From: Xenophilus aerolatus | GTDB lineage: Bacteria; Pseudomonadota; Gammaproteobacteria; Burkholderiales; Burkholderiaceae_C | Assembly: GCA_030418545.1 (NCBI GenBank) | Contig: QAIB01000012.1 | Coordinates: 62,001 to 126,000, forward strand | Direction: 5' to 3' | Length of the DNA: 64,000 nucleotides | Part shown: piece after piece, positions 1 to 64,000 of the stretch | Position numbering within the stretch: the first letter of the stretch is position 1 | Layout: the number at the start of each line of letters is the position of its first letter | The notes under the pieces: generated by a model | The model's database searches: none | Seen by the model: only the letters and a program-made list of their open reading frames with translations | Told to the model about the DNA's origin: nothing | Made by a program: the position numbers and the translations under genes

Positions 1-291
1 GTGCCGGCGGCCTTCGCCCGGGCGCTGCGCGAGACCTTCGATCGCGCCGCCGCGCTGGCCGAGACCGCCGCGCAAGCAGGCGGTGAGGTGCTGGCCCGCC
101 AGGCCGCCTCGGCCCTGTACCACTGCACCAGCGCCGCCGCCATGGCCTGGGAGGCCGCGCGCACCGACTCGGCCGATCGCATGCGCTGGGCCCAGCTGGC
201 GCTGCTGCACCGCGCGCTGCCGCGCGACCCGCTGAGCCCCGACGTGCTGCCGGCCGCATGGCAGGACGCACCGGCGGCCGTCGCCGCCTGA
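1..291 (+). CDS. Acyl-CoA dehydrogenase C-terminus (5' truncated)
   Basis: The frame is open to the window edge, so the GTG at base 1 is probably an internal valine and only the last 96 residues are present. The segment is all-alpha in character. The stretch ALYHCTSAAAMAWEA followed by a Leu-rich helix and a short PRDPLSPD tail resembles the C-terminal helical bundle of acyl-CoA dehydrogenases, which oxidise acyl-CoA thioesters with FAD in the cytoplasm. It is followed after 60 bp by a Bug receptor and a CoA transferase on the same strand, which suits an organic-acid catabolic operon. The family call rests on the tail alone and could be wrong; a catabolic context is more secure than the exact enzyme. 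Confidence 0.5.
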   Translation: MPAAFARALRETFDRAAALAETAAQAGGEVLARQAASALYHCTSAAAMAWEAARTDSADRMRWAQLALLHRALPRDPLSPDVLPAAWQDAPAAVAA

Positions 292-351
292 GCGCTTCGC
301 GCCGCGCGGGCCGCGGCAGCCCCGATCACAACGAACCCAAGGAGACACACC

Positions 352-1356
352 ATGCACACCCCCCTCTTCTCGCTCTCGCGCCGCGCGCTCGTGGCGGCCG
401 GCACCGCACTGCTGGCGTCGGCAACCTGCGTGTCCGCCGCCTTCGCCGCCGATGCCTTTCCGTCCAAGCCGGTCATGCTGGTCGTGCCCTTCCCGCCCGG
501 CGGCCCCACGGACGCCATGGCGCGCACCCTGGCCGCCGAGATGACGACGCGCCTGGGCCAGCCCATGGTGGTGGAGAACCGCGCCGGCGCGGGCGGCAAC
601 ATCGGCGCCGACTACGTCGCGCGTGCCGAGGCCGACGGCCACACGCTGCTCTTCGGCACCTCGGGGCCCCTGGCCATCAACAGCAGCCTCTACAGCAAGA
701 TCACCTACGACCCCGGCAAGAGCTTCGCGCCGGTGATCCAGGTGGGTCACCTGCCCAACATCCTGGTGGTGAACCCCTCGCTGCCGGTGAAGAACGTGAA
801 GGAACTGGTCGCCTACGCCAAGGCCAACCCGGGCAAGCTGAGCTACGCCTCCTCGGGCAACGGCGCGTCCTCGCACCTCGCGGGCGTGCTGTTCAATTCG
901 GTGGCGGGCACCGACATCCAGCATGTGCCCTACAAGGGCACGGGCCCCGCGCTCAACGACCTGCTCGGCGGGCAGGTGGGCATGACCTTCACCGACATCC
1001 TCACCGCGCTGCCCTACGTCAAGGCCGGCAAGCTGCGCGCGCTGGGCGTGGCCACCGCCACGCGCTCGCAGGCCTTGCCCGACGTGCCCACCATCGCCGA
1101 GCAGGGCTACAAGGGCTACGACGTGAGCGTGTTCTTCGGCATCGTCGCGCCCGCGGGCATGCCGGCCGACCGCATCGCGAAGCTGAACGGTGCCTTCGTC
1201 GAGGTGCTGGCCTCGCCCAAGGTGAAGGCCCTGTTCGCCGCCCAGGGCCTGGAACCCGCACCCGACAGCTCGCCGGCACAGCTGGCGCGCTTCATCACTT
1301 CGGAAACGGCCAAATGGAAGGGCGTGGTCGCGCAATCCGGTGCCCGGCTGGACTGA
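352..1356 (+). CDS. Bug/TctC-type periplasmic solute-binding receptor
   Basis: This 334-residue protein has a signal peptide with a twin-arginine-like start (LSRRALVAAG), a hydrophobic core and a cleavage region near AFAADAFPSKP at about residue 33. The mature part carries family hallmarks: VVPFPPGGPTDAMAR near residue 50, VVENRAGAGGNIG near 80, and HVPYKGTGPALNDLLGGQV near 195. Bug receptors bind small carboxylates in the periplasm. They are far more numerous than TctAB permeases in Burkholderiales and are often orphans; no permease gene is visible here. An AAGGAGA sequence sits about 8 bp before the ATG. It lies in a likely operon with the following CoA transferase, suggesting the ligand is an acid that is then activated to its CoA ester. 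The ligand is unknown. Confidence 0.93.
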   Translation: MHTPLFSLSRRALVAAGTALLASATCVSAAFAADAFPSKPVMLVVPFPPGGPTDAMARTLAAEMTTRLGQPMVVENRAGAGGNIGADYVARAEADGHTLLFGTSGPLAINSSLYSKITYDPGKSFAPVIQVGHLPNILVVNPSLPVKNVKELVAYAKANPGKLSYASSGNGASSHLAGVLFNSVAGTDIQHVPYKGTGPALNDLLGGQVGMTFTDILTALPYVKAGKLRALGVATATRSQALPDVPTIAEQGYKGYDVSVFFGIVAPAGMPADRIAKLNGAFVEVLASPKVKALFAAQGLEPAPDSSPAQLARFITSETAKWKGVVAQSGARLD

Positions 1357-1396
1357 GCACGCCGCGCCCGCCTATCGATCCCGCCGGCCTCCCGCC

Positions 1397-2536
1397 ATGA
1401 CCTCTTCCATGCCTTCCCCCAGCGCCGGCGCACTCGCCGGCATCCGCGTGCTCGACCTGTCGCGCATCCTGGGCGGCCCCTACTGCGGGCAGATCCTCGG
1501 CGACCACGGTGCCGACGTGCTCAAGGTCGAGCCGCCCGGGGGTGACGACACCCGCACCTGGGGACCGCCCTTCCGCGACGGCGTGGCCTCGTACTACCAC
1601 GGCCTGAACCGCAACAAGCGCATCCAGCACCTGGACCTGACGCTGCCGGCCGACCGCGAGACGCTGCTCGCCCGGGTCGCCGAGGCCGACGTGCTGATCG
1701 AGAACTTCAAGGCCGGCACCATGGAGCGCTGGGGCATCGGCCACGACACGCTCTCGCAGCGCTTCCCGCGGCTGGTGTGGTGCCGCGTGTCGGGCTTCGG
1801 CAGCGACGGCCCGCTGGGCGCCCTGCCCGGCTACGACGCCGCGGTGCAGGCGATGACCGGCATCATGAGCATCAACGGCGAGGCCGAGGGCGGCCCGTTG
1901 CGGGTGGGACTGCCGGTGGTGGACATGGTGACGGGCCTCAACGCCGTGATCGGCGTGCTGCTCGCGCTGCAGGAGCGGCAGCGCAGCGGCCGCGGCCAGC
2001 TGGTGGAGGCCGCGCTGTACGACAGTGGCCTGTCGCTGCTGCATCCGCACGCGGCCAACTGGTTCATGGACGGCCGCCACCCGAAGCGCACCGGCAACGC
2101 GCACCCCAACATCTATCCGTACGACGCGCTGCGCACCGGCACCGACCCGGTCTTCGTCGCGGTGGGCAACGACCGCCAGTTCGCCGCCTTCTGCCGCGTG
2201 ATCGGCCTGCCGGAGCTCGCGCAGGACCCGAACTACGCCAGCGCCGGCGCCCGCTCCGTCCACCGCGACGGCCTCAAGCAGACGCTGGAGGCGCAGCTCG
2301 CGGCCTTCGACGGCCGCACGCTGGTCGACGACCTGATGGCGGCCGGCGTGCCTGCCGCGCCGGTGCTGCCGGTCGACGCCGCGCTGCAGCACCCGCACAC
2401 GCTGCATCGCGGCATGGTGGTCGAGATGGAAGGCGGCTACCGCGGCCTGGGCGCGCCGGTCAAGCTAGGCCGCACGCCGGCCACCTACCGGCATGCGCCG
2501 CTGACGCCGGGCGAGCGCTTCGAGCCGCCGGGCTGA
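1397..2536 (+). CDS. CaiB/BaiF family class III CoA transferase
   Basis: The product of about 379 residues belongs to the class III CoA transferases, which move CoA between carboxylic acids by way of an aspartyl-CoA thioester. The N-terminal motif GIRVLDLSRILGGPYCG and the segment GADVLKVEPPGGDDTR are typical. The catalytic aspartate is probably in LPVVDMVTGLNAVIG at about residue 176, by analogy with Asp156 of alpha-methylacyl-CoA racemase and Asp169 of formyl-CoA transferase. The frame is open from a GTG at 1340, but that would overlap the upstream gene by 17 bp and adds 19 residues outside the family fold, so the ATG at 1397 was chosen. The preceding Bug receptor suggests a shared substrate; the donor and acceptor acids cannot be told from sequence. 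Confidence 0.9.
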   Translation: MTSSMPSPSAGALAGIRVLDLSRILGGPYCGQILGDHGADVLKVEPPGGDDTRTWGPPFRDGVASYYHGLNRNKRIQHLDLTLPADRETLLARVAEADVLIENFKAGTMERWGIGHDTLSQRFPRLVWCRVSGFGSDGPLGALPGYDAAVQAMTGIMSINGEAEGGPLRVGLPVVDMVTGLNAVIGVLLALQERQRSGRGQLVEAALYDSGLSLLHPHAANWFMDGRHPKRTGNAHPNIYPYDALRTGTDPVFVAVGNDRQFAAFCRVIGLPELAQDPNYASAGARSVHRDGLKQTLEAQLAAFDGRTLVDDLMAAGVPAAPVLPVDAALQHPHTLHRGMVVEMEGGYRGLGAPVKLGRTPATYRHAPLTPGERFEPPG

Positions 2537-2647
2537 GAAGGTCCGGACGCGGGTCGCCCACGCGACGGCTCGGAGCCGGCCGCGCTGGCGGCGGTCATGC
2601 GGCGGCGATAAGGTGCGAGGCCTTGCAGCCACACGGGGAACGCGCCC

Positions 2648-3763
2648 ATGTCCACCACCGAATTCATCGTCCGCAAGGCCTCGCTGCCCGAGGCCCGCCT
2701 GCACACCCGCGAGGACACGTCCCTCGCGCCCGGCCAGGTGCGGGTCGGCATCGATACCTTCGCCCTCACCTCCAACAACATCACCTACGCCGCCTTCGGC
2801 GACGCGATGAACTACTGGCAGTTCTTTCCGACCGCGGAAGAAGGCTGGGGCCAGGTGCCGGTGTGGGGCTTCGGCCGCGTGTTGCAGTCGCTGCACCCGG
2901 GCGTGGCGGTGGGCGAACGGCTCTACGGCTACTTCCCGATGGCTTCGCAGCTGGTGCTGACGCCGGACCGGCTTTCGCCCGAGCGCTTCACCGATGCGGC
3001 CGCGCACCGGGCCGAGCTGCCGGCTGTCTACAACGTGTACTTCCGCTGCAACCGCGACCCGCTCTACACCCCCGACACCGAGGACGTGCAGGCCCTGCTG
3101 CGCCCGCTGTTCATCACCTCGTGGCTGATCGACGACTTCCTGGGCGACAACGACTTCTTCGACGCCGGGGCCGAGGGTGCCCCGACGGTGATCCTGTCGA
3201 GCGCCTCCAGCAAGACCGCCTACGGCACCGCCTTCCAGCTGGCCCAGCGACCGGGCGTGCGCGTGGTCGGCCTCACCTCCGCCGCGAACCGCGCCTTCTG
3301 CGAGGGCCTGGGCTGCTACACGCAGGTGCTGGGTTACGACGAACTCGACCGGCTGGACGCCGGCACGCCCTGCGTGTACGTGGACTTCGCGGGCAACGGC
3401 GAGCTGCGCCGCGCGATCCACGAGCGCTTCGCGAAGCTGCGCTACAGCATGGTCATCGGCAACACGCACGTCGACCAGCGCGCGCCCGAAGGCAGCGCCA
3501 AGACGCTGCCCGGCCCGCGCGCGACCTTCTTCTTCGCGCCGGCGCAGATCAAGAAGCGCACCGGCGAATGGGGCGCCGACGTCTTCAACCAGAAGCTGGC
3601 GCAGGCCTGGCACGCCTTCACCGCCCGGACGACGCAGGGCGAGGCACCCTGGCTGCGCGTGCAGCAGCACCGCGGCCCCGAGGCGGTGGCGCAGGCCTGG
3701 CAGACCGTGCTGGCCGGGCGCGGCGATCCGCGCGACGGCCGCATCCTCTCGCTGGCCGGCTGA
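2648..3763 (+). CDS. DUF2855 family protein (MDR-like)
   Basis: The 371-residue product matches the DUF2855 family as I know it. The opening EDTSLAPGQVRVGIDTFALTSNNITYAAFGDAMNYWQFF looks like the start of a medium-chain dehydrogenase fold, and WGFGRVLQSLHPGVAVGERLYGYFPMAS resembles the MDR GroES-like region. A nucleotide-binding-like segment follows around residue 180 (VILSSASSKTAYGTAFQLA), then GLTSAANRAFCEGLGCY. No catalytic zinc ligands are evident. A biochemical role is not established for the family; a cytoplasmic NAD(P)-dependent reductase-like activity is only an inference. It is separated by 111 bp from the CoA transferase and lies 31 bp before srkA, so it may have its own promoter. 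Confidence 0.8.
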   Translation: MSTTEFIVRKASLPEARLHTREDTSLAPGQVRVGIDTFALTSNNITYAAFGDAMNYWQFFPTAEEGWGQVPVWGFGRVLQSLHPGVAVGERLYGYFPMASQLVLTPDRLSPERFTDAAAHRAELPAVYNVYFRCNRDPLYTPDTEDVQALLRPLFITSWLIDDFLGDNDFFDAGAEGAPTVILSSASSKTAYGTAFQLAQRPGVRVVGLTSAANRAFCEGLGCYTQVLGYDELDRLDAGTPCVYVDFAGNGELRRAIHERFAKLRYSMVIGNTHVDQRAPEGSAKTLPGPRATFFFAPAQIKKRTGEWGADVFNQKLAQAWHAFTARTTQGEAPWLRVQQHRGPEAVAQAWQTVLAGRGDPRDGRILSLAG

Positions 3764-3794
3764 ACACACGGGACGCGAGGCGGACAATGGCGCG

Positions 3795-4826
3795 ATGCCC
3801 GACACCGCGCCCGCCACGCCCCACCCCTACGAATCGCTCACGCCCGACGCGGTGCTCGACGCCCTGGCCGGCGTCGGCCTGTACGGCGACGGCCGGCTGG
3901 TCCCGCTGAGCTCCTACGAGAACCGCGTCTACCAGGTCGGCATCGAGGACGAGAAGCCGGTGGTGGTCAAGTTCTACCGGCCCGGGCGCTGGAGCGACGC
4001 GCAGATCCAGGAGGAGCACGACTTCGCCCTCGAACTGGCCGCGGCCGAGGTGCCGATGGTGGCGCCGCGCGTGATCGACGGCCGGACGCTGCACCACCAT
4101 GCCGGCTTCGCCTTCAGCGTCAGCCCCTCGCGCGGCGGACGCGCACCGGAGCTCGACGACTTCGAGGTGCTCGAATGGATCGGCCGCTTCCTTGCGCGCA
4201 TCCACACCGTGGGTGCGAAGCGGCCCTTCGTGCACCGGCCGGCGCTCGACCTGAAGAGCTTCGGGACCGACTCGCGCGACTGGCTGCTGGGCCACGAGAT
4301 GGTGCCGCTGGACGTGCAGAAGGACTGGGAGCGCGCCTGCAACGATGCTCTCGATCTGATCGCGGCCACCGCCCTGTCCACGGCCGCGGGAGGCCGATTC
4401 GACTCGGAACTGCGGAGCCTGCGCCTGCACGGCGACTGCCACCCCGGCAACATCCTCTGGACACCGACCGACCGCGAAGGCGGCGGCCCGCATTTCGTCG
4501 ACCTGGACGATGCGCGCACCGGCTTCGCGGTGCAGGACCTGTGGATGCTGCTCTCGGGCGATCGCGCGCAGCGCACCGGTCAGCTGAGCGGCCTGCTCGA
4601 CGGCTACGAGCAGTTCCGCGACTTCGACCGGCGCGAGCTGGCGCTGATCGAGCCGCTGCGCACCTTGCGGCTGCTGCACTACTCGGCCTGGCTGGCGCGC
4701 CGCTGGCAGGACCCGATCTTCCCGATCACCTTCCCCTGGTTCGGGAGCAGCGACTACTGGAAGGGCCAGATCCAGATGCTGCAGGACCAGTGCGAAGCGA
4801 TGGCCGACGAGCCGCTGTACGCCTGA
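3795..4826 (+). CDS. srkA: Stress-response Ser/Thr kinase SrkA (YihE/RdoA)
   Basis: This 343-residue cytoplasmic protein is a member of the choline-kinase-like fold kinases represented by E. coli SrkA, which protects against envelope and oxidative stress and links to the Cpx response. Visible motifs are SSYENRVYQVG near residue 38 (nucleotide loop), VVVKFYRPGRW with the ATP-binding lysine near 58, the catalytic loop RLHGDCHPGNILW near 215, and the metal-binding FVDLDDARTG near 235. Length is close to the usual 325-345. It begins 31 bp after the DUF2855 gene and ends convergently to the tautomerase gene, with a strong hairpin between. Confidence 0.92.
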   Translation: MPDTAPATPHPYESLTPDAVLDALAGVGLYGDGRLVPLSSYENRVYQVGIEDEKPVVVKFYRPGRWSDAQIQEEHDFALELAAAEVPMVAPRVIDGRTLHHHAGFAFSVSPSRGGRAPELDDFEVLEWIGRFLARIHTVGAKRPFVHRPALDLKSFGTDSRDWLLGHEMVPLDVQKDWERACNDALDLIAATALSTAAGGRFDSELRSLRLHGDCHPGNILWTPTDREGGGPHFVDLDDARTGFAVQDLWMLLSGDRAQRTGQLSGLLDGYEQFRDFDRRELALIEPLRTLRLLHYSAWLARRWQDPIFPITFPWFGSSDYWKGQIQMLQDQCEAMADEPLYA

Positions 4827-4845
4827 CAGGGCGCCAGCGACGACA

Positions 4846-4865
4846 ACGGGCGCCGCAGCGCCCGT
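4846..4865. terminator. Hairpin between convergent srkA and tautomerase genes
   Basis: A perfect 8-bp stem (ACGGGCGC / GCGCCCGT) with a CGCA loop lies midway in the 62-bp gap between two convergent genes, where a bidirectional terminator would be expected. There is no clear T-tract on either side, so it may act as a stem-only or Rho-assisted terminator. Confidence 0.5.
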
Positions 4866-4888
4866 CGAAAGATCGCGAGGCCTTCGCC

Positions 4889-5107
4889 TCAGCCGCCCGC
4901 AGCGGGCGGCGGCGACGCCGCAGCCTTGTCGCTCCACAACACGCCGCCGGTCGCCCAGTTGTGGCGCGGCACGTCGAAGAACAGCACGTCCACCGCGCCG
5001 GGCGAACTGCCCAGCGTGCGGACGGTGGCCTCGGTCAGGGCCTCGGCCAGGGCGCGCTTCTGCTCGGGCGTGCGGCCTTCCAGCAGTTCGACTCGAATGG
5101 TGGGCAT
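4889..5107 (-). CDS. 4-oxalocrotonate tautomerase family protein
   Basis: The 72-residue product begins MPTIRVELLEGRTPEQKRAL, so the catalytic Pro-1 would be exposed once the methionine is removed, as in 4-oxalocrotonate tautomerase and related enzymes that shift protons in 2-hydroxydienoates. The usual beta-alpha-beta core is about 62 residues; here an Ala/Pro-rich tail (AAASPPPAAGG) extends it. The C-terminal core GAVDVLFFDVPRHNWATGG matches the family. It ends convergently with srkA and starts 16 bp after the htpG stop, so it is likely read from the htpG transcript. The physiological substrate is unknown. Confidence 0.88.
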   Translation of the reverse strand: MPTIRVELLEGRTPEQKRALAEALTEATVRTLGSSPGAVDVLFFDVPRHNWATGGVLWSDKAAASPPPAAGG

Positions 5108-5123
5108 GTGGGTTCCTCGAAGG

Positions 5124-7112
5124 TCACACCAGCAGCGCGTTCACGCGCCGCACGTAGGCCGCCGGGTCGGCGGGCAGGCCGCCTTCGGCGAGCAGCGCCT
5201 GGTCGAACAGGATGTTCGCCAGGTCGTCGAAGTGGGCCGTGTCGCTCTCCAGCTTCTTCACGAGCGGATGTTCGGCGTTCACTTCCAGCACGGGCTTGAC
5301 CTCGGGCGCCTGCTGGCCGGCCTGCTTGAGCATGCGGGCGAGCTGCATGCTCATGCCGTGGTCCTGCACCACCAGGCAGGCCGGCGAGTCGACCAGGCGC
5401 GTGGTGATGCGCACGTCCTCGGCCTTGTCCTTGAGCGCTTCCTTGAGCTTGTCGAGCACGGGCTTGAAGCTTTCGGCCGCCTGCTCGGCCGCCTTCTTCT
5501 CTTCCTCGTCCTGCAGCTTGCCCAGGTCGACCGCGCCCTTGGCCACGCTCTGCAGCGGCGTGCCGTCGAAGTCGTGCAGGTAGTTGAGCGCCCACTCGTC
5601 CACGCGGTCGGTCATCAGCAGCACCTCGATGCCCTTCTTCTTGAAGACTTCGAGCTGCGGGCTGTTCTTGGCGGCGGCCAGCGTGTCGGCGGTGATGTAG
5701 TAGATGGCCTCCTGGCCGTCCTTCATGCGCGCCTTGTAGTCGGCGAAGCTCACCGTGACGGCATCGCTGGTGGTGGAGGCGAAGCGCAGCAGCTTGGCGA
5801 TGCGCTCACGGTTGCCGAAGTCCTCGCCCAGGCCTTCCTTGAGCACCGATCCGAACTCGGCGTAGAAGGTGGCGTACTTGCCGCTGTCGTCGGCCTTCGA
5901 GGCCTCGGCTTCGCCGTCCTTCTTGTCGGTGACGTCGGTCACGCCGTCGGCATCGGCCGCCGGGGTGGGCGCGGCCTTCTTCGCCAGGTCCTCCAGCATC
6001 GACAGCACGCGCTTGGTGCTGCCCTCGCGGATCGCCTTCACGTCGCGGCTTTCCTGCAGGAGCTCGCGGCTCACGTTCAGCGGCAGGTCGGCGGAGTCGA
6101 CCACGCCGCGCACGAAGCGCAGGTAGCCCGGCAGCAGCGCCTCGGCGTCGTCCATGATGAAGACGCGCTTGACGTAGAGCTTGACGCCGCCCTTGTGGTC
6201 GCGGTTCCACAGGTCGTAGGGCGCCTTGGCGGGGATGTACAGCAGCTGCGTGTACTCGGTGCTGCCCTCGACGCGGTTGTGGCTCCAGGCCAGCGGCGCG
6301 TCCTGGTCGTGGGTGATCGACTTGTAGAAGTCGACGTACTGCTCGTCGGTGATGTCCTTCTTGGGCCGCGTCCACAGGGCGCTGGCCTTGTTGACCGGCT
6401 CCCACTCGCCCGTGGGCACCATCTCGCCGCCCTTGTTGTCCTCTCCCTCCTTCCACTCTTCCTTCTCCATGAGGATGGGCAGGGAGATGTGGTCGGAGTA
6501 CTTGGCGATGATCTGCTTGAGCTTCCAGGCGTTGAGGTACTCCTCGGCATCCTCGCGCAGGTGCAGCGTGACGCTGGTGCCGCGCTGCGCGCGCGTGAGG
6601 GTCTCGACCTCGAAGTCGCCGGCGCCGCCGCTCACCCAGCGCACGCCCTCTTCGGGCTTGAGGCCCGCGCGGCGCGACTCGACGGTGATCCTGTCGGCCA
6701 CGATGAAGCCCGAATAGAAGCCCACGCCGAACTGGCCGATCAGCTGGGCGTCGGCCTTCTGGTCGCCCGTCAGGCGGCTCATGAAGTCCTTGGTACCGCT
6801 CTTGGCGATGGTGCCCAGGTGGTCGATCGCCTCCTGCTGGCTCATGCCGATGCCGTTGTCGGTGATGGTGAGGGTACGGGCCTTCCTGTCGAAGGACACG
6901 CGCACCTCCAGGCTGGCCGCGTCCTCGTACAGCTCGGGATGGTCCAGGGCCTCGAAGCGCAGCTTGTCGCAGGCGTCAGACGCGTTGGAGATCAGCTCTC
7001 TGACAAAGATCTCCTTGTTGGAGTACAGCGAGTGCGTGACCAGGTGCAGAAGCTGTGCGACCTCGGCCTGGAAGGCATGTCGGGTGGATGCGTTGGAAGT
7101 GTTGGATGCCAT
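5124..7112 (-). CDS. htpG: Molecular chaperone HtpG (Hsp90)
   Basis: This cytoplasmic ATP-dependent chaperone is 662 residues from [12 protein letters not shown]; the open frame has an earlier start at 7124 that adds only MIRT. GHKL ATPase motifs are clear: [18 protein letters not shown] near residue 35, [20 protein letters not shown] near 80, and [15 protein letters not shown] near 120. The middle client-binding domain and C-terminal dimerisation domain follow, and the total is slightly longer than E. coli HtpG (624). Residues around 440-460 ([15 protein letters not shown]) form a charged low-complexity linker. A TACAAT-like -10 at 7189-7194 on the reverse strand may belong to its promoter. 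The tautomerase gene follows 16 bp downstream. Confidence 0.97.
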
Positions 7113-7342
7113 CGTTCTGATCAAGGAATGGGTGCCCGCGCGCGGGCCGGAGGCCCCCTCGCCAGTGCGGCGCGAGTCGGGGCGAAAAATTGTACGCAGC
7201 CGCCCTGCGTGCGCCGCCGCCCTCGGCCCGCCAGCCCACGCGACGCCGCATAGGCCTTTGGTTCTAAGGAAAAAGCAGGTCGACGCGCGGGCCAGATGCG
7301 GTCAATCTGCACCATTGCAAGACTGTTTTATCCGAGGGGTCA

Positions 7343-9556
7343 GTGCGGGGTGACGCATGCACGGCATCAATGGACAGACCGCGGTTGGGACGCCTCGGGC
7401 CCTGGCTGCTTCTTTCGCTGTTCGCGGCCCCCTCGGCGGCCGAAGAGGGCACGCCCTTGACTGATGCCCGCATCCAGCCGTTGACCCGGGGAGCGGCTGA
7501 AGAGGCGCGGCGACGCGCCCGCGTCGAGGCCGAACCGCCGGCCTACGAGGATCGCTTCATGGACGCCGCGCAGGCCGAAGCCGAGGCCCCCGCCGCTGAC
7601 GCCGCCCAACCCGAGGGCCTGCGGTCCTGGTTGTTCGAGACCCGTGCCGGTGCCGGCAGCGCCAGCGGCACCGGGCTCGGGCGACGCAGCGCTGCGGAGT
7701 ACGGCCTGCGCAGCGAATACCGCCAGGAGACGCGCGACTGGGGCGACCTGCTGCTCCAGATCGACGGCCGTACGCTGCAAGGCGACCTGCAGGCCGGCTG
7801 GAGCGGCATCGGCGGGCTGGGCTATGCGCGCGAGCGCAGCAGCGCTCGCGCCACCCTGCGCAGCCTGGGCCTGCCGCTGTCCCCCTCGGTCTTCGCCGAC
7901 ACCACGCTGGGCGACGGCTACAGCGCGGTGACGGACGGGCTCGCGCGCCACGACCGGCTGTCGCTCGGCACGACCGTCGTACGGGGCCTGTCCACGCGCA
8001 TCTACGGGCCGGACTTCGACCTGCGCGCCGGCACCGGCCAGCGCGGCATGCTCACCGGCGGCCCCTTCGCCGGGTTCGAGAGCAGCGGCGGCCGGCTCAG
8101 CTGGCTGGGTGGCACGCAGCGCCTGGACGACCAGTGGTACGTGGCCGGCCAGCTCGACGAGGCGCGCGGCGTTCCGGCCTTCTACCTCGACCCGCTGAGC
8201 GGCCTGGGCGCGGGCGCCAAGGATGTCTCCAGCTGGGCGCTTTCGGTGGGGCGCGGACCGCAATCGTTTGACGAGGGCACGCTGCGCTGGCGCGCCACCG
8301 CCATCGGCAGCCGCGTGCGCTCGGACACCCCCGGCGTCGCGACCGGCAGCGCGAGCGGGCTCTTCGTGGAGGCCAGCCTGCGGCTGGGCAGCTTCCGGCA
8401 TGAAGCAGGCGCCTATGCCGCATCGCCCAACCTGCACTTCGGCGACCTGCCGCTGCCCATCGGCACGCGCGGCGCCTACTGGCGCATGGACCGCGCCGAC
8501 AGCCGCCTGAGCTGGGGCCTGGGCCTGGACCTGGAGCACGCCGGACCGGGGAGCAACTTCACCCGCGTCGGCTACGACCGGTCCGGCGCGAGCGGCTACC
8601 TGCAATGGACGCTGGACCGCCACACCTCGCTGGGGGGCAGCTTCAACGTGTACGACACGCGCTTTGCCGGCGACGGCGAACTCGCGCAGGGGCCCACCCG
8701 TTCGCGCAGCCTCTACGCCAACGCCTACTACCAGACCCGCCTGTTCGGCCTGCCGCGCAGCCGGCTGAGCCTGACGCTGCACCGCAACGAACTGGTCGTG
8801 CTTGACGGTGCCGCGGCCACCGGCGAGGAGTTGCAATGGGAGCAGGAATGGCTCGGCAGCCGCCAGGAGACCCAGCGCACGGAACTCGTCACCACGCTCG
8901 GCTACGCGCGCGACCGCAGTGGCGGAAGGACCCGCCGCTACCCGACCGTGGGATTGCAATTCCGCTACTGGCCGCAACCCACGTTGAGCCTGGTGGGCAG
9001 CCTGCGCTACACCTCGCAGAGCGGCGACCTGTGGACCAGCCGGGGCCTGTCGGGCCAGGTGTCGGCCGAGAAGGAACTGGGCGGCGGCTGGCGTCTGGGA
9101 CTGGCCGCCAGCCTGAACCAGACGCGCGCGGCCGCCGTGCCCACGTCTTCCTTCGGGCCGCAGGTGTACCGCGGCAGCGACAAGGGCGTCTACGTCTTCC
9201 TGCGCTGGGAGGGCACGAGCGGCGTGCCCTATGCGCCGCTGGGCGTGCGTGCAGGCGCCGGCAATGGTCGCATCGAGGGTCGCGTTTTCCTCGATGCCAA
9301 CCGCGACGGCCTCGCGCAGGTCGGCGAGGGCAGCGCAGCCGGCGTCGAAGTCGTGCTCGACGGGCGCCACCGCACGACCACGGACCGCGAGGGCCGGTTC
9401 GAATTCCCGCTGGTGACGACCGGACGCCACCAGCTGAGCCTCACGCCCGAGAGCGTGCCGCTGCCCTGGGGCGGCACCGACTCGGGCATGAGCGTCGACG
9501 TGCCGCTGCGGGGCAGCGCGTACGCCACGATCCCCGTGATCAGGGTGGCGCCATGA
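7343..9556 (+). CDS. Usher-like outer-membrane barrel with C-terminal SdrD-B-like domain
   Basis: The product of about 737 residues has a signal peptide (RLGPWLLLSLFAAPSAAEEG), a short charged Ala/Glu-rich periplasmic stretch to about residue 95, a long region of alternating polar and aromatic residues ending around 615 that reads as an outer-membrane beta-barrel (repeated Tyr/Trp/Arg strands), and a C-terminal Ig-like unit GRIEGRVFLDANRDGLAQVGEG typical of SdrD-B/carboxypeptidase-regulatory-like domains. The GTG at 7343 has GAGGGGT just upstream; an ATG at 7370 is the alternative. It heads an operon with a PapD-like chaperone and three subunit-like proteins, so by position it should be the export pore. 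I could not see the N-terminal domain or plug of classical PapC ushers, so usher function is inferred from context. Confidence 0.72.
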   Translation: MRGDACTASMDRPRLGRLGPWLLLSLFAAPSAAEEGTPLTDARIQPLTRGAAEEARRRARVEAEPPAYEDRFMDAAQAEAEAPAADAAQPEGLRSWLFETRAGAGSASGTGLGRRSAAEYGLRSEYRQETRDWGDLLLQIDGRTLQGDLQAGWSGIGGLGYARERSSARATLRSLGLPLSPSVFADTTLGDGYSAVTDGLARHDRLSLGTTVVRGLSTRIYGPDFDLRAGTGQRGMLTGGPFAGFESSGGRLSWLGGTQRLDDQWYVAGQLDEARGVPAFYLDPLSGLGAGAKDVSSWALSVGRGPQSFDEGTLRWRATAIGSRVRSDTPGVATGSASGLFVEASLRLGSFRHEAGAYAASPNLHFGDLPLPIGTRGAYWRMDRADSRLSWGLGLDLEHAGPGSNFTRVGYDRSGASGYLQWTLDRHTSLGGSFNVYDTRFAGDGELAQGPTRSRSLYANAYYQTRLFGLPRSRLSLTLHRNELVVLDGAAATGEELQWEQEWLGSRQETQRTELVTTLGYARDRSGGRTRRYPTVGLQFRYWPQPTLSLVGSLRYTSQSGDLWTSRGLSGQVSAEKELGGGWRLGLAASLNQTRAAAVPTSSFGPQVYRGSDKGVYVFLRWEGTSGVPYAPLGVRAGAGNGRIEGRVFLDANRDGLAQVGEGSAAGVEVVLDGRHRTTTDREGRFEFPLVTTGRHQLSLTPESVPLPWGGTDSGMSVDVPLRGSAYATIPVIRVAP

Positions 9557-9643
9557 CTGCAGCACACGCCCGGCCGGTGCCTGCACCGCGCCACCGCTCT
9601 GCCACCGACCGGCTCTCCACCGCCTCCACCTGAAAGACCCACC

Positions 9644-10264
9644 ATGAACGCACCCATCCTGCGCCATTGCACGTTCGCCGCTGTCTGCGGCCTGCTCCTT
9701 GCCGGTGTCAGCGCACCGGCCCGCGCCGAAGCCACCTACGGCTACAACGATGCGGGCACCGGCACCGTCACCGCGACCGCTCGCGTCAATCTGTCGGTGC
9801 GCGTGCCCAAGCTCATCCTGCTGCGGGTGGGCAGCACCGACACGACGGTCGACACCCTGACGTGGACCGCCACCGCCAGCATTCCGCCGGTGCCCACCGT
9901 GGCCGCCAACGGCAGCAGCACCCCCGTCAACTGGGACGGCACCGCACCGAGCTTCGCCTTCGGCACACAGCCGGGCGCGCTGGCGGTCTACGCCTGGACC
10001 AACGCCGGCACCGCCACCATCAACTGCGCTTTGAGCGCCTGGCTGCCCGGCACCGGGCCCGGCCCGACGGGTGCCGACTTCAGCGTGACCGCGAGCGGCA
10101 CGCTGCCGCACCCGGGCGCCAACCTGGGCGCGTGCACGTCCACCGCCTTCCCCTCCAATGTCGTGGCGACCGGCACCTGGGCGTACACCCTGACCGGCAC
10201 GCCGACCGCGTGGGCCGCAGGCAACCACACGGCCACGCTGACCTACACCGCCACCGGCATCTGA
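9644..10264 (+). CDS. Secreted fibre subunit-like protein, copy 1
   Basis: The 206-residue protein has a signal peptide ending near SAPARAEATYGYND at about residue 30. The mature protein is rich in Thr, Ala, Gly and Val with a strongly beta character. The segment ARVNLSVRVPKLILLRVG followed by STDTTVDTLTWTATAS is shared with the products at 12203-12808 and, more weakly, 10267-10878, so the three form one paralogous set. Two cysteines (TINCALSAW and NLGACTS) could form one disulfide, as in many pilins. It starts 87 bp after the barrel gene and ends 2 bp before the next. Role as a pilin-like subunit is inferred from the chaperone and barrel in the operon; I do not recognise a named family. Confidence 0.7.
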   Translation: MNAPILRHCTFAAVCGLLLAGVSAPARAEATYGYNDAGTGTVTATARVNLSVRVPKLILLRVGSTDTTVDTLTWTATASIPPVPTVAANGSSTPVNWDGTAPSFAFGTQPGALAVYAWTNAGTATINCALSAWLPGTGPGPTGADFSVTASGTLPHPGANLGACTSTAFPSNVVATGTWAYTLTGTPTAWAAGNHTATLTYTATGI

Positions 10265-10266
10265 GC

Positions 10267-10878
10267 GTGCTCCACCGCATCGGCTCGCCCGGTCAGGGCA
10301 GCACCCTTGCCGGCGCGGTCGCGCTCGCCCTCGTGCTGGTACCGGCCGGGACGGCGCAGGCGGTCATCACGACCACCCTGCTGAGCCTGTCGGGCAACCG
10401 TCTGACGCTGCGCGTGGGCTCCGCGGGCGGCACCATCGACAACGTCGCCTTCACGGTCAGCGGCGCCAACCTGCAACCCAGCCCGGCGCCGGTGACGCAG
10501 CCGGACACCGTGACCGTGCTGCTGACTGCCGACAAGGCGCTGCTGGCCCTGGCCGTCAACACCGTGCGCCTGACGGTGACGGCCGCACCGGGCCTGGACT
10601 GCACCACACCGACCAGCTGCGGCAGCACCAGCATCCCGTTCTCGACCATCGGCTGGGTGTCGACGAACCCCGACGCGACAGGACAGGACATCCAGAGCGG
10701 CAGTTTCAATGCCTCCGGCAGCCCGCAGCAACTGGCGCAATTCCCGCTGCCCCTGCTCTCGGTGCTGTCGGCCCGCACCGAGATGAACAACGCGCTGCGC
10801 TTCAGCTATGCCAACAGCACGCTCTATCTCTCCGGCACCTACACCGGCCGCGTGACCTTCACCGCCACCATGTTCTGA
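10267..10878 (+). CDS. Secreted fibre subunit-like protein, copy 2
   Basis: The 203-residue product starts at a GTG two bases after the preceding stop; a longer open frame extends upstream but overlaps the previous gene entirely. The signal peptide (STLAGAVALALVLVPAGTAQA) ends at about residue 32. The mature start RLTLRVGSAGGTIDNVAFTVSG lines up with LRVGSTDTTVDTLTWTATAS and LRIGPTGATVPTVGFTLTPS of its neighbours. Cysteines occur in GLDCTTPTSCGSTS. The C-terminus TLYLSGTYTGRVTFTATMF is an amphipathic strand ending in Phe, like the final strand of chaperone-assembled subunits. It is the most divergent of the three and could be a tip or adaptor subunit; that is inference. Confidence 0.68.
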   Translation: MLHRIGSPGQGSTLAGAVALALVLVPAGTAQAVITTTLLSLSGNRLTLRVGSAGGTIDNVAFTVSGANLQPSPAPVTQPDTVTVLLTADKALLALAVNTVRLTVTAAPGLDCTTPTSCGSTSIPFSTIGWVSTNPDATGQDIQSGSFNASGSPQQLAQFPLPLLSVLSARTEMNNALRFSYANSTLYLSGTYTGRVTFTATMF

Positions 10879-10881
10879 GCC

Positions 10882-11397
10882 ATGGCCCTGCCCTTGTCCC
10901 TCCACCGGCGCACGTGTGCGGGCGCACTCGCCGGGCTGCTGCTGGCTGCCGGCGGCGCAGCCGTGTCGCAGGTGCACCGGCTGGACGATTCGACCTCGCC
11001 GCGCAGCCGGGTCCAGGCGCGCCCGGACGAGGACGGCGATGCGGCGTCCTCCGCCGTATCGCCCCACCTCACGGTGCGCTTCGACGGCATCGAATACCGC
11101 CTGGCCACCGCGCCCTTCGTCGGCCGCAGGGCCCGCATCTTCTACGTGGTGCCGCCCTTCATTCCCGGGCTGCGCTCGCCGGCGGGCATGCGGGTCGAGT
11201 GGCGCACGGGCGGGCTCTTCGCGCCGGGCATGGCCAGGCCGGGCGAGCGTCGGCTGGTCTGGAGCGGCACCGTCCCCGGCCCCTGGATGAGCGAGCGCTT
11301 CGACCTGCGCGTGCAGTTCGACCGCCGCGAGCTGCGGCCCGTGCCCGGCGGTGCGCTGGACTACGAGGCCTACTTCGAGATGGAGGTGTTGCCATGA
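10882..11397 (+). CDS. Unknown secreted protein in the fibre operon
   Basis: The 171-residue protein has a signal peptide (RTCAGALAGLLLAAGGAAVSQ) and then an acidic, Arg-rich mature part. The first 30 mature residues look disordered (RSRVQARPDEDGDAASSA). After that come predicted strands: LTVRFDGIEYRLAT, ARIFYVVPPFIPGLRS, MRVEWRTGGLFAPG and ERFDLRVQFDRRELRPVPGG. No cysteines are seen in the mature protein and I do not recognise a family. It begins 3 bp after the second subunit gene and its stop overlaps the start of the chaperone gene (ATGA), so it is translationally coupled to the system and probably part of it, perhaps as a periplasmic accessory or surface component. Confidence 0.7.
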   Translation: MALPLSLHRRTCAGALAGLLLAAGGAAVSQVHRLDDSTSPRSRVQARPDEDGDAASSAVSPHLTVRFDGIEYRLATAPFVGRRARIFYVVPPFIPGLRSPAGMRVEWRTGGLFAPGMARPGERRLVWSGTVPGPWMSERFDLRVQFDRRELRPVPGGALDYEAYFEMEVLP

Positions 11398-12206
11398 CAG
11401 GCCTTCGTGTCGCAGCGCTGCTGCTGGCCGGCGGCATGGCGCCCGGTGCGGCCCCGGCCGCGCCCTTCGAGATGGCCGTGGCGCCGTCGCGCTTCGAACT
11501 CTCGGGCGCGCGAGGCGGACGGATCGGCCAGACGCTGGAACTGCAGAACGTCGGCAACCAGTCGACCGAGGTCGCGGTCCGCACCATCGACTGGCGCCTC
11601 GGCGAGGACGGCAGCGTCAGCTACCACGACGCCCTGCTCTCCGACAGTTGCCGCCCCTGGGTGCTGCTGGAGCGTCCACGGGTGCGGCTGGCGCCGCGCG
11701 AGCGCCGCAGCTTCCGCTTCCAGATCGACCTGCCGCCCGACGCACCGCGGCGCGAATGCCGATTCATGCTGGCCATCGAAGGCGTGGAACCGGCCTACCA
11801 TGCGGCGGTGCAGGGTCGCGGCCTGAGCCTGGCGCTGCCCGTCACCGGACGCATCGCGGTGGCGGTGTACCTCGCCGTCGAAGGAGCAGCGCCGCGGCTG
11901 TCCATGCTCGGCGTCGGCATGCGCGAGGGCCCGCAGGGACGCACGCCGGTGGTGACGGTGCGCAACGACGGCGATGCGCACGGCCGGCTCGGCGGCAGCC
12001 TCGAGGGCGTCGATGCACACGGCCAGCGGCACGACTGGCTGCCGGACAGCACGCCGGTGCTGCCGGGGCAAACGCGCGCACTCACGCTCACCCCGCGGGC
12101 GGCCGAGGACGGTGGCCCGCCGGCACGGCCGACCTACCCGGTGCGGGCGCGCGGCACCGTCGACTGGGAGGACGGCAGCTTCCAGGTGGAGGCCGAGTTC
12201 CGATGA
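11394..12206 (+). CDS. PapD-like periplasmic chaperone
   Basis: The 270-residue protein has a signal peptide (VAALLLAGGMAPGAAPAAP) and then an Ig-like two-domain layout. Domain 1 holds FEMAVAPSRFELSGARGG, LELQNVGNQSTEVAVRTIDW and VRLAPRERRSFRFQIDLPP, the same order of strands and the proline/arginine-rich donor-strand region as PapD/archaic chaperones. Domain 2 runs from about residue 150 (RIAVAVYLAVEG) to the end (VDWEDGSFQVEAEFR). Such chaperones hold pilin subunits in the periplasm and complete their fold until the usher takes them. It overlaps the genes on both sides by 4 bp, tying it to the subunits. Cysteines DSCRPW and RRECRF may pair. Confidence 0.75.
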   Translation: MTGLRVAALLLAGGMAPGAAPAAPFEMAVAPSRFELSGARGGRIGQTLELQNVGNQSTEVAVRTIDWRLGEDGSVSYHDALLSDSCRPWVLLERPRVRLAPRERRSFRFQIDLPPDAPRRECRFMLAIEGVEPAYHAAVQGRGLSLALPVTGRIAVAVYLAVEGAAPRLSMLGVGMREGPQGRTPVVTVRNDGDAHGRLGGSLEGVDAHGQRHDWLPDSTPVLPGQTRALTLTPRAAEDGGPPARPTYPVRARGTVDWEDGSFQVEAEFR

Positions 12207-12808
12207 GCCGCCGGGCATTCGTCCTGGGGCTGGCGGCCTCGGCGCTGGCCCTGCCCGCACGGGCGGAAGAAACGACGGACAACACCAGCCCCTACGCCGC
12301 CACCGCGCGGCTGGACTTCACGATCCGCATCGACAAGTTCATCTACCTGCGCATCGGCCCGACGGGTGCCACCGTGCCGACGGTGGGCTTCACGCTGACA
12401 CCGTCGATCCCCTCCGCGCCGACCACCCCCGCCAATGGCGCCGGCATTGCCGTGCCCTGGAACGGCGGGGCGCCGGGGTGGACGGTGGCGGCCAGCAACG
12501 CGGTGCTGCCGGTCGAGGTGCGCAGCAATGCGGGCACCGTCACCCTGCGTGCCAGCGTGGCGGCGCCCCTGAGCAACGGATCGGCGACCTTGCCGATGAC
12601 CGCCGTCACCATCAGTTCGGACAACGCCGGTCTGCCCGCACCACCGCTGCCGGCGAGCGGTTCGGGCACCGCGGTCAACGTGGCCGGCACCGCCTTCGGC
12701 AACCTGGTCACGCAGCAAAGCGCGAACTGGAGCTTCGCCTTCGCAGCCGCCAATCCCCCCGCCGGCCAGTACAGCGGCCAGGTCGGCTTCACCGCCAGCG
12801 CGCCCTGA
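12203..12808 (+). CDS. Secreted fibre subunit-like protein, copy 3
   Basis: The 201-residue product begins MSRRAFVLGLAASALALPARA, a signal peptide with a twin-arginine-like start, cleaved near residue 22. The mature part ATARLDFTIRIDKFIYLRIG, then PTGATVPTVGFTLTPSIPS, parallels copy 1 residue for residue over about 60 positions (including TVAANGSS/TPANGAGI and NWDGTAPSF/PWNGGAPGW). It has no cysteines in the mature protein, unlike copy 1. The start overlaps the chaperone stop (ATGA), placing it last in the six-gene operon; it ends 23 bp from the convergent iron-binding-protein gene. Likely a structural subunit. Confidence 0.7.
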   Translation: MSRRAFVLGLAASALALPARAEETTDNTSPYAATARLDFTIRIDKFIYLRIGPTGATVPTVGFTLTPSIPSAPTTPANGAGIAVPWNGGAPGWTVAASNAVLPVEVRSNAGTVTLRASVAAPLSNGSATLPMTAVTISSDNAGLPAPPLPASGSGTAVNVAGTAFGNLVTQQSANWSFAFAAANPPAGQYSGQVGFTASAP

Positions 12809-12831
12809 GCAAGCGATGACGGCCGCGGGGC

Positions 12832-13872
12832 TCAGCGCGGCAGCGACTCGACCTCTCGGGTCCAGCGCTCGATCAGCCGCTTGCGCTCGGCCGCCTTGCC
12901 GTACTTCTCGAAGTCGTACTTGATGAGCTTCACGTCGGCCATCGACGGGATGCGCGGGTCGGGCTTGAAGCTTCGATTGGCCGGCGACTGCAGGCTGCCG
13001 TTCTTCGCGCCCAGGGCCTGGCCGGCAGGGCTCATGAGGAAGTCGTAGTACTTGATGGCATTGGCCTTGTTGCGCGCGCCCTTCACCAGCGCGATGCCGC
13101 CCACCTCGTAGCCTGTGCCCTCGCAGGGCGCCGCCGTCTTGACCGGGAATTTGTCGTAGCGCCACTTCTCGAAGCCGAAGATGAAGCTCACGCCGATGCC
13201 GACCTCGCCCTTGGCCACGTTGGGCGCCTGGGCCTGGCCGCTGCGCGTGTAGTTGCTCACGTTGGCGTGCAGCTTCTTGAGGTAGTCGAAGGCCACGTCC
13301 TCGCCCATCAGCTGCACCAGGCCCGCGATCACGGTGTAGGCCGTGCCGCTGGTCGCTGGGTGGGAGATCTCGATCTCGCCCTTGTATTCGGGCTTGACCA
13401 GGTCGGCCCAGCACTTCGGCTCGTGCAGCCGCTTCTTCCTGAGCGTGTCGGTGTTGAAGCCGAAGCCGATGGCGCTGGTGTAGAAGCCGCCGACCATGTT
13501 CCCGCTCATCGCGTACTGGCGCACAGCCCAGTCGTACAGGTCGTTGATGTAGGCCGGGCGGTAGGCGTCGAGCAGGCCCTGCTCGGCCGCCTGCAGGAAG
13601 GGGTCGCCGGTGCCGCCCCACCACAGGTCGGTCTTGGGGTTCTGGGCTTCGGCGCGCAGTTGGGCCGCGATCTCGCCCGTGCCCTTGTGGGCCTGGTTCA
13701 CCTTGATGCCCGTGGTGCGCGTGAACTCGGCGGCCGCGGCCTCGCACCAGCCGGCGTCGGTGCTGCACAGCGCGTTGACCACGCCCTGCGCCCGAACGTT
13801 CGAGGAAAAAAGGGCTGCAGCGCCCGCCAGTGCCGCGCAGGCAGCGATCGTTTGGATGGCAATCCGTGGCAT
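12832..13872 (-). CDS. Iron(III)-type ABC transporter substrate-binding protein
   Basis: The 346-residue periplasmic protein starts at MPRIAIQTIAACAAL, with GGAG about 12 bp upstream, rather than at the far upstream start of the frame. A signal peptide ends near SSNVRAQGVV. The motifs VNALCSTDAGWCEAAAAEFTR, LWWGGTGDPFLQAAEQGLL, YTSAIGFGFNTD and ISHPATSGTAYTVIAGL match the FbpA/FutA-like group of type 2 binding proteins for ferric iron, thiamine, phosphonate or organic ligands. No permease or ATPase gene is adjacent, so it may serve a system encoded elsewhere. The ligand is not certain; Tyr residues typical of ferric binding (FYTSAIGFGF) are present. Confidence 0.85.
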   Translation of the reverse strand: MPRIAIQTIAACAALAGAAALFSSNVRAQGVVNALCSTDAGWCEAAAAEFTRTTGIKVNQAHKGTGEIAAQLRAEAQNPKTDLWWGGTGDPFLQAAEQGLLDAYRPAYINDLYDWAVRQYAMSGNMVGGFYTSAIGFGFNTDTLRKKRLHEPKCWADLVKPEYKGEIEISHPATSGTAYTVIAGLVQLMGEDVAFDYLKKLHANVSNYTRSGQAQAPNVAKGEVGIGVSFIFGFEKWRYDKFPVKTAAPCEGTGYEVGGIALVKGARNKANAIKYYDFLMSPAGQALGAKNGSLQSPANRSFKPDPRIPSMADVKLIKYDFEKYGKAAERKRLIERWTREVESLPR

Positions 13873-14095
13873 CGCAACGCACTCCAGCATCGGCCGGCAG
13901 CCGGGGCGAGCAGCATAGCGCGGGCCGGCGCCCTGGCGGCGCAATCGAAAACCGCAGGCAGCGTGAAGAGCTGCGCGCAAAGCGTCTGCAAAGCAGTTGG
14001 CAAGGCCGCGCCCGTTCCTAGAATCCGCCCCCGAAACGACGGCCCTGCGGCCGTCTTTCTCTTTCTTTCTCGCAACCACACAAGGACTTCAGGGA

Positions 14096-14803
14096 ATGGA
14101 CACACAACACACCGTCAAGGCGTGGGCGGCCGAATTCGTCGGCACCTTCTGGCTCGTACTCGGCGGCTGCGGCAGCGCTGTGCTCGCCGCCGGCTTTCCG
14201 CAACTGGGCATCGGCTTCGCCGGCGTGGCGCTGGCCTTCGGCCTCACCGTGCTCACGGGCGCCTACGCGCTGGGGCCCATCTCGGGCGGCCACTTCAACC
14301 CAGCGGTGTCCATCGGCCTGACGGTCGGCGGGCGCTTTCCGGCCGCGCGCCTGCCGGGCTACATCGTCTCGCAGGTGCTCGGCGGGATCGCGGCGGCCGG
14401 CGTGCTGTGGCTGATCGCCAGCGGCAAGGCCGGCGCACAGCTGGGCGGCTTCGCCACCAACGGCTACGGCGAGCACTCGCCCGGCGGCTACTCGATGCGG
14501 GCGGCGCTGGTGTGCGAGGTGGTGCTGACGGCGGTCTTCCTGGTCGTCATCCTCGGCGCCACGGCCAAGCGGGCCGCCGCGGGCTTCGGCGGCCTCGCGA
14601 TCGGCCTGTGCCTCACGCTCATCCACCTGGTGTCGATCCCGGTGACCAACACCTCGGTCAACCCGGCGCGCAGCACCGGCGTGGCGCTCTTCGGCCCCGG
14701 CTATGCGATGGGCGAGCTGTGGCTGTTCTGGGTGGCGCCGATCGTCGGGGCGGTGCTGGGGGCGCTGGTGTGGCGTGGGCTGCTGGCCAGCCGCGACGAC
14801 TGA
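14096..14803 (+). CDS. aqpZ: Aquaporin Z
   Basis: The 235-residue inner-membrane protein has six hydrophobic spans and the two pore half-helix motifs: [12 protein letters not shown] near residue 65 and [12 protein letters not shown] near 185. The arginine after the second NPA (NPAR) and short length are those of water-selective AqpZ rather than the longer glycerol facilitators. The start [18 protein letters not shown] is preceded by AGGGA 3-7 bp upstream, which is close; the frame remains open further 5' but that part lacks membrane character. It ends 24 bp from the convergent autotransporter gene. Confidence 0.95.
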
Positions 14804-14827
14804 CGCGTTGCCCCGCGAGCGCTCGAC

Positions 14828-17800
14828 CTACCAGCGGACTTTCACCCCCAGGCTCGCATTCAGGCCCCCGCGCACGCGGGTGTCGCCCCCGGTGGCCCAG
14901 CTCTTGCCGACCTCTCCATAGAGGCTCGCGCCGGGCCTGAACTGCCAGCTCGCACCCGCCACCAGCTCGGCGCTGCTGCCACCCGTCGCGGTGCCGAAGC
15001 CGGTGGCGCCGCCCAGCCCGATGAAGCGCGTCGTGTCGGTGCCCGACGAGCGCCGGGACCAGTTGATCTGGGCGTAGGGCTGCACCGGGCCTGCAGCCGT
15101 GCTCAGGTCGCCCTTGATCCGCAGGCCCGCGCGCGCGATCCAGCCGCTGTGCAGGTCCTGCTGGACCGTCGCGCCCGAGAGCACTGCATCGTCCAGGCTC
15201 AATCGCTGGTGCACCAGTTGCACCTGCGGCTCCAGACTCCAGCCCGGCGCGATGGCGAAGCTCTTGCCGACCTCGACCGAAGCCAGCAGGCCGTTGCCCT
15301 TGCCGCCGCTGCGCGGGCCCAGCGTGGGCATCACGGTGTAGCGGTGGCGCGATGCCTGCAGCACGCCGTCGACATACAGGCCGGATTCGCCCTGCCAGGT
15401 GACATAGCCGCCCAGGAATTGGCTCCGCACGTCGGTCGAGCCTGCGTCGTAGCCCACCATGCCTCGCGCGAAGCCGCGCACGCGCAGGTCGCCTTCCAGT
15501 TGACCCACGTACACGCCGGCGCGCCACGGCCCATCGACCCACAGGTCGGTGCCGGCCTGCAGCCCCTTCAAGCGGCCGCGGCTGGTCGGCGCCAGCTCTC
15601 CGCCCTGGCGGATGTCCTTGTCCAACGTGATGAAGCGCGCCCAGGCACGTCGGCCGGTCCGCCCGTCGGCATCGCCGCCCACCGGGTCATCGCCGGTGCG
15701 CTGGCGTGAGCCGCCGAGCATGGCCAGGTCGGCCTGCCGCAGCTGCGCACCGATGGCGGTGTAGATCGGCGCCTCCGCCCGATAGGTGGGAATGGCCGCG
15801 CCGGGGATGCCGCCGCCACCGCCACCGCCCCCATTGCCTCCCCCGTCGCCCCCGCCTGAGCCACCCCCATCTCCTCCTCCGCCGCCGCCGCCTCCGATGT
15901 TGTTGGTGAGGTACACCGCGCTGTCGGTCCGCGCGAGTCGGTAGTCGTAGGCGCCGGCCGAGACCGGCGCCGCCAGTTGGAACACACCGCTGCCGAGGGC
16001 GCCGCCGTTCGCGGTGCCCACCAGCTCGAGCCCGTTGCCCGTGGTCGGCGCGCCGAGCCCCTGGTCGACGATGCGCAGGTTGGTGGTGCCGGTGGCGCTG
16101 GCCCCCGACCCGCTGAGCACCAGCCGGTCCGCCGTGGCGCCGGCGCCCTGCTGCAGCACACCGCCGCTGCTTGCCCACGTGCCGGTGACCGTGAGCACGG
16201 TGCCGGGCGCCGTGCCGGCCAGGCTGACGGTGCCGGCGTTCGCCACCGACGGCAGCGTCTGGTTGTGGCCCGCCTGGTCCAGCGTCGCACCCGGCGCGAT
16301 TGCATAGGCGCCGCCTCCACCGAAGGCGCCGGCCGCGCCGGCCTGCAGGGTGCCGGCGGCGACCGTGGTGCTTCCGGTGTAGTTGTTGTTGGCCACGGCG
16401 AGCTGCAGCGTGCCGAGCCCGTCCTTGACCAGATCGGCCGTGCCGCCGATGCCCCCGGACAGCACCGCCGAGTGGCCGGCGGTGTCGACGGTGAACGCGC
16501 CGACACCCGCTGTGGTGATCGGGTTCGGAAGTGCGATGCCGTCGGCCGAGAAGCCGAGGGTTGTGCCCGCCGCCGCTGTCAGCGGGCCGGTCCCGAGCGA
16601 CGTGGCAGTGCCGACGTTCAGACGCCCGGCATCCAGCATCGTGCCGCCGCCGTAGCTGCTGCTGCCGCTCAAGGTCAGCGTGCCGGGTCCGGCCTTGACC
16701 AGGCTGCCGCTGCCGGAGAGCCCGCCGGCGTAGCTCGTGTCGATCGCCTGGTCGACCGTGAGGGTCTGGCCTTGCAGAGCGACGTTGCCGCCCGTGCCCG
16801 CCAGGCTCGAGGCGGTGAGGTCCCAACTGCCGAGGTCGAGCGTGCCGCCGTTCACGGTGTAGCCAGTGCCCTGCACGAAGGCACCGGCGCTGCCGGCCGC
16901 CAATGTGCCGGCCTCGACGGTGGTGCCACCGGCGTAGCTGTTGGTGCCAGTCAGGGTGTGCGTGCCGGTGCCCAGCTTGACGATGCCGCCCAGGCCGGTG
17001 ATGTCGCCCGCGAACACGGAACCGGATGCATCGCCGAAGCGCAGGTCGTTGCCGCCCAGCCGCACCGCGCTGCCCGCCGCGCCACTCAGGGCACCGATCG
17101 TGCGGTCCCCGTCCGCACCTGAAATGTCGAAGCTCGCGCCGCCCGCCACGTCGACCGCGCCCTGCGCCGACAGGCTGCCCGCGCCCGACAGCGCCAGCGT
17201 ACCGCCGTCGATGGCGGTGCCCCCCGTGAAGGTGTTCGCACCGGTGAGCGTCTGCGTGCCCGGACCCTGCTTCACGATGCTGCCGGTGCCTTCGATGACG
17301 CCGGCGTAGCTCTGGCTGCTGGCGTCCCCGAAGCTCAGCGTGTTGCCGCCGAGCTGCACGGCACCGCCCGTTCCCGCGAGCGAGCCGATCGTCTGCGGTG
17401 CCGAGGCGGCCGCGATGTCGAAGCGGCCGCCCGCATTGACCGTGACCGCACCGCCGGGCGCCAGGCTGCCAGCGCCCGCGAGCGCCAGCACACCGGCATC
17501 GACGGTGGTGCCGCCCGTGTGGCCCTGTGCGGCCGTGAGCGTCTGGATGCCGCTGCCCTGCTTCAGGATGCCGCCCGCACCGGCGAACGTGCCGCCGAAC
17601 ACCTGGTCGCTCGCATCGCCGAAGGCAAGATCGTTGGCGCCGAGCTGCACCGTGGTGCCACCCGCACCCGCCAGCGCGCCGATCGTCTGCGCTGCCCCCG
17701 AGGCCGCGATGTCGAACACGGTGCCCGGCTGCGCCAGATCGATCGCGCCGGTGGCGAGCAGGCTGCCGCCGGCGCCGAGTGCCAGCGTGCCGGCGTTGAT

Positions 17801-20569
17801 GGTGGTTCCGCCGCCGTAGGTGCTGGCCCCCGTGAGCGTCTGCGTGCCGCTGCCCTGCTTCACGACGGCGCCGCTGCCGGCGATGCTGCCCGCGAACACC
17901 TGGTTGCTCGCATCGCCGAAGGCCAGTGTGTTGCCGCCCAGCTGGACGGTGGAACCTGCCGCGCCCGACAGCGCCCCGACGCTCCGGGCGCCCGAGGCGC
18001 CGCCGATGTCGAACACCGTGCCCGCGTTCGCCAGGTCGAGCGCGCCGGTCGACAGCAGGCTGCCCCCGCCGCCCAGTGCCAGTGTTCCGCCGGTGATCGT
18101 CGTGCCGCCGGCGAAGGTGTTCGCGCCGCTCAGCGTCTGCGTGCCGGCTCCCTGCTTCACGATACCGCCGCCGCCCGTGATGGCGCCGGCGAAGGTCTGG
18201 CTGCTGGCATCGCCGAAGCCCAGGCCGCCGGCGCCGAGCTGGACGGTGGTGCCGGCGACGCCCGAGAGCGACCCGACGGTCCGCGCTCCGCCCGCCGCGC
18301 TCAGGTCGAAGGCCGCGCCGCTGGCGGTGAGGCTCAGTGCGGTCGAGGGTGCGATGCTTCCTCCGCCGGCCAGCGCCAGCGTGCCGGCGGTGACGGTCGT
18401 GGGCCCGGCGTAGACGTTGGCTCCCGTCAGCGTCTGCGTGCCGCTGCCCTGCTTCACGATGCCGCCGCTGCCGCTGATGCTGCCGGCGAAGGTCTGGTTG
18501 CTGCCATCCCCGAAGGCCAGGCTGTTGGCGCCCAGGGCCACCGTCGTGCCTGCGGTTCCGGCAAGGCCGCCCACCGTGCGGTTGCCGTCGGCCGCGGCGA
18601 TGTCGAAGACGGCCCCGGGATTGGCCAGGGCCAGGACGCCGGTCGGCGCCAGACTGCCGGCGCCTGCCAGCGCCAGCGTGCCGGCGTTCACCGTGGTACC
18701 GCCGGCGAAGGCGTTCACGCCGGTGAACGTCTGCGTGCCCGCCCCCTGCTTCACGATGCCGCCGCTGCCCGTGATCGTGCCGGCGAAGGTCTGGCTGGTT
18801 CCGTTGCCGAAGCCCAGCGTGTTCGCGCCCAGCGTGACGGTCGACCCCGACGCGCCCGACAGCGCAGCCACTGTGCGGTTGCCGTCGGCCGTTGCGATGT
18901 CGAAGCCGGTGCCCGCCCCCGCGAGGTTCACGCTGCTGCCTGCGGCCAGGCTGCCGGCGCCCGACAGCGCGAGCGTGCCGCCGGCGATGGTGGTCGTGCC
19001 GGTGTAGGTGTTGACGCCCGTCAGCGTCTGCGTACCGGTGCCCTGCTTGACGATGCCGCCCGTGCCGGTGATGGCGCCCGCAAAGCTCGTGTTCTGCACG
19101 TCGCCGAATGCCAGTGTGTTCGCGCCCAGCGAGACCGTCGAGCCGGCGGCGCCCGACAGGCTGCCCACCGTCCGGCTGCCTGCCGCCGCACTCAGATCGA
19201 AGGCCGCACCGGCACCGAGCGTCACGGCGGCTGTCGGCGCGAGGCTGCCGCTGCCGGCGAGCGCCAGTACGCCGCCGTTGATGGCCGTGCCGCCGGTGTA
19301 GGTGTTGGTGCCCGACAGCGTGAGCGTGCCAGCGCCGCCCTTCGACAGGCCGCCGCCGCCGGAGAGCACGCCCGAGAGGTTGAAGGCGTTCGCACCCTCC
19401 ACGGCCAGGCCGCCGGCGTTCAGCGTGAAGGCGTTGCCCAGCGTGACGCCGGGCACCGCCGCGGAGAGCGCACCCCCGTTGGCCGTGACCGTGCCCGCAC
19501 CGAAGGCGGCACCGCTGTTGATGTTGGCCAGGCCGCCATTGAGCGTCGCATCGCCCGACACCAGCGCGCCCTGGATGTTCCAGGTGCCGCTGTTGACGGT
19601 GAGGTGCTGGAAGTTGCGGTAAGTGGCACCCGACACGGAGCTCACCCCGCCCGCAACGCCGCTGCCGGTGCCTGCCTCCGGAAGCACGTTCTGCAGCACC
19701 AGCGTGTTGTTCCCGCCCGCCCCGCCGTCGACGACGCCCGTGGGCGCAAAGCCCAGCGTCACCCCAGCCAGCCCGAGCACGTTCAGGTCCAGGCCCAGCC
19801 CGCCACCGGAATTGACCGAGGACCCCGACACCGCCGTGAAGGTGTTGCTGCTGTTGGCGCCCATGGACACGCCGCCGTTGATGGTGCCGGCGTTGGCGAA
19901 GGTGTTGCCGGTGCCTGCCGTGCCCGATGCCTGGAAGGCCACGCGCCCCGTGATGAGACCCGTGTTGACGAAGTTCGTCCGCGCGCCGCCATAGCTGGCG
20001 ACCACCGGCGCATCGGCGCCCAGCAGCGTGACGCCGAGCAGCGCATTGCTGCCGATGGTGCCTTCGTTGCGGATGGTGGTCACGCCGCCGGTTCCGTTCT
20101 GCGTGGCCAGCGCCATGCCCGTCAGGCCGAGCAGGTTCAGCCCGAGCACGCCGGTGGTGCCGCGAATGACACCGCCGACGTTGTTGGTGACGCTGACGTT
20201 GCTCGCCGATGCGTTGCCGATGACTGCGCCGGACGACAGCACGGAGAGCAGGCCCAGCAGCGACGGATCGATCGTTCCGCTGTTGTTCAGCTGGGCGTTG
20301 TTGCCCGTCATGGTGAGCGCCGTGTCCCCCAGCAGCACGCCAACGCCCGCGCCGGGTTCGACGTTCACCGTCGTGTCGTCCGCTGCCGTGGAGAAGCTCG
20401 GTGCGAACGGGTTGGCCGCTCCGGAACAGGTGACCGTGGAACCTGCTGTGGTGCACACGGCCCAGGCGGGCTGCGCCGCCCAGGGCACGGCGATCGCGAT
20501 CGCCACCGTGGGCCAGACAAGCTTGCCGATGCGAGCCGGGCCAGGCCGCGAGCCATCCGTCGTGGGCAT
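14828..20569 (-). CDS. Giant autotransporter adhesin with PATR-type repeats
   Basis: At 1,913 residues this is the largest gene in the window. It has a signal peptide (AIAIAVPWAAQPAWA, cleaved near residue 37), an N-terminal passenger of about 370 residues with polar Asn/Gly/Thr beta-helix composition, then eight repeats of 99 residues and three degenerate ones. Each repeat contains IVKQGxGTQTLTGxNxYxGGTT and the autotransporter-associated beta-strand (PATR) signature. A Gly/Asp/Asn/Ser-only linker of about 28 residues (bases about 15800-15895) precedes the C-terminal autotransporter barrel, from GRRAWARFITLDKDIRQGG to a final VKVRW. Such type Va proteins cross the outer membrane through their own barrel and act as adhesins or biofilm factors. 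The adjacent two-component pair on the same strand may control it. Confidence 0.93.
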   Translation of the reverse strand: MPTTDGSRPGPARIGKLVWPTVAIAIAVPWAAQPAWAVCTTAGSTVTCSGAANPFAPSFSTAADDTTVNVEPGAGVGVLLGDTALTMTGNNAQLNNSGTIDPSLLGLLSVLSSGAVIGNASASNVSVTNNVGGVIRGTTGVLGLNLLGLTGMALATQNGTGGVTTIRNEGTIGSNALLGVTLLGADAPVVASYGGARTNFVNTGLITGRVAFQASGTAGTGNTFANAGTINGGVSMGANSSNTFTAVSGSSVNSGGGLGLDLNVLGLAGVTLGFAPTGVVDGGAGGNNTLVLQNVLPEAGTGSGVAGGVSSVSGATYRNFQHLTVNSGTWNIQGALVSGDATLNGGLANINSGAAFGAGTVTANGGALSAAVPGVTLGNAFTLNAGGLAVEGANAFNLSGVLSGGGGLSKGGAGTLTLSGTNTYTGGTAINGGVLALAGSGSLAPTAAVTLGAGAAFDLSAAAGSRTVGSLSGAAGSTVSLGANTLAFGDVQNTSFAGAITGTGGIVKQGTGTQTLTGVNTYTGTTTIAGGTLALSGAGSLAAGSSVNLAGAGTGFDIATADGNRTVAALSGASGSTVTLGANTLGFGNGTSQTFAGTITGSGGIVKQGAGTQTFTGVNAFAGGTTVNAGTLALAGAGSLAPTGVLALANPGAVFDIAAADGNRTVGGLAGTAGTTVALGANSLAFGDGSNQTFAGSISGSGGIVKQGSGTQTLTGANVYAGPTTVTAGTLALAGGGSIAPSTALSLTASGAAFDLSAAGGARTVGSLSGVAGTTVQLGAGGLGFGDASSQTFAGAITGGGGIVKQGAGTQTLSGANTFAGGTTITGGTLALGGGGSLLSTGALDLANAGTVFDIGGASGARSVGALSGAAGSTVQLGGNTLAFGDASNQVFAGSIAGSGAVVKQGSGTQTLTGASTYGGGTTINAGTLALGAGGSLLATGAIDLAQPGTVFDIAASGAAQTIGALAGAGGTTVQLGANDLAFGDASDQVFGGTFAGAGGILKQGSGIQTLTAAQGHTGGTTVDAGVLALAGAGSLAPGGAVTVNAGGRFDIAAASAPQTIGSLAGTGGAVQLGGNTLSFGDASSQSYAGVIEGTGSIVKQGPGTQTLTGANTFTGGTAIDGGTLALSGAGSLSAQGAVDVAGGASFDISGADGDRTIGALSGAAGSAVRLGGNDLRFGDASGSVFAGDITGLGGIVKLGTGTHTLTGTNSYAGGTTVEAGTLAAGSAGAFVQGTGYTVNGGTLDLGSWDLTASSLAGTGGNVALQGQTLTVDQAIDTSYAGGLSGSGSLVKAGPGTLTLSGSSSYGGGTMLDAGRLNVGTATSLGTGPLTAAAGTTLGFSADGIALPNPITTAGVGAFTVDTAGHSAVLSGGIGGTADLVKDGLGTLQLAVANNNYTGSTTVAAGTLQAGAAGAFGGGGAYAIAPGATLDQAGHNQTLPSVANAGTVSLAGTAPGTVLTVTGTWASSGGVLQQGAGATADRLVLSGSGASATGTTNLRIVDQGLGAPTTGNGLELVGTANGGALGSGVFQLAAPVSAGAYDYRLARTDSAVYLTNNIGGGGGGGGDGGGSGGGDGGGNGGGGGGGGIPGAAIPTYRAEAPIYTAIGAQLRQADLAMLGGSRQRTGDDPVGGDADGRTGRRAWARFITLDKDIRQGGELAPTSRGRLKGLQAGTDLWVDGPWRAGVYVGQLEGDLRVRGFARGMVGYDAGSTDVRSQFLGGYVTWQGESGLYVDGVLQASRHRYTVMPTLGPRSGGKGNGLLASVEVGKSFAIAPGWSLEPQVQLVHQRLSLDDAVLSGATVQQDLHSGWIARAGLRIKGDLSTAAGPVQPYAQINWSRRSSGTDTTRFIGLGGATGFGTATGGSSAELVAGASWQFRPGASLYGEVGKSWATGGDTRVRGGLNASLGVKVRW
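16986..19350 (-). repeat. Tandem 297-bp repeats inside the autotransporter gene
   Basis: Eight consecutive 99-codon units occupy this stretch. Nearly identical phrases recur at each unit, such as VKQGSGTQTLTG, LALAGAGSL and LAFGDASNQTFAG. Six of the eight are exactly or nearly 99 residues, so homologous recombination could change copy number without a frameshift. Boundaries are set by eye at the VKQG/SKGG motif. Confidence 0.85.
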
Positions 20570-20924
20570 GAAGTGCGTCTCCTCGGTGTGGTGCCCATGG
20601 GCACGGACACACCGAGGCTAGGGACGCAACGATGCCGCAACAAGAGGGTAGTTGTTTAAGAAAAGCAGAGTAGGAGCAACACCTACCCGCCAGTAGAAAT
20701 CCGGTTCGAGGAGGTCGAACTGCCGCACTTTTCGGGGCCACACGTCGCACTGACGTCGCTGCATGTGAACTAAGGCCCCAAGCCTTCGGAACCTCGCTGC
20801 AAAAGGCAGTACTTTCGTTGCGCGGCAGCCCCAGCGCTGCCTGGTTCACCGCCCTCGATGCGAACACCCGCTTTCGCGCCAGCGCCGCTGCGGCGTGCAA
20901 GCGGCGCCTGCGCCCGGCGGGCGC
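20570..20924. other. Intergenic region upstream of the autotransporter
   Basis: This 355-bp gap holds no convincing gene. Its composition is distinctly more AT-rich than the flanks around 20625-20720, as expected of a promoter region. An imperfect inverted repeat with arms GGGTAG (20646-20651) and CTACCC (20683-20688) lies about 80-120 bp before the autotransporter start and could be a regulator site or an mRNA leader hairpin. The rest (20720-20924) shows nothing I can name. Confidence 0.4.
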
Positions 20925-21287
20925 TCAGTGTGTGGTGCCCGGCATCGGCATCGCGGTCGACTGGCCGATGGCTTCGGTGCCGGTCGGGTGCGCAGCGGCC
21001 ACGGCGCCGTTGTAGACCTCGGTGTCGGACACCCGGGACACCATCGCCGGGGCGCCGGTGGACTGGCCGATGGCCTCCGTGCCGCTCGCGTGGGCCGCGG
21101 CCACGGCGCCGTTGTAGACCTCGGTGCTCGACATCGTGGAATTGAGCAGCGGCGCGCTGGTCGACTGGCCGACGGCCTCGCTGCCGCCGCCGTCCCAGCG
21201 CGCCTGGGCCGAAGCGGCCATCGAGCCGAGGGCGGCCAGGCTGCCGAGCGCCAGGATGGCGGCGATGCGTTGGGTGCGTGTGGACAT
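20925..21287 (-). CDS. Small exported protein with 34-residue repeats
   Basis: The 120-residue product has a signal peptide (AAILALGSLAALGSMAASAQA, cleaved near residue 29) and a mature part made of a 34-residue unit repeated twice plus a third partial copy. The unit contains EA(V/I)GQST, then a variable stretch, then TEVYNGAVAAAH and (A/P)(S/T)G. The repeats are also close at DNA level (period 102 bp), so the duplication looks recent or selected. No cysteines or known domain are seen. It lies between the histidine kinase gene and the autotransporter on the same strand, 158 bp after the kinase, suggesting its own promoter. Function unknown; a periplasmic or surface-associated role is inferred from the signal peptide. 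Confidence 0.7.
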   Translation of the reverse strand: MSTRTQRIAAILALGSLAALGSMAASAQARWDGGGSEAVGQSTSAPLLNSTMSSTEVYNGAVAAAHASGTEAIGQSTGAPAMVSRVSDTEVYNGAVAAAHPTGTEAIGQSTAMPMPGTTH

Positions 21288-21445
21288 GGAGTCTCCTCTT
21301 CAGGCGTTGGACGGGGTCGCTCGCCGCAGCACGACATGCGCTGGGGTGGACCTCCCGCCAACGACTCTAGGCGCCGTGTCTGAGGCCTGCGTGAGCAACG
21401 AATGAGGCGGGTGTGAGCAGCGCCAGACGCGGCGCCCACCTTCCC

Positions 21446-22819
21446 TCAGCCGGCGCGCCGCACGCGCGCGACGAGGCCGCGGCCGCCGTCCTGTGGCCCG
21501 CGGTTGCGCAGCTCGATGCACAGGCCGTGGCGCGACGCGGCCGCCCGCGCGATCGCCAGTCCCAGCCCACTGCCGCCCGCCGCCGCGCCGGGCGCCCGGA
21601 AGAAGCGGTCGAATACGCGCTCGATCACGGCCTCGTCGATGCCGGGGCCATCGTCCACCACGTCGACGACGGCTGCGCCGTCGACGCGGTGCAGGCGCAC
21701 GTCGACGGTGCTGCCCGGCGCCGTGTGGCGCAGCGCGTTGTCGATCAGGTTGTCGAACACGCTGCGCAGTTCCTGCGCCTCGCCCTCGAGCGCGAAGTCG
21801 GCCAGTGCCGGATCGGCGACGAAGCCCAGGTCGATGCGGCGCCGGTCGGCGCGGTCGGCGAACTGCGCGATCGCCTCGGCGAGCAGCGGCGCCAGCGGCA
21901 CGCGCTGGGCAGGCGGCGCCGCGCCGTGGCCGGCGGCTTCCTGGCGCGACAGGCGCAGCAGCTGCTCCAGCAGGTGCCGCGTGCGCGCGACGCCGGCCTC
22001 CAGCAGTGCGAAGCGCTCCTGCGCCTCGCCCGGCGGCATGTGGGCGCGCAGGTTCTCCACCTGCAGCGCGATGGCGGTGACGGGCGTGCGCAGTTCGTGC
22101 GCCGCGTCCTGCACGAAGCGGCGCTGCGTGGCCAGCGCGTCGCGCAGCCGGCCGAGCAGCGAATTGAAGGCCCCCACCAGCGGCGCGATCTCCTCGGGCA
22201 CGCGCTCGGGCGGCAGGCCGTCGACGCTGGCTTCGTCCTGCGCCGCCACCTCGGCCGCCACCGCGCGCAGCGCACGCGAGGCCGACCACACGATGACCCA
22301 CAGCAGCGCCAGCGCGGCCGGCAGCAGCAGTGCGATGGGCAGGCCCTCGATCAGTGCGCGCTGCACCGAGCGCTGATGCCGCCAGGCCTCGCTCTGCAGC
22401 ACCTGCACGCGCAGGCCATCGGCCGCGAAGCCGGGCGGCGCGGTGTAGACGCGCCAGCGCTCGGCCCGGCCGGGGCCGGCCGGCACGTCGGCAAAGCCCG
22501 CGACGGCCTGCAGCGGCACCGCCACGGCGGCAGAAGCGGCCACCAGCGCGCGGCCGTCGGCCTGCCACAGCTGCACCGCCAGCGCCCCGTGCTCGCGCAG
22601 CGCGCCGGCGGGCAGGGTCGGCAGCGACGGCGCCTCGCGGTGGCCGGCATAGGACTCGGCCAGGGTGCGCATCTGGTCGTCGCGCAGCCCCTCGATCACG
22701 CGGTCGTAGATCGCGTACGAGGCCCAGGCCGTCGCCACGATGGCCAGCAGGTGCAGCAGCACCAGCCACACCAGCAGCCGACGACGCAGCGAAGGCGCGC
22801 GCCGCGGCACCCGGTTCAC
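21446..22819 (-). CDS. Sensor histidine kinase, QseC/TctE-like
   Basis: The 457-residue inner-membrane kinase has a first membrane span at residues 12-40, a periplasmic domain to about 155, a second span (IALLLPAALALLWVIVWS) and then a HAMP-like linker. The phosphorylated histidine is in VQDAAHELRTPVTAIALQVE near 245. The ATPase boxes are NLIDNALRHT (N box, near 365), VVDDGPGID (G1) and GGSGLGLAIARA (G2). The HAMP segment and short sensor match OmpR-partner kinases such as QseC. Its start overlaps the response-regulator stop by 4 bp. The signal is unknown. Confidence 0.92.
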   Translation of the reverse strand: MNRVPRRAPSLRRRLLVWLVLLHLLAIVATAWASYAIYDRVIEGLRDDQMRTLAESYAGHREAPSLPTLPAGALREHGALAVQLWQADGRALVAASAAVAVPLQAVAGFADVPAGPGRAERWRVYTAPPGFAADGLRVQVLQSEAWRHQRSVQRALIEGLPIALLLPAALALLWVIVWSASRALRAVAAEVAAQDEASVDGLPPERVPEEIAPLVGAFNSLLGRLRDALATQRRFVQDAAHELRTPVTAIALQVENLRAHMPPGEAQERFALLEAGVARTRHLLEQLLRLSRQEAAGHGAAPPAQRVPLAPLLAEAIAQFADRADRRRIDLGFVADPALADFALEGEAQELRSVFDNLIDNALRHTAPGSTVDVRLHRVDGAAVVDVVDDGPGIDEAVIERVFDRFFRAPGAAAGGSGLGLAIARAAASRHGLCIELRNRGPQDGGRGLVARVRRAG

Positions 22820-23478
22820 GGCTCGGCGCTCACCCGCCAGCCCAGGCCGCGCACGTTGCGGATCGCCTCCTGGCCGATCTTGCGGCGCATGCCGTGGATG
22901 AGCACGTCGACCGCGTTGCTCGTGACCTCTTCGCCCCAGCCGTAGATGCGGTGCTCGAGCTGGTCGCGCGAGAGGATGGCGCCGGGCCGCTCCAGCAGCG
23001 CATGCAGCAGGGCGAATTCGCGCGCGGTGAGTGCCTCGCGCCGGCCGTCGACCAGCACCTCGCGCGTCGTCAGGTCGAGCTGCAGCGCGCCGGTGCCGAC
23101 CAGCGAATGCGCGGCGCCGTCACGGCGGCGCACCACGGCGCGCATGCGCGCCAGCAGCTCGGGCAGCTCGAAGGGCTTGGGCAAGTAGTCGTCGGCGCCC
23201 AGGTCCAGGCCCTGCACGCGCTCGCCCAGGCTGTCGCGCGCGCTCAGCACCACCACGGGCGTGCGGTCGCCGCGCTCGCGCGCATGGCGCAGCAGCGCGG
23301 TGCCGTCCTGCTTGGGCAGGCCGAGGTCGAGCAGCACGCAGGTGTAGCCGCCATCGGCCAGCGCGCTCTCCCCCAGCAGGCCGTCGCGCACCCAGTCGAC
23401 CGACCAGCCGGCGCCCTCGAGCGCTTGCTGCAGGCTGCGGCCGATCATGTCGTCGTCTTCCACGAGCAGGGCTCGCAT
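22816..23478 (-). CDS. OmpR-family response regulator, QseB-like
   Basis: The 220-residue cytoplasmic regulator has a receiver domain with acidic pocket MRALLVEDDDMIG, phospho-acceptor Asp in CVLLDLGLPKQDG near residue 51, and conserved KPFELPELLARM with Lys near 101. The winged-helix DNA-binding domain follows (LTAREFALLHALLERPGAILSRDQLEHRIYG, then SNAVDVLIHGMRRKIG). It is the first gene of the kinase operon. The small repeat protein and autotransporter downstream on the same strand are candidate targets. Confidence 0.93.
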   Translation of the reverse strand: MRALLVEDDDMIGRSLQQALEGAGWSVDWVRDGLLGESALADGGYTCVLLDLGLPKQDGTALLRHARERGDRTPVVVLSARDSLGERVQGLDLGADDYLPKPFELPELLARMRAVVRRRDGAAHSLVGTGALQLDLTTREVLVDGRREALTAREFALLHALLERPGAILSRDQLEHRIYGWGEEVTSNAVDVLIHGMRRKIGQEAIRNVRGLGWRVSAEP

Positions 23479-23624
23479 GGGCAGTCTCCGGGTTCGTCCG
23501 GCGCGCTTCGCTGCGCCCGCCAGACCCGCAGCAGGCTAGGCCGGCTTCCTTAAGCCAGCCTGATCGGGCGCCGCGCGCCTGCGGCTACGCTTGGCGCTCT
23601 TGCACATGGAGCGCCGATCGCCGC

Positions 23625-24596
23625 ATGCCTTTTGTTCTCCAGGTTCAATCGCGCCGCGACGACGACGGCGCGACTCAACTCCACGGCCGGATCACCGTCG
23701 GGGCCTTTTTCGGTCCTGAGCGGGCGTGCGCCCGCGATGCCTCCGGCCGGCAGATCGAGACCCGGGTGCTGGGCCACGGCCTGGTGTCGCCGGAGGGATG
23801 GCCGGTGCGTCCAGAGCATGCCCAGACCCGGCTTCGGCTGACGGTCGACCCGTTGCCGCCCGACTTCGAGGTGGTCGAGGTGCAGGGGCTGGGCGCCGTC
23901 AATGCGCCAGTCCGCCTGCGCGATATCACGCCGTACGCCACGCAGCCGGCGTTCTGGGCATGCGTCGTCGCACAGCATGGCACCACCGAGCACGAGGAGG
24001 ACCCTGCGCTGGATTGGCTCGGCGTCGACACCGACCAGGCGAGCGAATGGCATGCGGCACATATCGAGCCGGGGCTGGCGGCCCACGAGGGCCTGGAGCT
24101 GCGGCAACCCGTCGGCAACGCGGGGCGAACCCTTGCGCTGCGCATGACGGCCGGCATGGCCTTTCAGGACCAGCACTGGCTCGGCCATGCCGATGCAAGC
24201 CTGCTGCTGGGCTACCACGGCGGCCATTTCTCGCTGCCTGCCCTGCGGGTGGCCGAAGCGGCCGCGGTGGCGGCTGCGGCGCAGGATTCGGTGCTCAACC
24301 TGCTGTGGTTCACCTTCGTCCATGCCCGCCCGGACGAAGTGCCCGTGCTGCATGCACTGGTGGCACGCGCCGCGGCCGCCCTGCCCGGCCTGCGCGTGCC
24401 GCCGCAGCGGGTGGCCGACGCGCTGGTGGAGCGGCAGACCTCGCCGACGCCGCGCTGGTGGGAGGACCCCGTCCTGGGCTGGATCAACGACGGGCGCTAC
24501 AGCCAGCGCAACCCGGCGAGCGATCTGAGCAACTTGCGGCCGGCGGACCACGCCTTCATCCGCGACTGGTTCGGCGCCCTGCCGCCGCCACCTTGA
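23625..24596 (+). CDS. Hypothetical 323-residue protein
   Basis: I do not recognise this protein. It has no signal peptide or membrane span and looks cytoplasmic. The first 95 residues are beta-rich (QLHGRITVGAFFGPERACARD). The middle has two Trp/His-rich acidic segments (TEHEEDPALDWLGVDTDQASEWHAAH). The C-terminal half is helical and Ala-rich (ALRVAEAAAVAAAAQDSVL) and ends with WWEDPVLGWINDGRYSQRNPASDLSNLRPADHAFIRDWF. The start chosen is the ATG before PFVLQVQSRRDDD; the frame is open for 590 bp upstream but runs antisense to the regulator gene. It is monocistronic and converges with the PAP2 gene, 16 bp away. Confidence 0.6.
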   Translation: MPFVLQVQSRRDDDGATQLHGRITVGAFFGPERACARDASGRQIETRVLGHGLVSPEGWPVRPEHAQTRLRLTVDPLPPDFEVVEVQGLGAVNAPVRLRDITPYATQPAFWACVVAQHGTTEHEEDPALDWLGVDTDQASEWHAAHIEPGLAAHEGLELRQPVGNAGRTLALRMTAGMAFQDQHWLGHADASLLLGYHGGHFSLPALRVAEAAAVAAAAQDSVLNLLWFTFVHARPDEVPVLHALVARAAAALPGLRVPPQRVADALVERQTSPTPRWWEDPVLGWINDGRYSQRNPASDLSNLRPADHAFIRDWFGALPPPP

Positions 24597-24612
24597 GGAA
24601 ATTCCGGCTTTC

Positions 24613-25245
24613 TCAGCGCCCGCGCGCCAGCGCGCCGCGCTGGCTGCGCGCATAGCGCGCCAGCAGCGCGCGTGCCGCCCAGGCGCTGAGCACGCCGCAG
24701 GCGCAGCCGGCGACGAGGTCGGCCGGGAAGTGCGCGCCCAGCACGATGCGCGACACGCAGACCCAGAGCACCCAGCCCGTCAGCGCGATGCGCCCGGGCA
24801 CGCCGGCGGACCGCCAGAAAGTGGCCGCCACCAGCGCGGCGAAGGTCGCGTGGCCACTGGGAAAGCTGCCCGAGGTCTCGGCGCTGCCCAGCACGCGCAC
24901 CATGTCTTCGCCGAGCGCCATGGGCGGCCGCGGCAGGTGCAGGCCGACCTTCAGCGTGCCGACGACGGCCATGGCCACGGCCCAGCCGATCACCAGCACG
25001 AGCAGCAGGCGCAGCACGGCCTCGGGCCGCGGCCAGTCGGCGGGCAGGCGGCGTGCATGCCGCCACGAAGGCGCCATCGCCACCGCGGCCAGCGCCGCCA
25101 CGAGCAGCGGCAGGTTCCAGAAGTTGCCGATGGCCGAGCCCAGACGCGCGAGCAGGTCGAAGACCGCCGCGTGGTGCTGGTTGATGGCCAGGAAGAGCGC
25201 CTCGTTGAGGCCGAAGAAGTGATAGAGCTCGGCGAAGAAATGCAT
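24613..25245 (-). CDS. PAP2-family phosphatase, membrane-bound
   Basis: The product of about 210 residues has five or six hydrophobic segments and the three phosphatase motifs of the PAP2 superfamily: KVGLHLPRP near residue 105, SGSFPSGHATF near 135 and SRIVLGAHFPADLVAG near 175. These enzymes remove phosphate from lipid pyrophosphates or phosphatidic acid at the outer face of the inner membrane, so recycling of undecaprenyl-pyrophosphate is a possible role. The ATG at 25245 (MHFFAELYHFFG) was preferred to a GTG two codons upstream. It is followed convergently by the 323-residue unknown gene, and the pseudouridine synthase gene lies 34 bp upstream on the same strand. Confidence 0.88.
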   Translation of the reverse strand: MHFFAELYHFFGLNEALFLAINQHHAAVFDLLARLGSAIGNFWNLPLLVAALAAVAMAPSWRHARRLPADWPRPEAVLRLLLVLVIGWAVAMAVVGTLKVGLHLPRPPMALGEDMVRVLGSAETSGSFPSGHATFAALVAATFWRSAGVPGRIALTGWVLWVCVSRIVLGAHFPADLVAGCACGVLSAWAARALLARYARSQRGALARGR

Positions 25246-25279
25246 GAACACGGAAGAAGACGAAGGTGGGACCGCGAGT

Positions 25280-26059
25280 TCAGAAACGCTCGTCGGCCCC
25301 CAGGTAGCGCCACTGCCCCTGCGGCAGTTGGCCGAGCACGACGTTGCCGATGCGGATGCGCTTGAGACCGACCACCTTGAGCCCGACCAGTTCGCACATG
25401 CGGCGGATCTGGCGCTTCTTGCCCTCGGTGAGGATGAAGCGCAGCTGCTCGGGGTTCTGCCAGTCGACGCGCGCCCGCTTGAGCGGCTGGCCGTCGAGCG
25501 ACAGACCGTGCCGCAGGCGCGCCAGCTGCTCGCGCGGGAAGACCGACTGCACGTCGGTCGTGCGTTCGGCGCCGCCCACCGGGTAGCTCACGCGCACGAG
25601 GTACTCCTTCTCCATGCCGGAGTCCTCGCCGATGAGCTGGCGCGCGACGCGGCCGTCCTGCGTGAGCACCAGCAGGCCGACCGAATCGATGTCGAGCCGG
25701 CCCGCGGGCGCCAGGCCGCGCAGTTGCTGCGGCGAGAAGCGCATGCGCGAGCCGTCGCCGCGCCAGTGGTTGCGCTGCTGCACGAGCGTGACGGCGGGCT
25801 GGTGCCCGTCCTCCGCCTGGCCGCTGACGTAGCCCACCGGCTTGTGCAGCAGGATGGTGACCTGCTGCGCCTGCTGGCCGCGGGCGCGCGGGTCGACCTC
25901 GATGCGGTCCTGCGGGCCGACCTTCAGGCCCATGGGCGCGACGGTGCCGTTGACCTTGACCCAGCCCTGCTCGATCCACGCGTCGGCCTCGCGGCGCGAA
26001 CACAGGCCGAGGTCGGCCATGCGTTTGTTGAGGCGGATCGGCTCGGCGGCGTCGGTCAT
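25280..26059 (-). CDS. rluF: rRNA pseudouridine synthase, RsuA/RluF family
   Basis: The product of about 259 residues has an S4 RNA-binding domain at the N-terminus ([25 protein letters not shown]) and a catalytic domain with [20 protein letters not shown], where Asp of GRLD is the nucleophile. [18 protein letters not shown] near the end is typical of RluF, which modifies U2604 of 23S rRNA; RluB/RluE-type specificity cannot be excluded. An earlier in-frame ATG at 26083 falls inside an intergenic repeat element, so [12 protein letters not shown] at 26059 was chosen. No strong Shine-Dalgarno is visible. Confidence 0.88.
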
Positions 26060-26070
26060 GGATTGCAATG

Positions 26071-26124
26071 CTACTGAATTCATAGCGTCTCGCGCAGGAA
26101 TGGCGGGCGCAGCCGGGCATTTTC
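26071..26124. repeat. Dispersed intergenic repeat (TCATAGC family), copy 1
   Basis: It reads TTCATAGCG-TCTCGCGC, then a loop, then GGCGGGCGCAGCCGGGCATTTTC. The same order of blocks occurs at 27928-27985 and, reversed, at 39536-39592. This is the most divergent of the three. It separates rluF from the divergent deacylase gene. Confidence 0.55.
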
Positions 26125-26284
26125 GTTGACAAGTTCCGTGCGGCGCGTCTGCCGCGCCGCGCGCCGCCGCAGCCATGACTTGCGGTCATGGGCGATGGCG
26201 CTATTGCCATACGCGGGCAGCGCGGGCCGCTCCTAGACTGCGCCGCGAGTCCTTCCCCGACACCCTCCTCTCGATCCGCACGCC

Positions 26285-27907
26285 ATGCCCCTCACCCGAC
26301 CCACCCGCCTGCGCCGCACCGGCATCGCCATCGCCGCACTCGCCACGCTCGCCCTCGCCGCGCCCGCGCTGCACGCGCAGGACGCCCCGCTCGAGGTCGA
26401 CCTCGTGCTGCGCGGCGGCACGATCTACACCGGCGACGACGACCGCCCCATCACCGGCGACGTCGGCGTCGCCGGCGACCGCATCGTCTTCGTCGGCCAG
26501 CCCGCGCAGGGCCGGCGCGTCGTCGCCAGGCGCACCATCGATGCCACTGGCCTTGTCGTGGCGCCGGGCTTCATCGACGCCCACACGCACGCCGACACCG
26601 AGCTCTTCAACACCGACGCGAAGCAGCGCCTGAACGCGCCTTTCCTGATGCAGGGCGTGACCACGGCGGTGGTCGGCAACGACGGCTTCGGCGGCTTCGA
26701 CATCGCGGCCCAGGCCGCGAAGCTGCGCGCGAACCCGGCCGGCACCAACGCCGCGATGTACGTCGGCTTCGGCCCCGTGCGCACCGACCAGCTGGGCACG
26801 AAGAACGTCGTGCCCACGCCCGAGCAGATGGCGGTGATGAAGCGCCATGTGTCGCAGGCCATGTGCGAGGGCGCGCTGGGCCTGTCGACGGGCCTGTTCT
26901 ATTCGCCGCAGAACTTCGCGAAGACCGAAGAAGTGATCGAGCTGGCCAAGGTCGCCGCGCAGCACGGCGGCCTGTACGACAGCCACATCCGCGACGAGAG
27001 CATGTACAACATCGGCCTGCAGGGCTCGATCGAGGAAGTGATCCGCATCGGCCGCGAGGCGAAGCTGCCGGTGCACGTGGCCCACATCAAGGCGCTGGGC
27101 GTGGCCGTGCAGGGCCAGAGCGGCGAGGTCATCCGCCGCATCGAGGCCGAACGCGCCAAAGGCCTCGCCATCACGGCCGACCAGTACCCGTGGACGGCCT
27201 CGAGCACGCGTTTTTCCGCCGCGCTGATGCCGCCCTGGGCGCTGGAGGGCGGTCGCGAGGCCTTGCTGCAGCGCATGGCCGACCCGGCCCAGCAGGAGCG
27301 CCTGCACAAGGACATCACCGAGAACCTGCGCCTGCGCGGCGGCCCCGACGCGATCCTGTTCTCGGCCGGCAACACCAAATACGTCGGCAAGACCCTGACG
27401 CAGGTGATGCAGGGCACCGGCACCGACGCCATCGGCGCCACCTTCGCGGTGCTGCGCGATGGCGACATCCACATCGCGTCATTCACCCAGAGCGACGACG
27501 ACATCCGTGCCTTCATGAAGCGGCCCTGGGTCATGACCTCGTCCGACTCGGTGCACGGCCACCCGCGCATGTACGCCACCTTCGCGCGCAAGTACGAGCA
27601 GTACGTGCTGAAGGAGAAGCTCATCACGCTGCCGCAGTTCATCCGCAGCAGCAGCGCGCTCACGGCCGACACGCTGGGCCTGGTCAAGCGCGGCCACCTG
27701 CGGCCGGGCTGGCACGCCGACATCGTCGCCTTCGACCCCGCGCGCTACGCTGCCAGGGCCACCTACACGCAGCCGGCGCTGCTGTCCGAGGGGGTGCGCA
27801 CGGTGCTGGTCAATGGTCAGCTCGCGGTGGACAACGGGCAGCTCACCAACGTGGCGGCGGGCCAGCCGCTGCTGCGCGTGCCCAAGGCGGGAAGCTGCCC
27901 GGCCTGA
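26285..27907 (+). CDS. N-acyl-D-amino-acid deacylase-type amidohydrolase, exported
   Basis: The 540-residue enzyme has a signal peptide (IAIAALATLALAAPALHAQ, cleaved near residue 32), then a urease-fold amidohydrolase. Motifs are DLVLRGGTIYTGDDDRPI, the metal ligands GFIDAHTHADTELF near residue 100, MQGVTTAVVGNDG, LPVHVAHIKALG near 265, and MTSSDSVHGHPRMYATFARK near 420. These match D-aminoacylases, zinc enzymes that hydrolyse N-acyl-D-amino acids; many paralogues have other cyclic amide substrates. The signal peptide indicates a periplasmic enzyme. It is a single transcription unit with a TAGACT-like -10 near 26233. Substrate not predictable. Confidence 0.85.
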   Translation: MPLTRPTRLRRTGIAIAALATLALAAPALHAQDAPLEVDLVLRGGTIYTGDDDRPITGDVGVAGDRIVFVGQPAQGRRVVARRTIDATGLVVAPGFIDAHTHADTELFNTDAKQRLNAPFLMQGVTTAVVGNDGFGGFDIAAQAAKLRANPAGTNAAMYVGFGPVRTDQLGTKNVVPTPEQMAVMKRHVSQAMCEGALGLSTGLFYSPQNFAKTEEVIELAKVAAQHGGLYDSHIRDESMYNIGLQGSIEEVIRIGREAKLPVHVAHIKALGVAVQGQSGEVIRRIEAERAKGLAITADQYPWTASSTRFSAALMPPWALEGGREALLQRMADPAQQERLHKDITENLRLRGGPDAILFSAGNTKYVGKTLTQVMQGTGTDAIGATFAVLRDGDIHIASFTQSDDDIRAFMKRPWVMTSSDSVHGHPRMYATFARKYEQYVLKEKLITLPQFIRSSSALTADTLGLVKRGHLRPGWHADIVAFDPARYAARATYTQPALLSEGVRTVLVNGQLAVDNGQLTNVAAGQPLLRVPKAGSCPA

Positions 27908-27927
27908 GCCCGCAGATGGGCAGCTTG

Positions 27928-27985
27928 CTCCTGATTTCATAGCGGCTCGCGCCCGCTGCACGGGCGCTGCAGGCACTTTCGGCAT
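27928..27985. repeat. Dispersed intergenic repeat (TCATAGC family), copy 2
   Basis: Left block TTTCATAGCGGCTCGCGCC, a short central hairpin (CCGCTGCACGGG), and right block CGCTGCAGGCACTTTC. The right and left blocks recur in reverse complement at 39536-39592. It lies 20 bp after the deacylase stop in a gap before a TATACT promoter-like sequence (28045-28050). Confidence 0.7.
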
Positions 27986-28114
27986 GAAGCGACGGGCTGC
28001 GGCGGGTGGTCGCCCTCGTGGCAGCAGGGGTGCGGACCCGTTCCTATACTGCCGCGGCACTGCCGCCCGCAGGCGGCGCGAACCCCGAATCCTTCCCCCC
28101 GCTGGAGACCCGCC

Positions 28115-29242
28115 ATGCCGCTGCAACTGCGCTCCCTGATCCGCCCCGACGCCACGCTGGAGCTCTCGCTCGCCGAGGTGCCGATGCCCGAGCCCGCCTC
28201 GCCCGACGAGGTGGTGGTGCGCGTGGAGGCGGCGCCGCTCAACCCCTCGGACCTGGGCCTGCTCTTCGGCGGTGCCGACATGACGAAGGCGCAGGCCGCC
28301 GGCAGCGCCGAGCGCCCCGTCGTCACCGCGCCCATTGCCGCGCCGGTGATGGCGGCGATGGCCGCGCGCGTGGGCCAGTCGATGCCCGTAGGCAACGAGG
28401 GCGCGGGCACCGTGGTGGCCGCCGGCAGCTCACCGGCTGCGCAGGCCCTGCTGGGCAAGAAGGTCGCGGCGCTCGGCGGTGCGATGTATTCCGAGTACCG
28501 CGCCGTGCCGGTGGCGCAGTGCCTGCCGCTGCCCGAGGGCACCACGGCCGCGGACGGCGCCTCCTGCTTCGTCAACCCGCTCACCGCGCTGGGCATGGTC
28601 GACACCATGCGCAACGAAGGGCACCGCGCGCTGGTCCACACCGTGGGCGCATCCAACCTGGGCCAGATGCTCAACCGCATCTGCCTGAAGGACGGCGTGG
28701 GCCTGGTCAACCTCGTGCGCAAGCCCGAGCAGGCCGCGCTGCTGCGCGCCCAGGGTGCCAAGCATGTCGTCGACACCAGCTCGGCGGACTTCCAGGCCGA
28801 GCTGACCGAAGCCATCGCCGCCACCGGTGCCACGCTCGCCTTCGATGCCATCGGCGGCGGCAAGCTCGCCGGGCAGATCCTCGTCGCGATGGAAGCGGCC
28901 GCGCTGCGCCAGCCGGGCCAGGAGTACAGCCGCTACGGCAGCACCGTGCACAAGCAGGTCTACATCTATGGCAGCCTCGACCGCGGCCCGATCGAGCTGG
29001 CGCGCGGTTTCGGCATGGCCTGGGGCGTGGGCGGCTGGCTGCTGTTCCCCTTCATGCAGAAGGTCGGCCCGGCGCGCGTGCAGCAGCTCAAGCAGCGCGT
29101 GGCCGACGAGCTGACCACCACCTTCGCCAGCCACTACACCAGCAAACTGACGATGGCGCAGGCGCTGTCGCTGGACGCGATCGCGGGCTACGGGAAGATG
29201 GCGACGGGCGAGAAGGTGCTGGTGCGTCCGGCTGCGGATTGA
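28115..29242 (+). CDS. MDR-family zinc-binding dehydrogenase-like oxidoreductase
   Basis: The 375-residue cytoplasmic protein is a medium-chain dehydrogenase/reductase. The GroES-like domain has [25 protein letters not shown] and [14 protein letters not shown]; the Rossmann part has [20 protein letters not shown] near residue 170 and [15 protein letters not shown] near 245. There is no catalytic Cys/His zinc set, so it belongs with the zinc-independent quinone or enoyl reductases. Compared with typical members it has an insertion around residues 50-85 ([24 protein letters not shown]). Start ATG with GGAGA 8 bp upstream. Substrate unknown. Confidence 0.85.
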
Positions 29243-29260
29243 CAGGCACGCACCGAAATC

Positions 29261-29306
29261 GTTTCTCATTCTTGACATTTTTGCTGGAATGGAAAAAATG
29301 AGAAAC
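29261..29306. promoter_or_regulatory. Palindromic operator-promoter of the XRE/AbiEii pair
   Basis: Perfect 10-bp arms GTTTCTCATT (29261-29270) and AATGAGAAAC (29297-29306) flank a TTGACA -35 box (29272-29277) with an AAAAAT -10-like sequence about 17 bp on. The right arm ends 2 bp before the XRE start codon. Placement over the promoter is what an autoregulating antitoxin would use. Confidence 0.75.
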
Positions 29307-29308
29307 AC

Positions 29309-29809
29309 ATGCCTGCTGCCGCCCCCCTGCCCACGCCCCAGACGACCGACGCGCTGACCGCCCTCGGCGTGGCCGTGCGCCGACGCCGCAAGGCCCTGGG
29401 CATCTCGGCCGTGGCCGCCGCCGAGGCGGCCGGCATCTCGCGGCCCACGCTGCACCGCATCGAACAGGGCGAGGCGTCGGTCACGCTCGGCGCCTGCCTG
29501 CAGGTGCTGACCGTCCTCGGCCTCGAGGTGGCCGTCGCGCCGCGCGAAGCCCGCCCGCAGGGCGGGAGGCCTGAGCGCCCCGGCTGGCTGCCCGCGCGCG
29601 TGCACGTCGACGACTATCCCCGGCTGCGGGAGCTCGCCTGGCAGGTGCACGCGGGCGCCGAGCTCACGCCGCGCGAAGCCCTGGACATCTACGAGCGCAA
29701 CGCGCGCCACCTCGACGCCGCGGCCTTGACCGCCGAAGAGCGCGACCTGGTCGAAGCCCTGCGCCTGGCCTTCAGCACCGAAGCGTCGCGGAGCCCGCCG
29801 GTTGTTTGA
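29309..29809 (+). CDS. XRE-family HTH regulator, putative antitoxin
   Basis: The 166-residue protein has a Cro/CI-type helix-turn-helix at about residues 17-70 (LGVAVRRRRKALGISAVAAAEAAGISRPTLHRIEQG), a linker (REARPQGGRPERPGWLPARV), and a C-terminal domain of two or three helices (YPRLRELAWQVHAGAELTPREALDIYERNARH). Its last 8 bases overlap the next gene, which encodes an AbiEii-like nucleotidyltransferase, giving the layout of a toxin-antitoxin operon. A perfect palindrome over its promoter suggests autorepression. It could instead act only as a transcription factor; the pairing argues for an antitoxin. Confidence 0.8.
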   Translation: MPAAAPLPTPQTTDALTALGVAVRRRRKALGISAVAAAEAAGISRPTLHRIEQGEASVTLGACLQVLTVLGLEVAVAPREARPQGGRPERPGWLPARVHVDDYPRLRELAWQVHAGAELTPREALDIYERNARHLDAAALTAEERDLVEALRLAFSTEASRSPPVV

Positions 29810-30506
29810 GCAGCCGCATCACCAACGCGTGGCGCGCGTGCTGCGGGCGCTCGACGGCGAACTGCTGCGCGAGCGCCGCTGCCTCTTCGGCGGCGGCACC
29901 GCCATCGCGCTTCGCTACGGCGAGTACCGCGAGTCGGTGGACATCGACTTCCTCGTGTCCGACCTGCCGGCCTATCGCCAGCTGCGGCAGGCGCTCACGG
30001 GTCGCGAGGGTCTGGCCAGCGTGACGCGACCCGGCGCCGAGCCGCTGAACCCCATTGGCGAGCTGCGCGCGGACCAGTACGGCATCCGAACGCGGGTGCG
30101 GGTGGACGACCAGCCCATCAAGTTCGAGATCGTTTTCGAGGCGCGTATTGCCCTTGAGGCGCCCGGTGCCGACGACACGGTGTGCGGCGTGCCCAGCCTC
30201 ACACCCCTGGACCTCGCGGCAAGCAAGCTGCTCGCCAATGCCGACCGCTCGCTCGACGACGGGGTGTTCAGCCGCGACCTCATCGACCTCGCCATGATGG
30301 CCCCGCGCCTGCCTCTGCTGCGTGAGGCAGTGACCAAGGCCGAGGCTGCGTACGGCGACGCCATCCGTCGCGACCTCGGCCGCGCCATCGACCGCATGCG
30401 GCAGCGCACCGGCTGGCTGGAGCGCTGCATGCAGCTCATGGGCATGACAGCGACGCAGGCTCAGGTCTGGCAGCGCATACGCGCGCTGCGGCGTGTGCTC
30501 GGCTGA
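29802..30506 (+). CDS. AbiEii/AbiGii-type nucleotidyltransferase, putative toxin
   Basis: The 234-residue protein starts at a TTG overlapping the antitoxin-like gene by 8 bp. The nucleotidyltransferase core is LFGGGTAIALRYGEYRESVDIDFLVSD (residues about 27-53), with the GG...T and DxD metal-binding motifs intact. A later segment TPLDLAASKLLANADRSLDDGVFSRDLIDLAMM is typical of the AbiEii/MenT-like group. Family members add nucleotides to tRNA or other targets and stop growth, often in phage defence. The usual partner is AbiEi; here it is an XRE protein instead. The C-terminal 60 residues are helical and basic. Confidence 0.82.
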   Translation: MFEQPHHQRVARVLRALDGELLRERRCLFGGGTAIALRYGEYRESVDIDFLVSDLPAYRQLRQALTGREGLASVTRPGAEPLNPIGELRADQYGIRTRVRVDDQPIKFEIVFEARIALEAPGADDTVCGVPSLTPLDLAASKLLANADRSLDDGVFSRDLIDLAMMAPRLPLLREAVTKAEAAYGDAIRRDLGRAIDRMRQRTGWLERCMQLMGMTATQAQVWQRIRALRRVLG

Positions 30507-30617
30507 GCGCGCGTCCACGCCGGGACTTCGATTTTCGAGTGCGGCCGTCACAAGGCCGGGGGCTCGCCCGTCTTGAAGGGACAGACCCAGTCAACCCACC
30601 TTCAAGAAGGACACACC

Positions 30618-31100
30618 ATGACCCAACAACGCCTCGACGCCATGCAGCAATCGCCCGAGCTGTTCAAGAAGATGGTCGAGTACAGCCTCGCCATTGCCAA
30701 GGGCGGCCTCGACACGACGCTGCGGCACCTGGTCGAGATCCGTGCCTCTCAGATCAACGGCTGCGCCCTGTGCCTGGACATGCACATCAAGCAGGCCAAG
30801 CTGCATGGCGAGGGCGAACTTCGCCTGCACCATCTCGCGATCTGGCGCGAATCGCCGCTGTTCAGCGCGCGCGAACGCGCAGCGCTGGCCTGGACCGAGC
30901 TTTTGACGACGCTGCCGCCGCACGGCGTGGACAACGCCGACTACGACGCCGCCCGGGCCACCTTCTCCGAACAGGAGCTGGTGCAGCTCACGCACGCCGT
31001 GATGGCCATCAATGCCTGGAACCGGCTCAACGTCGCCTTCCGCACCGCGCCGGGCTCGGCCGACAAGGCCTATGGGCTGGACAAGGCGAGCTTTTCCTGA
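30618..31100 (+). CDS. Carboxymuconolactone decarboxylase family (AhpD-like) protein
   Basis: The 160-residue protein carries the AhpD-type redox motif NGCALCLDMHIKQAK near residue 50, with CxxC and a His four residues after. This is the catalytic disulfide and proton relay of alkylhydroperoxidase-like members. ERAALAWTELLTTLP and HAVMAINAWNRLNVAFR complete the helical fold. The ATG at 30618 follows AAGGA by 7 bp; an earlier start at 30573 lacks family similarity. It is monocistronic, 111 bp after the toxin-like gene. Peroxide or radical detoxification is likely; substrate not known. Confidence 0.9.
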   Translation: MTQQRLDAMQQSPELFKKMVEYSLAIAKGGLDTTLRHLVEIRASQINGCALCLDMHIKQAKLHGEGELRLHHLAIWRESPLFSARERAALAWTELLTTLPPHGVDNADYDAARATFSEQELVQLTHAVMAINAWNRLNVAFRTAPGSADKAYGLDKASFS

Positions 31101-31123
31101 GCCCGCGGCGCGCCGGCGCGCGT

Positions 31124-31381
31124 TCAGCCTGCGTTCTTGAGCGACTGCTTGGCCTTCTGGGCCGAGTTCTTCGAGCGGTTCTTGTGATAGCCCGACTTGA
31201 CGTTGTTCACGGCCTTGCCGATCGGGCCGCTCTTCTTCGCGTCGCTGTCGGCACGCTTCTGGTCGATCTTGTGCTGCACGGCGTCGGTCGCTTCGGACGC
31301 GGCCTTGCCCACCTGGGCAGAGGCGGTGCCGGCGGCCAGAAGGGCGACCGTGGTGGCCAGGGCGATCAATGCTTTTTGCAT
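31124..31381 (-). CDS. Small exported basic protein
   Basis: The 85-residue product has a clear signal peptide (QKALIALATTVALLAAGTASA) with cleavage near residue 22, leaving a mature peptide of about 63 residues that is rich in Lys, Ala, Asn and Ser (SGYHKNRSKNSAQKAKQSLKNAG). GGAGAAG precedes the ATG by 6-7 bp. It has no cysteine and no recognised domain. It ends convergently with the AhpD-like gene. Perhaps a periplasmic nucleic-acid- or envelope-associated peptide; this is only from its charge. Confidence 0.7.
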   Translation of the reverse strand: MQKALIALATTVALLAAGTASAQVGKAASEATDAVQHKIDQKRADSDAKKSGPIGKAVNNVKSGYHKNRSKNSAQKAKQSLKNAG

Positions 31382-31503
31382 GGGAAGCTTCTCCATCCGC
31401 GCCACGTCGGCGCCCCCGCATGTTGACGCGCCGCGGCAGGGCGACGTGTCAGCCGCCGCCCCAGCGCGACGCCTGACACCGGCCAGATTCGCCACCCCAG
31501 TCA

Positions 31504-31572
31504 GATCGTCACGTTCGTGACGAATTTGCCGCCAACACCCGGCTGGCGCGGGCTGCAGCCCGATTGCACTTG
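31504..31572 (+). repeat. Intergenic repeat with CGTCAC-GTGACG palindrome, copy 1
   Basis: The first 25 bases contain a perfect 6-bp palindrome with a 4-base spacer (CGTCAC-GTTC-GTGACG) followed by AATTTG. They match the element at 44585 in all but one base. The next 44 bases align without gaps to the second copy at about 70% identity. It lies between a small exported protein gene and kdpE. Confidence 0.7.
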
Positions 31573-31586
31573 GGCTCGCAGCCGCT

Positions 31587-32303
31587 TCAGACCACGAGCC
31601 GATAGCCCACTGCCGTTTCGGTCAGCAGATGCCTGGGCTGGGCGGGATCGACTTCCAGCTTGCCGCGCAGGTGCCCCATGTAGACGCGCAGGTAGTGGCT
31701 CTGCTCGCTGTGCGCCGGCCCCCACACCTCGCGCAGCAGCTGGCGCTGCGTCAGCACGCGCCCGGCGTTGGCCACCAGCACGGTGAGCAGGCGGTACTCG
31801 GTGGGCGTGAGATGCACCTCGGCACCGGCGCGGCGCACGAGGCGCGCCGCGCGGTCGACCTCGATGGCGCCCTCCCCTTCGCCGAAGCGGAACAGCGCCT
31901 CGTCGGCCGCCGGCGCCGCGCCTTCGGCGGCCGCCGCGCGCGGGCGTCGCAGGTTGGCCCGCACGCGCGCGAGCAGTTCGCCGGTGCCGAAGGGCTTGGT
32001 GAGGTAGTCGTCGGCGCCCGCGTCCAGCGCCGCGATCTTGTCTTCTTCGTCCACGCGTGCCGACAGCACGATGATCGGCACCGCCGACCAGCCGCGCACG
32101 TCGCGGATCAGGTCCAGGCCATCGCCGTCCGGCAGGCCCAGGTCCAGCACCAGCAGGTCGGGCCGCCGGGTGCCGGCCGCCGCCAGGCCTTCACGCTGCG
32201 TGGCGGCCTCGTGCACCTGCCAGCCCTCGGCCTCCAGCGCGCTGCGCACGAAGCGGCGGATCTGGGGTTCGTCCTCGATGACGATGGCGGTGGGGACAGG
32301 CAT
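31587..32303 (-). CDS. kdpE: Response regulator KdpE
   Basis: The 238-residue OmpR-family regulator has the acidic pocket AIVIEDEPQIRRF, phospho-acceptor Asp in LLVLDLGLPDGDG near residue 53 and conserved Lys in YLTKPFGTGE. The C-terminal winged helix contains LTPTEYRLLTVLVANAGRVLTQ and HSEQSHYLRVYMGHLRGKLE, which is diagnostic of KdpE. It activates the kdpFABC potassium pump genes when phosphorylated by KdpD. Unusually it is not next to kdpD, which starts at 39502; catalase and glycosyltransferase genes lie between. It follows a 74-residue protein gene and a Crp/Fnr gene on the same strand. Confidence 0.93.
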   Translation of the reverse strand: MPVPTAIVIEDEPQIRRFVRSALEAEGWQVHEAATQREGLAAAGTRRPDLLVLDLGLPDGDGLDLIRDVRGWSAVPIIVLSARVDEEDKIAALDAGADDYLTKPFGTGELLARVRANLRRPRAAAAEGAAPAADEALFRFGEGEGAIEVDRAARLVRRAGAEVHLTPTEYRLLTVLVANAGRVLTQRQLLREVWGPAHSEQSHYLRVYMGHLRGKLEVDPAQPRHLLTETAVGYRLVV

Positions 32304-32395
32304 GGCGGGCGGGGCTGCAGACCGGGTGGCGCACGGTGGCGCAGTCTGCCACGCCTTGCAGCGGGGCCGCCGACCTGCGGTGCACAGGTGGCCCG

Positions 32396-32620
32396 CTAGC
32401 CCAGGTCGTCGGCCGAATCGCTCGCGCCGGGCCCGCGCGCGGCCAGCTGCTCGCGCGCCTGCCGTGCGGCCTCGAGCAGGCTGTCGGCGGTGCGCGCCGC
32501 TGCGTCGGGCGTCATGGTCACGGCCACGCCGTCGGGCCCGTCGAGCAGCACGACGCCGTTCTCGGCGGTGGCGCGTCCGGCGTCGCTGCGGGGCGCGAGC
32601 ATCGCTCGCCGGTCAGCCAT
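32396..32620 (-). CDS. Hypothetical 74-residue protein
   Basis: The small protein begins MADRRAMLAPRSDAG; GAGGAG lies 7-8 bp upstream and the start overlaps the Crp/Fnr stop by 8 bp, which supports translation. A beta-hairpin-like NGVVLLDGPDGVAVTMTPD is followed by an amphipathic helix AAARTADSLLEAARQAREQLA. There is no signal peptide or cysteine. I know no family for it. It sits between a Crp/Fnr regulator and kdpE in one run of minus-strand genes. Confidence 0.65.
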   Translation of the reverse strand: MADRRAMLAPRSDAGRATAENGVVLLDGPDGVAVTMTPDAAARTADSLLEAARQAREQLAARGPGASDSADDLG

Positions 32621-33365
32621 GGGGAGGCTCCTCGCGGCCGGTCGCGCGCCGCTCGATGGTGGGCTGCAGGTACAGGTACTGGGGGTCGAAGAGGGCCATC
32701 TGCGTGAGGCTCCGAAGGTCGGTGATGTGGACATGCGACGAACGCACCTGGCACAGGCCGCGTTCGCGCAACTCGCGCAGCACGCGGCTCACGTGCACGT
32801 TGGTCAGGCTGCACACCTCGCCGATGTCGGACTGCGTCATCGGCAGCGCGAAGTGCTGGCCGTCCGAGGCGCCGATGGCCAGCAGGCGTGCGTTCGTCTC
32901 GCACAGGAAGTGCGCCACGCGCTGCATGGCGTTGAGGCTGGCCAAACGATAGATCCACTGCCGGTGCATCGCGGCGTCGAGCAGCGTCTGGAACCACAGC
33001 GCTCGCGTGAGTCCAGGATGCTGCAGCTGCAGGCCTTCGAGCGCGGCGTGCGGCACCACGGCCACCGTCACGTCGGTGAGCGCGCCCACATCGTGGTCCA
33101 GCTTCTTCAGTGCATAGGCATGCAGGTCGACGAAGTCGCCCGGCACATGCACCGCGACGAGGTGGCGGCGGCCGTCGGGCGCGTCGACGTGGCGGGTCAT
33201 CATGCCTTCCACCAGGAGCGTGCTGACCTCGATCGGCGTCCCCTGTCGCACCACCACCTGGCCGGCCGGGTACTGGCGCGTCTGCGAAACGGCGCCCTCG
33301 AGCAGGGCACGCTCGTCGTCGGAGAGTTCGGTGAGGCGGTTGCGAAGCAGCTGGCGTGTGAGCAT
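32613..33365 (-). CDS. Crp/Fnr-family transcriptional regulator
   Basis: The 250-residue regulator has an N-terminal cyclic-nucleotide-binding-like barrel (QYPAGQVVVRQGTPIEVSTLLVEGMM, HVPGDFVDLHAYALKKLDHDVGALTDV) and a C-terminal helix-turn-helix (MTQSDIGEVCSLTNVHVSRVLRELRERGL near residue 185). No N-terminal cysteine cluster for an Fe-S centre is present, so oxygen sensing like FNR is unlikely. Start MLTRQLLRNRLTELS chosen; the longer frame adds a Cys/Arg-rich stretch without support. It is divergent from katE across 176 bp and heads the run to kdpE, so both are candidate targets. Confidence 0.9.
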   Translation of the reverse strand: MLTRQLLRNRLTELSDDERALLEGAVSQTRQYPAGQVVVRQGTPIEVSTLLVEGMMTRHVDAPDGRRHLVAVHVPGDFVDLHAYALKKLDHDVGALTDVTVAVVPHAALEGLQLQHPGLTRALWFQTLLDAAMHRQWIYRLASLNAMQRVAHFLCETNARLLAIGASDGQHFALPMTQSDIGEVCSLTNVHVSRVLRELRERGLCQVRSSHVHITDLRSLTQMALFDPQYLYLQPTIERRATGREEPPHG

Positions 33366-33541
33366 GGGTCGGGCCTGGGGGCGGCAGAGGGTGCGCCTTC
33401 CGCAGCGATGGCGCATTAACGTGGATTAACTTTGAACTTAAAGCAGATGGCTCGGCCACAGATGGGTCGTGTCCTACGTTTTTGTTGCCGGCGGCTTACC
33501 TAACCTCGTGTCAGCGCTACCGCTCCATCCACGAGGAACCC

Positions 33542-35965
<2,424 letters not shown>

Positions 35966-36011
35966 CCGTGGGCCGCACCACGCCCCAGCGCCCCGTTCGC
36001 GGAGGCGCCGC

Positions 36012-36701
36012 ATGCTAGGCATCGCGATTCCCGCCCACAACGAGGAGGAGCACATCGCCGCCGCCGTGGCGGCGGCGATGGCGGCCGGCCGGCACGCGGC
36101 GCTGGCCGGCGAGCCCTTCGAGGTCGTCGTTGCGCTGGACGCCTGCACCGACGCGACCGGCGTGCTGGCGCGTGCCGCCGGCGCACGCACGGTGGAGGTC
36201 GATGCGCGCAACGTCGGCGTGGCCCGCGCGCTGGCCGCGCAGGCGCTGGTGCAGGCCGGCGCGCGCTGGCTCGCCTTCACCGATGCCGACACGCGCGTTG
36301 CCCCCGACTGGCTGGCCGACCAGCTGGCGCTGGAGGCCGACGCGGTCTGCGGCTGCGTGGGGGTGGACGACTGGTCCTGCCATGGCGTCGATGCGGAGCG
36401 TCTGCACGCCCACTTCCTGGCCACGTACAACGACCGCGACGACCATCGCCACATCCACGGCGCCAACCTTGGCGTGTCCACCGCGCTGTACCTGCAGGTG
36501 GGCGGCTTCAAGCACCTGGCGTGCAGCGAAGACGTCGACCTGGTGCGCGCGATCGAGCTGGCCGGCGCCCGCATCGCGTGGAGCGCCCGGCCACGCGTGG
36601 TGACCAGTGCACGGCGCCAGGCGCGCGCCGTGGGCGGCTTTGCCGATGCGCTGCTGCAGGCGCTGGCGGCGCCGGTCGGCGTCGTCGCTGCTGCGGCCTA
36701 A
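36012..36701 (+). CDS. Family 2 glycosyltransferase
   Basis: The 229-residue protein is a GT-A glycosyltransferase. It has the start LGIAIPAHNEEEHIAAAV, the nucleotide-binding FEVVVALDACTDATG near residue 45, the DxD motif WLAFTDADTRVAPDWLADQ near 95, and GANLGVSTALYLQVGGFKHLACSEDVDLVRAIE near 160. No membrane spans are seen, so it is cytoplasmic. GGAGG lies 6 bp before the ATG. It starts 46 bp after katE on the same strand and may be read from it. Its last 4 bases overlap the convergent kdpD stop. Acceptor unknown. Confidence 0.85.
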   Translation: MLGIAIPAHNEEEHIAAAVAAAMAAGRHAALAGEPFEVVVALDACTDATGVLARAAGARTVEVDARNVGVARALAAQALVQAGARWLAFTDADTRVAPDWLADQLALEADAVCGCVGVDDWSCHGVDAERLHAHFLATYNDRDDHRHIHGANLGVSTALYLQVGGFKHLACSEDVDLVRAIELAGARIAWSARPRVVTSARRQARAVGGFADALLQALAAPVGVVAAAA

Positions 36702-39502
36702 ACAGTCTCCGGCACGGCTGGCGCTTCGCGCCGCGGCAGCGTGAGCGTGAACACCGCGCCGCCGCCCTGTGCGCCGGGCTCGGCATCGCCGGCCACGATC
36801 TCGCCGCCGTGCGCCTGCACGATGGCCTTGCAGATCGCCAGGCCGAGGCCCACGCCGGGCGTGGCGGACTCGGCCTCACCGCGCGTGAACTTCTCGAACA
36901 GCCCCTGCTCCCGGCCGCGCCATGGCGCCGGCAGGCCCGGGCCGTGGTCGCGCACGGCGATCTCCAGCGACTGCGGCAGCGCGCGCGCCGAGACGACGAT
37001 GGGCGGCGCACCGTAGCGCGCCGCGTTCTCCAGCAGGTTGACCAGCACGCGCTCGATGAGCACGGCGTCGAACTCGACCAGCGGCAGATCGGGCGGGATG
37101 CGCGCCTGCACCTCGCGCGTGCCCAGGGCCGGCGCGGCGGCGCGCAGCGCGGCGCCCACCACCTCCTCCACCGACTGCCAGTCGCGCCGCAGGTTCACGG
37201 CGCCGCCGGCCACCCCGCTCTCGAGCCGCGCCATGTCCAGCAGGTTGCTCACCAGCGCATTGAGCGCACGCGCCTGCGCCACGATGGCCTGCACCGCCTG
37301 CGCCTGCTCGCCCGCCAGGGGCGGCGGCAGCGTGCGCAGCGATTCGGCCAGCCCGATGAGCGCGGTGAGCGGCGTGCGCACGTCGTGCGAGAGCGCGCCC
37401 AGCAGCGCATTGCGCAGACGCTCGGACTCGATGTCGACCACCGCCTGCTGGGCCACCTCGACGTAGTGCACGCGCTCCACGGCGATGGCGATCTGCCGCG
37501 CCAGCGTGTCCAGCTGCTGCGCCTGCTCCGGGATCAGCAGCCAGCGCGGGCGTGCGGGCCGCAGCGCCAGCACGCCGCGCACGCGCATCGGCGCCGACAG
37601 CGGCACGTAGTGCCATGGCTGCGCGGCCAGCGTGGCCGTGCCCAGGCCGGCGGGCTGGCCGTGCCGGAAGGCCCAGTCGGCCACGCTGAAGTCGAAGCCC
37701 TCGGGCGCATCGGCCGGCGGCACCAGGCGGTCCTGCGACGCGGCGCCTGCCGCGCCCGGCGCCACGTCGGCGAGCAGCACGCGCGCCTCGCCGCCGAAGT
37801 GGCGCTGCACGGCAGCGGCGCCCAGCGCCGCGACCTGCTCGCGCTCGAGCGCGGCCGACAGCTCGCGCGTGAGCTCGAACAGCGACTGCGCGCGCCGCTC
37901 GCGGCTGGCCGACACGCCGGCCGAGAAGCGCAGCCCGGCCGTGAGCTGACCCACCAGCAGCCCCACGCCCAGCATGACGGCGAAGGTCAGCAGGTACTGC
38001 ACGTCGCTCACCGCGAAGGAGAAGGTGGGCTGCACGAAGAAGAAGTCGAAGGCCACCACGTTCAGCGCCGCCGCCAGCGCCGCCGGCCCGCGCCCGAAGC
38101 CCCAGGCCGCGCCGACGACGCCGAGCAGGTAGAGCATGACGATGTTGGTCAGCTCCAGCACGCCCGACAGCGGTGCCGCGAGCAAAGTGATGGCGACGCT
38201 GCTCGCCGCGGCCCAGGCGAAGCCGGGCCAATGCGCCGGGGCGCGCTCGGCATCGTCCTCGGCGCCTGCGCGCACTGCGCCCAGCGCGGCGCGCGGCAGG
38301 CGCCGCATGCTGTCGGCGGGCGCCACGGAGATCAGGTCCAGCCCCGGCGCGGCGCGGGCGATGCGGCGCGCGAGCACCGGCCGCCCGAGGCGGCGCAGCC
38401 AAGCGCGCCACGGCGCCGCGCCCGCGTCGGCCGCGCGGCCGAGCATCAGCGTCGCGCAGTTGAGCTGCTGCGCTTGGTCGGCCAGGGCCTGCGCCACGTC
38501 GGCGCCGGTGAGCACCGCCGTCTCGGCACCGAGTTCCTGCGCCAGCCGCAACACCGCGAGGATGCGGTCGCGCTGCGCCGCGGGCAACCGCGCGAGGCGC
38601 GGCGTCTCGACGTAGGCGGCATGCCAGCGCACGTTGAGCTGGCCGGCCAGGCGCGCGGCGGCGCGCACGGTCTGCGCCGCCTCCTCGCCCGGGCCGATGG
38701 CGGCCAGCACCGCGCCCGAGGTGTGCCACGCGGGCGGCGCGTCACCCGCGGGCGCGCCCGGCGTGCCGGACTGTTCGACGCGCCAGTCGCGCACGTCGTC
38801 CTCCACGTGCTCGGCGGTGCGCCGCAGGGCGATCTCGCGCAGCGCGATGAGGTTGCCCTTGCGGAAGAAGTTCTGCGCCGCGCGCTCCGCCTGCTGGGGC
38901 AGATACACCTTGCCGGCGGCCAGGCGCGCGGCGAGTTCGTCGGGCGTGGCGTCGACCAGCACCACCTCGTCGGCCTCGTCCAGCACGCGGTCGGGCACGG
39001 TCTCGTGCACGCGGATGCCGGTGATGGCGCCCACCGTGCCGTTGAGGCTCTCGAGGTGCTGCACATTGAGCGCCGACCAGACCTCGATGCCGGCGGCCAG
39101 CAGTTCCTCCACGTCCTGCCAGCGCTTGGCGTGGCGCGAGCCCGGCGCATTGCTGTGCGCCAGCTCGTCCACCAGCAGCACCTCGGGCCGGCGCGCGAGC
39201 GCGGCGTCGAGGTCGAACTCGTGCAGCGTGCGATCGCGGTGCGGCACGTCGCGCTGCGGCAGCACGGGCAGGCCCGCGAGCAGCGCCGCCGTCTCGGCGC
39301 GGCCGTGCGTCTCGACCACGCCGACCAGCACGTCACGCCCCGCCGTCCGCTCCCGCTGCGCCGCACTGAGCATGGCCCAGGTCTTGCCCACGCCCGCATT
39401 GGCGCCGAAGTAAATGCGCAGCCGGCCGCGCGCGGTGCGGGCCTCGTCGGCACGCAGCTGGGCCAGCAGCGCATCGGGGTCGGGGCGGGCGGGTTCGGCC
39501 AT
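36698..39502 (-). CDS. kdpD: Sensor kinase KdpD
   Basis: The 934-residue membrane kinase senses potassium limitation and phosphorylates KdpE. The N-terminal KdpD domain has a Walker A GANAGVGKTWAML near residue 34, VGVVETHGR and LVDELAHSNAPGSRH. A universal-stress-protein-like segment runs to about 370. Four tightly spaced membrane spans (DUF4118) lie near 420-510. A GAF-like domain, the phospho-His in LLGALSHDVRTPLTAL near 690, and ATPase boxes LLENAARYGAP and GVGLGLAICKAIVQAHGG follow. It is the last gene of the kdp run, after kdpC and a small ORF. Confidence 0.95.
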   Translation of the reverse strand: MAEPARPDPDALLAQLRADEARTARGRLRIYFGANAGVGKTWAMLSAAQRERTAGRDVLVGVVETHGRAETAALLAGLPVLPQRDVPHRDRTLHEFDLDAALARRPEVLLVDELAHSNAPGSRHAKRWQDVEELLAAGIEVWSALNVQHLESLNGTVGAITGIRVHETVPDRVLDEADEVVLVDATPDELAARLAAGKVYLPQQAERAAQNFFRKGNLIALREIALRRTAEHVEDDVRDWRVEQSGTPGAPAGDAPPAWHTSGAVLAAIGPGEEAAQTVRAAARLAGQLNVRWHAAYVETPRLARLPAAQRDRILAVLRLAQELGAETAVLTGADVAQALADQAQQLNCATLMLGRAADAGAAPWRAWLRRLGRPVLARRIARAAPGLDLISVAPADSMRRLPRAALGAVRAGAEDDAERAPAHWPGFAWAAASSVAITLLAAPLSGVLELTNIVMLYLLGVVGAAWGFGRGPAALAAALNVVAFDFFFVQPTFSFAVSDVQYLLTFAVMLGVGLLVGQLTAGLRFSAGVSASRERRAQSLFELTRELSAALEREQVAALGAAAVQRHFGGEARVLLADVAPGAAGAASQDRLVPPADAPEGFDFSVADWAFRHGQPAGLGTATLAAQPWHYVPLSAPMRVRGVLALRPARPRWLLIPEQAQQLDTLARQIAIAVERVHYVEVAQQAVVDIESERLRNALLGALSHDVRTPLTALIGLAESLRTLPPPLAGEQAQAVQAIVAQARALNALVSNLLDMARLESGVAGGAVNLRRDWQSVEEVVGAALRAAAPALGTREVQARIPPDLPLVEFDAVLIERVLVNLLENAARYGAPPIVVSARALPQSLEIAVRDHGPGLPAPWRGREQGLFEKFTRGEAESATPGVGLGLAICKAIVQAHGGEIVAGDAEPGAQGGGAVFTLTLPRREAPAVPETV

Positions 39503-39535
39503 GGCGCGGGCAGCTTAACGCAGCCGCAGTTCCGA

Positions 39536-39592
39536 ATGAAAAGTGCCTGCAGCGCCCGAGGGACGCGCGCGAGCAGCTATGCTTTTCATAGC
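39536..39592. repeat. Dispersed intergenic repeat (TCATAGC family), copy 3, reversed
   Basis: Read on the minus strand it gives TCATAGC..., AGCTGCTCGCGC, a loop, CGGGCGCTGCAGGCACTTTTC, which matches copy 2 at 27928-27985 block by block. Outer ends ATGAAAAG / CTTTTCAT also form an inverted repeat. It sits between the small ORF at 39595 and kdpD. Confidence 0.7.
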
Positions 39593-39594
39593 AC

Positions 39595-39738
39595 TCACCG
39601 GTGTTGGCGTCTGGCGTGCGTCGGTGCGCGCGGCCGCCGGTGGCGCCAGGCGCCGAAGCGCAGCGCCGCCCAGGCGAAGCCCAGCGGCACCGCGAATGCG
39701 GCCAGGGCACAGAGGGCCTGCAGCAGTTCAGCGGCCAT
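39595..39738 (-). CDS. Putative small membrane protein between kdpC and kdpD
   Basis: A 47-codon ORF starts inside the end of kdpC (11-bp overlap) and reads MAAELLQALCALAAFAVPLG, FAWAALRFGAW and then a basic tail (RHRRPRAPTHARRQHR). The first 28 residues form one membrane span; the positive tail would stay in the cytoplasm. Overlap with kdpC would permit translational coupling, but no Shine-Dalgarno sequence is seen. It could be a Kdp-associated small protein or a chance ORF. Confidence 0.4.
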   Translation of the reverse strand: MAAELLQALCALAAFAVPLGFAWAALRFGAWRHRRPRAPTHARRQHR

Positions 39739-40321
39739 CGCGCAGCGCGTCGAGCGCGAGGTTGAGCGCCAGCACGTTGACCCGCGGCTCGCCGATGAGG
39801 CCGAACAGGCTTGCGCCTTCGGTGTGCTGATCGATCAGCTGCTCGACCTGCGCCGGCGGCAGGCCGCGCAGGCGCGCGATGCGCGGCGCCTGCCAGCGGG
39901 CGGCCTCGGGGCTGATGTGCGGATCGAGTCCGCTGGCCGAGGTGGTCGCCAGGTCGGCCGGGACGGGCGCGGTGTTGCCGGGGTCGGCCGCGCGCAGCAC
40001 CTCGATGCGGGCCTTGACCGCGTCGGCGAGCGCCGGGTTGAGCGGGCCCTGGTTGCTGCCGCCGGAGCCGGCGCCGTTGTAGGGCATCGGCGCGGTGGCC
40101 GACGGGCGGCCCCAGAAGTGCATGGGGTCGCTGAAGTTCTGGCCGATCAGCGTCGAGCCGACGGGCTGCCCGTCGCGCAGCACGAGGCTGCCGGCGGCCT
40201 GCTCGGGGAACGCGGTGCGGGCGACGCCGGTCACGGCCAGCGGGTAGACGATGCCCGTGAGCGCGCTGAGCAGCACGAAGACGGTGAGCGCGGGGCGCAG
40301 GATGGGGTGCTTGTCGTTCAT
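39728..40321 (-). CDS. kdpC: Potassium-transporting ATPase subunit KdpC
   Basis: The 197-residue subunit has a single N-terminal membrane span (ILRPALTVFVLLSALTGIVYPLAVTGVA) and a periplasmic domain with GSLVLRDGQPVGSTLIGQNF, FWGRPSATAPMPYNGAGSGGSN and the C-terminal EGASLFGLIGEPRVNVLALN. KdpC is needed to assemble the KdpFABC complex. The start after GGAGTC was used in preference to an upstream start in the frame. It lies 16 bp after kdpB. Confidence 0.95.
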   Translation of the reverse strand: MNDKHPILRPALTVFVLLSALTGIVYPLAVTGVARTAFPEQAAGSLVLRDGQPVGSTLIGQNFSDPMHFWGRPSATAPMPYNGAGSGGSNQGPLNPALADAVKARIEVLRAADPGNTAPVPADLATTSASGLDPHISPEAARWQAPRIARLRGLPPAQVEQLIDQHTEGASLFGLIGEPRVNVLALNLALDALRDGR

Positions 40322-40337
40322 GGTGACTCCTTCCGGT

Positions 40338-42434
<2,097 letters not shown>

Positions 42435-42441
42435 CGTGGCC

Positions 42442-44250
42442 TCACTTCCAGAGCATGAGGTGCTCGACGACGGGCCCGAGGGCCAGCGCCGGCACGTAGT
42501 TGAGCAGGCCCACCAGCAGCACCGTACCGATGAGCAGCACGACGAAGAGCGGGCCGTGCGTGGGCAGCGTGCCGCTGGTCACGGCCAGCCGTGGCTTGCG
42601 TGCCAGCGACCCGGCGATGGCCAGGACCGGCACGATCACGCCGAAGCGGCCCAGCCACATTGCGAGGCCCAGCATGGCGTTGTAGAAGGGCGTGTTGGCC
42701 GACAGGCCGGCGAAGGCGCTGCCGTTGTTGTTGGCGGCCGAACTGAAGGCGTAGAGGATCTCGGAGAAGCCGTGCGCGCCCGGGTTGGCGATGCCGGCCT
42801 TGCCCGCGGCGGCGCTCACGGCCACCGCGGTGCCCAGCAACACCAGCAGCGGCGTGACGAGGATGGCGATCGAGGTGAGCTTCATCTCGTGCACCTCGAT
42901 CTTCTTGCCCAGGTACTCGGGCGTGCGGCCGATCATCAGCCCGGCGATGAAGACGGCCAGCACCGCGAACACCAGCATGCCGTACAGGCCCGAGCCGACG
43001 CCGCCGAAGACGACCTCGCCCAGCTGCATCATGACCAGCGTGACCAGGCCGCCGACCGGCGTGAGCGAGTCGTGCATGGCGATCACGGCGCCGCACGACG
43101 CGGCGGTGGTGACGACGGCGAAGAGGGACGAGGCAGCGATGCCGAAGCGCAGGTCCTTGCCTTCGAGGTTGCCGGCCGAGGGGTCGACGCCGAGCGCCGT
43201 GAGCAGCGGGTTGCCGGCCTGCTCGGCCCAGGTGGTGACGGCCACGGCGGCGACGAAGAGCACCGTCATGGCTGCCAGGATGGCCCAGCCCTGGCGCACG
43301 TCGCCGACCACGCGCCCGAAGGCGAAGCACAGCGCGGCCGGGATGAGGAAGATCGACAGCATCTGCGCGAAGTTGCTCCAGGGCGTGGGGTTCTCGTAGG
43401 GGTGCGCCGAGTTGGCGTTGAAGAAGCCGCCGCCATTGGTGCCCAGCATCTTGATGGCCTCCTGCGAAGCGACGGGGCCCATGGCGAGTGTCTGGGTCTG
43501 CGTGCGGGCCTCCTCGGTGACCGGCTGGCCCTTGGTGTCCAGCACGGGCTGGCCGTCGGCGCCCGCCTTGGGCTGCGAGTAGGTGATGGCCTCGACGGTC
43601 CGCACTTCGGCATAGCGGTCGAAGTTCTGGATGACGCCCTGCCCGACCAGGAAGATCGCGAAGACGAAGGACAGCGGCAGCAGCACCCACAGCGTGATGC
43701 GCACCAGGTCGGCCCAGAAGTTGCCGAGCAGGCCCTCGGCGGCCGGCGCGCCCTTCTCGGCCTTGGCCTGCCCGCGCGATGCGAAGCCGCGGATGAGCGC
43801 GAAGGCGACGGCGATGCCGGTGGCGGCGGAGACGAAGTTCTGCACCGTCAGGCCGAGCATCTGGGTGAGATAGCTCATGGTGCTTTCGCCGGCGTAGCCC
43901 TGCCAGTTGGTGTTGGTGACGAAGCTGACGGCGGTGTTGAAGGCCGAATCGGGCGAGACGCCGGGCAGCACGGCCGGGTTGAGCGGCAGCAGGCCCTGCA
44001 GGCGCTGCAGCGCATAGAGGGCCAGCGCGCCGATGGCGTTGAAGGCCAGCAGGGACAGCGCGTAGCCGCGCCAGCCCATGGAGCGCTCGGGCTGCACACC
44101 GGCAAGGCGGTACAGCGGTGCCTCGACGCGCTGCATCCAGCGCGGCAGGTTGCCGTCGCACATCGCCGCGAGCATGCGGCCGAGCGGCCAGGCCAAGACG
44201 CCCAGCACGGCGAGGAAGAGGGCCAGCAGGCCCCATGCAGATCCATCCAC
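42442..44250 (-). CDS. kdpA: Potassium-transporting ATPase subunit KdpA
   Basis: The 602-residue membrane subunit binds and conducts K+. About ten spans are visible. Selectivity-filter segments include [18 protein letters not shown] near residue 110, [19 protein letters not shown] near 230, [16 protein letters not shown] near 350 and [16 protein letters not shown] near 475. It starts 3 bp after kdpF and is followed by kdpB, the usual kdpFABC order. Confidence 0.97.
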
Positions 44251-44253
44251 GGC

Positions 44254-44352
44254 TCAGAACTCCTCGGCGCAGATGAGCGCGAAGACGAGATACGCGAGCA
44301 GCAGCACGGCAAGCAGGCCGCCGAGGCCGTAGAGGGCTTCGAGCGCGATCAC
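44254..44352 (-). CDS. kdpF: Potassium-transporting ATPase subunit KdpF
   Basis: The 32-residue peptide is one membrane span: LEALYGLGGLLAVLLLAYLV followed by FALICAEEF, matching the 29-32 residue KdpF that stabilises the pump. It starts at a GTG that overlaps the stop of a 37-codon ORF (GTGA), with GGGAGAG 8 bp upstream. It ends 3 bp before kdpA. Confidence 0.85.
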   Translation of the reverse strand: MIALEALYGLGGLLAVLLLAYLVFALICAEEF

Positions 44353-44462
44353 GGGCGCTCTCCCGAAGGACGCGCCTGGCGGTCGAGGCGGTTGAGTCCG
44401 ACCACCAGTTCCGCCACGACGATCCACAAGACGGCCAGGCCGCCGATCCAGACGATGTCCAT
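44349..44462 (-). CDS. Putative small membrane leader protein of the kdp operon
   Basis: A 37-residue ORF begins MDIVWIGGLAVLWIVVAELV, then VGLNRLDRQARPSGERP. It has one membrane span of about 22 residues and an Arg-rich cytoplasmic tail. GCAGGAG lies 6 bp before the ATG, a good ribosome site, and the stop overlaps the kdpF start by 3 bases, so the two should be coupled. It would be the first gene of the operon. I know no named family; it may be a second KdpF-like subunit or a regulator of the pump. Confidence 0.65.
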   Translation of the reverse strand: MDIVWIGGLAVLWIVVAELVVGLNRLDRQARPSGERP

Positions 44463-44584
44463 GCATCACTCCTGCAAAACGATGCGGGCAGTCTCGGAGC
44501 CGGGGCGTCAAAACGGGGTAGAGAGTCGTGGGCGCGGTATCAAAAAGCTGTCAAAACGCGGCGGGAGTCGTTGCTGTTTTTTGT

Positions 44585-44653
44585 GATCGTCACGTTTGTG
44601 ACGAATTTGGCTGTAGCGGGCGGCTGGCTTGGGCTGGCGGGCGATTGCGCTTG
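44585..44653 (+). repeat. Intergenic repeat with CGTCAC-GTGACG palindrome, copy 2
   Basis: The core CGTCAC-GTTT-GTGACG-AATTTG differs by one base from copy 1 at 31504. The following 44 bases align without gaps (shared GGCTGGC, GGGCTG, CGATTGC and CTTG blocks). Both copies have the same orientation and both stand near kdp genes, one next to kdpE and one upstream of kdpF. Confidence 0.7.
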
Positions 44654-44722
44654 TTGGTTTTTGCTTCTTGGTTTCGTGGTGTTGGCGCGTCGTGGGCTTG
44701 AACCCGGCCGGCGGCGCCGGTG

Positions 44723-44835
44723 TGCGTTCTCCGGCTCAGGCTCGCGCTGACCGTCGTGCGGCACGACGGAGGTGCTCGCCTGGAATCGACGCGCTTTGGG
44801 CACTGCACGGCGCCGCGAATGGCGCCTGCGCCCGC
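44723..44835 (+). repeat. 113-bp element, copy A
   Basis: The first 31 bases (TGCGTTCTCCGG through CGCTGACCG) and the last 34 bases (ACTGCACGGCGCC through CCTGCGCCCGC) are identical to the reverse complement of 45089-45201; the middle 48 bases differ but have the same length. The right block carries an internal GGCGCC-N6-GGCGCC palindrome. Confidence 0.85.
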
Positions 44836-44967
44836 ACACCGGCACCACCGGCCTGGACGGTGGGGTGGATCGGCCGGCATGGGACGGGCGCGTATGGTTT
44901 GGGCAGCACTTTTCTGCCGCTGCCGCTGCCCCTGCCCCTGCCCCCCCACCCTTGGTCCTCCCCCACC

Positions 44968-45025
44968 CGTTCGGGCTGAGCTTGTCGAAGCCCTGCGCAG
45001 CGCTTCGACAGGCTCAGCGCAAACG
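44968..45025. repeat. GTCGAAG-type hairpin repeat
   Basis: Two 23-base arms (44968-44990 and 45003-45025) pair at 20 of 23 positions around a 12-base loop; the arms share GCTGAGC and TGTCGAAG. This is a common intergenic hairpin type in Burkholderiales and other proteobacteria. It lies in the spacer between the two inverted 113-bp elements. Confidence 0.8.
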
Positions 45026-45088
45026 GTGATGGGGTACGCAAGAGCAGGAAAGTGCAGCACAGCGCCTCAGGGCGGTGGTCGTGGGCCT

Positions 45089-45201
45089 GCGGGCGCAGGC
45101 GCCATTCGCGGCGCCGTGCAGTCTCTCAAGCACATCGATGGACAGCGAGAACACAGGCAGCGCAACAAGCCGGTCAGCGCGAGCCTGAGCCGGAGAACGC
45201 A
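45089..45201 (-). repeat. 113-bp element, copy B (inverted)
   Basis: This is the reverse-complement partner of 44723-44835, with identical ends of 34 and 31 bases and a different 48-base centre. The two copies are separated by 253 bp and together form a large imperfect inverted repeat. Confidence 0.85.
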
Positions 45202-45278
45202 GGCCCGCGGCCGCCGCCAGCGCCCCGCCCGTCGTGCCGGCCGATCAGCCACAGTCGTCAAACGAGCGCCGGACCCCT

Positions 45279-45331
45279 TTAAGTTGCACACAACAACTTA
45301 ATTGGACAAACCCGCCAAGACCCGCTATCGT
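45279..45331 (+). promoter_or_regulatory. Palindromic operator and promoter of the NAD salvage operon
   Basis: A perfect inverted repeat TTAAGTTG-N7-CAACTTAA (45279-45301) is followed at once by TTGGAC (45302-45307), an 18-base spacer and TATCGT (45326-45331), a reasonable sigma-70-type promoter 48 bp before the NMN adenylyltransferase start. The operator touches the -35 box, so a repressor is likely. I cannot name the regulator. Confidence 0.65.
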
Positions 45332-45378
45332 CCACCCCACGGCACCCACGAAGGGCGCTCTTTTTGGGGGATTCCCAG

Positions 45379-46458
45379 ATGCAAGCCACCACCCAGCGCA
45401 AGTTCGCTTACGCGGTCGTCATCGGCCGCTTCCAGCCCGTCCACTTCGGCCACCAGCGCCTCATCGAGGAGGCCTTGCGCGCCGCCCAGCGCGTCGTCGT
45501 GGTGGTCGGCTCCGACCGGCAACCGCGCAGCGTCCGCAACCCCTTCACCCTCGATGAGCGCGAGCGCATGGTGCGCGCCTGCCTGCGCGGCAGCGAACAG
45601 ATGCGCGTCAGCGTGGTGGGCGTGAGCGACTCGCCCTACAACGACCAGCTCTGGATCGCGTCCATCCAGTCCGCGGTCGACCGCCTGGTCGCGCAGGACG
45701 GGGCAGACCCCGCGAGCGCGCGCATCGCGCTCGTCGGCCACTTGAAGGACTCGAGCAGCTACTACCTGCGGCTCTTCCCCAAGTGGGAGTTCGTGGCGCA
45801 CGAGGCCGTCGACAGCATCCATGCCACCGACGTGCGGCAGCTCTACTTCGACCCCGAGCGCCGCGGCCAGATTCCAGCCGAGGCGCTGCCCGACGGCACC
45901 GCCGGCTTCCTGGCGCAATTCGCCAGCACGGCAGACTATGCGGCGCTGTGCGAGGAGCGCAGCTTTCTTGCGGACTATCGCCAAAAGTACCGCTATGCGG
46001 GCAGCGACTTCCCGCCCATCTTCACCACGGTCGATGCGGTGGTCGTCGAGGCTGGCCACATCCTGCTGGTGCAGCGCAAGTTCCATCCGGGCCGCGGCAC
46101 CTGGGCGCTGCCCGGCGGCTTCGTCGGACAGCAGGAGCGCCTGCTCGACGCGGCCGTCCGCGAACTGAAGGAAGAGACGCGGCTGAAGGTTCCCGCGCCC
46201 GTGCTGATGGGCAGTGTCAAGGGCAGCCATGTGTTCGACGCCCCCGAGCGCTCGCAACGCGGCCGCACCCTCACGCACGGCTTCTTCTTCGAGCTGGCCC
46301 ACAACCAGTGGACCGGCCTGTCGGCGGTGCGCGCGAACGACGACGCGGCGCAGGCGCGCTGGGTGCCGATCTCGGAATTCCTCGGCATGCAGGCACAGAT
46401 GTACGAGGACCACTTCTTCATCGCGAACCATTTCCTGGGCGGGCTCGGTCCTCGCTGA
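45379..46458 (+). CDS. Bifunctional NMN adenylyltransferase / Nudix hydrolase
   Basis: The 359-residue cytoplasmic enzyme has an N-terminal NadM-like nucleotidyltransferase domain with FAYAVVIGRFQPVHFGHQRL (HxGH motif near residue 23) and VGSDRQPRSVRNPFTLDERERM, and a C-terminal Nudix domain from about 210. The Nudix box is GGFVGQQERLLDAAVRELKE followed by ETRL, close to consensus. The first domain makes NAD+ from nicotinamide mononucleotide and ATP; the second may hydrolyse ADP-ribose. The next gene supplies NMN. Such fusions are known from bacteria such as Synechocystis and Francisella relatives. Start chosen at MQATTQRKFA; another ATG-type start lies five codons upstream. Confidence 0.93.
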   Translation: MQATTQRKFAYAVVIGRFQPVHFGHQRLIEEALRAAQRVVVVVGSDRQPRSVRNPFTLDERERMVRACLRGSEQMRVSVVGVSDSPYNDQLWIASIQSAVDRLVAQDGADPASARIALVGHLKDSSSYYLRLFPKWEFVAHEAVDSIHATDVRQLYFDPERRGQIPAEALPDGTAGFLAQFASTADYAALCEERSFLADYRQKYRYAGSDFPPIFTTVDAVVVEAGHILLVQRKFHPGRGTWALPGGFVGQQERLLDAAVRELKEETRLKVPAPVLMGSVKGSHVFDAPERSQRGRTLTHGFFFELAHNQWTGLSAVRANDDAAQARWVPISEFLGMQAQMYEDHFFIANHFLGGLGPR

Positions 46459-46517
46459 CCGGGCCCTTGGCAAGCAACGGCGCCGGCTGACGGCGCCACC
46501 GTGAAAGGAGCTTTCAC

Positions 46518-47957
46518 ATGACCGCACTCCCCTCCCCCCTCGGTCGCAACCTGCTGCTGCGCACCGACTCGTACAAGGTGTCGCACTGGAAGCAGTACCC
46601 GCCCGGCACGCAGACGGTGTTCAGCTACATCGAGTCGCGCGGCGGCGTGTTCGGGCACGGCGTATTCTTCGGACTGCAGGCCTGGCTGCGCGAATATCTG
46701 TCGGCGCCGGTCACGCGTGCCGACATCGACGAGGCCGACGCGATCTTCAGGCTGCACGGCGAGCCCTTCAACCGCGAGGGCTGGCTGCGCCTGGTCGACA
46801 CCCACGGCGGACGGCTGCCGCTGCGCATCCGGGCCGTGCCGGAGGGCAGCGTGGTGCCCGCGCACAACGTGCTGGCCACGGTCGAGAACACCGACCCCGA
46901 GTTCTTCTGGCTCACCAGCTACCTCGAGACCGAGTTGCTGCGCGCCATCTGGTACCCCACCACGGTCGCGACCGTGTCGGCCGCCGCCAAGGCCACGCTG
47001 CTGCGCTACCTGGAGGCCAACAGCGACGACCCCGCCGGACAGATCGGCTTCAAGCTGCACGACTTCGGCGCACGCGGCGTGTCGAGCAACGAATCCGCTG
47101 CGCTCGGCGGCATGGCGCACCTGGTCAACTTCCTGGGCACGGACACGGTGATGGCCGTGGTGGCGGCGCGACGGTACTACGACTGCGAAATGGCGGGCTT
47201 CTCCATTCCCGCGGCGGAGCACAGCACCATCACCGGCTGGGGCGCCGCGCACGAGGCCGATGCGTACCGCAACATGGTGCGGCAGTTCGGCACGCCCGGT
47301 GCCACCTTCGCGGTGGTGAGCGACAGCTACGACATCTTCAATGCCTGCGACCGCATCTGGGGCACGGAACTGAAGGAACTGGTCGAGCGCAGCGGCGCCA
47401 CGCTGGTGGTGCGCCCCGACTCGGGCGACCCGGCGCAGACGGTGCTGAAGGTGGCGCAGATCCTGGCGGCCCGCTTCGGCACCACGACCAACGCCAAGGG
47501 CTACCGCGTGCTCAAGACGGTGCGCATCATCCAGGGCGACGGCATCGACCTGCGCTCGCTGCGGCTGTGCCTGTCGAACCTGCACCACAACGGCTTTGCG
47601 GCCGAGAACATCGCCTTCGGCATGGGCGGCGGCCTGCTGCAGCACTGCAACCGCGACACCATGCAGTGGGCCATGAAGTGCTCGGCGATGCAGGTCGACG
47701 GCCGGTGGCGCGAGGTCTACAAGCAGCCCGTGGGCGATGCGTCGAAGGCGTCGAAGAAGGGCCGGCTCACGCTGGCCGGCAGCCAGGCCGAGGGCTGGCG
47801 CACGGTGCGCATCGACGGGGCCGAGGGTGCGCCGGCCGACGACGCGCTGCAGACGGTGTTCGAGAACGGCGAGATCGTGCGCACGCAGTCCTTCGACGAG
47901 GTGCGGGCGCGTGCGGCGGGCGGGGTGCAGCGGCTGGCGGACAGCTTCGCGCTGTAG
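46518..47957 (+). CDS. nadV: Nicotinamide phosphoribosyltransferase (NadV)
   Basis: The 479-residue enzyme joins nicotinamide and PRPP to give NMN, the first step of the non-deamidating NAD salvage route. Hallmarks are NLLLRTDSYKVSHWKQYPPGT at residues 10-30, KLHDFGARGVSSNESAALGG near 185, HSTITGWG near 235, VVRPDSGDPAQTVLK near 300, and AFGMGGGLLQHCNRDTMQWAMK near 375. These are shared with eukaryotic NAMPT and bacterial NadV. AAAGGAG lies about 7 bp upstream. It follows the adenylyltransferase gene by 59 bp, so the pair rebuilds NAD+ in two steps. Confidence 0.95.
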   Translation: MTALPSPLGRNLLLRTDSYKVSHWKQYPPGTQTVFSYIESRGGVFGHGVFFGLQAWLREYLSAPVTRADIDEADAIFRLHGEPFNREGWLRLVDTHGGRLPLRIRAVPEGSVVPAHNVLATVENTDPEFFWLTSYLETELLRAIWYPTTVATVSAAAKATLLRYLEANSDDPAGQIGFKLHDFGARGVSSNESAALGGMAHLVNFLGTDTVMAVVAARRYYDCEMAGFSIPAAEHSTITGWGAAHEADAYRNMVRQFGTPGATFAVVSDSYDIFNACDRIWGTELKELVERSGATLVVRPDSGDPAQTVLKVAQILAARFGTTTNAKGYRVLKTVRIIQGDGIDLRSLRLCLSNLHHNGFAAENIAFGMGGGLLQHCNRDTMQWAMKCSAMQVDGRWREVYKQPVGDASKASKKGRLTLAGSQAEGWRTVRIDGAEGAPADDALQTVFENGEIVRTQSFDEVRARAAGGVQRLADSFAL

Positions 47958-47963
47958 CGGTCG

Positions 47964-48950
47964 TCAGCGCGCGAGGTCGACCACCACGCGGCCGCGCACC
48001 TCGCCGGCCAGCAGCCGCTGCGCCAGCAGCGGCACATCGGCCAGGCCCACGGTCTCGGTGTTGGCTGTCAGCACTTCGCGCGGGAGTTCCTGGGCGAGCC
48101 GGCCCCATGCCTCGATGCGGCGCGCGTACGGCGCCATGACGCTGTCGACGCCCGCGAGCGTCACGCCGCGCAGGATGAAGGGCGCCACGCTGGCAGGAAG
48201 ATCCAGGCCCTGCGCCAGACCGCAGGCGGCGACGGCGCCACCGTATTTCAGGCTGGCGCACACGTTGGCCAGCGTATGGCTGCCCACGCTGTCGACCGCC
48301 GCGGCCCAGCGTTCCTTCTGCAGCGGCTTGCCCGGCGCCGACAGCGTCGCGCGATCGATGACCTCGGTCGCGCCCAGCGCTTGCAGATGCGCCGACTCGT
48401 TCAGGCGGCCAGTGGATGCGTGCACCTCGAAGCCCAGGCGCGACAGCAGCGCGATCGCGATGGTGCCCACGCCGCCGTTGGCGCCGGTCACCAGCACCGG
48501 TCCGCGGTCCGGCACCACGCCGTGCGCCTGCAGCGCCATGACGCACAGCATCGCGGTGTAGCCCGCGGTGCCGATGGCCATGGCGTCGTGGGTGTCGAAG
48601 GCATCAGGCAGCGGCACCAGCCAGTCGGCTTTCACGCGGGCCTGCTGCGCGAGGCCGCCCCAGTGCGTCTCGCCCACGCCCCAGCCGTTGAGCAGTACAC
48701 GGTCGCCGGACTTGAAACGCTCATCCGCGCTGTCGACCACCGTGCCGGCAAAGTCGATGCCGGGCACCATGGGGAACTTGCGCACCACCGGCGACTTGCC
48801 GGTGACCGCGAGCGCATCCTTGTAGTTGACCGTCGAATGCGCGATGGCCACGCGAACCTCCGCTTCGGGCCATTGCGACGGCTCGAGGTCAACGACCTGC
48901 GCGTGCGTCGCGCGATCGTCGGACTGGGTCAGCAGCAGGGCACGGGACAT
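47964..48950 (-). CDS. MDR oxidoreductase, acrylyl-CoA reductase (AcuI) family
   Basis: The 328-residue NADPH-dependent enzyme begins MSRALLLTQSDDRATHAQV; GGAGG lies 8 bp upstream, which favours this start over one at 48971. Motifs are HSTVNYKDALAVTGKSPVVRKFP near residue 40, PGIDFAGTVVDS, GWGVGETHWGGLAQQARV near 90, VLVTGANGGVGTIAI near 145 and ALGATEVIDR. The YKDALAVTGK and ETHWGG segments are typical of the AcuI/YhdH group that reduces acrylyl-CoA to propionyl-CoA. It follows a CoA transferase gene by 17 bp, so an enoyl-CoA intermediate made by that operon may be the substrate. It converges with nadV. Confidence 0.88.
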   Translation of the reverse strand: MSRALLLTQSDDRATHAQVVDLEPSQWPEAEVRVAIAHSTVNYKDALAVTGKSPVVRKFPMVPGIDFAGTVVDSADERFKSGDRVLLNGWGVGETHWGGLAQQARVKADWLVPLPDAFDTHDAMAIGTAGYTAMLCVMALQAHGVVPDRGPVLVTGANGGVGTIAIALLSRLGFEVHASTGRLNESAHLQALGATEVIDRATLSAPGKPLQKERWAAAVDSVGSHTLANVCASLKYGGAVAACGLAQGLDLPASVAPFILRGVTLAGVDSVMAPYARRIEAWGRLAQELPREVLTANTETVGLADVPLLAQRLLAGEVRGRVVVDLAR

Positions 48951-48967
48951 GGGTTCGCCTCCAGGAT

Positions 48968-50212
48968 TCAAGGGATGGGATAGCCGACGGCGCCGGCCGC
49001 ACGCAGCGCCTCGATCTGCGATGCCTGCATTCCGAGTTCGGTCAGAACGGCCTGCGTGTGGTGGCCCACCGACGGCGCGCCGCGGCTCGGCCAGGCACCG
49101 TCCTCACTGTAGCGAAAGCCCAGGCCCGGCGTGCGCACATGGGCGTCGCCCTGCGCATAGGCGGCAGGAACGAGCGTGCCCGTGGCCTGCGCCTCGTCCA
49201 GGAACTCGCCCAGACGGCGCACCCTCGCAGCCGGCACGCCGACGGCGTTGAGTTGCGCCTCCATTTCGGTGGCGGAGCGCCGCGCGAAGGCATCACGGAA
49301 AGTCTGCTGTAGCCGCGGCAGGTCGCGCGCAATCACGAAGCCGCCGCCGGGGGCGCGGAAGGCATCGAGGTCGATGGCTTGCGCGTCCTCGCACAGCGCC
49401 TCGAGCCCAAGGACGCGTGCCAGCGCGCGGAACTGGGCGGGGGTGTTCGCGGCTGTGGCCAGCCAGCCGTCTGCGCAGCGGTAGGTGTCGGCCGTGGGGC
49501 TGCCGGTGTAACCGCGGTTGCCGACGCGCTGCGGCTCGATGCCGTGCGTGAGGTAGGTGCTCGCGTTGGGGTACATGAGCATCAACGAGGCCTGGACCAT
49601 CGACGCGTCCACGTATTGGCCCTCGCCGGTCTGATCGCGCCGCCTCAGCGCCGCCGTCACGGCCAGGGCCGCCAGCATGCCCACCGCCACGTCGATGACC
49701 GGAAAGCCGACCTTCAGCGGGGGCGCGTCGGCGCTCTCGCCGGACATCAGCATCATGCCGGTCAGCGCCTGCACCACATGGTCGTAGGCACCACGGGTGG
49801 CCCACTCGCCCGACTGACCGTAGCCGGAGATGGAACAGTAGACGATGTCCGGCCGCACGGACTGGATCGCCGCGCGGTCCAGTCCGTGGCGCGCCACCAC
49901 CCCTGGACGGAAGTTCTCGATGAAGACGTCGGCCTCGCGCGCCAGATCGCGCACGATCGCGGCGCCCTCGGGGGTCCGGATGTCGACGGCCAGCGATTGC
50001 TTGCCGGCATTGAGCGCCGCGAAGCCGGCCGGCGTGTCGCCGCACGCCGGGCCGTCGCCTCGGGTGCGGCTGGCGCGCATCACTTCGCCGGCGCCGGGCG
50101 GCTCGACCTTCACAACCGTGGCGCCCAATTGCGCCAGGTAGAGGGATGCCATGGGCCCCGCGATCACATGCGAGAAGTCGATGACGCGAATACCTTCCAG
50201 CGGTCTGGACAT
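48968..50212 (-). CDS. CaiB/BaiF family class III CoA transferase
   Basis: The 414-residue enzyme has GIRVIDFSHVIAGPMASLYLAQLGA at the N-terminus, VVKVEPPGAGEVMR, NAGKQSLAVDIRTPEG and the likely catalytic Asp in GFPVIDVAVGMLAALAV near residue 174. It differs clearly from the first CoA transferase of the window (1397-2536). It lies between a Bug receptor gene upstream and the AcuI-like reductase downstream on the same strand, so uptake, CoA activation and reduction of one acid is a reasonable reading. Acid not identified. Confidence 0.92.
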   Translation of the reverse strand: MSRPLEGIRVIDFSHVIAGPMASLYLAQLGATVVKVEPPGAGEVMRASRTRGDGPACGDTPAGFAALNAGKQSLAVDIRTPEGAAIVRDLAREADVFIENFRPGVVARHGLDRAAIQSVRPDIVYCSISGYGQSGEWATRGAYDHVVQALTGMMLMSGESADAPPLKVGFPVIDVAVGMLAALAVTAALRRRDQTGEGQYVDASMVQASLMLMYPNASTYLTHGIEPQRVGNRGYTGSPTADTYRCADGWLATAANTPAQFRALARVLGLEALCEDAQAIDLDAFRAPGGGFVIARDLPRLQQTFRDAFARRSATEMEAQLNAVGVPAARVRRLGEFLDEAQATGTLVPAAYAQGDAHVRTPGLGFRYSEDGAWPSRGAPSVGHHTQAVLTELGMQASQIEALRAAGAVGYPIP

Positions 50213-50251
50213 GGGCAGCAGTTCCTTGTTCGGTTCGGTGGACAGGGGGGG

Positions 50252-51226
50252 TCAGGTGTTGATGGTCACGCCGGTGAGCCGGATGATCTCGGCCCACTTG
50301 CGCTGCTCGCTTCTGACGAAGTCGGAGAACGCCTGGGGCGAGTCGCCCAGCGTGGTCGCCTCGTTGCCTGCGGCTTCGAAGGCGCTCCTCACGCCCGGGT
50401 CGGCGACGGCCTTGCGCAGGGCGGAGAACACGCTGTCTCGCACCGACGAGGGCGTGCCCGCCGGCGCCCAGAGGCCGAACCACGATTCCTGCACCGCCAG
50501 TTCGTTGCCGCCCAGCGCCTCCTGCAGGGTCGGTACCTCGGGCAGTTGCGGCAGGCGCCTGCGGCTGGTGACGGCCAGTGCACGCAGCTTCCCGGCCGTC
50601 ACCTGCGGCACCCCGGTGCCGGCGACCGGGAAGGCGAACTGGGTGTCGCCACGCAGGAGCGACAGCGGGATTTCCACAGACCCCTTCAGCGGGATGTGCG
50701 TGACCTTGAGCCCGGCCAGTGACACCAGCGTCGCGCCGGCCAAGTGCGCCGACGTGCCGAGGCCGCCCGAGCTGTAGTTGGCCGCCCCGGGACGGGCTTT
50801 CATCGCGGCCACCAGTTCGGCCACGCTCCTCCAGGGCGACTCGGCGCTGACCACCAGCACCGTGGGCGACGCGGCCAGGTTGCCGATGGGTGCGAAGTCG
50901 GCGATGGGGTCGAACTTCAACGAGGGCTGGAGGACCTTCTGGATGAGGTGCGTGTTGGAGCCCATGAGCAGCGTGTAGCCGTCGGGCGGTTGCTGCGCGA
51001 CGTATTGCGCGGCCAGCACGCCGGCGGCGCCGACCTTGTTCTCCACGACGATCGGCTGGCCGAGCGCTGCGCCGAGCGCAGGGCCGGCCTGGCGCAGCTG
51101 CACATCGGGCCCGCCACCGGCCGCATAGGCCGAGATCACGCGCACCGGCTTGTCGGGGTAGGCGGCTGCGCGGGCGGGCAGCGTGGCTGATGCCACGGTG
51201 GCCAGGCAGAAGGAACGCCGATCCAT
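50252..51226 (-). CDS. Bug/TctC-type periplasmic receptor
   Basis: The 324-residue protein has a signal sequence MDRRSFCLATVASATLPARA with a twin-arginine-like motif, mature start AAAYPDKPVRVISAYAAGGG, then IVVENKVGAAGVLAAQYVA and AHLAGATLVSLAGLKVTHIP. It binds a small acid in the periplasm. GGAG lies 8 bp before the ATG at 51226; the frame is open further but without a better start. It heads the operon with CoA transferase and AcuI-like reductase and is divergent from a LysR gene with palindromes in the gap. Confidence 0.92.
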   Translation of the reverse strand: MDRRSFCLATVASATLPARAAAYPDKPVRVISAYAAGGGPDVQLRQAGPALGAALGQPIVVENKVGAAGVLAAQYVAQQPPDGYTLLMGSNTHLIQKVLQPSLKFDPIADFAPIGNLAASPTVLVVSAESPWRSVAELVAAMKARPGAANYSSGGLGTSAHLAGATLVSLAGLKVTHIPLKGSVEIPLSLLRGDTQFAFPVAGTGVPQVTAGKLRALAVTSRRRLPQLPEVPTLQEALGGNELAVQESWFGLWAPAGTPSSVRDSVFSALRKAVADPGVRSAFEAAGNEATTLGDSPQAFSDFVRSEQRKWAEIIRLTGVTINT

Positions 51227-51281
51227 GGGCATGTCTCCAGTCGCGGTGGTTGTTGTCGCGCCAGCATAGGAAAGACGGGCG

Positions 51282-51317
51282 ATATCCACGAGTGATATGT
51301 TTTCAAGCTATGAAAAC
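51282..51317. promoter_or_regulatory. Two LysR-type palindromes at the divergent promoter
   Basis: Palindrome 1 is ATATC-N7-GATAT (51282-51298), a T-N11-A type LysR box. Palindrome 2 is GTTTTCA-AGCTA-TGAAAAC (51299-51317), directly adjacent and overlapping the LysR gene start codon at 51310. Their spacing suits a recognition and an activation site for the LysR regulator. Confidence 0.65.
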
Positions 51318-52275
51318 CTTCAGTGATCGCCCGTCGGCATCGGAGGACTCCGCGCCGGCAGCCTTGCGTCGCCTTCTGGGCCGGCTGCGCTTCAGGCACC
51401 TGCAGTTGCTCGTCGCGCTGGATCGCGGTGGCAGCCTGCGTGCGGCCGCTGCCGTCCTGCACCTCACCCAGCCGGCGCTGAGCAAGGCGCTCGGCGAGGT
51501 GGAGTCGGCCTTCGGCTTCAAGCTTTTCACGCGCGGCGCACGGGGGTTGACGCCAACACCGCAGGGCGCGCTCGTGGTGCAGGGCGCGGCACGCCTGATG
51601 GCCGAGCTGGCCCACCTGCAAGCCGAGGCCTCGGTCGAACCGGCGTTCACGCTGCTGCGCATCGGCGCGCCGCCCTTCGTCGCGCAGGGCTACTTTCCGC
51701 AGACGATGGCGCGGCTCGCACGCCTGGAGCCCCGGTTGCGTGTGCAGCTCATGGAGGAGCGCGTGCCGATGCTGCTGCAGGCGCTGATGGACGGCCGGCT
51801 GGACGCGCTGCTGACCAGCTTTCCCGCAGACCTGCCGGCCGGCGTCGCCGCGCGCGACCTGCGGCACGACAAACTGTTCGACGCCGAGTTCGACGTGATC
51901 GCACCGGCCGAGCACCCACTGGCACGCGCGCGCCGCGTGGGCTGGGCGCAATTGGCCCGGGAACGCTGGATCATGCCGGCCCGCGTCTCGATGGTGCAGC
52001 GGATGATGGAAGAGGTGTTCCGGCGCGAGGGCGTCATGCCGCCGGCGCCGGTGATCGAATCGACCAGCCCGGTCACGAACCTCCGGCTGGTCTCGGCAGG
52101 GCTGGGCTTCAGCGCGGTACCACGCGCGACGCTGGACGCGGCGGCGGTGCCGGGCGTGCGCAGGGTGCGTGTGCAGCCGCCGATCCCGGCCGGCCCAGTC
52201 GGTCTGATCTACCGCGCAAGCCCTGCCAACGAGCGGCTGACGCTGCTGCGCCGGGCGCTCGGGCTCGCAGACTGA
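51310..52275 (+). CDS. LysR-family transcriptional regulator
   Basis: The 321-residue regulator has an N-terminal helix-turn-helix at residues 25-85 (LRFRHLQLLVALDRGGSLRAAAAVLHLTQPALSKALGEVE) and a substrate-binding domain from about 105 (LRIGAPPFVAQGYFPQTMARL ... DALLTSFPADLPAGVAAR). The RFRHLQLLVALD start is that of the CbbR/GcdR-like group that often controls aromatic or organic acid uptake. It is divergent from the Bug-CoA transferase-reductase operon, its most likely target, and probably represses itself through the palindrome over its start. Confidence 0.92.
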   Translation: MKTFSDRPSASEDSAPAALRRLLGRLRFRHLQLLVALDRGGSLRAAAAVLHLTQPALSKALGEVESAFGFKLFTRGARGLTPTPQGALVVQGAARLMAELAHLQAEASVEPAFTLLRIGAPPFVAQGYFPQTMARLARLEPRLRVQLMEERVPMLLQALMDGRLDALLTSFPADLPAGVAARDLRHDKLFDAEFDVIAPAEHPLARARRVGWAQLARERWIMPARVSMVQRMMEEVFRREGVMPPAPVIESTSPVTNLRLVSAGLGFSAVPRATLDAAAVPGVRRVRVQPPIPAGPVGLIYRASPANERLTLLRRALGLAD

Positions 52276-52281
52276 AGCCGA

Positions 52282-52551
52282 TCAGGCCGCCATTGCCGAC
52301 GGCCGGAAGGCGGTCTGCTGCTGCTGCTGGCGCTGGAGCAGCACCTCGCGCAGGTGGCCCTGGCGCGTGCGCATCGCCGCGCTCCCGTAGAGCAGCGCCT
52401 CGGCGTAGGTCGGGTAGGGCTGGGGGGAACTGTCCACCGGGCGGTAGCGCAGTTCGTCGTCGATTTCGGCGTCCACCGGCTCCATCAGGACCCAGTGGAA
52501 CTGGCCTTCCTCGGCTTCGATCACGGTCAGGGCGAATTCAACGTAGTCCAT
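52282..52551 (-). CDS. Hypothetical 89-residue protein
   Basis: The small soluble protein reads MDYVEFALTVIEAEEGQFHW, then a region with many acidic residues (EPVDAEIDDELRYRPVDSS), PYPTYAEALLYGSAAMRTRQGHL and a Gln-rich end (LLQRQQQQQTAF). I recognise no family. A GTG seven codons upstream (52572) is an alternative start with AAAGGTG before it. It ends 6 bp from the convergent LysR gene stop. The strand-helix pattern and length recall small DUF1488-like or HEPN-adjacent proteins, but this is not secure. Confidence 0.6.
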   Translation of the reverse strand: MDYVEFALTVIEAEEGQFHWVLMEPVDAEIDDELRYRPVDSSPQPYPTYAEALLYGSAAMRTRQGHLREVLLQRQQQQQTAFRPSAMAA

Positions 52552-52697
52552 GGGGCGGGTTCCAATGGCCACAATTGTTCACCTTTGTATTAAGTTTGTC
52601 TGAATTCGTTACAAACTCCGACGTGAGCAAGGGCTCTTGGCGGAAGTTGCCTGAGAAGGGGCATGTAACCCCCTGTCAGGCAACCAATTTGCCAGCT

Positions 52698-53201
52698 TCA
52701 GGGCCGTTCGCGCGCCCTCAATCGGTGATGCAGCCAGCCCAGCGCCACCGCGCCGATGCCGCCCCACCAGTAATCCAGCGGCAATCCCATCACCCAGCGC
52801 GGATGCCAGGGCACGTGCACGGGATCGAAGCGGGCGACGCCGTAGGCCGGGTTGATGACGAACCAGAGGAAGTCCTCGACTACCCAGAAGGCCGACAAGC
52901 CGCCCAGCGCCAGTGCCACGTCGCTCCAGCGCCAGCGGCCGTTGAAGGCCAGGGGCGCGAAGAACACCAGCGCCATGAAGCTGAAGACCCAGGCGTGGTA
53001 ACCGGTCATCGCCCGGCCGCCCCAGAAGATGTCGAGTGCCCAGTGCTTCTCAATGCGCCAGGTGGGCAGCGAGCTGGCCCAGCCGGCGCCGCCTTCGATC
53101 TGGATCTCGGCGTTGGCGAAGAAGAAGGCCATGAGCAGGACCCAGGCGAAGTACATCACCGTGCGTGGCCAGTCGGCGGTGCCCGGGCTGCGGCCGCTCA
53201 T
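52698..53201 (-). CDS. Membrane protein coupled to a GT28 glycosyltransferase
   Basis: The 167-residue protein has four predicted membrane spans: TVMYFAWVLLMAFFFANAEI, YHAWVFSFMALVFFAPLAF, VALALGGLSAFWVVEDFLWFVI and YWWGGIGAVALGWLHH. Trp and His residues are frequent (HWALDIFWGG, HVPWHPRWVMG). I know no named family. Its start overlaps the glycosyltransferase stop by 4 bp (ATGA), so they are translated together. It may help position or export the glycolipid product; this is inference from coupling. Confidence 0.75.
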   Translation of the reverse strand: MSGRSPGTADWPRTVMYFAWVLLMAFFFANAEIQIEGGAGWASSLPTWRIEKHWALDIFWGGRAMTGYHAWVFSFMALVFFAPLAFNGRWRWSDVALALGGLSAFWVVEDFLWFVINPAYGVARFDPVHVPWHPRWVMGLPLDYWWGGIGAVALGWLHHRLRARERP

Positions 53202-54355
53202 GCGCCCGCCTCGCCGGTCGCGCCCCGCACGCGGCCGAGCACGTCGCGGGCCGCCTGGGGCCGCCCGAGGGCCCGGCTGCGCGCCGCCATGGCCTCGACC
53301 CTGGTGGGCGCCGCCATCAGGCGCGCGACCTTGTACTCGAGCCCGATGGCGTCGTAGGCCAGCCAGGCGGCGCCCTCCTCCATCAGGTAGCCGGCGTTGT
53401 GTTCCTCCTGGCCGGGGATGGGCGAGGCGAGCAGCATCGGCCGGCCCAGCGCCAGGCATTCCGAGATCGTGAGGCCGCCGGGCTTGGTGACGACCAGGTC
53501 GGCGGCGGCCATGAGCTTCTCCATCTCGCCGGTGAAGCCGATGGCGCGCAGCCGCCCGGGGTGCGCACGCTCCAGCTCCTGCAAGGCCGCATGGGCCGCC
53601 GCATTGCGGCCGGCGACGGCGATCACCTGGAAGTCGGCGCCCTGCAGCGCCAGCACGCGGCGCACCATGCTCGGCAGGTCGCCCACGCCGGCACCGCCCG
53701 AGACCATGAGCAGCACGCGCCGCGCCGGGTCCAGGCCGAGGGCCGACACGCAGGCATCGCGCGCCAGCGCCGGCGCATCGGGCTGCGAGAAGGCCGGCAT
53801 CACCGGGATGCCGGTCACGTGCACCCTGTCGGCCGGCAATCCGCGCGCGCGCATGCGGAAGGCCACCTCCTCGGTGGCGGCGAAGTAGCCCGCCATGCCG
53901 GGGACGATCCACATGTTGTGCAGGTCGAAGTCGGTCACCTGCAGCCACACCGGGCAGCCGATGCGGCCGCGGTTCTGCTCCCGCATGAGCAGTTCGGCCG
54001 GCAGGAAGTGCGTGCAGACGATGGCGTCGGGCCTCTGCCGGTGGATCTCGCGCAGCAGCGCCGTGGTGCTCAGGCGTTCGATGCCGCGGCGCAGGCGCTG
54101 CGAGGTCGCGGTGTGCGGCGTGCTGTCGCTCTTCTGGTGCAGGTAGGACCACACCTCCGGCGCCCGGTTCACGAGCTGGATGTACCAGTCGGTGTAGACC
54201 TTGCGAAAGCCCGGCGCCACATGGGCCATGGCGTCGACATGCACCGCGCTGCAGTCGGGCCATTGCTGTTCGGCGGTGGCGACGAGCGCCTGGGCAGCGC
54301 GCACGTGGCCGTTGCCGGCGCTGACGCTGAGGACGAGGATGCGGGAGGAACTCAT
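53198..54355 (-). CDS. GT28 glycosyltransferase, MGDG synthase/UgtP-like
   Basis: The 385-residue protein starts SSSRILVLSVSAGNGHVRAAQAL, the SxGxGHxxAA motif of diacylglycerol glycosyltransferases. Further motifs are VHVDAMAHVAPGFRKVYTDWYI, WLQVTDFDLHNMW near residue 140, GGAGVGDLPSMVRR near 225 and the donor-binding VTKPGGLTISECLALGRPML near 300. These enzymes transfer glucose or galactose to diacylglycerol at the inner membrane, often to replace phospholipids when phosphate is short. Both donor sugar and acceptor are uncertain. A tetraspan membrane protein overlaps its end; the Crp/Fnr gene stop lies 68 bp upstream. Confidence 0.88.
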   Translation of the reverse strand: MSSSRILVLSVSAGNGHVRAAQALVATAEQQWPDCSAVHVDAMAHVAPGFRKVYTDWYIQLVNRAPEVWSYLHQKSDSTPHTATSQRLRRGIERLSTTALLREIHRQRPDAIVCTHFLPAELLMREQNRGRIGCPVWLQVTDFDLHNMWIVPGMAGYFAATEEVAFRMRARGLPADRVHVTGIPVMPAFSQPDAPALARDACVSALGLDPARRVLLMVSGGAGVGDLPSMVRRVLALQGADFQVIAVAGRNAAAHAALQELERAHPGRLRAIGFTGEMEKLMAAADLVVTKPGGLTISECLALGRPMLLASPIPGQEEHNAGYLMEEGAAWLAYDAIGLEYKVARLMAAPTRVEAMAARSRALGRPQAARDVLGRVRGATGEAGA

Positions 54356-54423
54356 TCGAAAAGGTGGAGTGACAGCGCGGCGGATTATCCCGAGCGCATG
54401 TGGCAGTGCGCCCGGTGCCGTGT

Positions 54424-55167
54424 TCAGGCGCGCGAGCGCGGGCGAAAGCCACCCTGGCGCAGCGCCTGCAGGTCGAGCACCCGCAGGCCGCCGTACTCGA
54501 TGCGGATCACGCCTTCGGCCTGCAGGCGCGACAGCGCTTCGTTCACCCGCTGGCGCGACAGGCCCACGAGGTAGGCCAGTTCCTGCTGCGTGATGCGCAG
54601 CACCTCGCCCACGCGCGGGAACAGCACCGGGTTGAACAGCGCCGCCAGACTGCGGGCCACGCGCGCATCGGGGTTGTTGAGGCGGTCGATCTCCAGCGCG
54701 GCGATGAACTGCCCCAGGCGTTCGTTGAGCTGGTTCATCACGAAGCGGTTGAAGCCGATCGAATGGTCGAGCAGCCAGTGAAACGAGTCGAGCGGCAGGC
54801 CCGCGACCACGCTGCGCCGCAGCGCGGTGATGCTGTAGCGGTAGGGCTCGCGCTTCATGGCCGTGCCCTCGCCGAACCAGCCGCCGGCCGACAGCCCGCT
54901 GTGCGTGACCGAGCTGCCGTCGGCGTTGTCGTTGCTCATCTTGAGCAGGCCTTCGATCACGCCGAACCAGTAGGTCGGCGCGCGGCCGATGCGGCACACC
55001 ACGTCGCCCACCTCGGCCTCGCCCACCACGATCGCCGCCTCGGCCCTGCGCCGCTCGGTGGCGGTGAGCAGCGGCAGCCAGGGGATGGCCTCCAGCTCTT
55101 CCGCGGTCGGCGCCCGCACACGGTCGCGAATCGAGCCGCGCACGGCAGGCGAAGTCGGTGCAGCCAT
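54424..55167 (-). CDS. Crp/Fnr-family transcriptional regulator
   Basis: The 247-residue regulator has a sensor barrel (AEVGDVVCRIGRAPTYWFGVIEGLLKMS, SAGGWFGEGTAMKREPYRYSITALRRSVV) and a C-terminal HTH (RITQQELAYLVGLSRQRVNEALSRLQAEGVIRIE near residue 195). It lacks an Fe-S cysteine set. The long helical linker contains LDHSIGFNRFVMNQLNERL. It is divergent from the acyl-CoA ligase-ABC operon, and an 18-bp perfect palindrome lies 32 bp from its start, so it may control that operon and itself. The effector is unknown; an acyl-CoA or cyclic nucleotide is possible. Confidence 0.9.
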   Translation of the reverse strand: MAAPTSPAVRGSIRDRVRAPTAEELEAIPWLPLLTATERRRAEAAIVVGEAEVGDVVCRIGRAPTYWFGVIEGLLKMSNDNADGSSVTHSGLSAGGWFGEGTAMKREPYRYSITALRRSVVAGLPLDSFHWLLDHSIGFNRFVMNQLNERLGQFIAALEIDRLNNPDARVARSLAALFNPVLFPRVGEVLRITQQELAYLVGLSRQRVNEALSRLQAEGVIRIEYGGLRVLDLQALRQGGFRPRSRA

Positions 55168-55198
55168 CGGGAAAGTCCGGAGAGTGGTGTCCCTAGGA

Positions 55199-55216
55199 TT
55201 GTCGTCACAACGACAA
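55199..55216. promoter_or_regulatory. 18-bp palindrome in the divergent Crp/Fnr-ligase promoter
   Basis: TTGTCGT-CACA-ACGACAA is a perfect inverted repeat with a 4-base spacer, the geometry of a Crp/Fnr dimer site. It lies between a divergent Crp/Fnr gene and the acyl-CoA ligase operon. Its position makes a TTG start at 55218 unlikely and supports the GTG at 55251. Confidence 0.7.
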
Positions 55217-55250
55217 CTTGACGTCAAAGCGCACCCGTACATTTCGCCGC

Positions 55251-57209
55251 GTGGACATCGCCGCCGACACCTTTCCCCGCCTGCTGCTCGCCCATGCGAA
55301 GCAGCAGCCCGACGCGCCGGCCGTGCGCGAGAAGGACCTGGGCATCTGGCAGACCTGGCGCTGGGCGCAGGCCGCCACCGAGGTGCGCGAGATCGCCTGC
55401 GGGCTCGCGAGCCTGGGCTTCACGGTCGGTCACAACCTGGCGATCGTGGGCGCCAACCGCCCGCACCTGTACTTCGCCGTGATCGCTGCGCAGTGCCTGC
55501 GCGGCGTGCCCGTGCCGCTGTACCAGGACGCGGTCGCGTCCGAGATGGTGTTCATGCTCGACGATGCCGCGGTGGAGTTCGTGGTGGTCGAGGACCAGGA
55601 GCAGGTCGACAAGCTGCTCGAATGCCGCGACCTGCAGGCCCAGGCCGGGCAGGCGCGCATCCGCCACATCGTGTACGACGACCCGCGCGGGCTGCGCAAC
55701 TACGACCAGCCCGGCCTGATGAGCTACGAGCAGTTGCGCGAGCTCGGCCGCGCCTGGGACGCTTCGAATCCCGGTGTCTTCGACGCCAGCGTGGCCGCCG
55801 GCCAGCCCGGCGACGTGGGCGTGATCCTCTACACCTCGGGCACCACCGGCCGCCCCAAGGGCGTGTGCCAGACGCATGCGAGCTTCATCGCGGCGGGCCA
55901 CGGCGGCGTGGTGACCGACCGGCTCGGGCCGGGCGACAACATCATGAGCTACCTGCCCATGGCCTGGGTGGGCGACCACCTCTTCTCGGTCGCGCAATGG
56001 CTGGTGGGCGGCTTCACGCTCAACTGCCCCGAGTCGGCCGAGACGGTGATGAACGACATGCGCGAGATCGGGCCGAGCTACTACTTCGGCCCGCCGCGCA
56101 CCTTCGAAGGATTGCTCACGGCGGTTTCGATCCGCATGGAGGACGCCGCGGCGCCCAAGCGCTGGATGTACGCGAAGTTCATGGCCCTGGCGCAGCGCGT
56201 GGGCGCCGACATCCTCAACGGCGTGCCCGTGTCCTTCGGCGACCGGGCGATGTACGCGCTGGGCAACCTGCTGGTGTACGGGCCGCTGCGCAACGTGCTG
56301 GGCATGAGCCGCATCCGCGTGGCCTACACGGCGGGCGCGGCCATCGGGCCCGACCTGTTCCGCTTCTACCGCTCCATCGGCGTCAACCTCAAGCAGTTCT
56401 ATGGGCAGACCGAGACCTGCGCCTACGTGTGTCTGCAGCAGGACGGCAAGGTCAAGCTCACGAGCGTGGGCACCGCGGCGCCGGGCATGGAACTGAAGAT
56501 CGCCGACAACGGCGAGGTGCTGGTGCGCGGCGTGTCGGTGCTCAAGGAGTACTACAAGCGCCCCGATGCCACGGCCGAGGTGCTCGATGCCGAAGGCTAC
56601 TTCCACACCGGCGACGCGGGCGTGCTCGACGCGGAAGGCCACCTGCGCATCATCGACCGCGCCAAGGACGTCGGGCGCCTGGCGGGCGGTGCGATGTTCG
56701 CGCCCAACTACATCGAGAACAAGCTCAAATTCTTCCCGCAGATCAAGGAGGCCGTGTGCTTCGGCCATGGCCGCGACGAGGTCTGCGCCTTCGTCAACAT
56801 CGACTACGAAGCCGTGGGCAACTGGGCCGAGCGCCGCGGGCTGGCCTATGGCGGCTACGTCGACCTGGCCGGCAAGCCGGACGTGCTGCAGCTGGTCAAG
56901 GACTGCATCGAGAAGGTGAATGCCGACCTCGCGGCCGAGGAAGGCATGGCCCAGACGCAGATCGCGCGCTTCCTGGTGCTGCACAAGGAGCTCGACCCCG
57001 ACGACGACGAGCTGACCCGCACGCGCAAGGTGCGGCGCGGCTTCATCGCCGACAAGTATGCGGTGCTGGTCGATGCGCTCTATGGCGGCAAGGCCGAGCA
57101 GTTCATCGAGACGCAGGTCAAGTTCGAGGACGGACGCACCGGCAAGGTCAGCGCCACCCTCAGGATCGTGGAAGCCAAGCGCTTTCCGGCGGTGAGGGCG
57201 GCGGCATGA
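55251..57209 (+). CDS. Long-chain fatty-acyl-CoA ligase (AMP-forming)
   Basis: The product of about 652 residues is an adenylate-forming ligase that activates a carboxylic acid with ATP and CoA. Motifs are VGVILYTSGTTGRPKGVCQTH (P-loop, near residue 185), SYLPMAWVGDHLFS, FYGQTETCAYVCLQ near 390, GYFHTGDAGVLDAEGHLRIIDRAKD near 455 and the C-terminal lysine region. The long insert and overall length match FadD15-like bacterial long-chain ligases. The frame extends to a TTG at 55218, but a palindrome ends 2 bp before it; the GTG at 55251 was taken, with modest confidence. It begins the operon with the ABC transporter. Confidence 0.93.
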   Translation: MDIAADTFPRLLLAHAKQQPDAPAVREKDLGIWQTWRWAQAATEVREIACGLASLGFTVGHNLAIVGANRPHLYFAVIAAQCLRGVPVPLYQDAVASEMVFMLDDAAVEFVVVEDQEQVDKLLECRDLQAQAGQARIRHIVYDDPRGLRNYDQPGLMSYEQLRELGRAWDASNPGVFDASVAAGQPGDVGVILYTSGTTGRPKGVCQTHASFIAAGHGGVVTDRLGPGDNIMSYLPMAWVGDHLFSVAQWLVGGFTLNCPESAETVMNDMREIGPSYYFGPPRTFEGLLTAVSIRMEDAAAPKRWMYAKFMALAQRVGADILNGVPVSFGDRAMYALGNLLVYGPLRNVLGMSRIRVAYTAGAAIGPDLFRFYRSIGVNLKQFYGQTETCAYVCLQQDGKVKLTSVGTAAPGMELKIADNGEVLVRGVSVLKEYYKRPDATAEVLDAEGYFHTGDAGVLDAEGHLRIIDRAKDVGRLAGGAMFAPNYIENKLKFFPQIKEAVCFGHGRDEVCAFVNIDYEAVGNWAERRGLAYGGYVDLAGKPDVLQLVKDCIEKVNADLAAEEGMAQTQIARFLVLHKELDPDDDELTRTRKVRRGFIADKYAVLVDALYGGKAEQFIETQVKFEDGRTGKVSATLRIVEAKRFPAVRAAA

Positions 57210-57223
57210 AATACGGAGCTCCA

Positions 57224-57329
57224 TACGCGAAGGACGCGAAGGTCACGCGAAGGACGCAAAAAAGGGAAATCGAAATTTCTGGCTGTTCTTTCGCGACCTT
57301 CGCGAAACCTTTGCGTCCTTCGCGCACGG
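57224..57329. repeat. CGCGAAGG palindromic repeat, copy 1
   Basis: The left arm begins TACGCGAAGGACGCGAAGG and the right arm ends CCTTTGCGTCCTTCGCGCACGG; they pair over more than 30 bases with mismatches around an AT-rich centre. It fills the gap between the ligase gene and the first ABC ATPase. Copies 2 and 3 are at 58145 and 59246. Confidence 0.85.
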
Positions 57330-57353
57330 ATGTCCGAGTTCTGGAACACCTCC

Positions 57354-58136
57354 ATGTCTAGAAAGACCGGCGACGTCATCCTGGACGTGCAGAACATCTC
57401 GCTGTCCTTCGGCGGCGTGAAGGCGCTCACGGACATCAGCTTCAACGTGCGCGAGCACGAGGTGCGCGCCATCATCGGGCCCAACGGCGCAGGCAAGAGC
57501 TCGATGCTCAACTGCATCAACGGCGTGTACTGGCCGCAGCAGGGCCAGATCACCTTCCGCGGCCAGACCTTCAAGCACATGAACTCGCGCCAGGTGGCCG
57601 AGATGGGCGTGGCCCGCACCTTCCAGAACCTCGCCTTGTTCAAGGGCATGAGCGTGCTCGACAACATCATGACGGGGCGCAACCTCAAGATGAAGAGCGG
57701 CATCCTGGCGCAGGCCTTCCGATGGGGTCCGGCCGAGCGCGAGGAACTGCAGCAGCGCGAGTTCGTCGAGCACATCATCGACTTCCTCGAGATCCAGGCG
57801 TACCGCAAGACGCCCGTCGGCCGCCTGCCCTATGGCCTGCAGAAGCGCGTGGACCTGGGCCGCGCACTCGCCATGGAGCCGCAGGTGCTGCTGCTGGACG
57901 AACCGATGGCCGGCATGAACGTGGAGGAGAAGCAGGACATGAGCCGCTTCATCCTCGACGTGAACGACGAGTTCGGCACCACCATCGTGCTGATCGAGCA
58001 CGACATGGGCGTGGTGATGGACATCAGCGACCGCGTGGTGGTGCTCGACTACGGCAAGAAGATCGGCGACGGCACGCCCGACGAGGTGCGCAGCAACGAG
58101 GACGTGATCCGGGCTTACCTGGGGACGGAGCACTGA
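57354..58136 (+). CDS. Branched-chain-type ABC transporter ATPase (LivG-like)
   Basis: The 260-residue cytoplasmic ATPase has Walker A AIIGPNGAGKSSMLNCING near residue 40, the LivG-type VARTFQNLALFKGMSVLDNIM, signature-like LPYGLQKRVDLGRALA near 165 and Walker B VLLLDEPMAGMN near 185. An ATG eight codons upstream is also possible. It energises the LivHM-like permeases encoded next. This set usually imports branched amino acids, amides or aromatic/aliphatic acids. Confidence 0.93.
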   Translation: MSRKTGDVILDVQNISLSFGGVKALTDISFNVREHEVRAIIGPNGAGKSSMLNCINGVYWPQQGQITFRGQTFKHMNSRQVAEMGVARTFQNLALFKGMSVLDNIMTGRNLKMKSGILAQAFRWGPAEREELQQREFVEHIIDFLEIQAYRKTPVGRLPYGLQKRVDLGRALAMEPQVLLLDEPMAGMNVEEKQDMSRFILDVNDEFGTTIVLIEHDMGVVMDISDRVVVLDYGKKIGDGTPDEVRSNEDVIRAYLGTEH

Positions 58137-58144
58137 GATGAAGA

Positions 58145-58270
58145 CGGACATCCGTACGCGAATGACGCCAAGGTTTCGCGAAGGACGCGAAAGAACTCCT
58201 TTGAAATTTTTATCTTTCCCTTTCGCGACCTTCGCGCAATCTTCGCGTCCTTCGCGTCTTTCGCGTACGG
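58145..58270. repeat. CGCGAAGG palindromic repeat, copy 2
   Basis: The left arm GGACATCCGTACGCGAA.. and right arm ..CCTTCGCGTCTTTCGCGTACGG pair in register around a T-rich centre. It lies between the LivG-like stop (58136) and the LivH-like start (58290). Its outer left end, ACATCCGTACGCG, is the reverse complement of the right end of copy 1. Confidence 0.85.
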
Positions 58271-58289
58271 AAGTTGGGTGTTCCTGACC

Positions 58290-59219
58290 ATGGGCTTCTT
58301 TCTCGAGACACTCTTCGGCGGCCTGATGGTGGGCATGCTGTATTCGCTGATCGCGCTGGGCTTCGTGCTCATCTACAAGGCCAGCGGCGTGTTCAACTTC
58401 GCGCAGGGCGCGATGGTGCTGTTCGCGGCGCTGGCGATGGCGCGCTTCTCGGAATGGTTCCCGAAATGGTTCGGCTTCGAGAGCCTGCTGCTGGCCAACG
58501 TGCTGGCCTTCGTCGCGGCGATGGCGGTGATGGTGGTGGTGGCGTGGCTCATCGAACGGCTGGCCCTGTCCAGGTTGGTGAACCAGGAAGGCATCACCCT
58601 GCTGATGGCCACGCTGGGCATCGCGTACTTCCTGGACGGGCTGGGCCAGACGATCTTCGGCAACGACATCTACAAGATCGACGTCGGCATGCCCAAGGAC
58701 CCGATGATGGTCATGGAAGGCACCTTCCAGGGCGGCCTGCTGGTGTCGAAGGAAGACCTGATCGCTGCCGCGGTCGCGGCCGCGCTGGTGGTGGTGCTGG
58801 CGCTCTTCTTCCAGAAAACGGCGACGGGCCGGGCGCTGCGCGCAGTGGCCGACGACCACCAGGCCGCGCAGTCCATCGGCATTCCGCTCAACCGCATCTG
58901 GGTCATCGTGTGGTCGGTGGCGGGCTTCGCGGCGCTGGTGGCCGGGATCATCTGGGGCTCCAAGCTGGGCGTGCAGTTCTCCCTGTCGCTGGTGGCGCTG
59001 AAAGCCTTGCCCGTGGTGATCCTGGGCGGCCTCACCTCGGTGCCAGGCGCCATCATCGGCGGCCTGCTGATCGGCGTGGGCGAGAAGCTGTCGGAGATCT
59101 ACCTCGGCCCCATGCTCGGCGGCGGCATCGAGATCTGGTTCGCCTACGTGCTGGCGCTGGTGTTCCTGCTGGTGCGGCCGCAGGGCCTCTTCGGCGAAAA
59201 GATCATCGACCGGGTATGA
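58290..59219 (+). CDS. Branched-chain-type ABC permease (LivH-like)
   Basis: The product of about 309 residues is an inner-membrane permease with eight or so spans. FFLETLFGGLMVGMLYSLIALGFVLIYKASGVFNFAQGAM at the N-terminus and GRALRAVADDHQAAQSIGIPLNRIW (EAA-like loop near residue 190) are typical LivH features. A start four codons earlier at a GTG (58278) is possible. The repeat at 58145 ends 20 bp before. Confidence 0.95.
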   Translation: MGFFLETLFGGLMVGMLYSLIALGFVLIYKASGVFNFAQGAMVLFAALAMARFSEWFPKWFGFESLLLANVLAFVAAMAVMVVVAWLIERLALSRLVNQEGITLLMATLGIAYFLDGLGQTIFGNDIYKIDVGMPKDPMMVMEGTFQGGLLVSKEDLIAAAVAAALVVVLALFFQKTATGRALRAVADDHQAAQSIGIPLNRIWVIVWSVAGFAALVAGIIWGSKLGVQFSLSLVALKALPVVILGGLTSVPGAIIGGLLIGVGEKLSEIYLGPMLGGGIEIWFAYVLALVFLLVRPQGLFGEKIIDRV

Positions 59220-59245
59220 GCATGCGCGGCAAGGAATGCGAACAA

Positions 59246-59365
59246 CCGTACGCGAAGGACGCGAAGGTTGCGCGAAAGGCGCGAAAGGCGCGAAAGAAAA
59301 CCTTGAAGTTTCTTGCCTGCATTTTTCGCGACCTTCGCGAAGTCTTCGCGCCCTTCGCGTACGGC
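59246..59365. repeat. CGCGAAGG palindromic repeat, copy 3
   Basis: Arms CCGTACGCGAAGGACGCG and CCCTTCGCGTACGG close a stem of more than 30 bases, with GCGCGAAAGGCGCGAAAGGC repeats in the left arm. It occupies the gap between the LivH-like stop and the LivM-like start. Confidence 0.85.
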
Positions 59366-59401
59366 GGTCCGCCTTCTTATTCGAACCTCTAGGCGTTCTT
59401 C

Positions 59402-60466
59402 ATGCTCTACAGAGAAAACGGGCAGTTCAAGTCCACCTACCGCGCCGACCAGCAGATCTTTCCGATCGTGCAGGACCGGGTCGCGATCCTCGCGTTGCTG
59501 GTGGTGGCCTTCGCCGTGGTACCGGCCTTCGCGTCGGAATACTGGCTGCGCGCCATCCTCGTGCCCTTCCTGATCCTGTCGCTCGCTGCGCTGGGGCTCA
59601 ACATCCTGGTGGGCTACTGCGGGCAGATCTCGCTGGGCACCGGCGCCTTCATGGCGGTGGGCGCCTACGCGGCCTACAACTTCCACGTGCGCATCGAGGG
59701 CATGCCGCTCGTCCTCTCGTTGCTGTTGGGCGGGCTGTGCGCCACCGTGGTGGGCGTGTTCTTCGGCATCCCCAGCCTGCGCATCAAGGGGCTGTACCTG
59801 GCGGTGGCGACGCTGGCGGCGCAGTTCTTCGTCGACTGGGCCTTTCTGCGCATCCCGTTCTTCACCAACAACTCGACCTCTGGCTCGGTGAGCGTGGCGG
59901 GCCTGAACGTGTTCGGCCTGCCGGTCGAGTCGCCGGCGCAGAAGTACCTGCTGTGCCTCACGCTGGTGGTGGTGTTCGCGCTGCTGGCCAAGAACCTGGT
60001 GCGCAGCGCCATCGGCCGCGAGTGGATGGCGATGCGCGACATGGACGTGGCGGCGGCGGTGATCGGCATCCGTCCCGTGTACGCCAAGCTCACGGCCTTC
60101 GCGGTGAGCAGCTTCATCGTCGGCGTGGCCGGCGCGCTGTGGGGTTTCGTCCACCTGGGTGCGTGGGAGCCGGCGGCCTTCAGCATCGACCGCTCCTTCC
60201 AGCTGCTCTTCATGGTGATCATCGGCGGGCTGGGCTCGATCATGGGCAGCTTCTTCGGCGCCGCCTTCATCGTGCTGCTGCCGATCCTGCTCAACCAGCT
60301 GCCGGGCTGGTTCGGCGTGTCGATGTCGACCGCCCTGGCCTCGCACCTCGAATTCATGATCTTCGGCGCGCTGATCGTGTTCTTCCTGATCGTCGAACCG
60401 CACGGCCTCGCGCGGCTGTGGTCGACGGCCAAGGAAAAGCTGCGCCTGTGGCCCTTCCCACATTGA
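59402..60466 (+). CDS. Branched-chain-type ABC permease (LivM-like)
   Basis: The 354-residue permease has nine or ten hydrophobic spans. LGLNILVGYCGQISLGTGAFMAVGAYAAYN near residue 65, GLYLAVATLAAQFFVDW near 140 and the loop EWMAMRDMDVAAAVIGIRPVYAKL near 210 are LivM features. It pairs with the LivH-like protein to form the channel. Confidence 0.95.
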   Translation: MLYRENGQFKSTYRADQQIFPIVQDRVAILALLVVAFAVVPAFASEYWLRAILVPFLILSLAALGLNILVGYCGQISLGTGAFMAVGAYAAYNFHVRIEGMPLVLSLLLGGLCATVVGVFFGIPSLRIKGLYLAVATLAAQFFVDWAFLRIPFFTNNSTSGSVSVAGLNVFGLPVESPAQKYLLCLTLVVVFALLAKNLVRSAIGREWMAMRDMDVAAAVIGIRPVYAKLTAFAVSSFIVGVAGALWGFVHLGAWEPAAFSIDRSFQLLFMVIIGGLGSIMGSFFGAAFIVLLPILLNQLPGWFGVSMSTALASHLEFMIFGALIVFFLIVEPHGLARLWSTAKEKLRLWPFPH

Positions 60467-60509
60467 TATGCCCACCCCCGACTCTCGCGCACTGCGTGTC
60501 GCTCGCATC

Positions 60510-60561
60510 CCCCCTCAAGGGGGCAACACCAGCGGCCCGGCAAAGCCGGTTCCGCGGTGTT
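60510..60561. repeat. Cruciform hairpin repeat between livM- and livK-like genes
   Basis: It holds a CCCCC-TCAA-GGGGG hairpin (60510-60523) and then AACACC/GGTGTT outer arms (60525-60530, 60556-60561) enclosing a CCGGC-AAA-GCCGG hairpin. This kind of sequence recurs between genes in Comamonadaceae. It could attenuate or stabilise the operon mRNA. Confidence 0.7.
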
Positions 60562-60633
60562 ACTGAATCCGGCGCGCTGCGCGCACCATCCAGTCCTTTC
60601 GCCGTGTTCTTGCCAACCCACTAGGAGACAACC

Positions 60634-61959
60634 ATGTTGAAGCTGAAAACCCTCACACTGGCCGTCGCCGCGGTCGCGGCCCTGGCGGGCACCGCCGGCA
60701 CGGCCTTCGCGCAGGCCAAGGAGCAGTTCTTCCCGCTGCTGGTGTACCGCACCGGACCCTACGCGCCCAACGGCACGCCCTGGGCCAACGGCAAGCAGGA
60801 CTACATCAAGCTGGTGAATTCCCAGGGCGGCATCAACGGCGTGAAGATTGCATTCGAGGAATGCGAGACCGGCTACGCCACCGACAAGGGCGTGGAGTGC
60901 TACGAGCGCCTGAAGGGCCGCCCCGGCGTCGCGCTGTTCGACCCGCAGGCCACCGGCATCACCTTCGCGCTGACCGACAAGGTGCCCACCGACAAGATCC
61001 CGCTGATCACGCTGGGCTACGGCCTGGCGGCCTCGCAGGACGGCAACGTGTTCAAGTGGAACTTCCCGCTCATGGGCAGCTACTGGACCGCGGCCGACAT
61101 CCTGATCCAGCACATCGGCAAGAAGGAAGGCGGGCTGGACAAGCTCAAGGGCAAGAAGATCGCGCTCGTCTACCACGACTCGCCCTTCGGCAAGGAGCCG
61201 ATCCCGCTGCTGCAGGAGCGCGCCAAGCTGCACGGCTTCGAGCTGTCGCTCATCCCCGTCACCGCACCCGGGGTGGAGCAGAAGTCGGCTTGGCTGCAGG
61301 TGCGCCAGCAGCGGCCCGACTTCGTGCTGCTGTGGGGCTGGGGCGTGATGAACTCCACCGCTCTCAAGGAAGCCGTCGCCACCGGCTACCCCCGCGAGAA
61401 GATGTACGGCGTGTGGTGGGCCGGCGCCGAGCCCGACGTGAAGGACGTGGGCGCCAACGCCAAGGGCTACAACGCGCTGGCGCTCAACACCTCGGGCACC
61501 GAGCCCAAGGTGATCCAGGACATCCTCAAGCAGGTGCACGACAAGGGCCAGGGCACGGGACCGAAGGACGAGGTCGGCTCGGTGCTCTACACCCGCGGCG
61601 TGATCATCCAGATGCTGAGCGTGGAAGCCGTGAAGCGTGCCCAGGAGCGCTTCGGCAAGGGCAAGGTCATGACCGGCGAGCAGGTGCGCTGGGGCTTCGA
61701 GAACCTGGCGCTCGACCAGAAGAAGCTGGACGCGCTGGGCTTCGCCGGCGTGATGCGGCCGCTGTCGACCTCGTGTCAGGACCACATGGGCTCGAGCTGG
61801 GCGCGCGTGCACACGTGGGACGGCGCCAAGTGGGGCGGCATGTCGGACTGGTACCAGGCCGACGAATCGATCATGAAGCCGATGGTGAAGGCGGCAGGCG
61901 ACAAGTACGCGGCCGAGAAGAAGCTGACCCGTCGGGACACCGCTGACTGCGGCGCCTGA
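60634..61959 (+). CDS. Branched-chain-type ABC substrate-binding protein (LivK-like)
   Basis: The 441-residue periplasmic protein has a signal peptide (LTLAVAAVAALAGTAGTAFAQ, cleaved near residue 27). The mature type 1 binding fold shows FFPLLVYRTGPYAPNGTPWANGKQDYIKLVN, DPQATGITFALTDKVPTDKIPLITLGYG and KGKKIALVYHDSPFGKEPIPLLQE near 175. It is longer than LivK (about 370), like the subgroup linked to fatty-acyl or aromatic-acid CoA ligases. AGGAGA lies 7 bp before the ATG. Ligand probably a carboxylic acid rather than leucine, from the neighbouring ligases. Confidence 0.92.
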   Translation: MLKLKTLTLAVAAVAALAGTAGTAFAQAKEQFFPLLVYRTGPYAPNGTPWANGKQDYIKLVNSQGGINGVKIAFEECETGYATDKGVECYERLKGRPGVALFDPQATGITFALTDKVPTDKIPLITLGYGLAASQDGNVFKWNFPLMGSYWTAADILIQHIGKKEGGLDKLKGKKIALVYHDSPFGKEPIPLLQERAKLHGFELSLIPVTAPGVEQKSAWLQVRQQRPDFVLLWGWGVMNSTALKEAVATGYPREKMYGVWWAGAEPDVKDVGANAKGYNALALNTSGTEPKVIQDILKQVHDKGQGTGPKDEVGSVLYTRGVIIQMLSVEAVKRAQERFGKGKVMTGEQVRWGFENLALDQKKLDALGFAGVMRPLSTSCQDHMGSSWARVHTWDGAKWGGMSDWYQADESIMKPMVKAAGDKYAAEKKLTRRDTADCGA

Positions 61960-62019
61960 CAGACGCGCCTGAACGGCGCGGCTGCAGGCGCGGGGCGCCC
62001 CCATTGGCACCCTCCCCTG

Positions 62020-62042
62020 CCCCTCCCGCCGAGCGGGAGGGG
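62020..62042. terminator. GC-rich hairpin after the binding-protein gene
   Basis: A perfect 10-bp stem (CCCCTCCCGC / GCGGGAGGGG) with a CGA loop lies 61 bp after the stop. No T-tract follows, so it may shield the 3' end of the binding-protein mRNA, or terminate part of transcription, raising its level over the next gene. Confidence 0.5.
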
Positions 62043-62064
62043 GGCCTGCCTCCAGACGAGGCGG

Positions 62065-62097
62065 CATGTGGAAGCAGACGCTGTGTGCTTCCACATG
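62065..62097. repeat. Perfect 12-bp inverted repeat before the livF-like gene
   Basis: CATGTGGAAGCA and TGCTTCCACATG form perfect 12-bp arms with a 9-base loop, ending 14 bp before the LivF-like start. It could hide the ribosome site when folded or be an operator. Confidence 0.65.
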
Positions 62098-62111
62098 CTC
62101 GAAGGACAACG

Positions 62112-62924
62112 ATGAGCCAAGGCAACATTCTTCTCGACGTCAACGGCATCGAGGTCATCTACAACCACGTGATCCTGGTGCTCAAGGGCGTGTCGCTCAC
62201 GGTGCCGGAGGGCGGCATCGTGGCGCTGCTGGGCGGCAACGGCGCGGGCAAGACCACCACGCTGCGCGCGGTGTCGAACCTGCTGGCCGGCGAGCGCGGC
62301 GCGGTGACCAAGGGCAGCATCACGCTGCGTGGCGAGCGCATCGAGGCGCTGACGCCAGCCGAACTGGTCAAGCGCGGGCTGGTGCAGGTGATGGAAGGGC
62401 GTCACTGCTTCGCCCACCTCACCATCGAAGAGAACCTCATGACCGGCGCCTACACGCGCACCGACGGCAAGGCCGCAGTGGCCGAGACGCTGGAGAAGGT
62501 CTACGCGTACTTCCCGCGCCTGAAGACGCGCCGCACCAGCCAGGCGGCCTACACCTCGGGCGGCGAGCAGCAGATGTGTGCCATCGGGCGCGCGCTGATG
62601 GCGAACCCCAACATGGTGCTGCTCGACGAGCCCTCGATGGGCCTGGCGCCGCAGATCGTCGAGGAGGTCTTCGCGATCGTGAAGGACCTCAACGCCAAGG
62701 AACGCGTGACCTTCCTGCTGGCCGAGCAGAACACCAACATGGCGCTGCGCTTCGCCGACTACGGCTACATCCTCGAGAGTGGCCGCATCGTGATGGACGG
62801 ACCGGCGGCCAGCCTGCGCGAGAACGAGGATGTCAAGGAGTTCTACCTCGGCGTCGGCGGCGCGGACCGCAAGAGTTTCAGGGACGTGAAGAGCTACAAG
62901 CGGCGCAAGAGGTGGCTGGCATGA
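62112..62924 (+). CDS. Branched-chain-type ABC transporter ATPase (LivF-like)
   Basis: The 270-residue ATPase has Walker A ALLGGNGAGKTTTLRAVSNL near residue 42, the LivF-type VMEGRHCFAHLTIEENLMTGAYTR, signature-like YTSGGEQQMCAIGRALM near 155 and Walker B VLLDEPSMGLAPQIVEEVF near 178. The C-terminal 25 residues are basic (RKSFRDVKSYKRRKRWLA), longer than usual. AAGGACAACG precedes the ATG. Its stop overlaps the start of the next ligase gene (ATGA). Confidence 0.93.
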   Translation: MSQGNILLDVNGIEVIYNHVILVLKGVSLTVPEGGIVALLGGNGAGKTTTLRAVSNLLAGERGAVTKGSITLRGERIEALTPAELVKRGLVQVMEGRHCFAHLTIEENLMTGAYTRTDGKAAVAETLEKVYAYFPRLKTRRTSQAAYTSGGEQQMCAIGRALMANPNMVLLDEPSMGLAPQIVEEVFAIVKDLNAKERVTFLLAEQNTNMALRFADYGYILESGRIVMDGPAASLRENEDVKEFYLGVGGADRKSFRDVKSYKRRKRWLA

Positions 62925-64000
62925 CGGATTTCTACGACGCACTCGAGACCCGCGACCCCGCCGAGCGTGAACGCGACCTGCTCGCGGCATTGCCCCGGCA
63001 GGTCCTGCAGGCACAGACGGCGGCCCCGGCCTTCGCCACCCTCCTCGCCGACGTGAAGCCGGCGGAGGTCTCCAGCCGCGCCGCGCTGGCGGCGCTGCCG
63101 GTCACGCGCAAGTCCGAGCTGCTGGCCTTGCAGCAGGCGCGGCGCGCGAGCGATGCCTTCGGCGGCTTCGCGGCCATCGCGCGCGGCGCGCGCATGCCTC
63201 GCGTGTTCGCCAGCCCCGGCCCCATCTACGAACCCGAAGGCACGGCGCGCGACTACTGGCGCACCGCGCGTGCCCTGTTCGCGGCCGGCTTTCGCGCCGG
63301 CGAGCTGATCCACAACAGCTTCAGCTACCACATGACGCCCGCCGGCTCGATCATGGAGACGGGCGCGCATGCGCTCGGCTGCACCGTCTTCGCCGGCGGC
63401 ACGGGGCAGACCGAGCAGCAGATCGATGCCATCGCCGACCTGCGGCCCGAGGGCTATGCCGGCACGCCGAGCTTCCTGAAGATCCTGTTGGAGAAGGCGG
63501 CCGAGCGCGGCACGCCCTTGCGATCGATGACCAAGGCGCTGGTCTCGGGCGAGGCCTTCCCGCCCAGCCTGCGCGATGCCATCGCCGGCCTGGGCGTGCA
63601 GGGCACGCAGTGCTATGCCACGGCCGACCTGGGGCTGATCGCCTACGAGACGGCGGCGCGCGAGGGCCTGGTGCTCGACGAGGGCGTGATCGTCGAGATC
63701 GTGCGTCCCGGCACGGGCGACCCGGTGCCCGAGGGCGAGGTCGGCGAGATCGTGGTCACGACGCTCAACCCCGACTACCCGCTGATCCGCTTCGGCACCG
63801 GCGACCTTTCGGCCGTGCTGCCGGGCGCCTGCCCCACGGGGCGCACCAACACGCGTATCAAGGGCTGGATGGGTCGCGCCGACCAGACCGCCAAGGTGCG
63901 CGGCATGTTCGTCCACCCATCGCAGGTGGCCGAGATCGCACGGCGCTTCCCCGAAGTGCGCAAGGCGCGCCTGGTGGTCGAGGGCGAGACGGGGGAGGAC
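62921..64000 (+). CDS. PaaK-like AMP-dependent CoA ligase (3' truncated)
   Basis: The frame starts at ATGA overlapping the LivF-like stop and remains open to the window end, giving 360 residues. The start MTDFYDALETRDPAERERDL and motifs HNSFSYHMTPAGSIMETGAHALGC near residue 140, GYAGTPSFLKILLEKAAERG near 185, QCYATADLGLIAYE near 230, LNPDYPLIRFGTGDLSAV near 280 and RIKGWMGRADQTAKVRGMFVHP near 310 are those of phenylacetate-CoA ligase relatives. It would activate an aryl or other acid imported by the preceding transporter. The end and the last catalytic lysine region are outside the window. Confidence 0.9.
   Translation, partial: MTDFYDALETRDPAERERDLLAALPRQVLQAQTAAPAFATLLADVKPAEVSSRAALAALPVTRKSELLALQQARRASDAFGGFAAIARGARMPRVFASPGPIYEPEGTARDYWRTARALFAAGFRAGELIHNSFSYHMTPAGSIMETGAHALGCTVFAGGTGQTEQQIDAIADLRPEGYAGTPSFLKILLEKAAERGTPLRSMTKALVSGEAFPPSLRDAIAGLGVQGTQCYATADLGLIAYETAAREGLVLDEGVIVEIVRPGTGDPVPEGEVGEIVVTTLNPDYPLIRFGTGDLSAVLPGACPTGRTNTRIKGWMGRADQTAKVRGMFVHPSQVAEIARRFPEVRKARLVVEGETGED

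Follow-up and report, generated by a model that had tools for sequence, protein, structure and literature searches.

The operon and its distribution

Six plus-strand genes, between positions 7343 and 12808 of the window (the whole 64,000-nucleotide stretch of DNA that was analyzed), form one operon (Table 1). As an earlier note on this DNA had described, the genes are tightly spaced, with four of the five junctions under 5 bp (+87, +2, +3, −4, and −4 bp in order from gene 1 to g6). The N-termini of all six proteins carry a hydrophobic stretch followed by a signal-peptidase-like site (judged by eye), in agreement with the signal peptides listed in that note. A promoter scan found none, and a terminator scan gave two matches, both on the minus strand, against 1.4 expected. 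The module genes are currently annotated as hypothetical. No usher, chaperone, or pilin model in Pfam or NCBIfam is matched at its cut-off by any of the six proteins.

Table 1. Positions of the six genes and of their proposed segments in the window
Feature	Position	Strand	Basis
Gene 1, outer-membrane barrel protein, putative stripped-down usher	7343..9556	+	Profile match, 15 archaic ushers
Segment between signal peptide and barrel, ~66 aa, with YxD motif	7442..7639	+	Boundaries by eye
Barrel region, residues 91-632 from ATG 7370 (542 aa)	7640..9265	+	Barrel-only profile match, archaic usher
C-terminal Ig-like domain (SdrD_B/CarboxypepD_reg-like), proposed usher CTD1	9266..9553	+	Profile-profile match
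g2, putative fibre subunit with N-terminal alternating strand	9644..10264	+	
Proposed donor-strand segment of g2, TVTATARVNLSVRV	9764..9805	+	Alternating hydrophobic columns, 57 sequences; role inferred
g3, same-family subunit, short N-terminus, proposed tip	10267 (GTG)..10878	+	
g4, exported protein	10882..11397	+	64 distinct family sequences
Gene 5, periplasmic chaperone, two Ig-like domains	11394..12206	+	Profile match, archaic chaperones
g6, putative fibre subunit, g2 paralogue	12203..12808	+	
Proposed donor-strand segment of g6, ATARLDFTIRID	12299..12334	+	Alternating hydrophobic columns, 64 sequences; role inferred

At E ≤ 1e-3, at least 99 homologues of the barrel protein and at least 446 of the chaperone were recovered, counts that are lower bounds with 8,000 candidates scored per search. 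The barrel, chaperone, g3, g4, and at least one g2/g6 subunit co-occur in 56 of 63 related loci. Five of the other seven end at contig ends and one was masked, leaving a single true exception with the chaperone and g6 only. Since homologues are numerous and the gene set recurs, the operon is real and not a chance arrangement. The set is found in several orders and orientations. Some relatives have just one g2/g6-type subunit gene, and g2-type genes are repeated in some loci. Hosts include Comamonadaceae, Thiothrix/Thiolinea, and Lysobacter; plasmid records searched with the chaperone gave no match. Comparisons left out three rows at contig ends (L118, L130, and L169), one empty SCPU row, and identical sequences, and covered seven of nine other matching genomes (G030 and G242 left out).

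Remote homology of the chaperone and barrel to the archaic class

Profile-profile comparison revealed similarities that single-profile searches had not picked up. In it, the chaperone matched 13 archaic chaperones at an E value of 2.8e-11 over 210 columns spanning both domains (reversed profile, 0.12). The same comparison gave 7.9e-5 to EcpB, and there was no match to classical profiles (0.12). A direct match to PF00345 (PapD_N) occurred below the cut-off in 2 of 22 chaperone members (E = 0.08). Other weak Pfam matches among these 22—WxLIP_PGBD in five (best, 4.4e-4), fn3_5 in six (0.0016), and type IV Pilin in three (0.01)—were read as generic Ig-like or chance similarity. PMC4654587 gives Arg89, Tyr196, Arg174, and Pro59 as the carboxylate anchor residues of the archaic chaperone CsuC. 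Among 64 chaperones related to gene 5, the Arg174 column is Arg and the Tyr196 column Pro in all 64, the Arg89 column is Met in 51 and Ala in 13, and the Pro59 column is Arg in 59. The anchor residues therefore differ at the aligned columns for Arg89, Tyr196, and Pro59, where alignment shifts of one to two residues are possible; 22 of 22 chaperones have a conserved Arg two positions upstream of the Arg89 column.

The gene 1 product is 737 aa long from GTG 7343 or 728 aa from ATG 7370. Profile-profile comparison of the whole protein with 15 archaic ushers, each adjoining an SCPU match, gave an E value of 1.9e-11, mostly from CTD1 and the second half of the barrel. The alignment is collinear and passes from the barrel's second half straight into CTD1; the first half had no usher match. 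Without the C-terminal domain, the barrel matched the archaic usher barrel at 2.4e-5 (5e-6 for its C-terminal half), just ~100-fold better than TonB receptor controls (6.8e-4 to 1.2e-3); LptD controls gave 0.0044 to 0.011 (0.0086 for the full barrel region). One reversed control in the profile-profile comparison reached 1.9e-4. Amphipathic-strand counts (24 peaks versus 9.4 in shuffled sequence) were not taken to prove a barrel because the non-barrel chaperone also exceeds the null (16 versus 8.6).

PF00577 matched neither the gene 1 protein, seven distant relatives, nor the host genome, in a search that detected this family in 14 of the 80 genomes scanned from the order. A search with a nine-row distant barrel alignment returned 24 proteins, none with PF00577 listed. 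PF16967 (TcfC domain) likewise had no match in the gene 1 protein or host genome. As the host genome also has no PF00345 or SCPU match, no candidate platform other than the barrel was found.

The earlier note's view that the barrel has no recognizable usher N-terminal domain agrees with the profile comparison (E = 0.05 or worse, no match in place), a test of limited power in that the archaic N-terminal domain also failed against EcpC (0.43, earlier comparison set). This chaperone-docking domain has roughly 100 to 125 residues in ushers, so the segment before the barrel (~66 residues here and ~35 in locus L102, by eye) is too short to hold it. Y59 and D61 of the YxD motif are invariant in 35 sequences. 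The plug profile gave 0.16 or worse (0.057 or worse for focused regions), and the 542-aa barrel is long enough for a plug; a resemblance noted by eye (FDLRAGxGxRGxLxGGPYPGF) gained no support from profile comparison. At the C-terminus, the SdrD-B-like domain of the earlier note is present below the Pfam cut-off (E = 2.9e-5; 24.7 bits versus 29.7), with archaic usher CTD1 the closer match (8.2e-12 over 73 columns, the whole domain); a match to the generic CarboxypepD_reg profile (2.5e-9 over 43 columns) qualifies the CTD1 specificity. Although the domain resembles SdrD/UafA B and CarboxypepD_reg domains, here it is a single domain on an outer-membrane barrel, and we propose from its position and alignment that it is an usher CTD1. 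No CTD2 was detected; the protein ends at this domain, to which the sole CTD2 match (5.2e-4) also falls.

Subunits and the exported protein g4

Profile matches connect g2 with g6 (E = 3.2e-33, own families only), g3 with g6 (3.1e-22), and g3 with g2 (3.9e-8), and on these comparisons the three proteins are one new family. The g3 N-terminus is ~14 to 17 residues shorter than those of g2 and g6. Under a rough cleavage rule, the median distance from the N-terminus to the xRVG motif is 38 residues in g2 (57 of 57 parsed), 34 in g6 (52 of 64), and 20 in g3 (38 of 63). Unlike g2 and g6, g3 seems to have no donor-like strand at its N-terminus, and for this reason we propose it as the tip.

Pfam and profile-profile comparison agree with the earlier note that the subunits match no pilin model. 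SCPU (PF05229) had no Pfam match in the subunits and gave 0.0053 or worse against mature g2, g3, and g6 in profile-profile comparison. FimA and EcpA also gave no profile match; the power of these profile comparisons, that with SCPU included, is low (SCPU versus FimA itself, 0.23). DUF4402 (PF14352) was uninformative, matching nowhere, controls included. An initial g6-FimA match (6.9e-6) disappeared once signal peptides were trimmed (0.055). The combination that the earlier note took as the mark of a known system, a strong usher match of the barrel together with a known-pilin match of the subunits, was searched for and was not found.

In g4, residues R33, D35, D36, S37, and S39 are each at least 90% conserved among the family sequences, and the protein has no family match in Pfam or NCBIfam. 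We know of no counterpart in described pili for g4 or for the single-domain g3. Among the matches listed from the open-licence PMC literature, no title describes such a system.

A chaperone-usher-type reading and its alternatives

The chaperone-usher layout recognized in the earlier note holds, and the operon is probably one for fibre assembly of this type, representing a new branch whose nearest, though remote, relative is the archaic class. The archaic (sigma, Csu-type) systems share similarity over both chaperone domains, over the second half of the barrel and CTD1, and in operon layout; however, gene 1 has no detected N-terminal domain or CTD2, the subunits are not SCPU, and there is an additional conserved gene, g4. 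Likeness to the alternate pathway (Escherichia coli common pilus, CFA/I) is confined to the weak EcpB match of the chaperone, whereas the barrel has a probability of ≤1% against EcpC and the subunits are not EcpA-like. The classical pathway (Fim, Pap) shares the general gene set, but not the chaperone match, and its profiles also give the barrel a probability of ≤1%. Of the earlier note's "divergent or new" system, divergence stands; since the chaperone and barrel are distantly related to their archaic counterparts, a diverged branch is indicated, not a system unrelated to known ones.

In the proposed assembly, Sec would export g2, g3, and g6, and the two-domain chaperone would keep them unfolded or half-folded through its G1 strand. 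Chaperone-subunit complexes would then reach the barrel, acting as a reduced usher made of a barrel and CTD1. With no canonical N-terminal docking domain or CTD2, docking would fall to CTD1, the short segment with the YxD motif that precedes the barrel, or g4. Donor-strand exchange, with g2 and g6 supplying their alternating N-terminal strands, would link the subunits into a fibre, with g3 possibly at its tip. We tentatively raise the further possibility of a separate chaperone-usher class, in which the usher retains neither its N-terminal docking domain nor CTD2, g4 or CTD1 recruits the complexes, and fibres of the new family carry a single-domain tip.

The missing matches for the usher N-terminal domain, plug, CTD2, and first half of the barrel, the modest barrel-only similarity relative to TonB receptors, and the generic CarboxypepD_reg match would also fit convergence, whereby an outer-membrane barrel of non-usher descent gained a domain resembling CarboxypepD_reg and came to export the chaperone-bound subunits. 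Such an origin is unlikely, however, given that usher CTD1 matches the C-terminal domain better and over its full length, that the barrel alignment keeps the usher order and continues directly into CTD1, and that the partner chaperone is archaic-like. Alternatively, the Ig-like subunits might form a surface coat or secreted complex, as with spore-coat proteins. That no fibre has been seen, the lack of known pilus counterparts for g4 and g3, and the relatives with one g2/g6-type subunit would suit a coat. We consider this quite unlikely, as an alternating strand in g2 and g6 and seemingly not in g3 is the pattern required of a linear fibre joined by donor strands and ending in a tip, and g2-type genes are repeated in some loci.

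An ordinary archaic or alternate (CFA/I- or ECP-like) system whose sequences have merely drifted would account for the remote homology of chaperone and barrel and for the EcpB similarity. It is very improbable considering that the searches recovered neither an usher N-terminal domain nor CTD2, the subunits have no SCPU or other pilin match, PF16967 has no match in the host genome, the CsuC anchor residues are not conserved, and the extra gene g4 is retained. One genome carries an SCPU-type operon in addition to this module, ~1.3 kb away from it, which argues that the two systems are distinct.

If the chaperone-usher-type reading is correct, the module would represent a widespread, unnamed type of surface fibre in environmental Burkholderiales, Thiothrix, and Lysobacter, and g4 would be a candidate pilus-assembly factor with a new role. 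Should its usher work without an N-terminal domain and CTD2, the module would offer a test of which components of the assembly machinery are truly needed.

Operon layout and distribution

The operon encodes, in order, an outer-membrane barrel protein ending in an SdrD_B-like domain, the proposed fibre subunit g2, its family member g3, the exported protein g4, a two-domain chaperone, and a second proposed subunit, g6. All six proteins are 100% identical in Xenophilus sp. E41 (L011), the closest named record. By eye, the genes on either side are unrelated and of housekeeping type.

Coordinates of the operon and nearby genes in the window
Feature	Position	Strand	Remarks
Six-gene operon	7343-12808	+	Gene junctions +87, +2, +3, -4, -4 bp
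HtpG-like neighbour	5124-7124	-	By eye
Neighbour resembling ABC-type extracellular binding protein	12832-14079	-	By eye
Aquaporin-like neighbour	13997-14803	+	By eye
1913-aa protein	14828-20569	-	Many near-repeats and apparent C-terminal autotransporter barrel, by eye

Of 300 genomes from the order, 10 (the host genome among them) carried the chaperone, in 8 of 135 genera; with one genome sampled per species, it occurred in 56 loci. Seven of the nine other chaperone-bearing genomes were compared; barrel, chaperone, g4, and g3 occurred in all seven, and a g2/g6-type subunit in six, the seventh locus beginning at a contig end. The full gene set was found in 56 of 63 loci. Five of the incomplete loci (L019, L030, L039, L063, and L106) were cut by contig ends, L024 was masked, and L023 held a chaperone and g6 only, a pair that reads as a remnant or reduced locus. 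This pair adjoins a band-7-like gene (L023:3686-5249; by eye).

The commonest gene order, barrel-g2-g3-g4-chaperone-g6, was shared by 28 loci and, with a second g2, by 6 more; the chaperone came last in 3, and in diverged relatives the barrel lay downstream or on the opposite strand. Among the 63 loci, g4 followed g3 wherever both were seen. Tandem module copies occurred at L032, L057, and L058, the last two being Hydrogenophaga-type loci in which the second copy was diverged, with the barrel last. At L049 the barrel gene was read as two separate pieces (L049:2957-5012) and is probably broken or misassembled.

Relationship of the chaperone and barrel to archaic systems

Against Pfam and NCBIfam, none of the six proteins scored above threshold for any usher, chaperone, or pilin family, and neither did the distant relatives scanned. 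PapD_N was seen in 2 of 22 chaperones (E 0.08). In the PDB, a profile of 77 barrel proteins matched SdrD and UafA B domains only, and a profile of 22 chaperones found no convincing match; in some sources, relatives of the chaperone are annotated as "fimbrial chaperone" or "pili assembly chaperone." The host genome had zero matches to PF00577, PF00345, and SCPU, searches that, run on 80 genomes of the same order, were positive in 14, 13, and 14, respectively.

For profile-profile comparison, profiles were built from the module loci and from the order's ushers, chaperones, and SCPU proteins, together with FimC/FimD, EcpA/B/C, and the controls LptD, TonB, and CarboxypepD_reg; comparison ushers were labelled archaic (Csu-type) because every one adjoins an SCPU match. 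The chaperone matched 13 archaic chaperones at E 2.8e-11 over 210 columns, compared to 0.12 for both the reversed profile and classical chaperones, and matched EcpB, the Escherichia coli common pilus chaperone, at 7.9e-5. The barrel matched 15 archaic ushers at 1.9e-11, in an alignment covering the barrel's second half and continuing into the protein's Ig-like C-terminal domain (CTD), the proposed usher CTD1. Without the CTD, the score was 2.4e-5 (5e-6 for the C-terminal half of the barrel), compared to 0.0044 to 0.0086 for LptD and 6.8e-4 to 1.2e-3 for TonB. The CTD matched usher CTD1 at 8.2e-12 over 73 columns; since generic CarboxypepD_reg matches it too (2.5e-9, 43 columns), descent from ushers is not proved by this domain on its own. 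Among reversed profiles, the worst false positive was 1.9e-4 (reversed CTD against classical plug). Given these match and control scores, homology of the chaperone to archaic chaperones is firm, and homology of the barrel to ushers is likely.

An usher N-terminal domain was not found in the barrel protein, where the residues ahead of the barrel (~66 in the window protein and ~35 in L102, by eye) leave too little space for one, and CTD2 is absent, CTD1 being the last domain of the protein. Usher plug profiles scored E 0.16 at best, or 0.057 at best for focused regions, against a barrel region (542 aa) with room for a plug. Two relatives, L100 and L103, have a LysM-like (peptidoglycan-binding) stretch ahead of the YxDR motif and barrel; it was assigned by alignment in L103, and the scores, for L100 only, are weak (LysM E 0.017; FimV_core 0.057). 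L100 also carries a distinct operon of archaic type (PF00345 chaperone, PF00577 usher, SCPU) starting ~1.3 kb past the module's barrel gene.

PMC4654587 reports that CsuC binds the subunit carboxylate through Arg89, Tyr196, and Arg174 and describes Pro59 as superfamily-invariant. In all 64 module chaperones aligned, Arg occupies the Arg174 column and Pro the Tyr196 column; at the Arg89 column they have Met or Ala, a conserved Arg lying 2 residues upstream, and 59 of them have Arg at the Pro59 column. The carboxylate anchor seems altered relative to CsuC, in column assignments that small alignment shifts could change.

Subunits and g4

Profile-profile comparison placed g2, g3, and g6 in a single family (g3-g6, E 3.1e-22; g3-g2, 3.9e-8). 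None had a profile match to SCPU, FimA, or EcpA, a weak test because SCPU against FimA itself fails (0.23); their best SCPU matches were weak (0.0053 to 0.026) and all on the last SCPU strand. An N-terminal alternating strand opens g2 and g6, and g3 is shorter there. Measured with a rough cleavage rule, the median distance to the xRVG motif was 38 residues in g2 (57/57 parsed), 34 in g6 (52/64), and 20 in g3 (38/63). We propose that g3 forms the fibre tip. For g4 there was no family match; near its mature N-terminus, R33, D35, D36, S37, and S39 are each at least 90% conserved (n = 64 sequences).

Proposed assembly and placement

Subunits would be exported by Sec, captured by the chaperone, and delivered to the barrel protein as a reduced usher, with docking possibly through CTD1, g4, or the conserved YxD segment between signal peptide and barrel. 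Donor-strand exchange might then build a linear fibre with g3 at its tip. This scheme builds on a gene set and homologies demonstrated by the comparisons. Because several tests of membership in the archaic class proper failed, we do not class the system as an archaic pilus; judged from its sequences, it is a new branch of the chaperone-usher pathway, closest to the archaic class.
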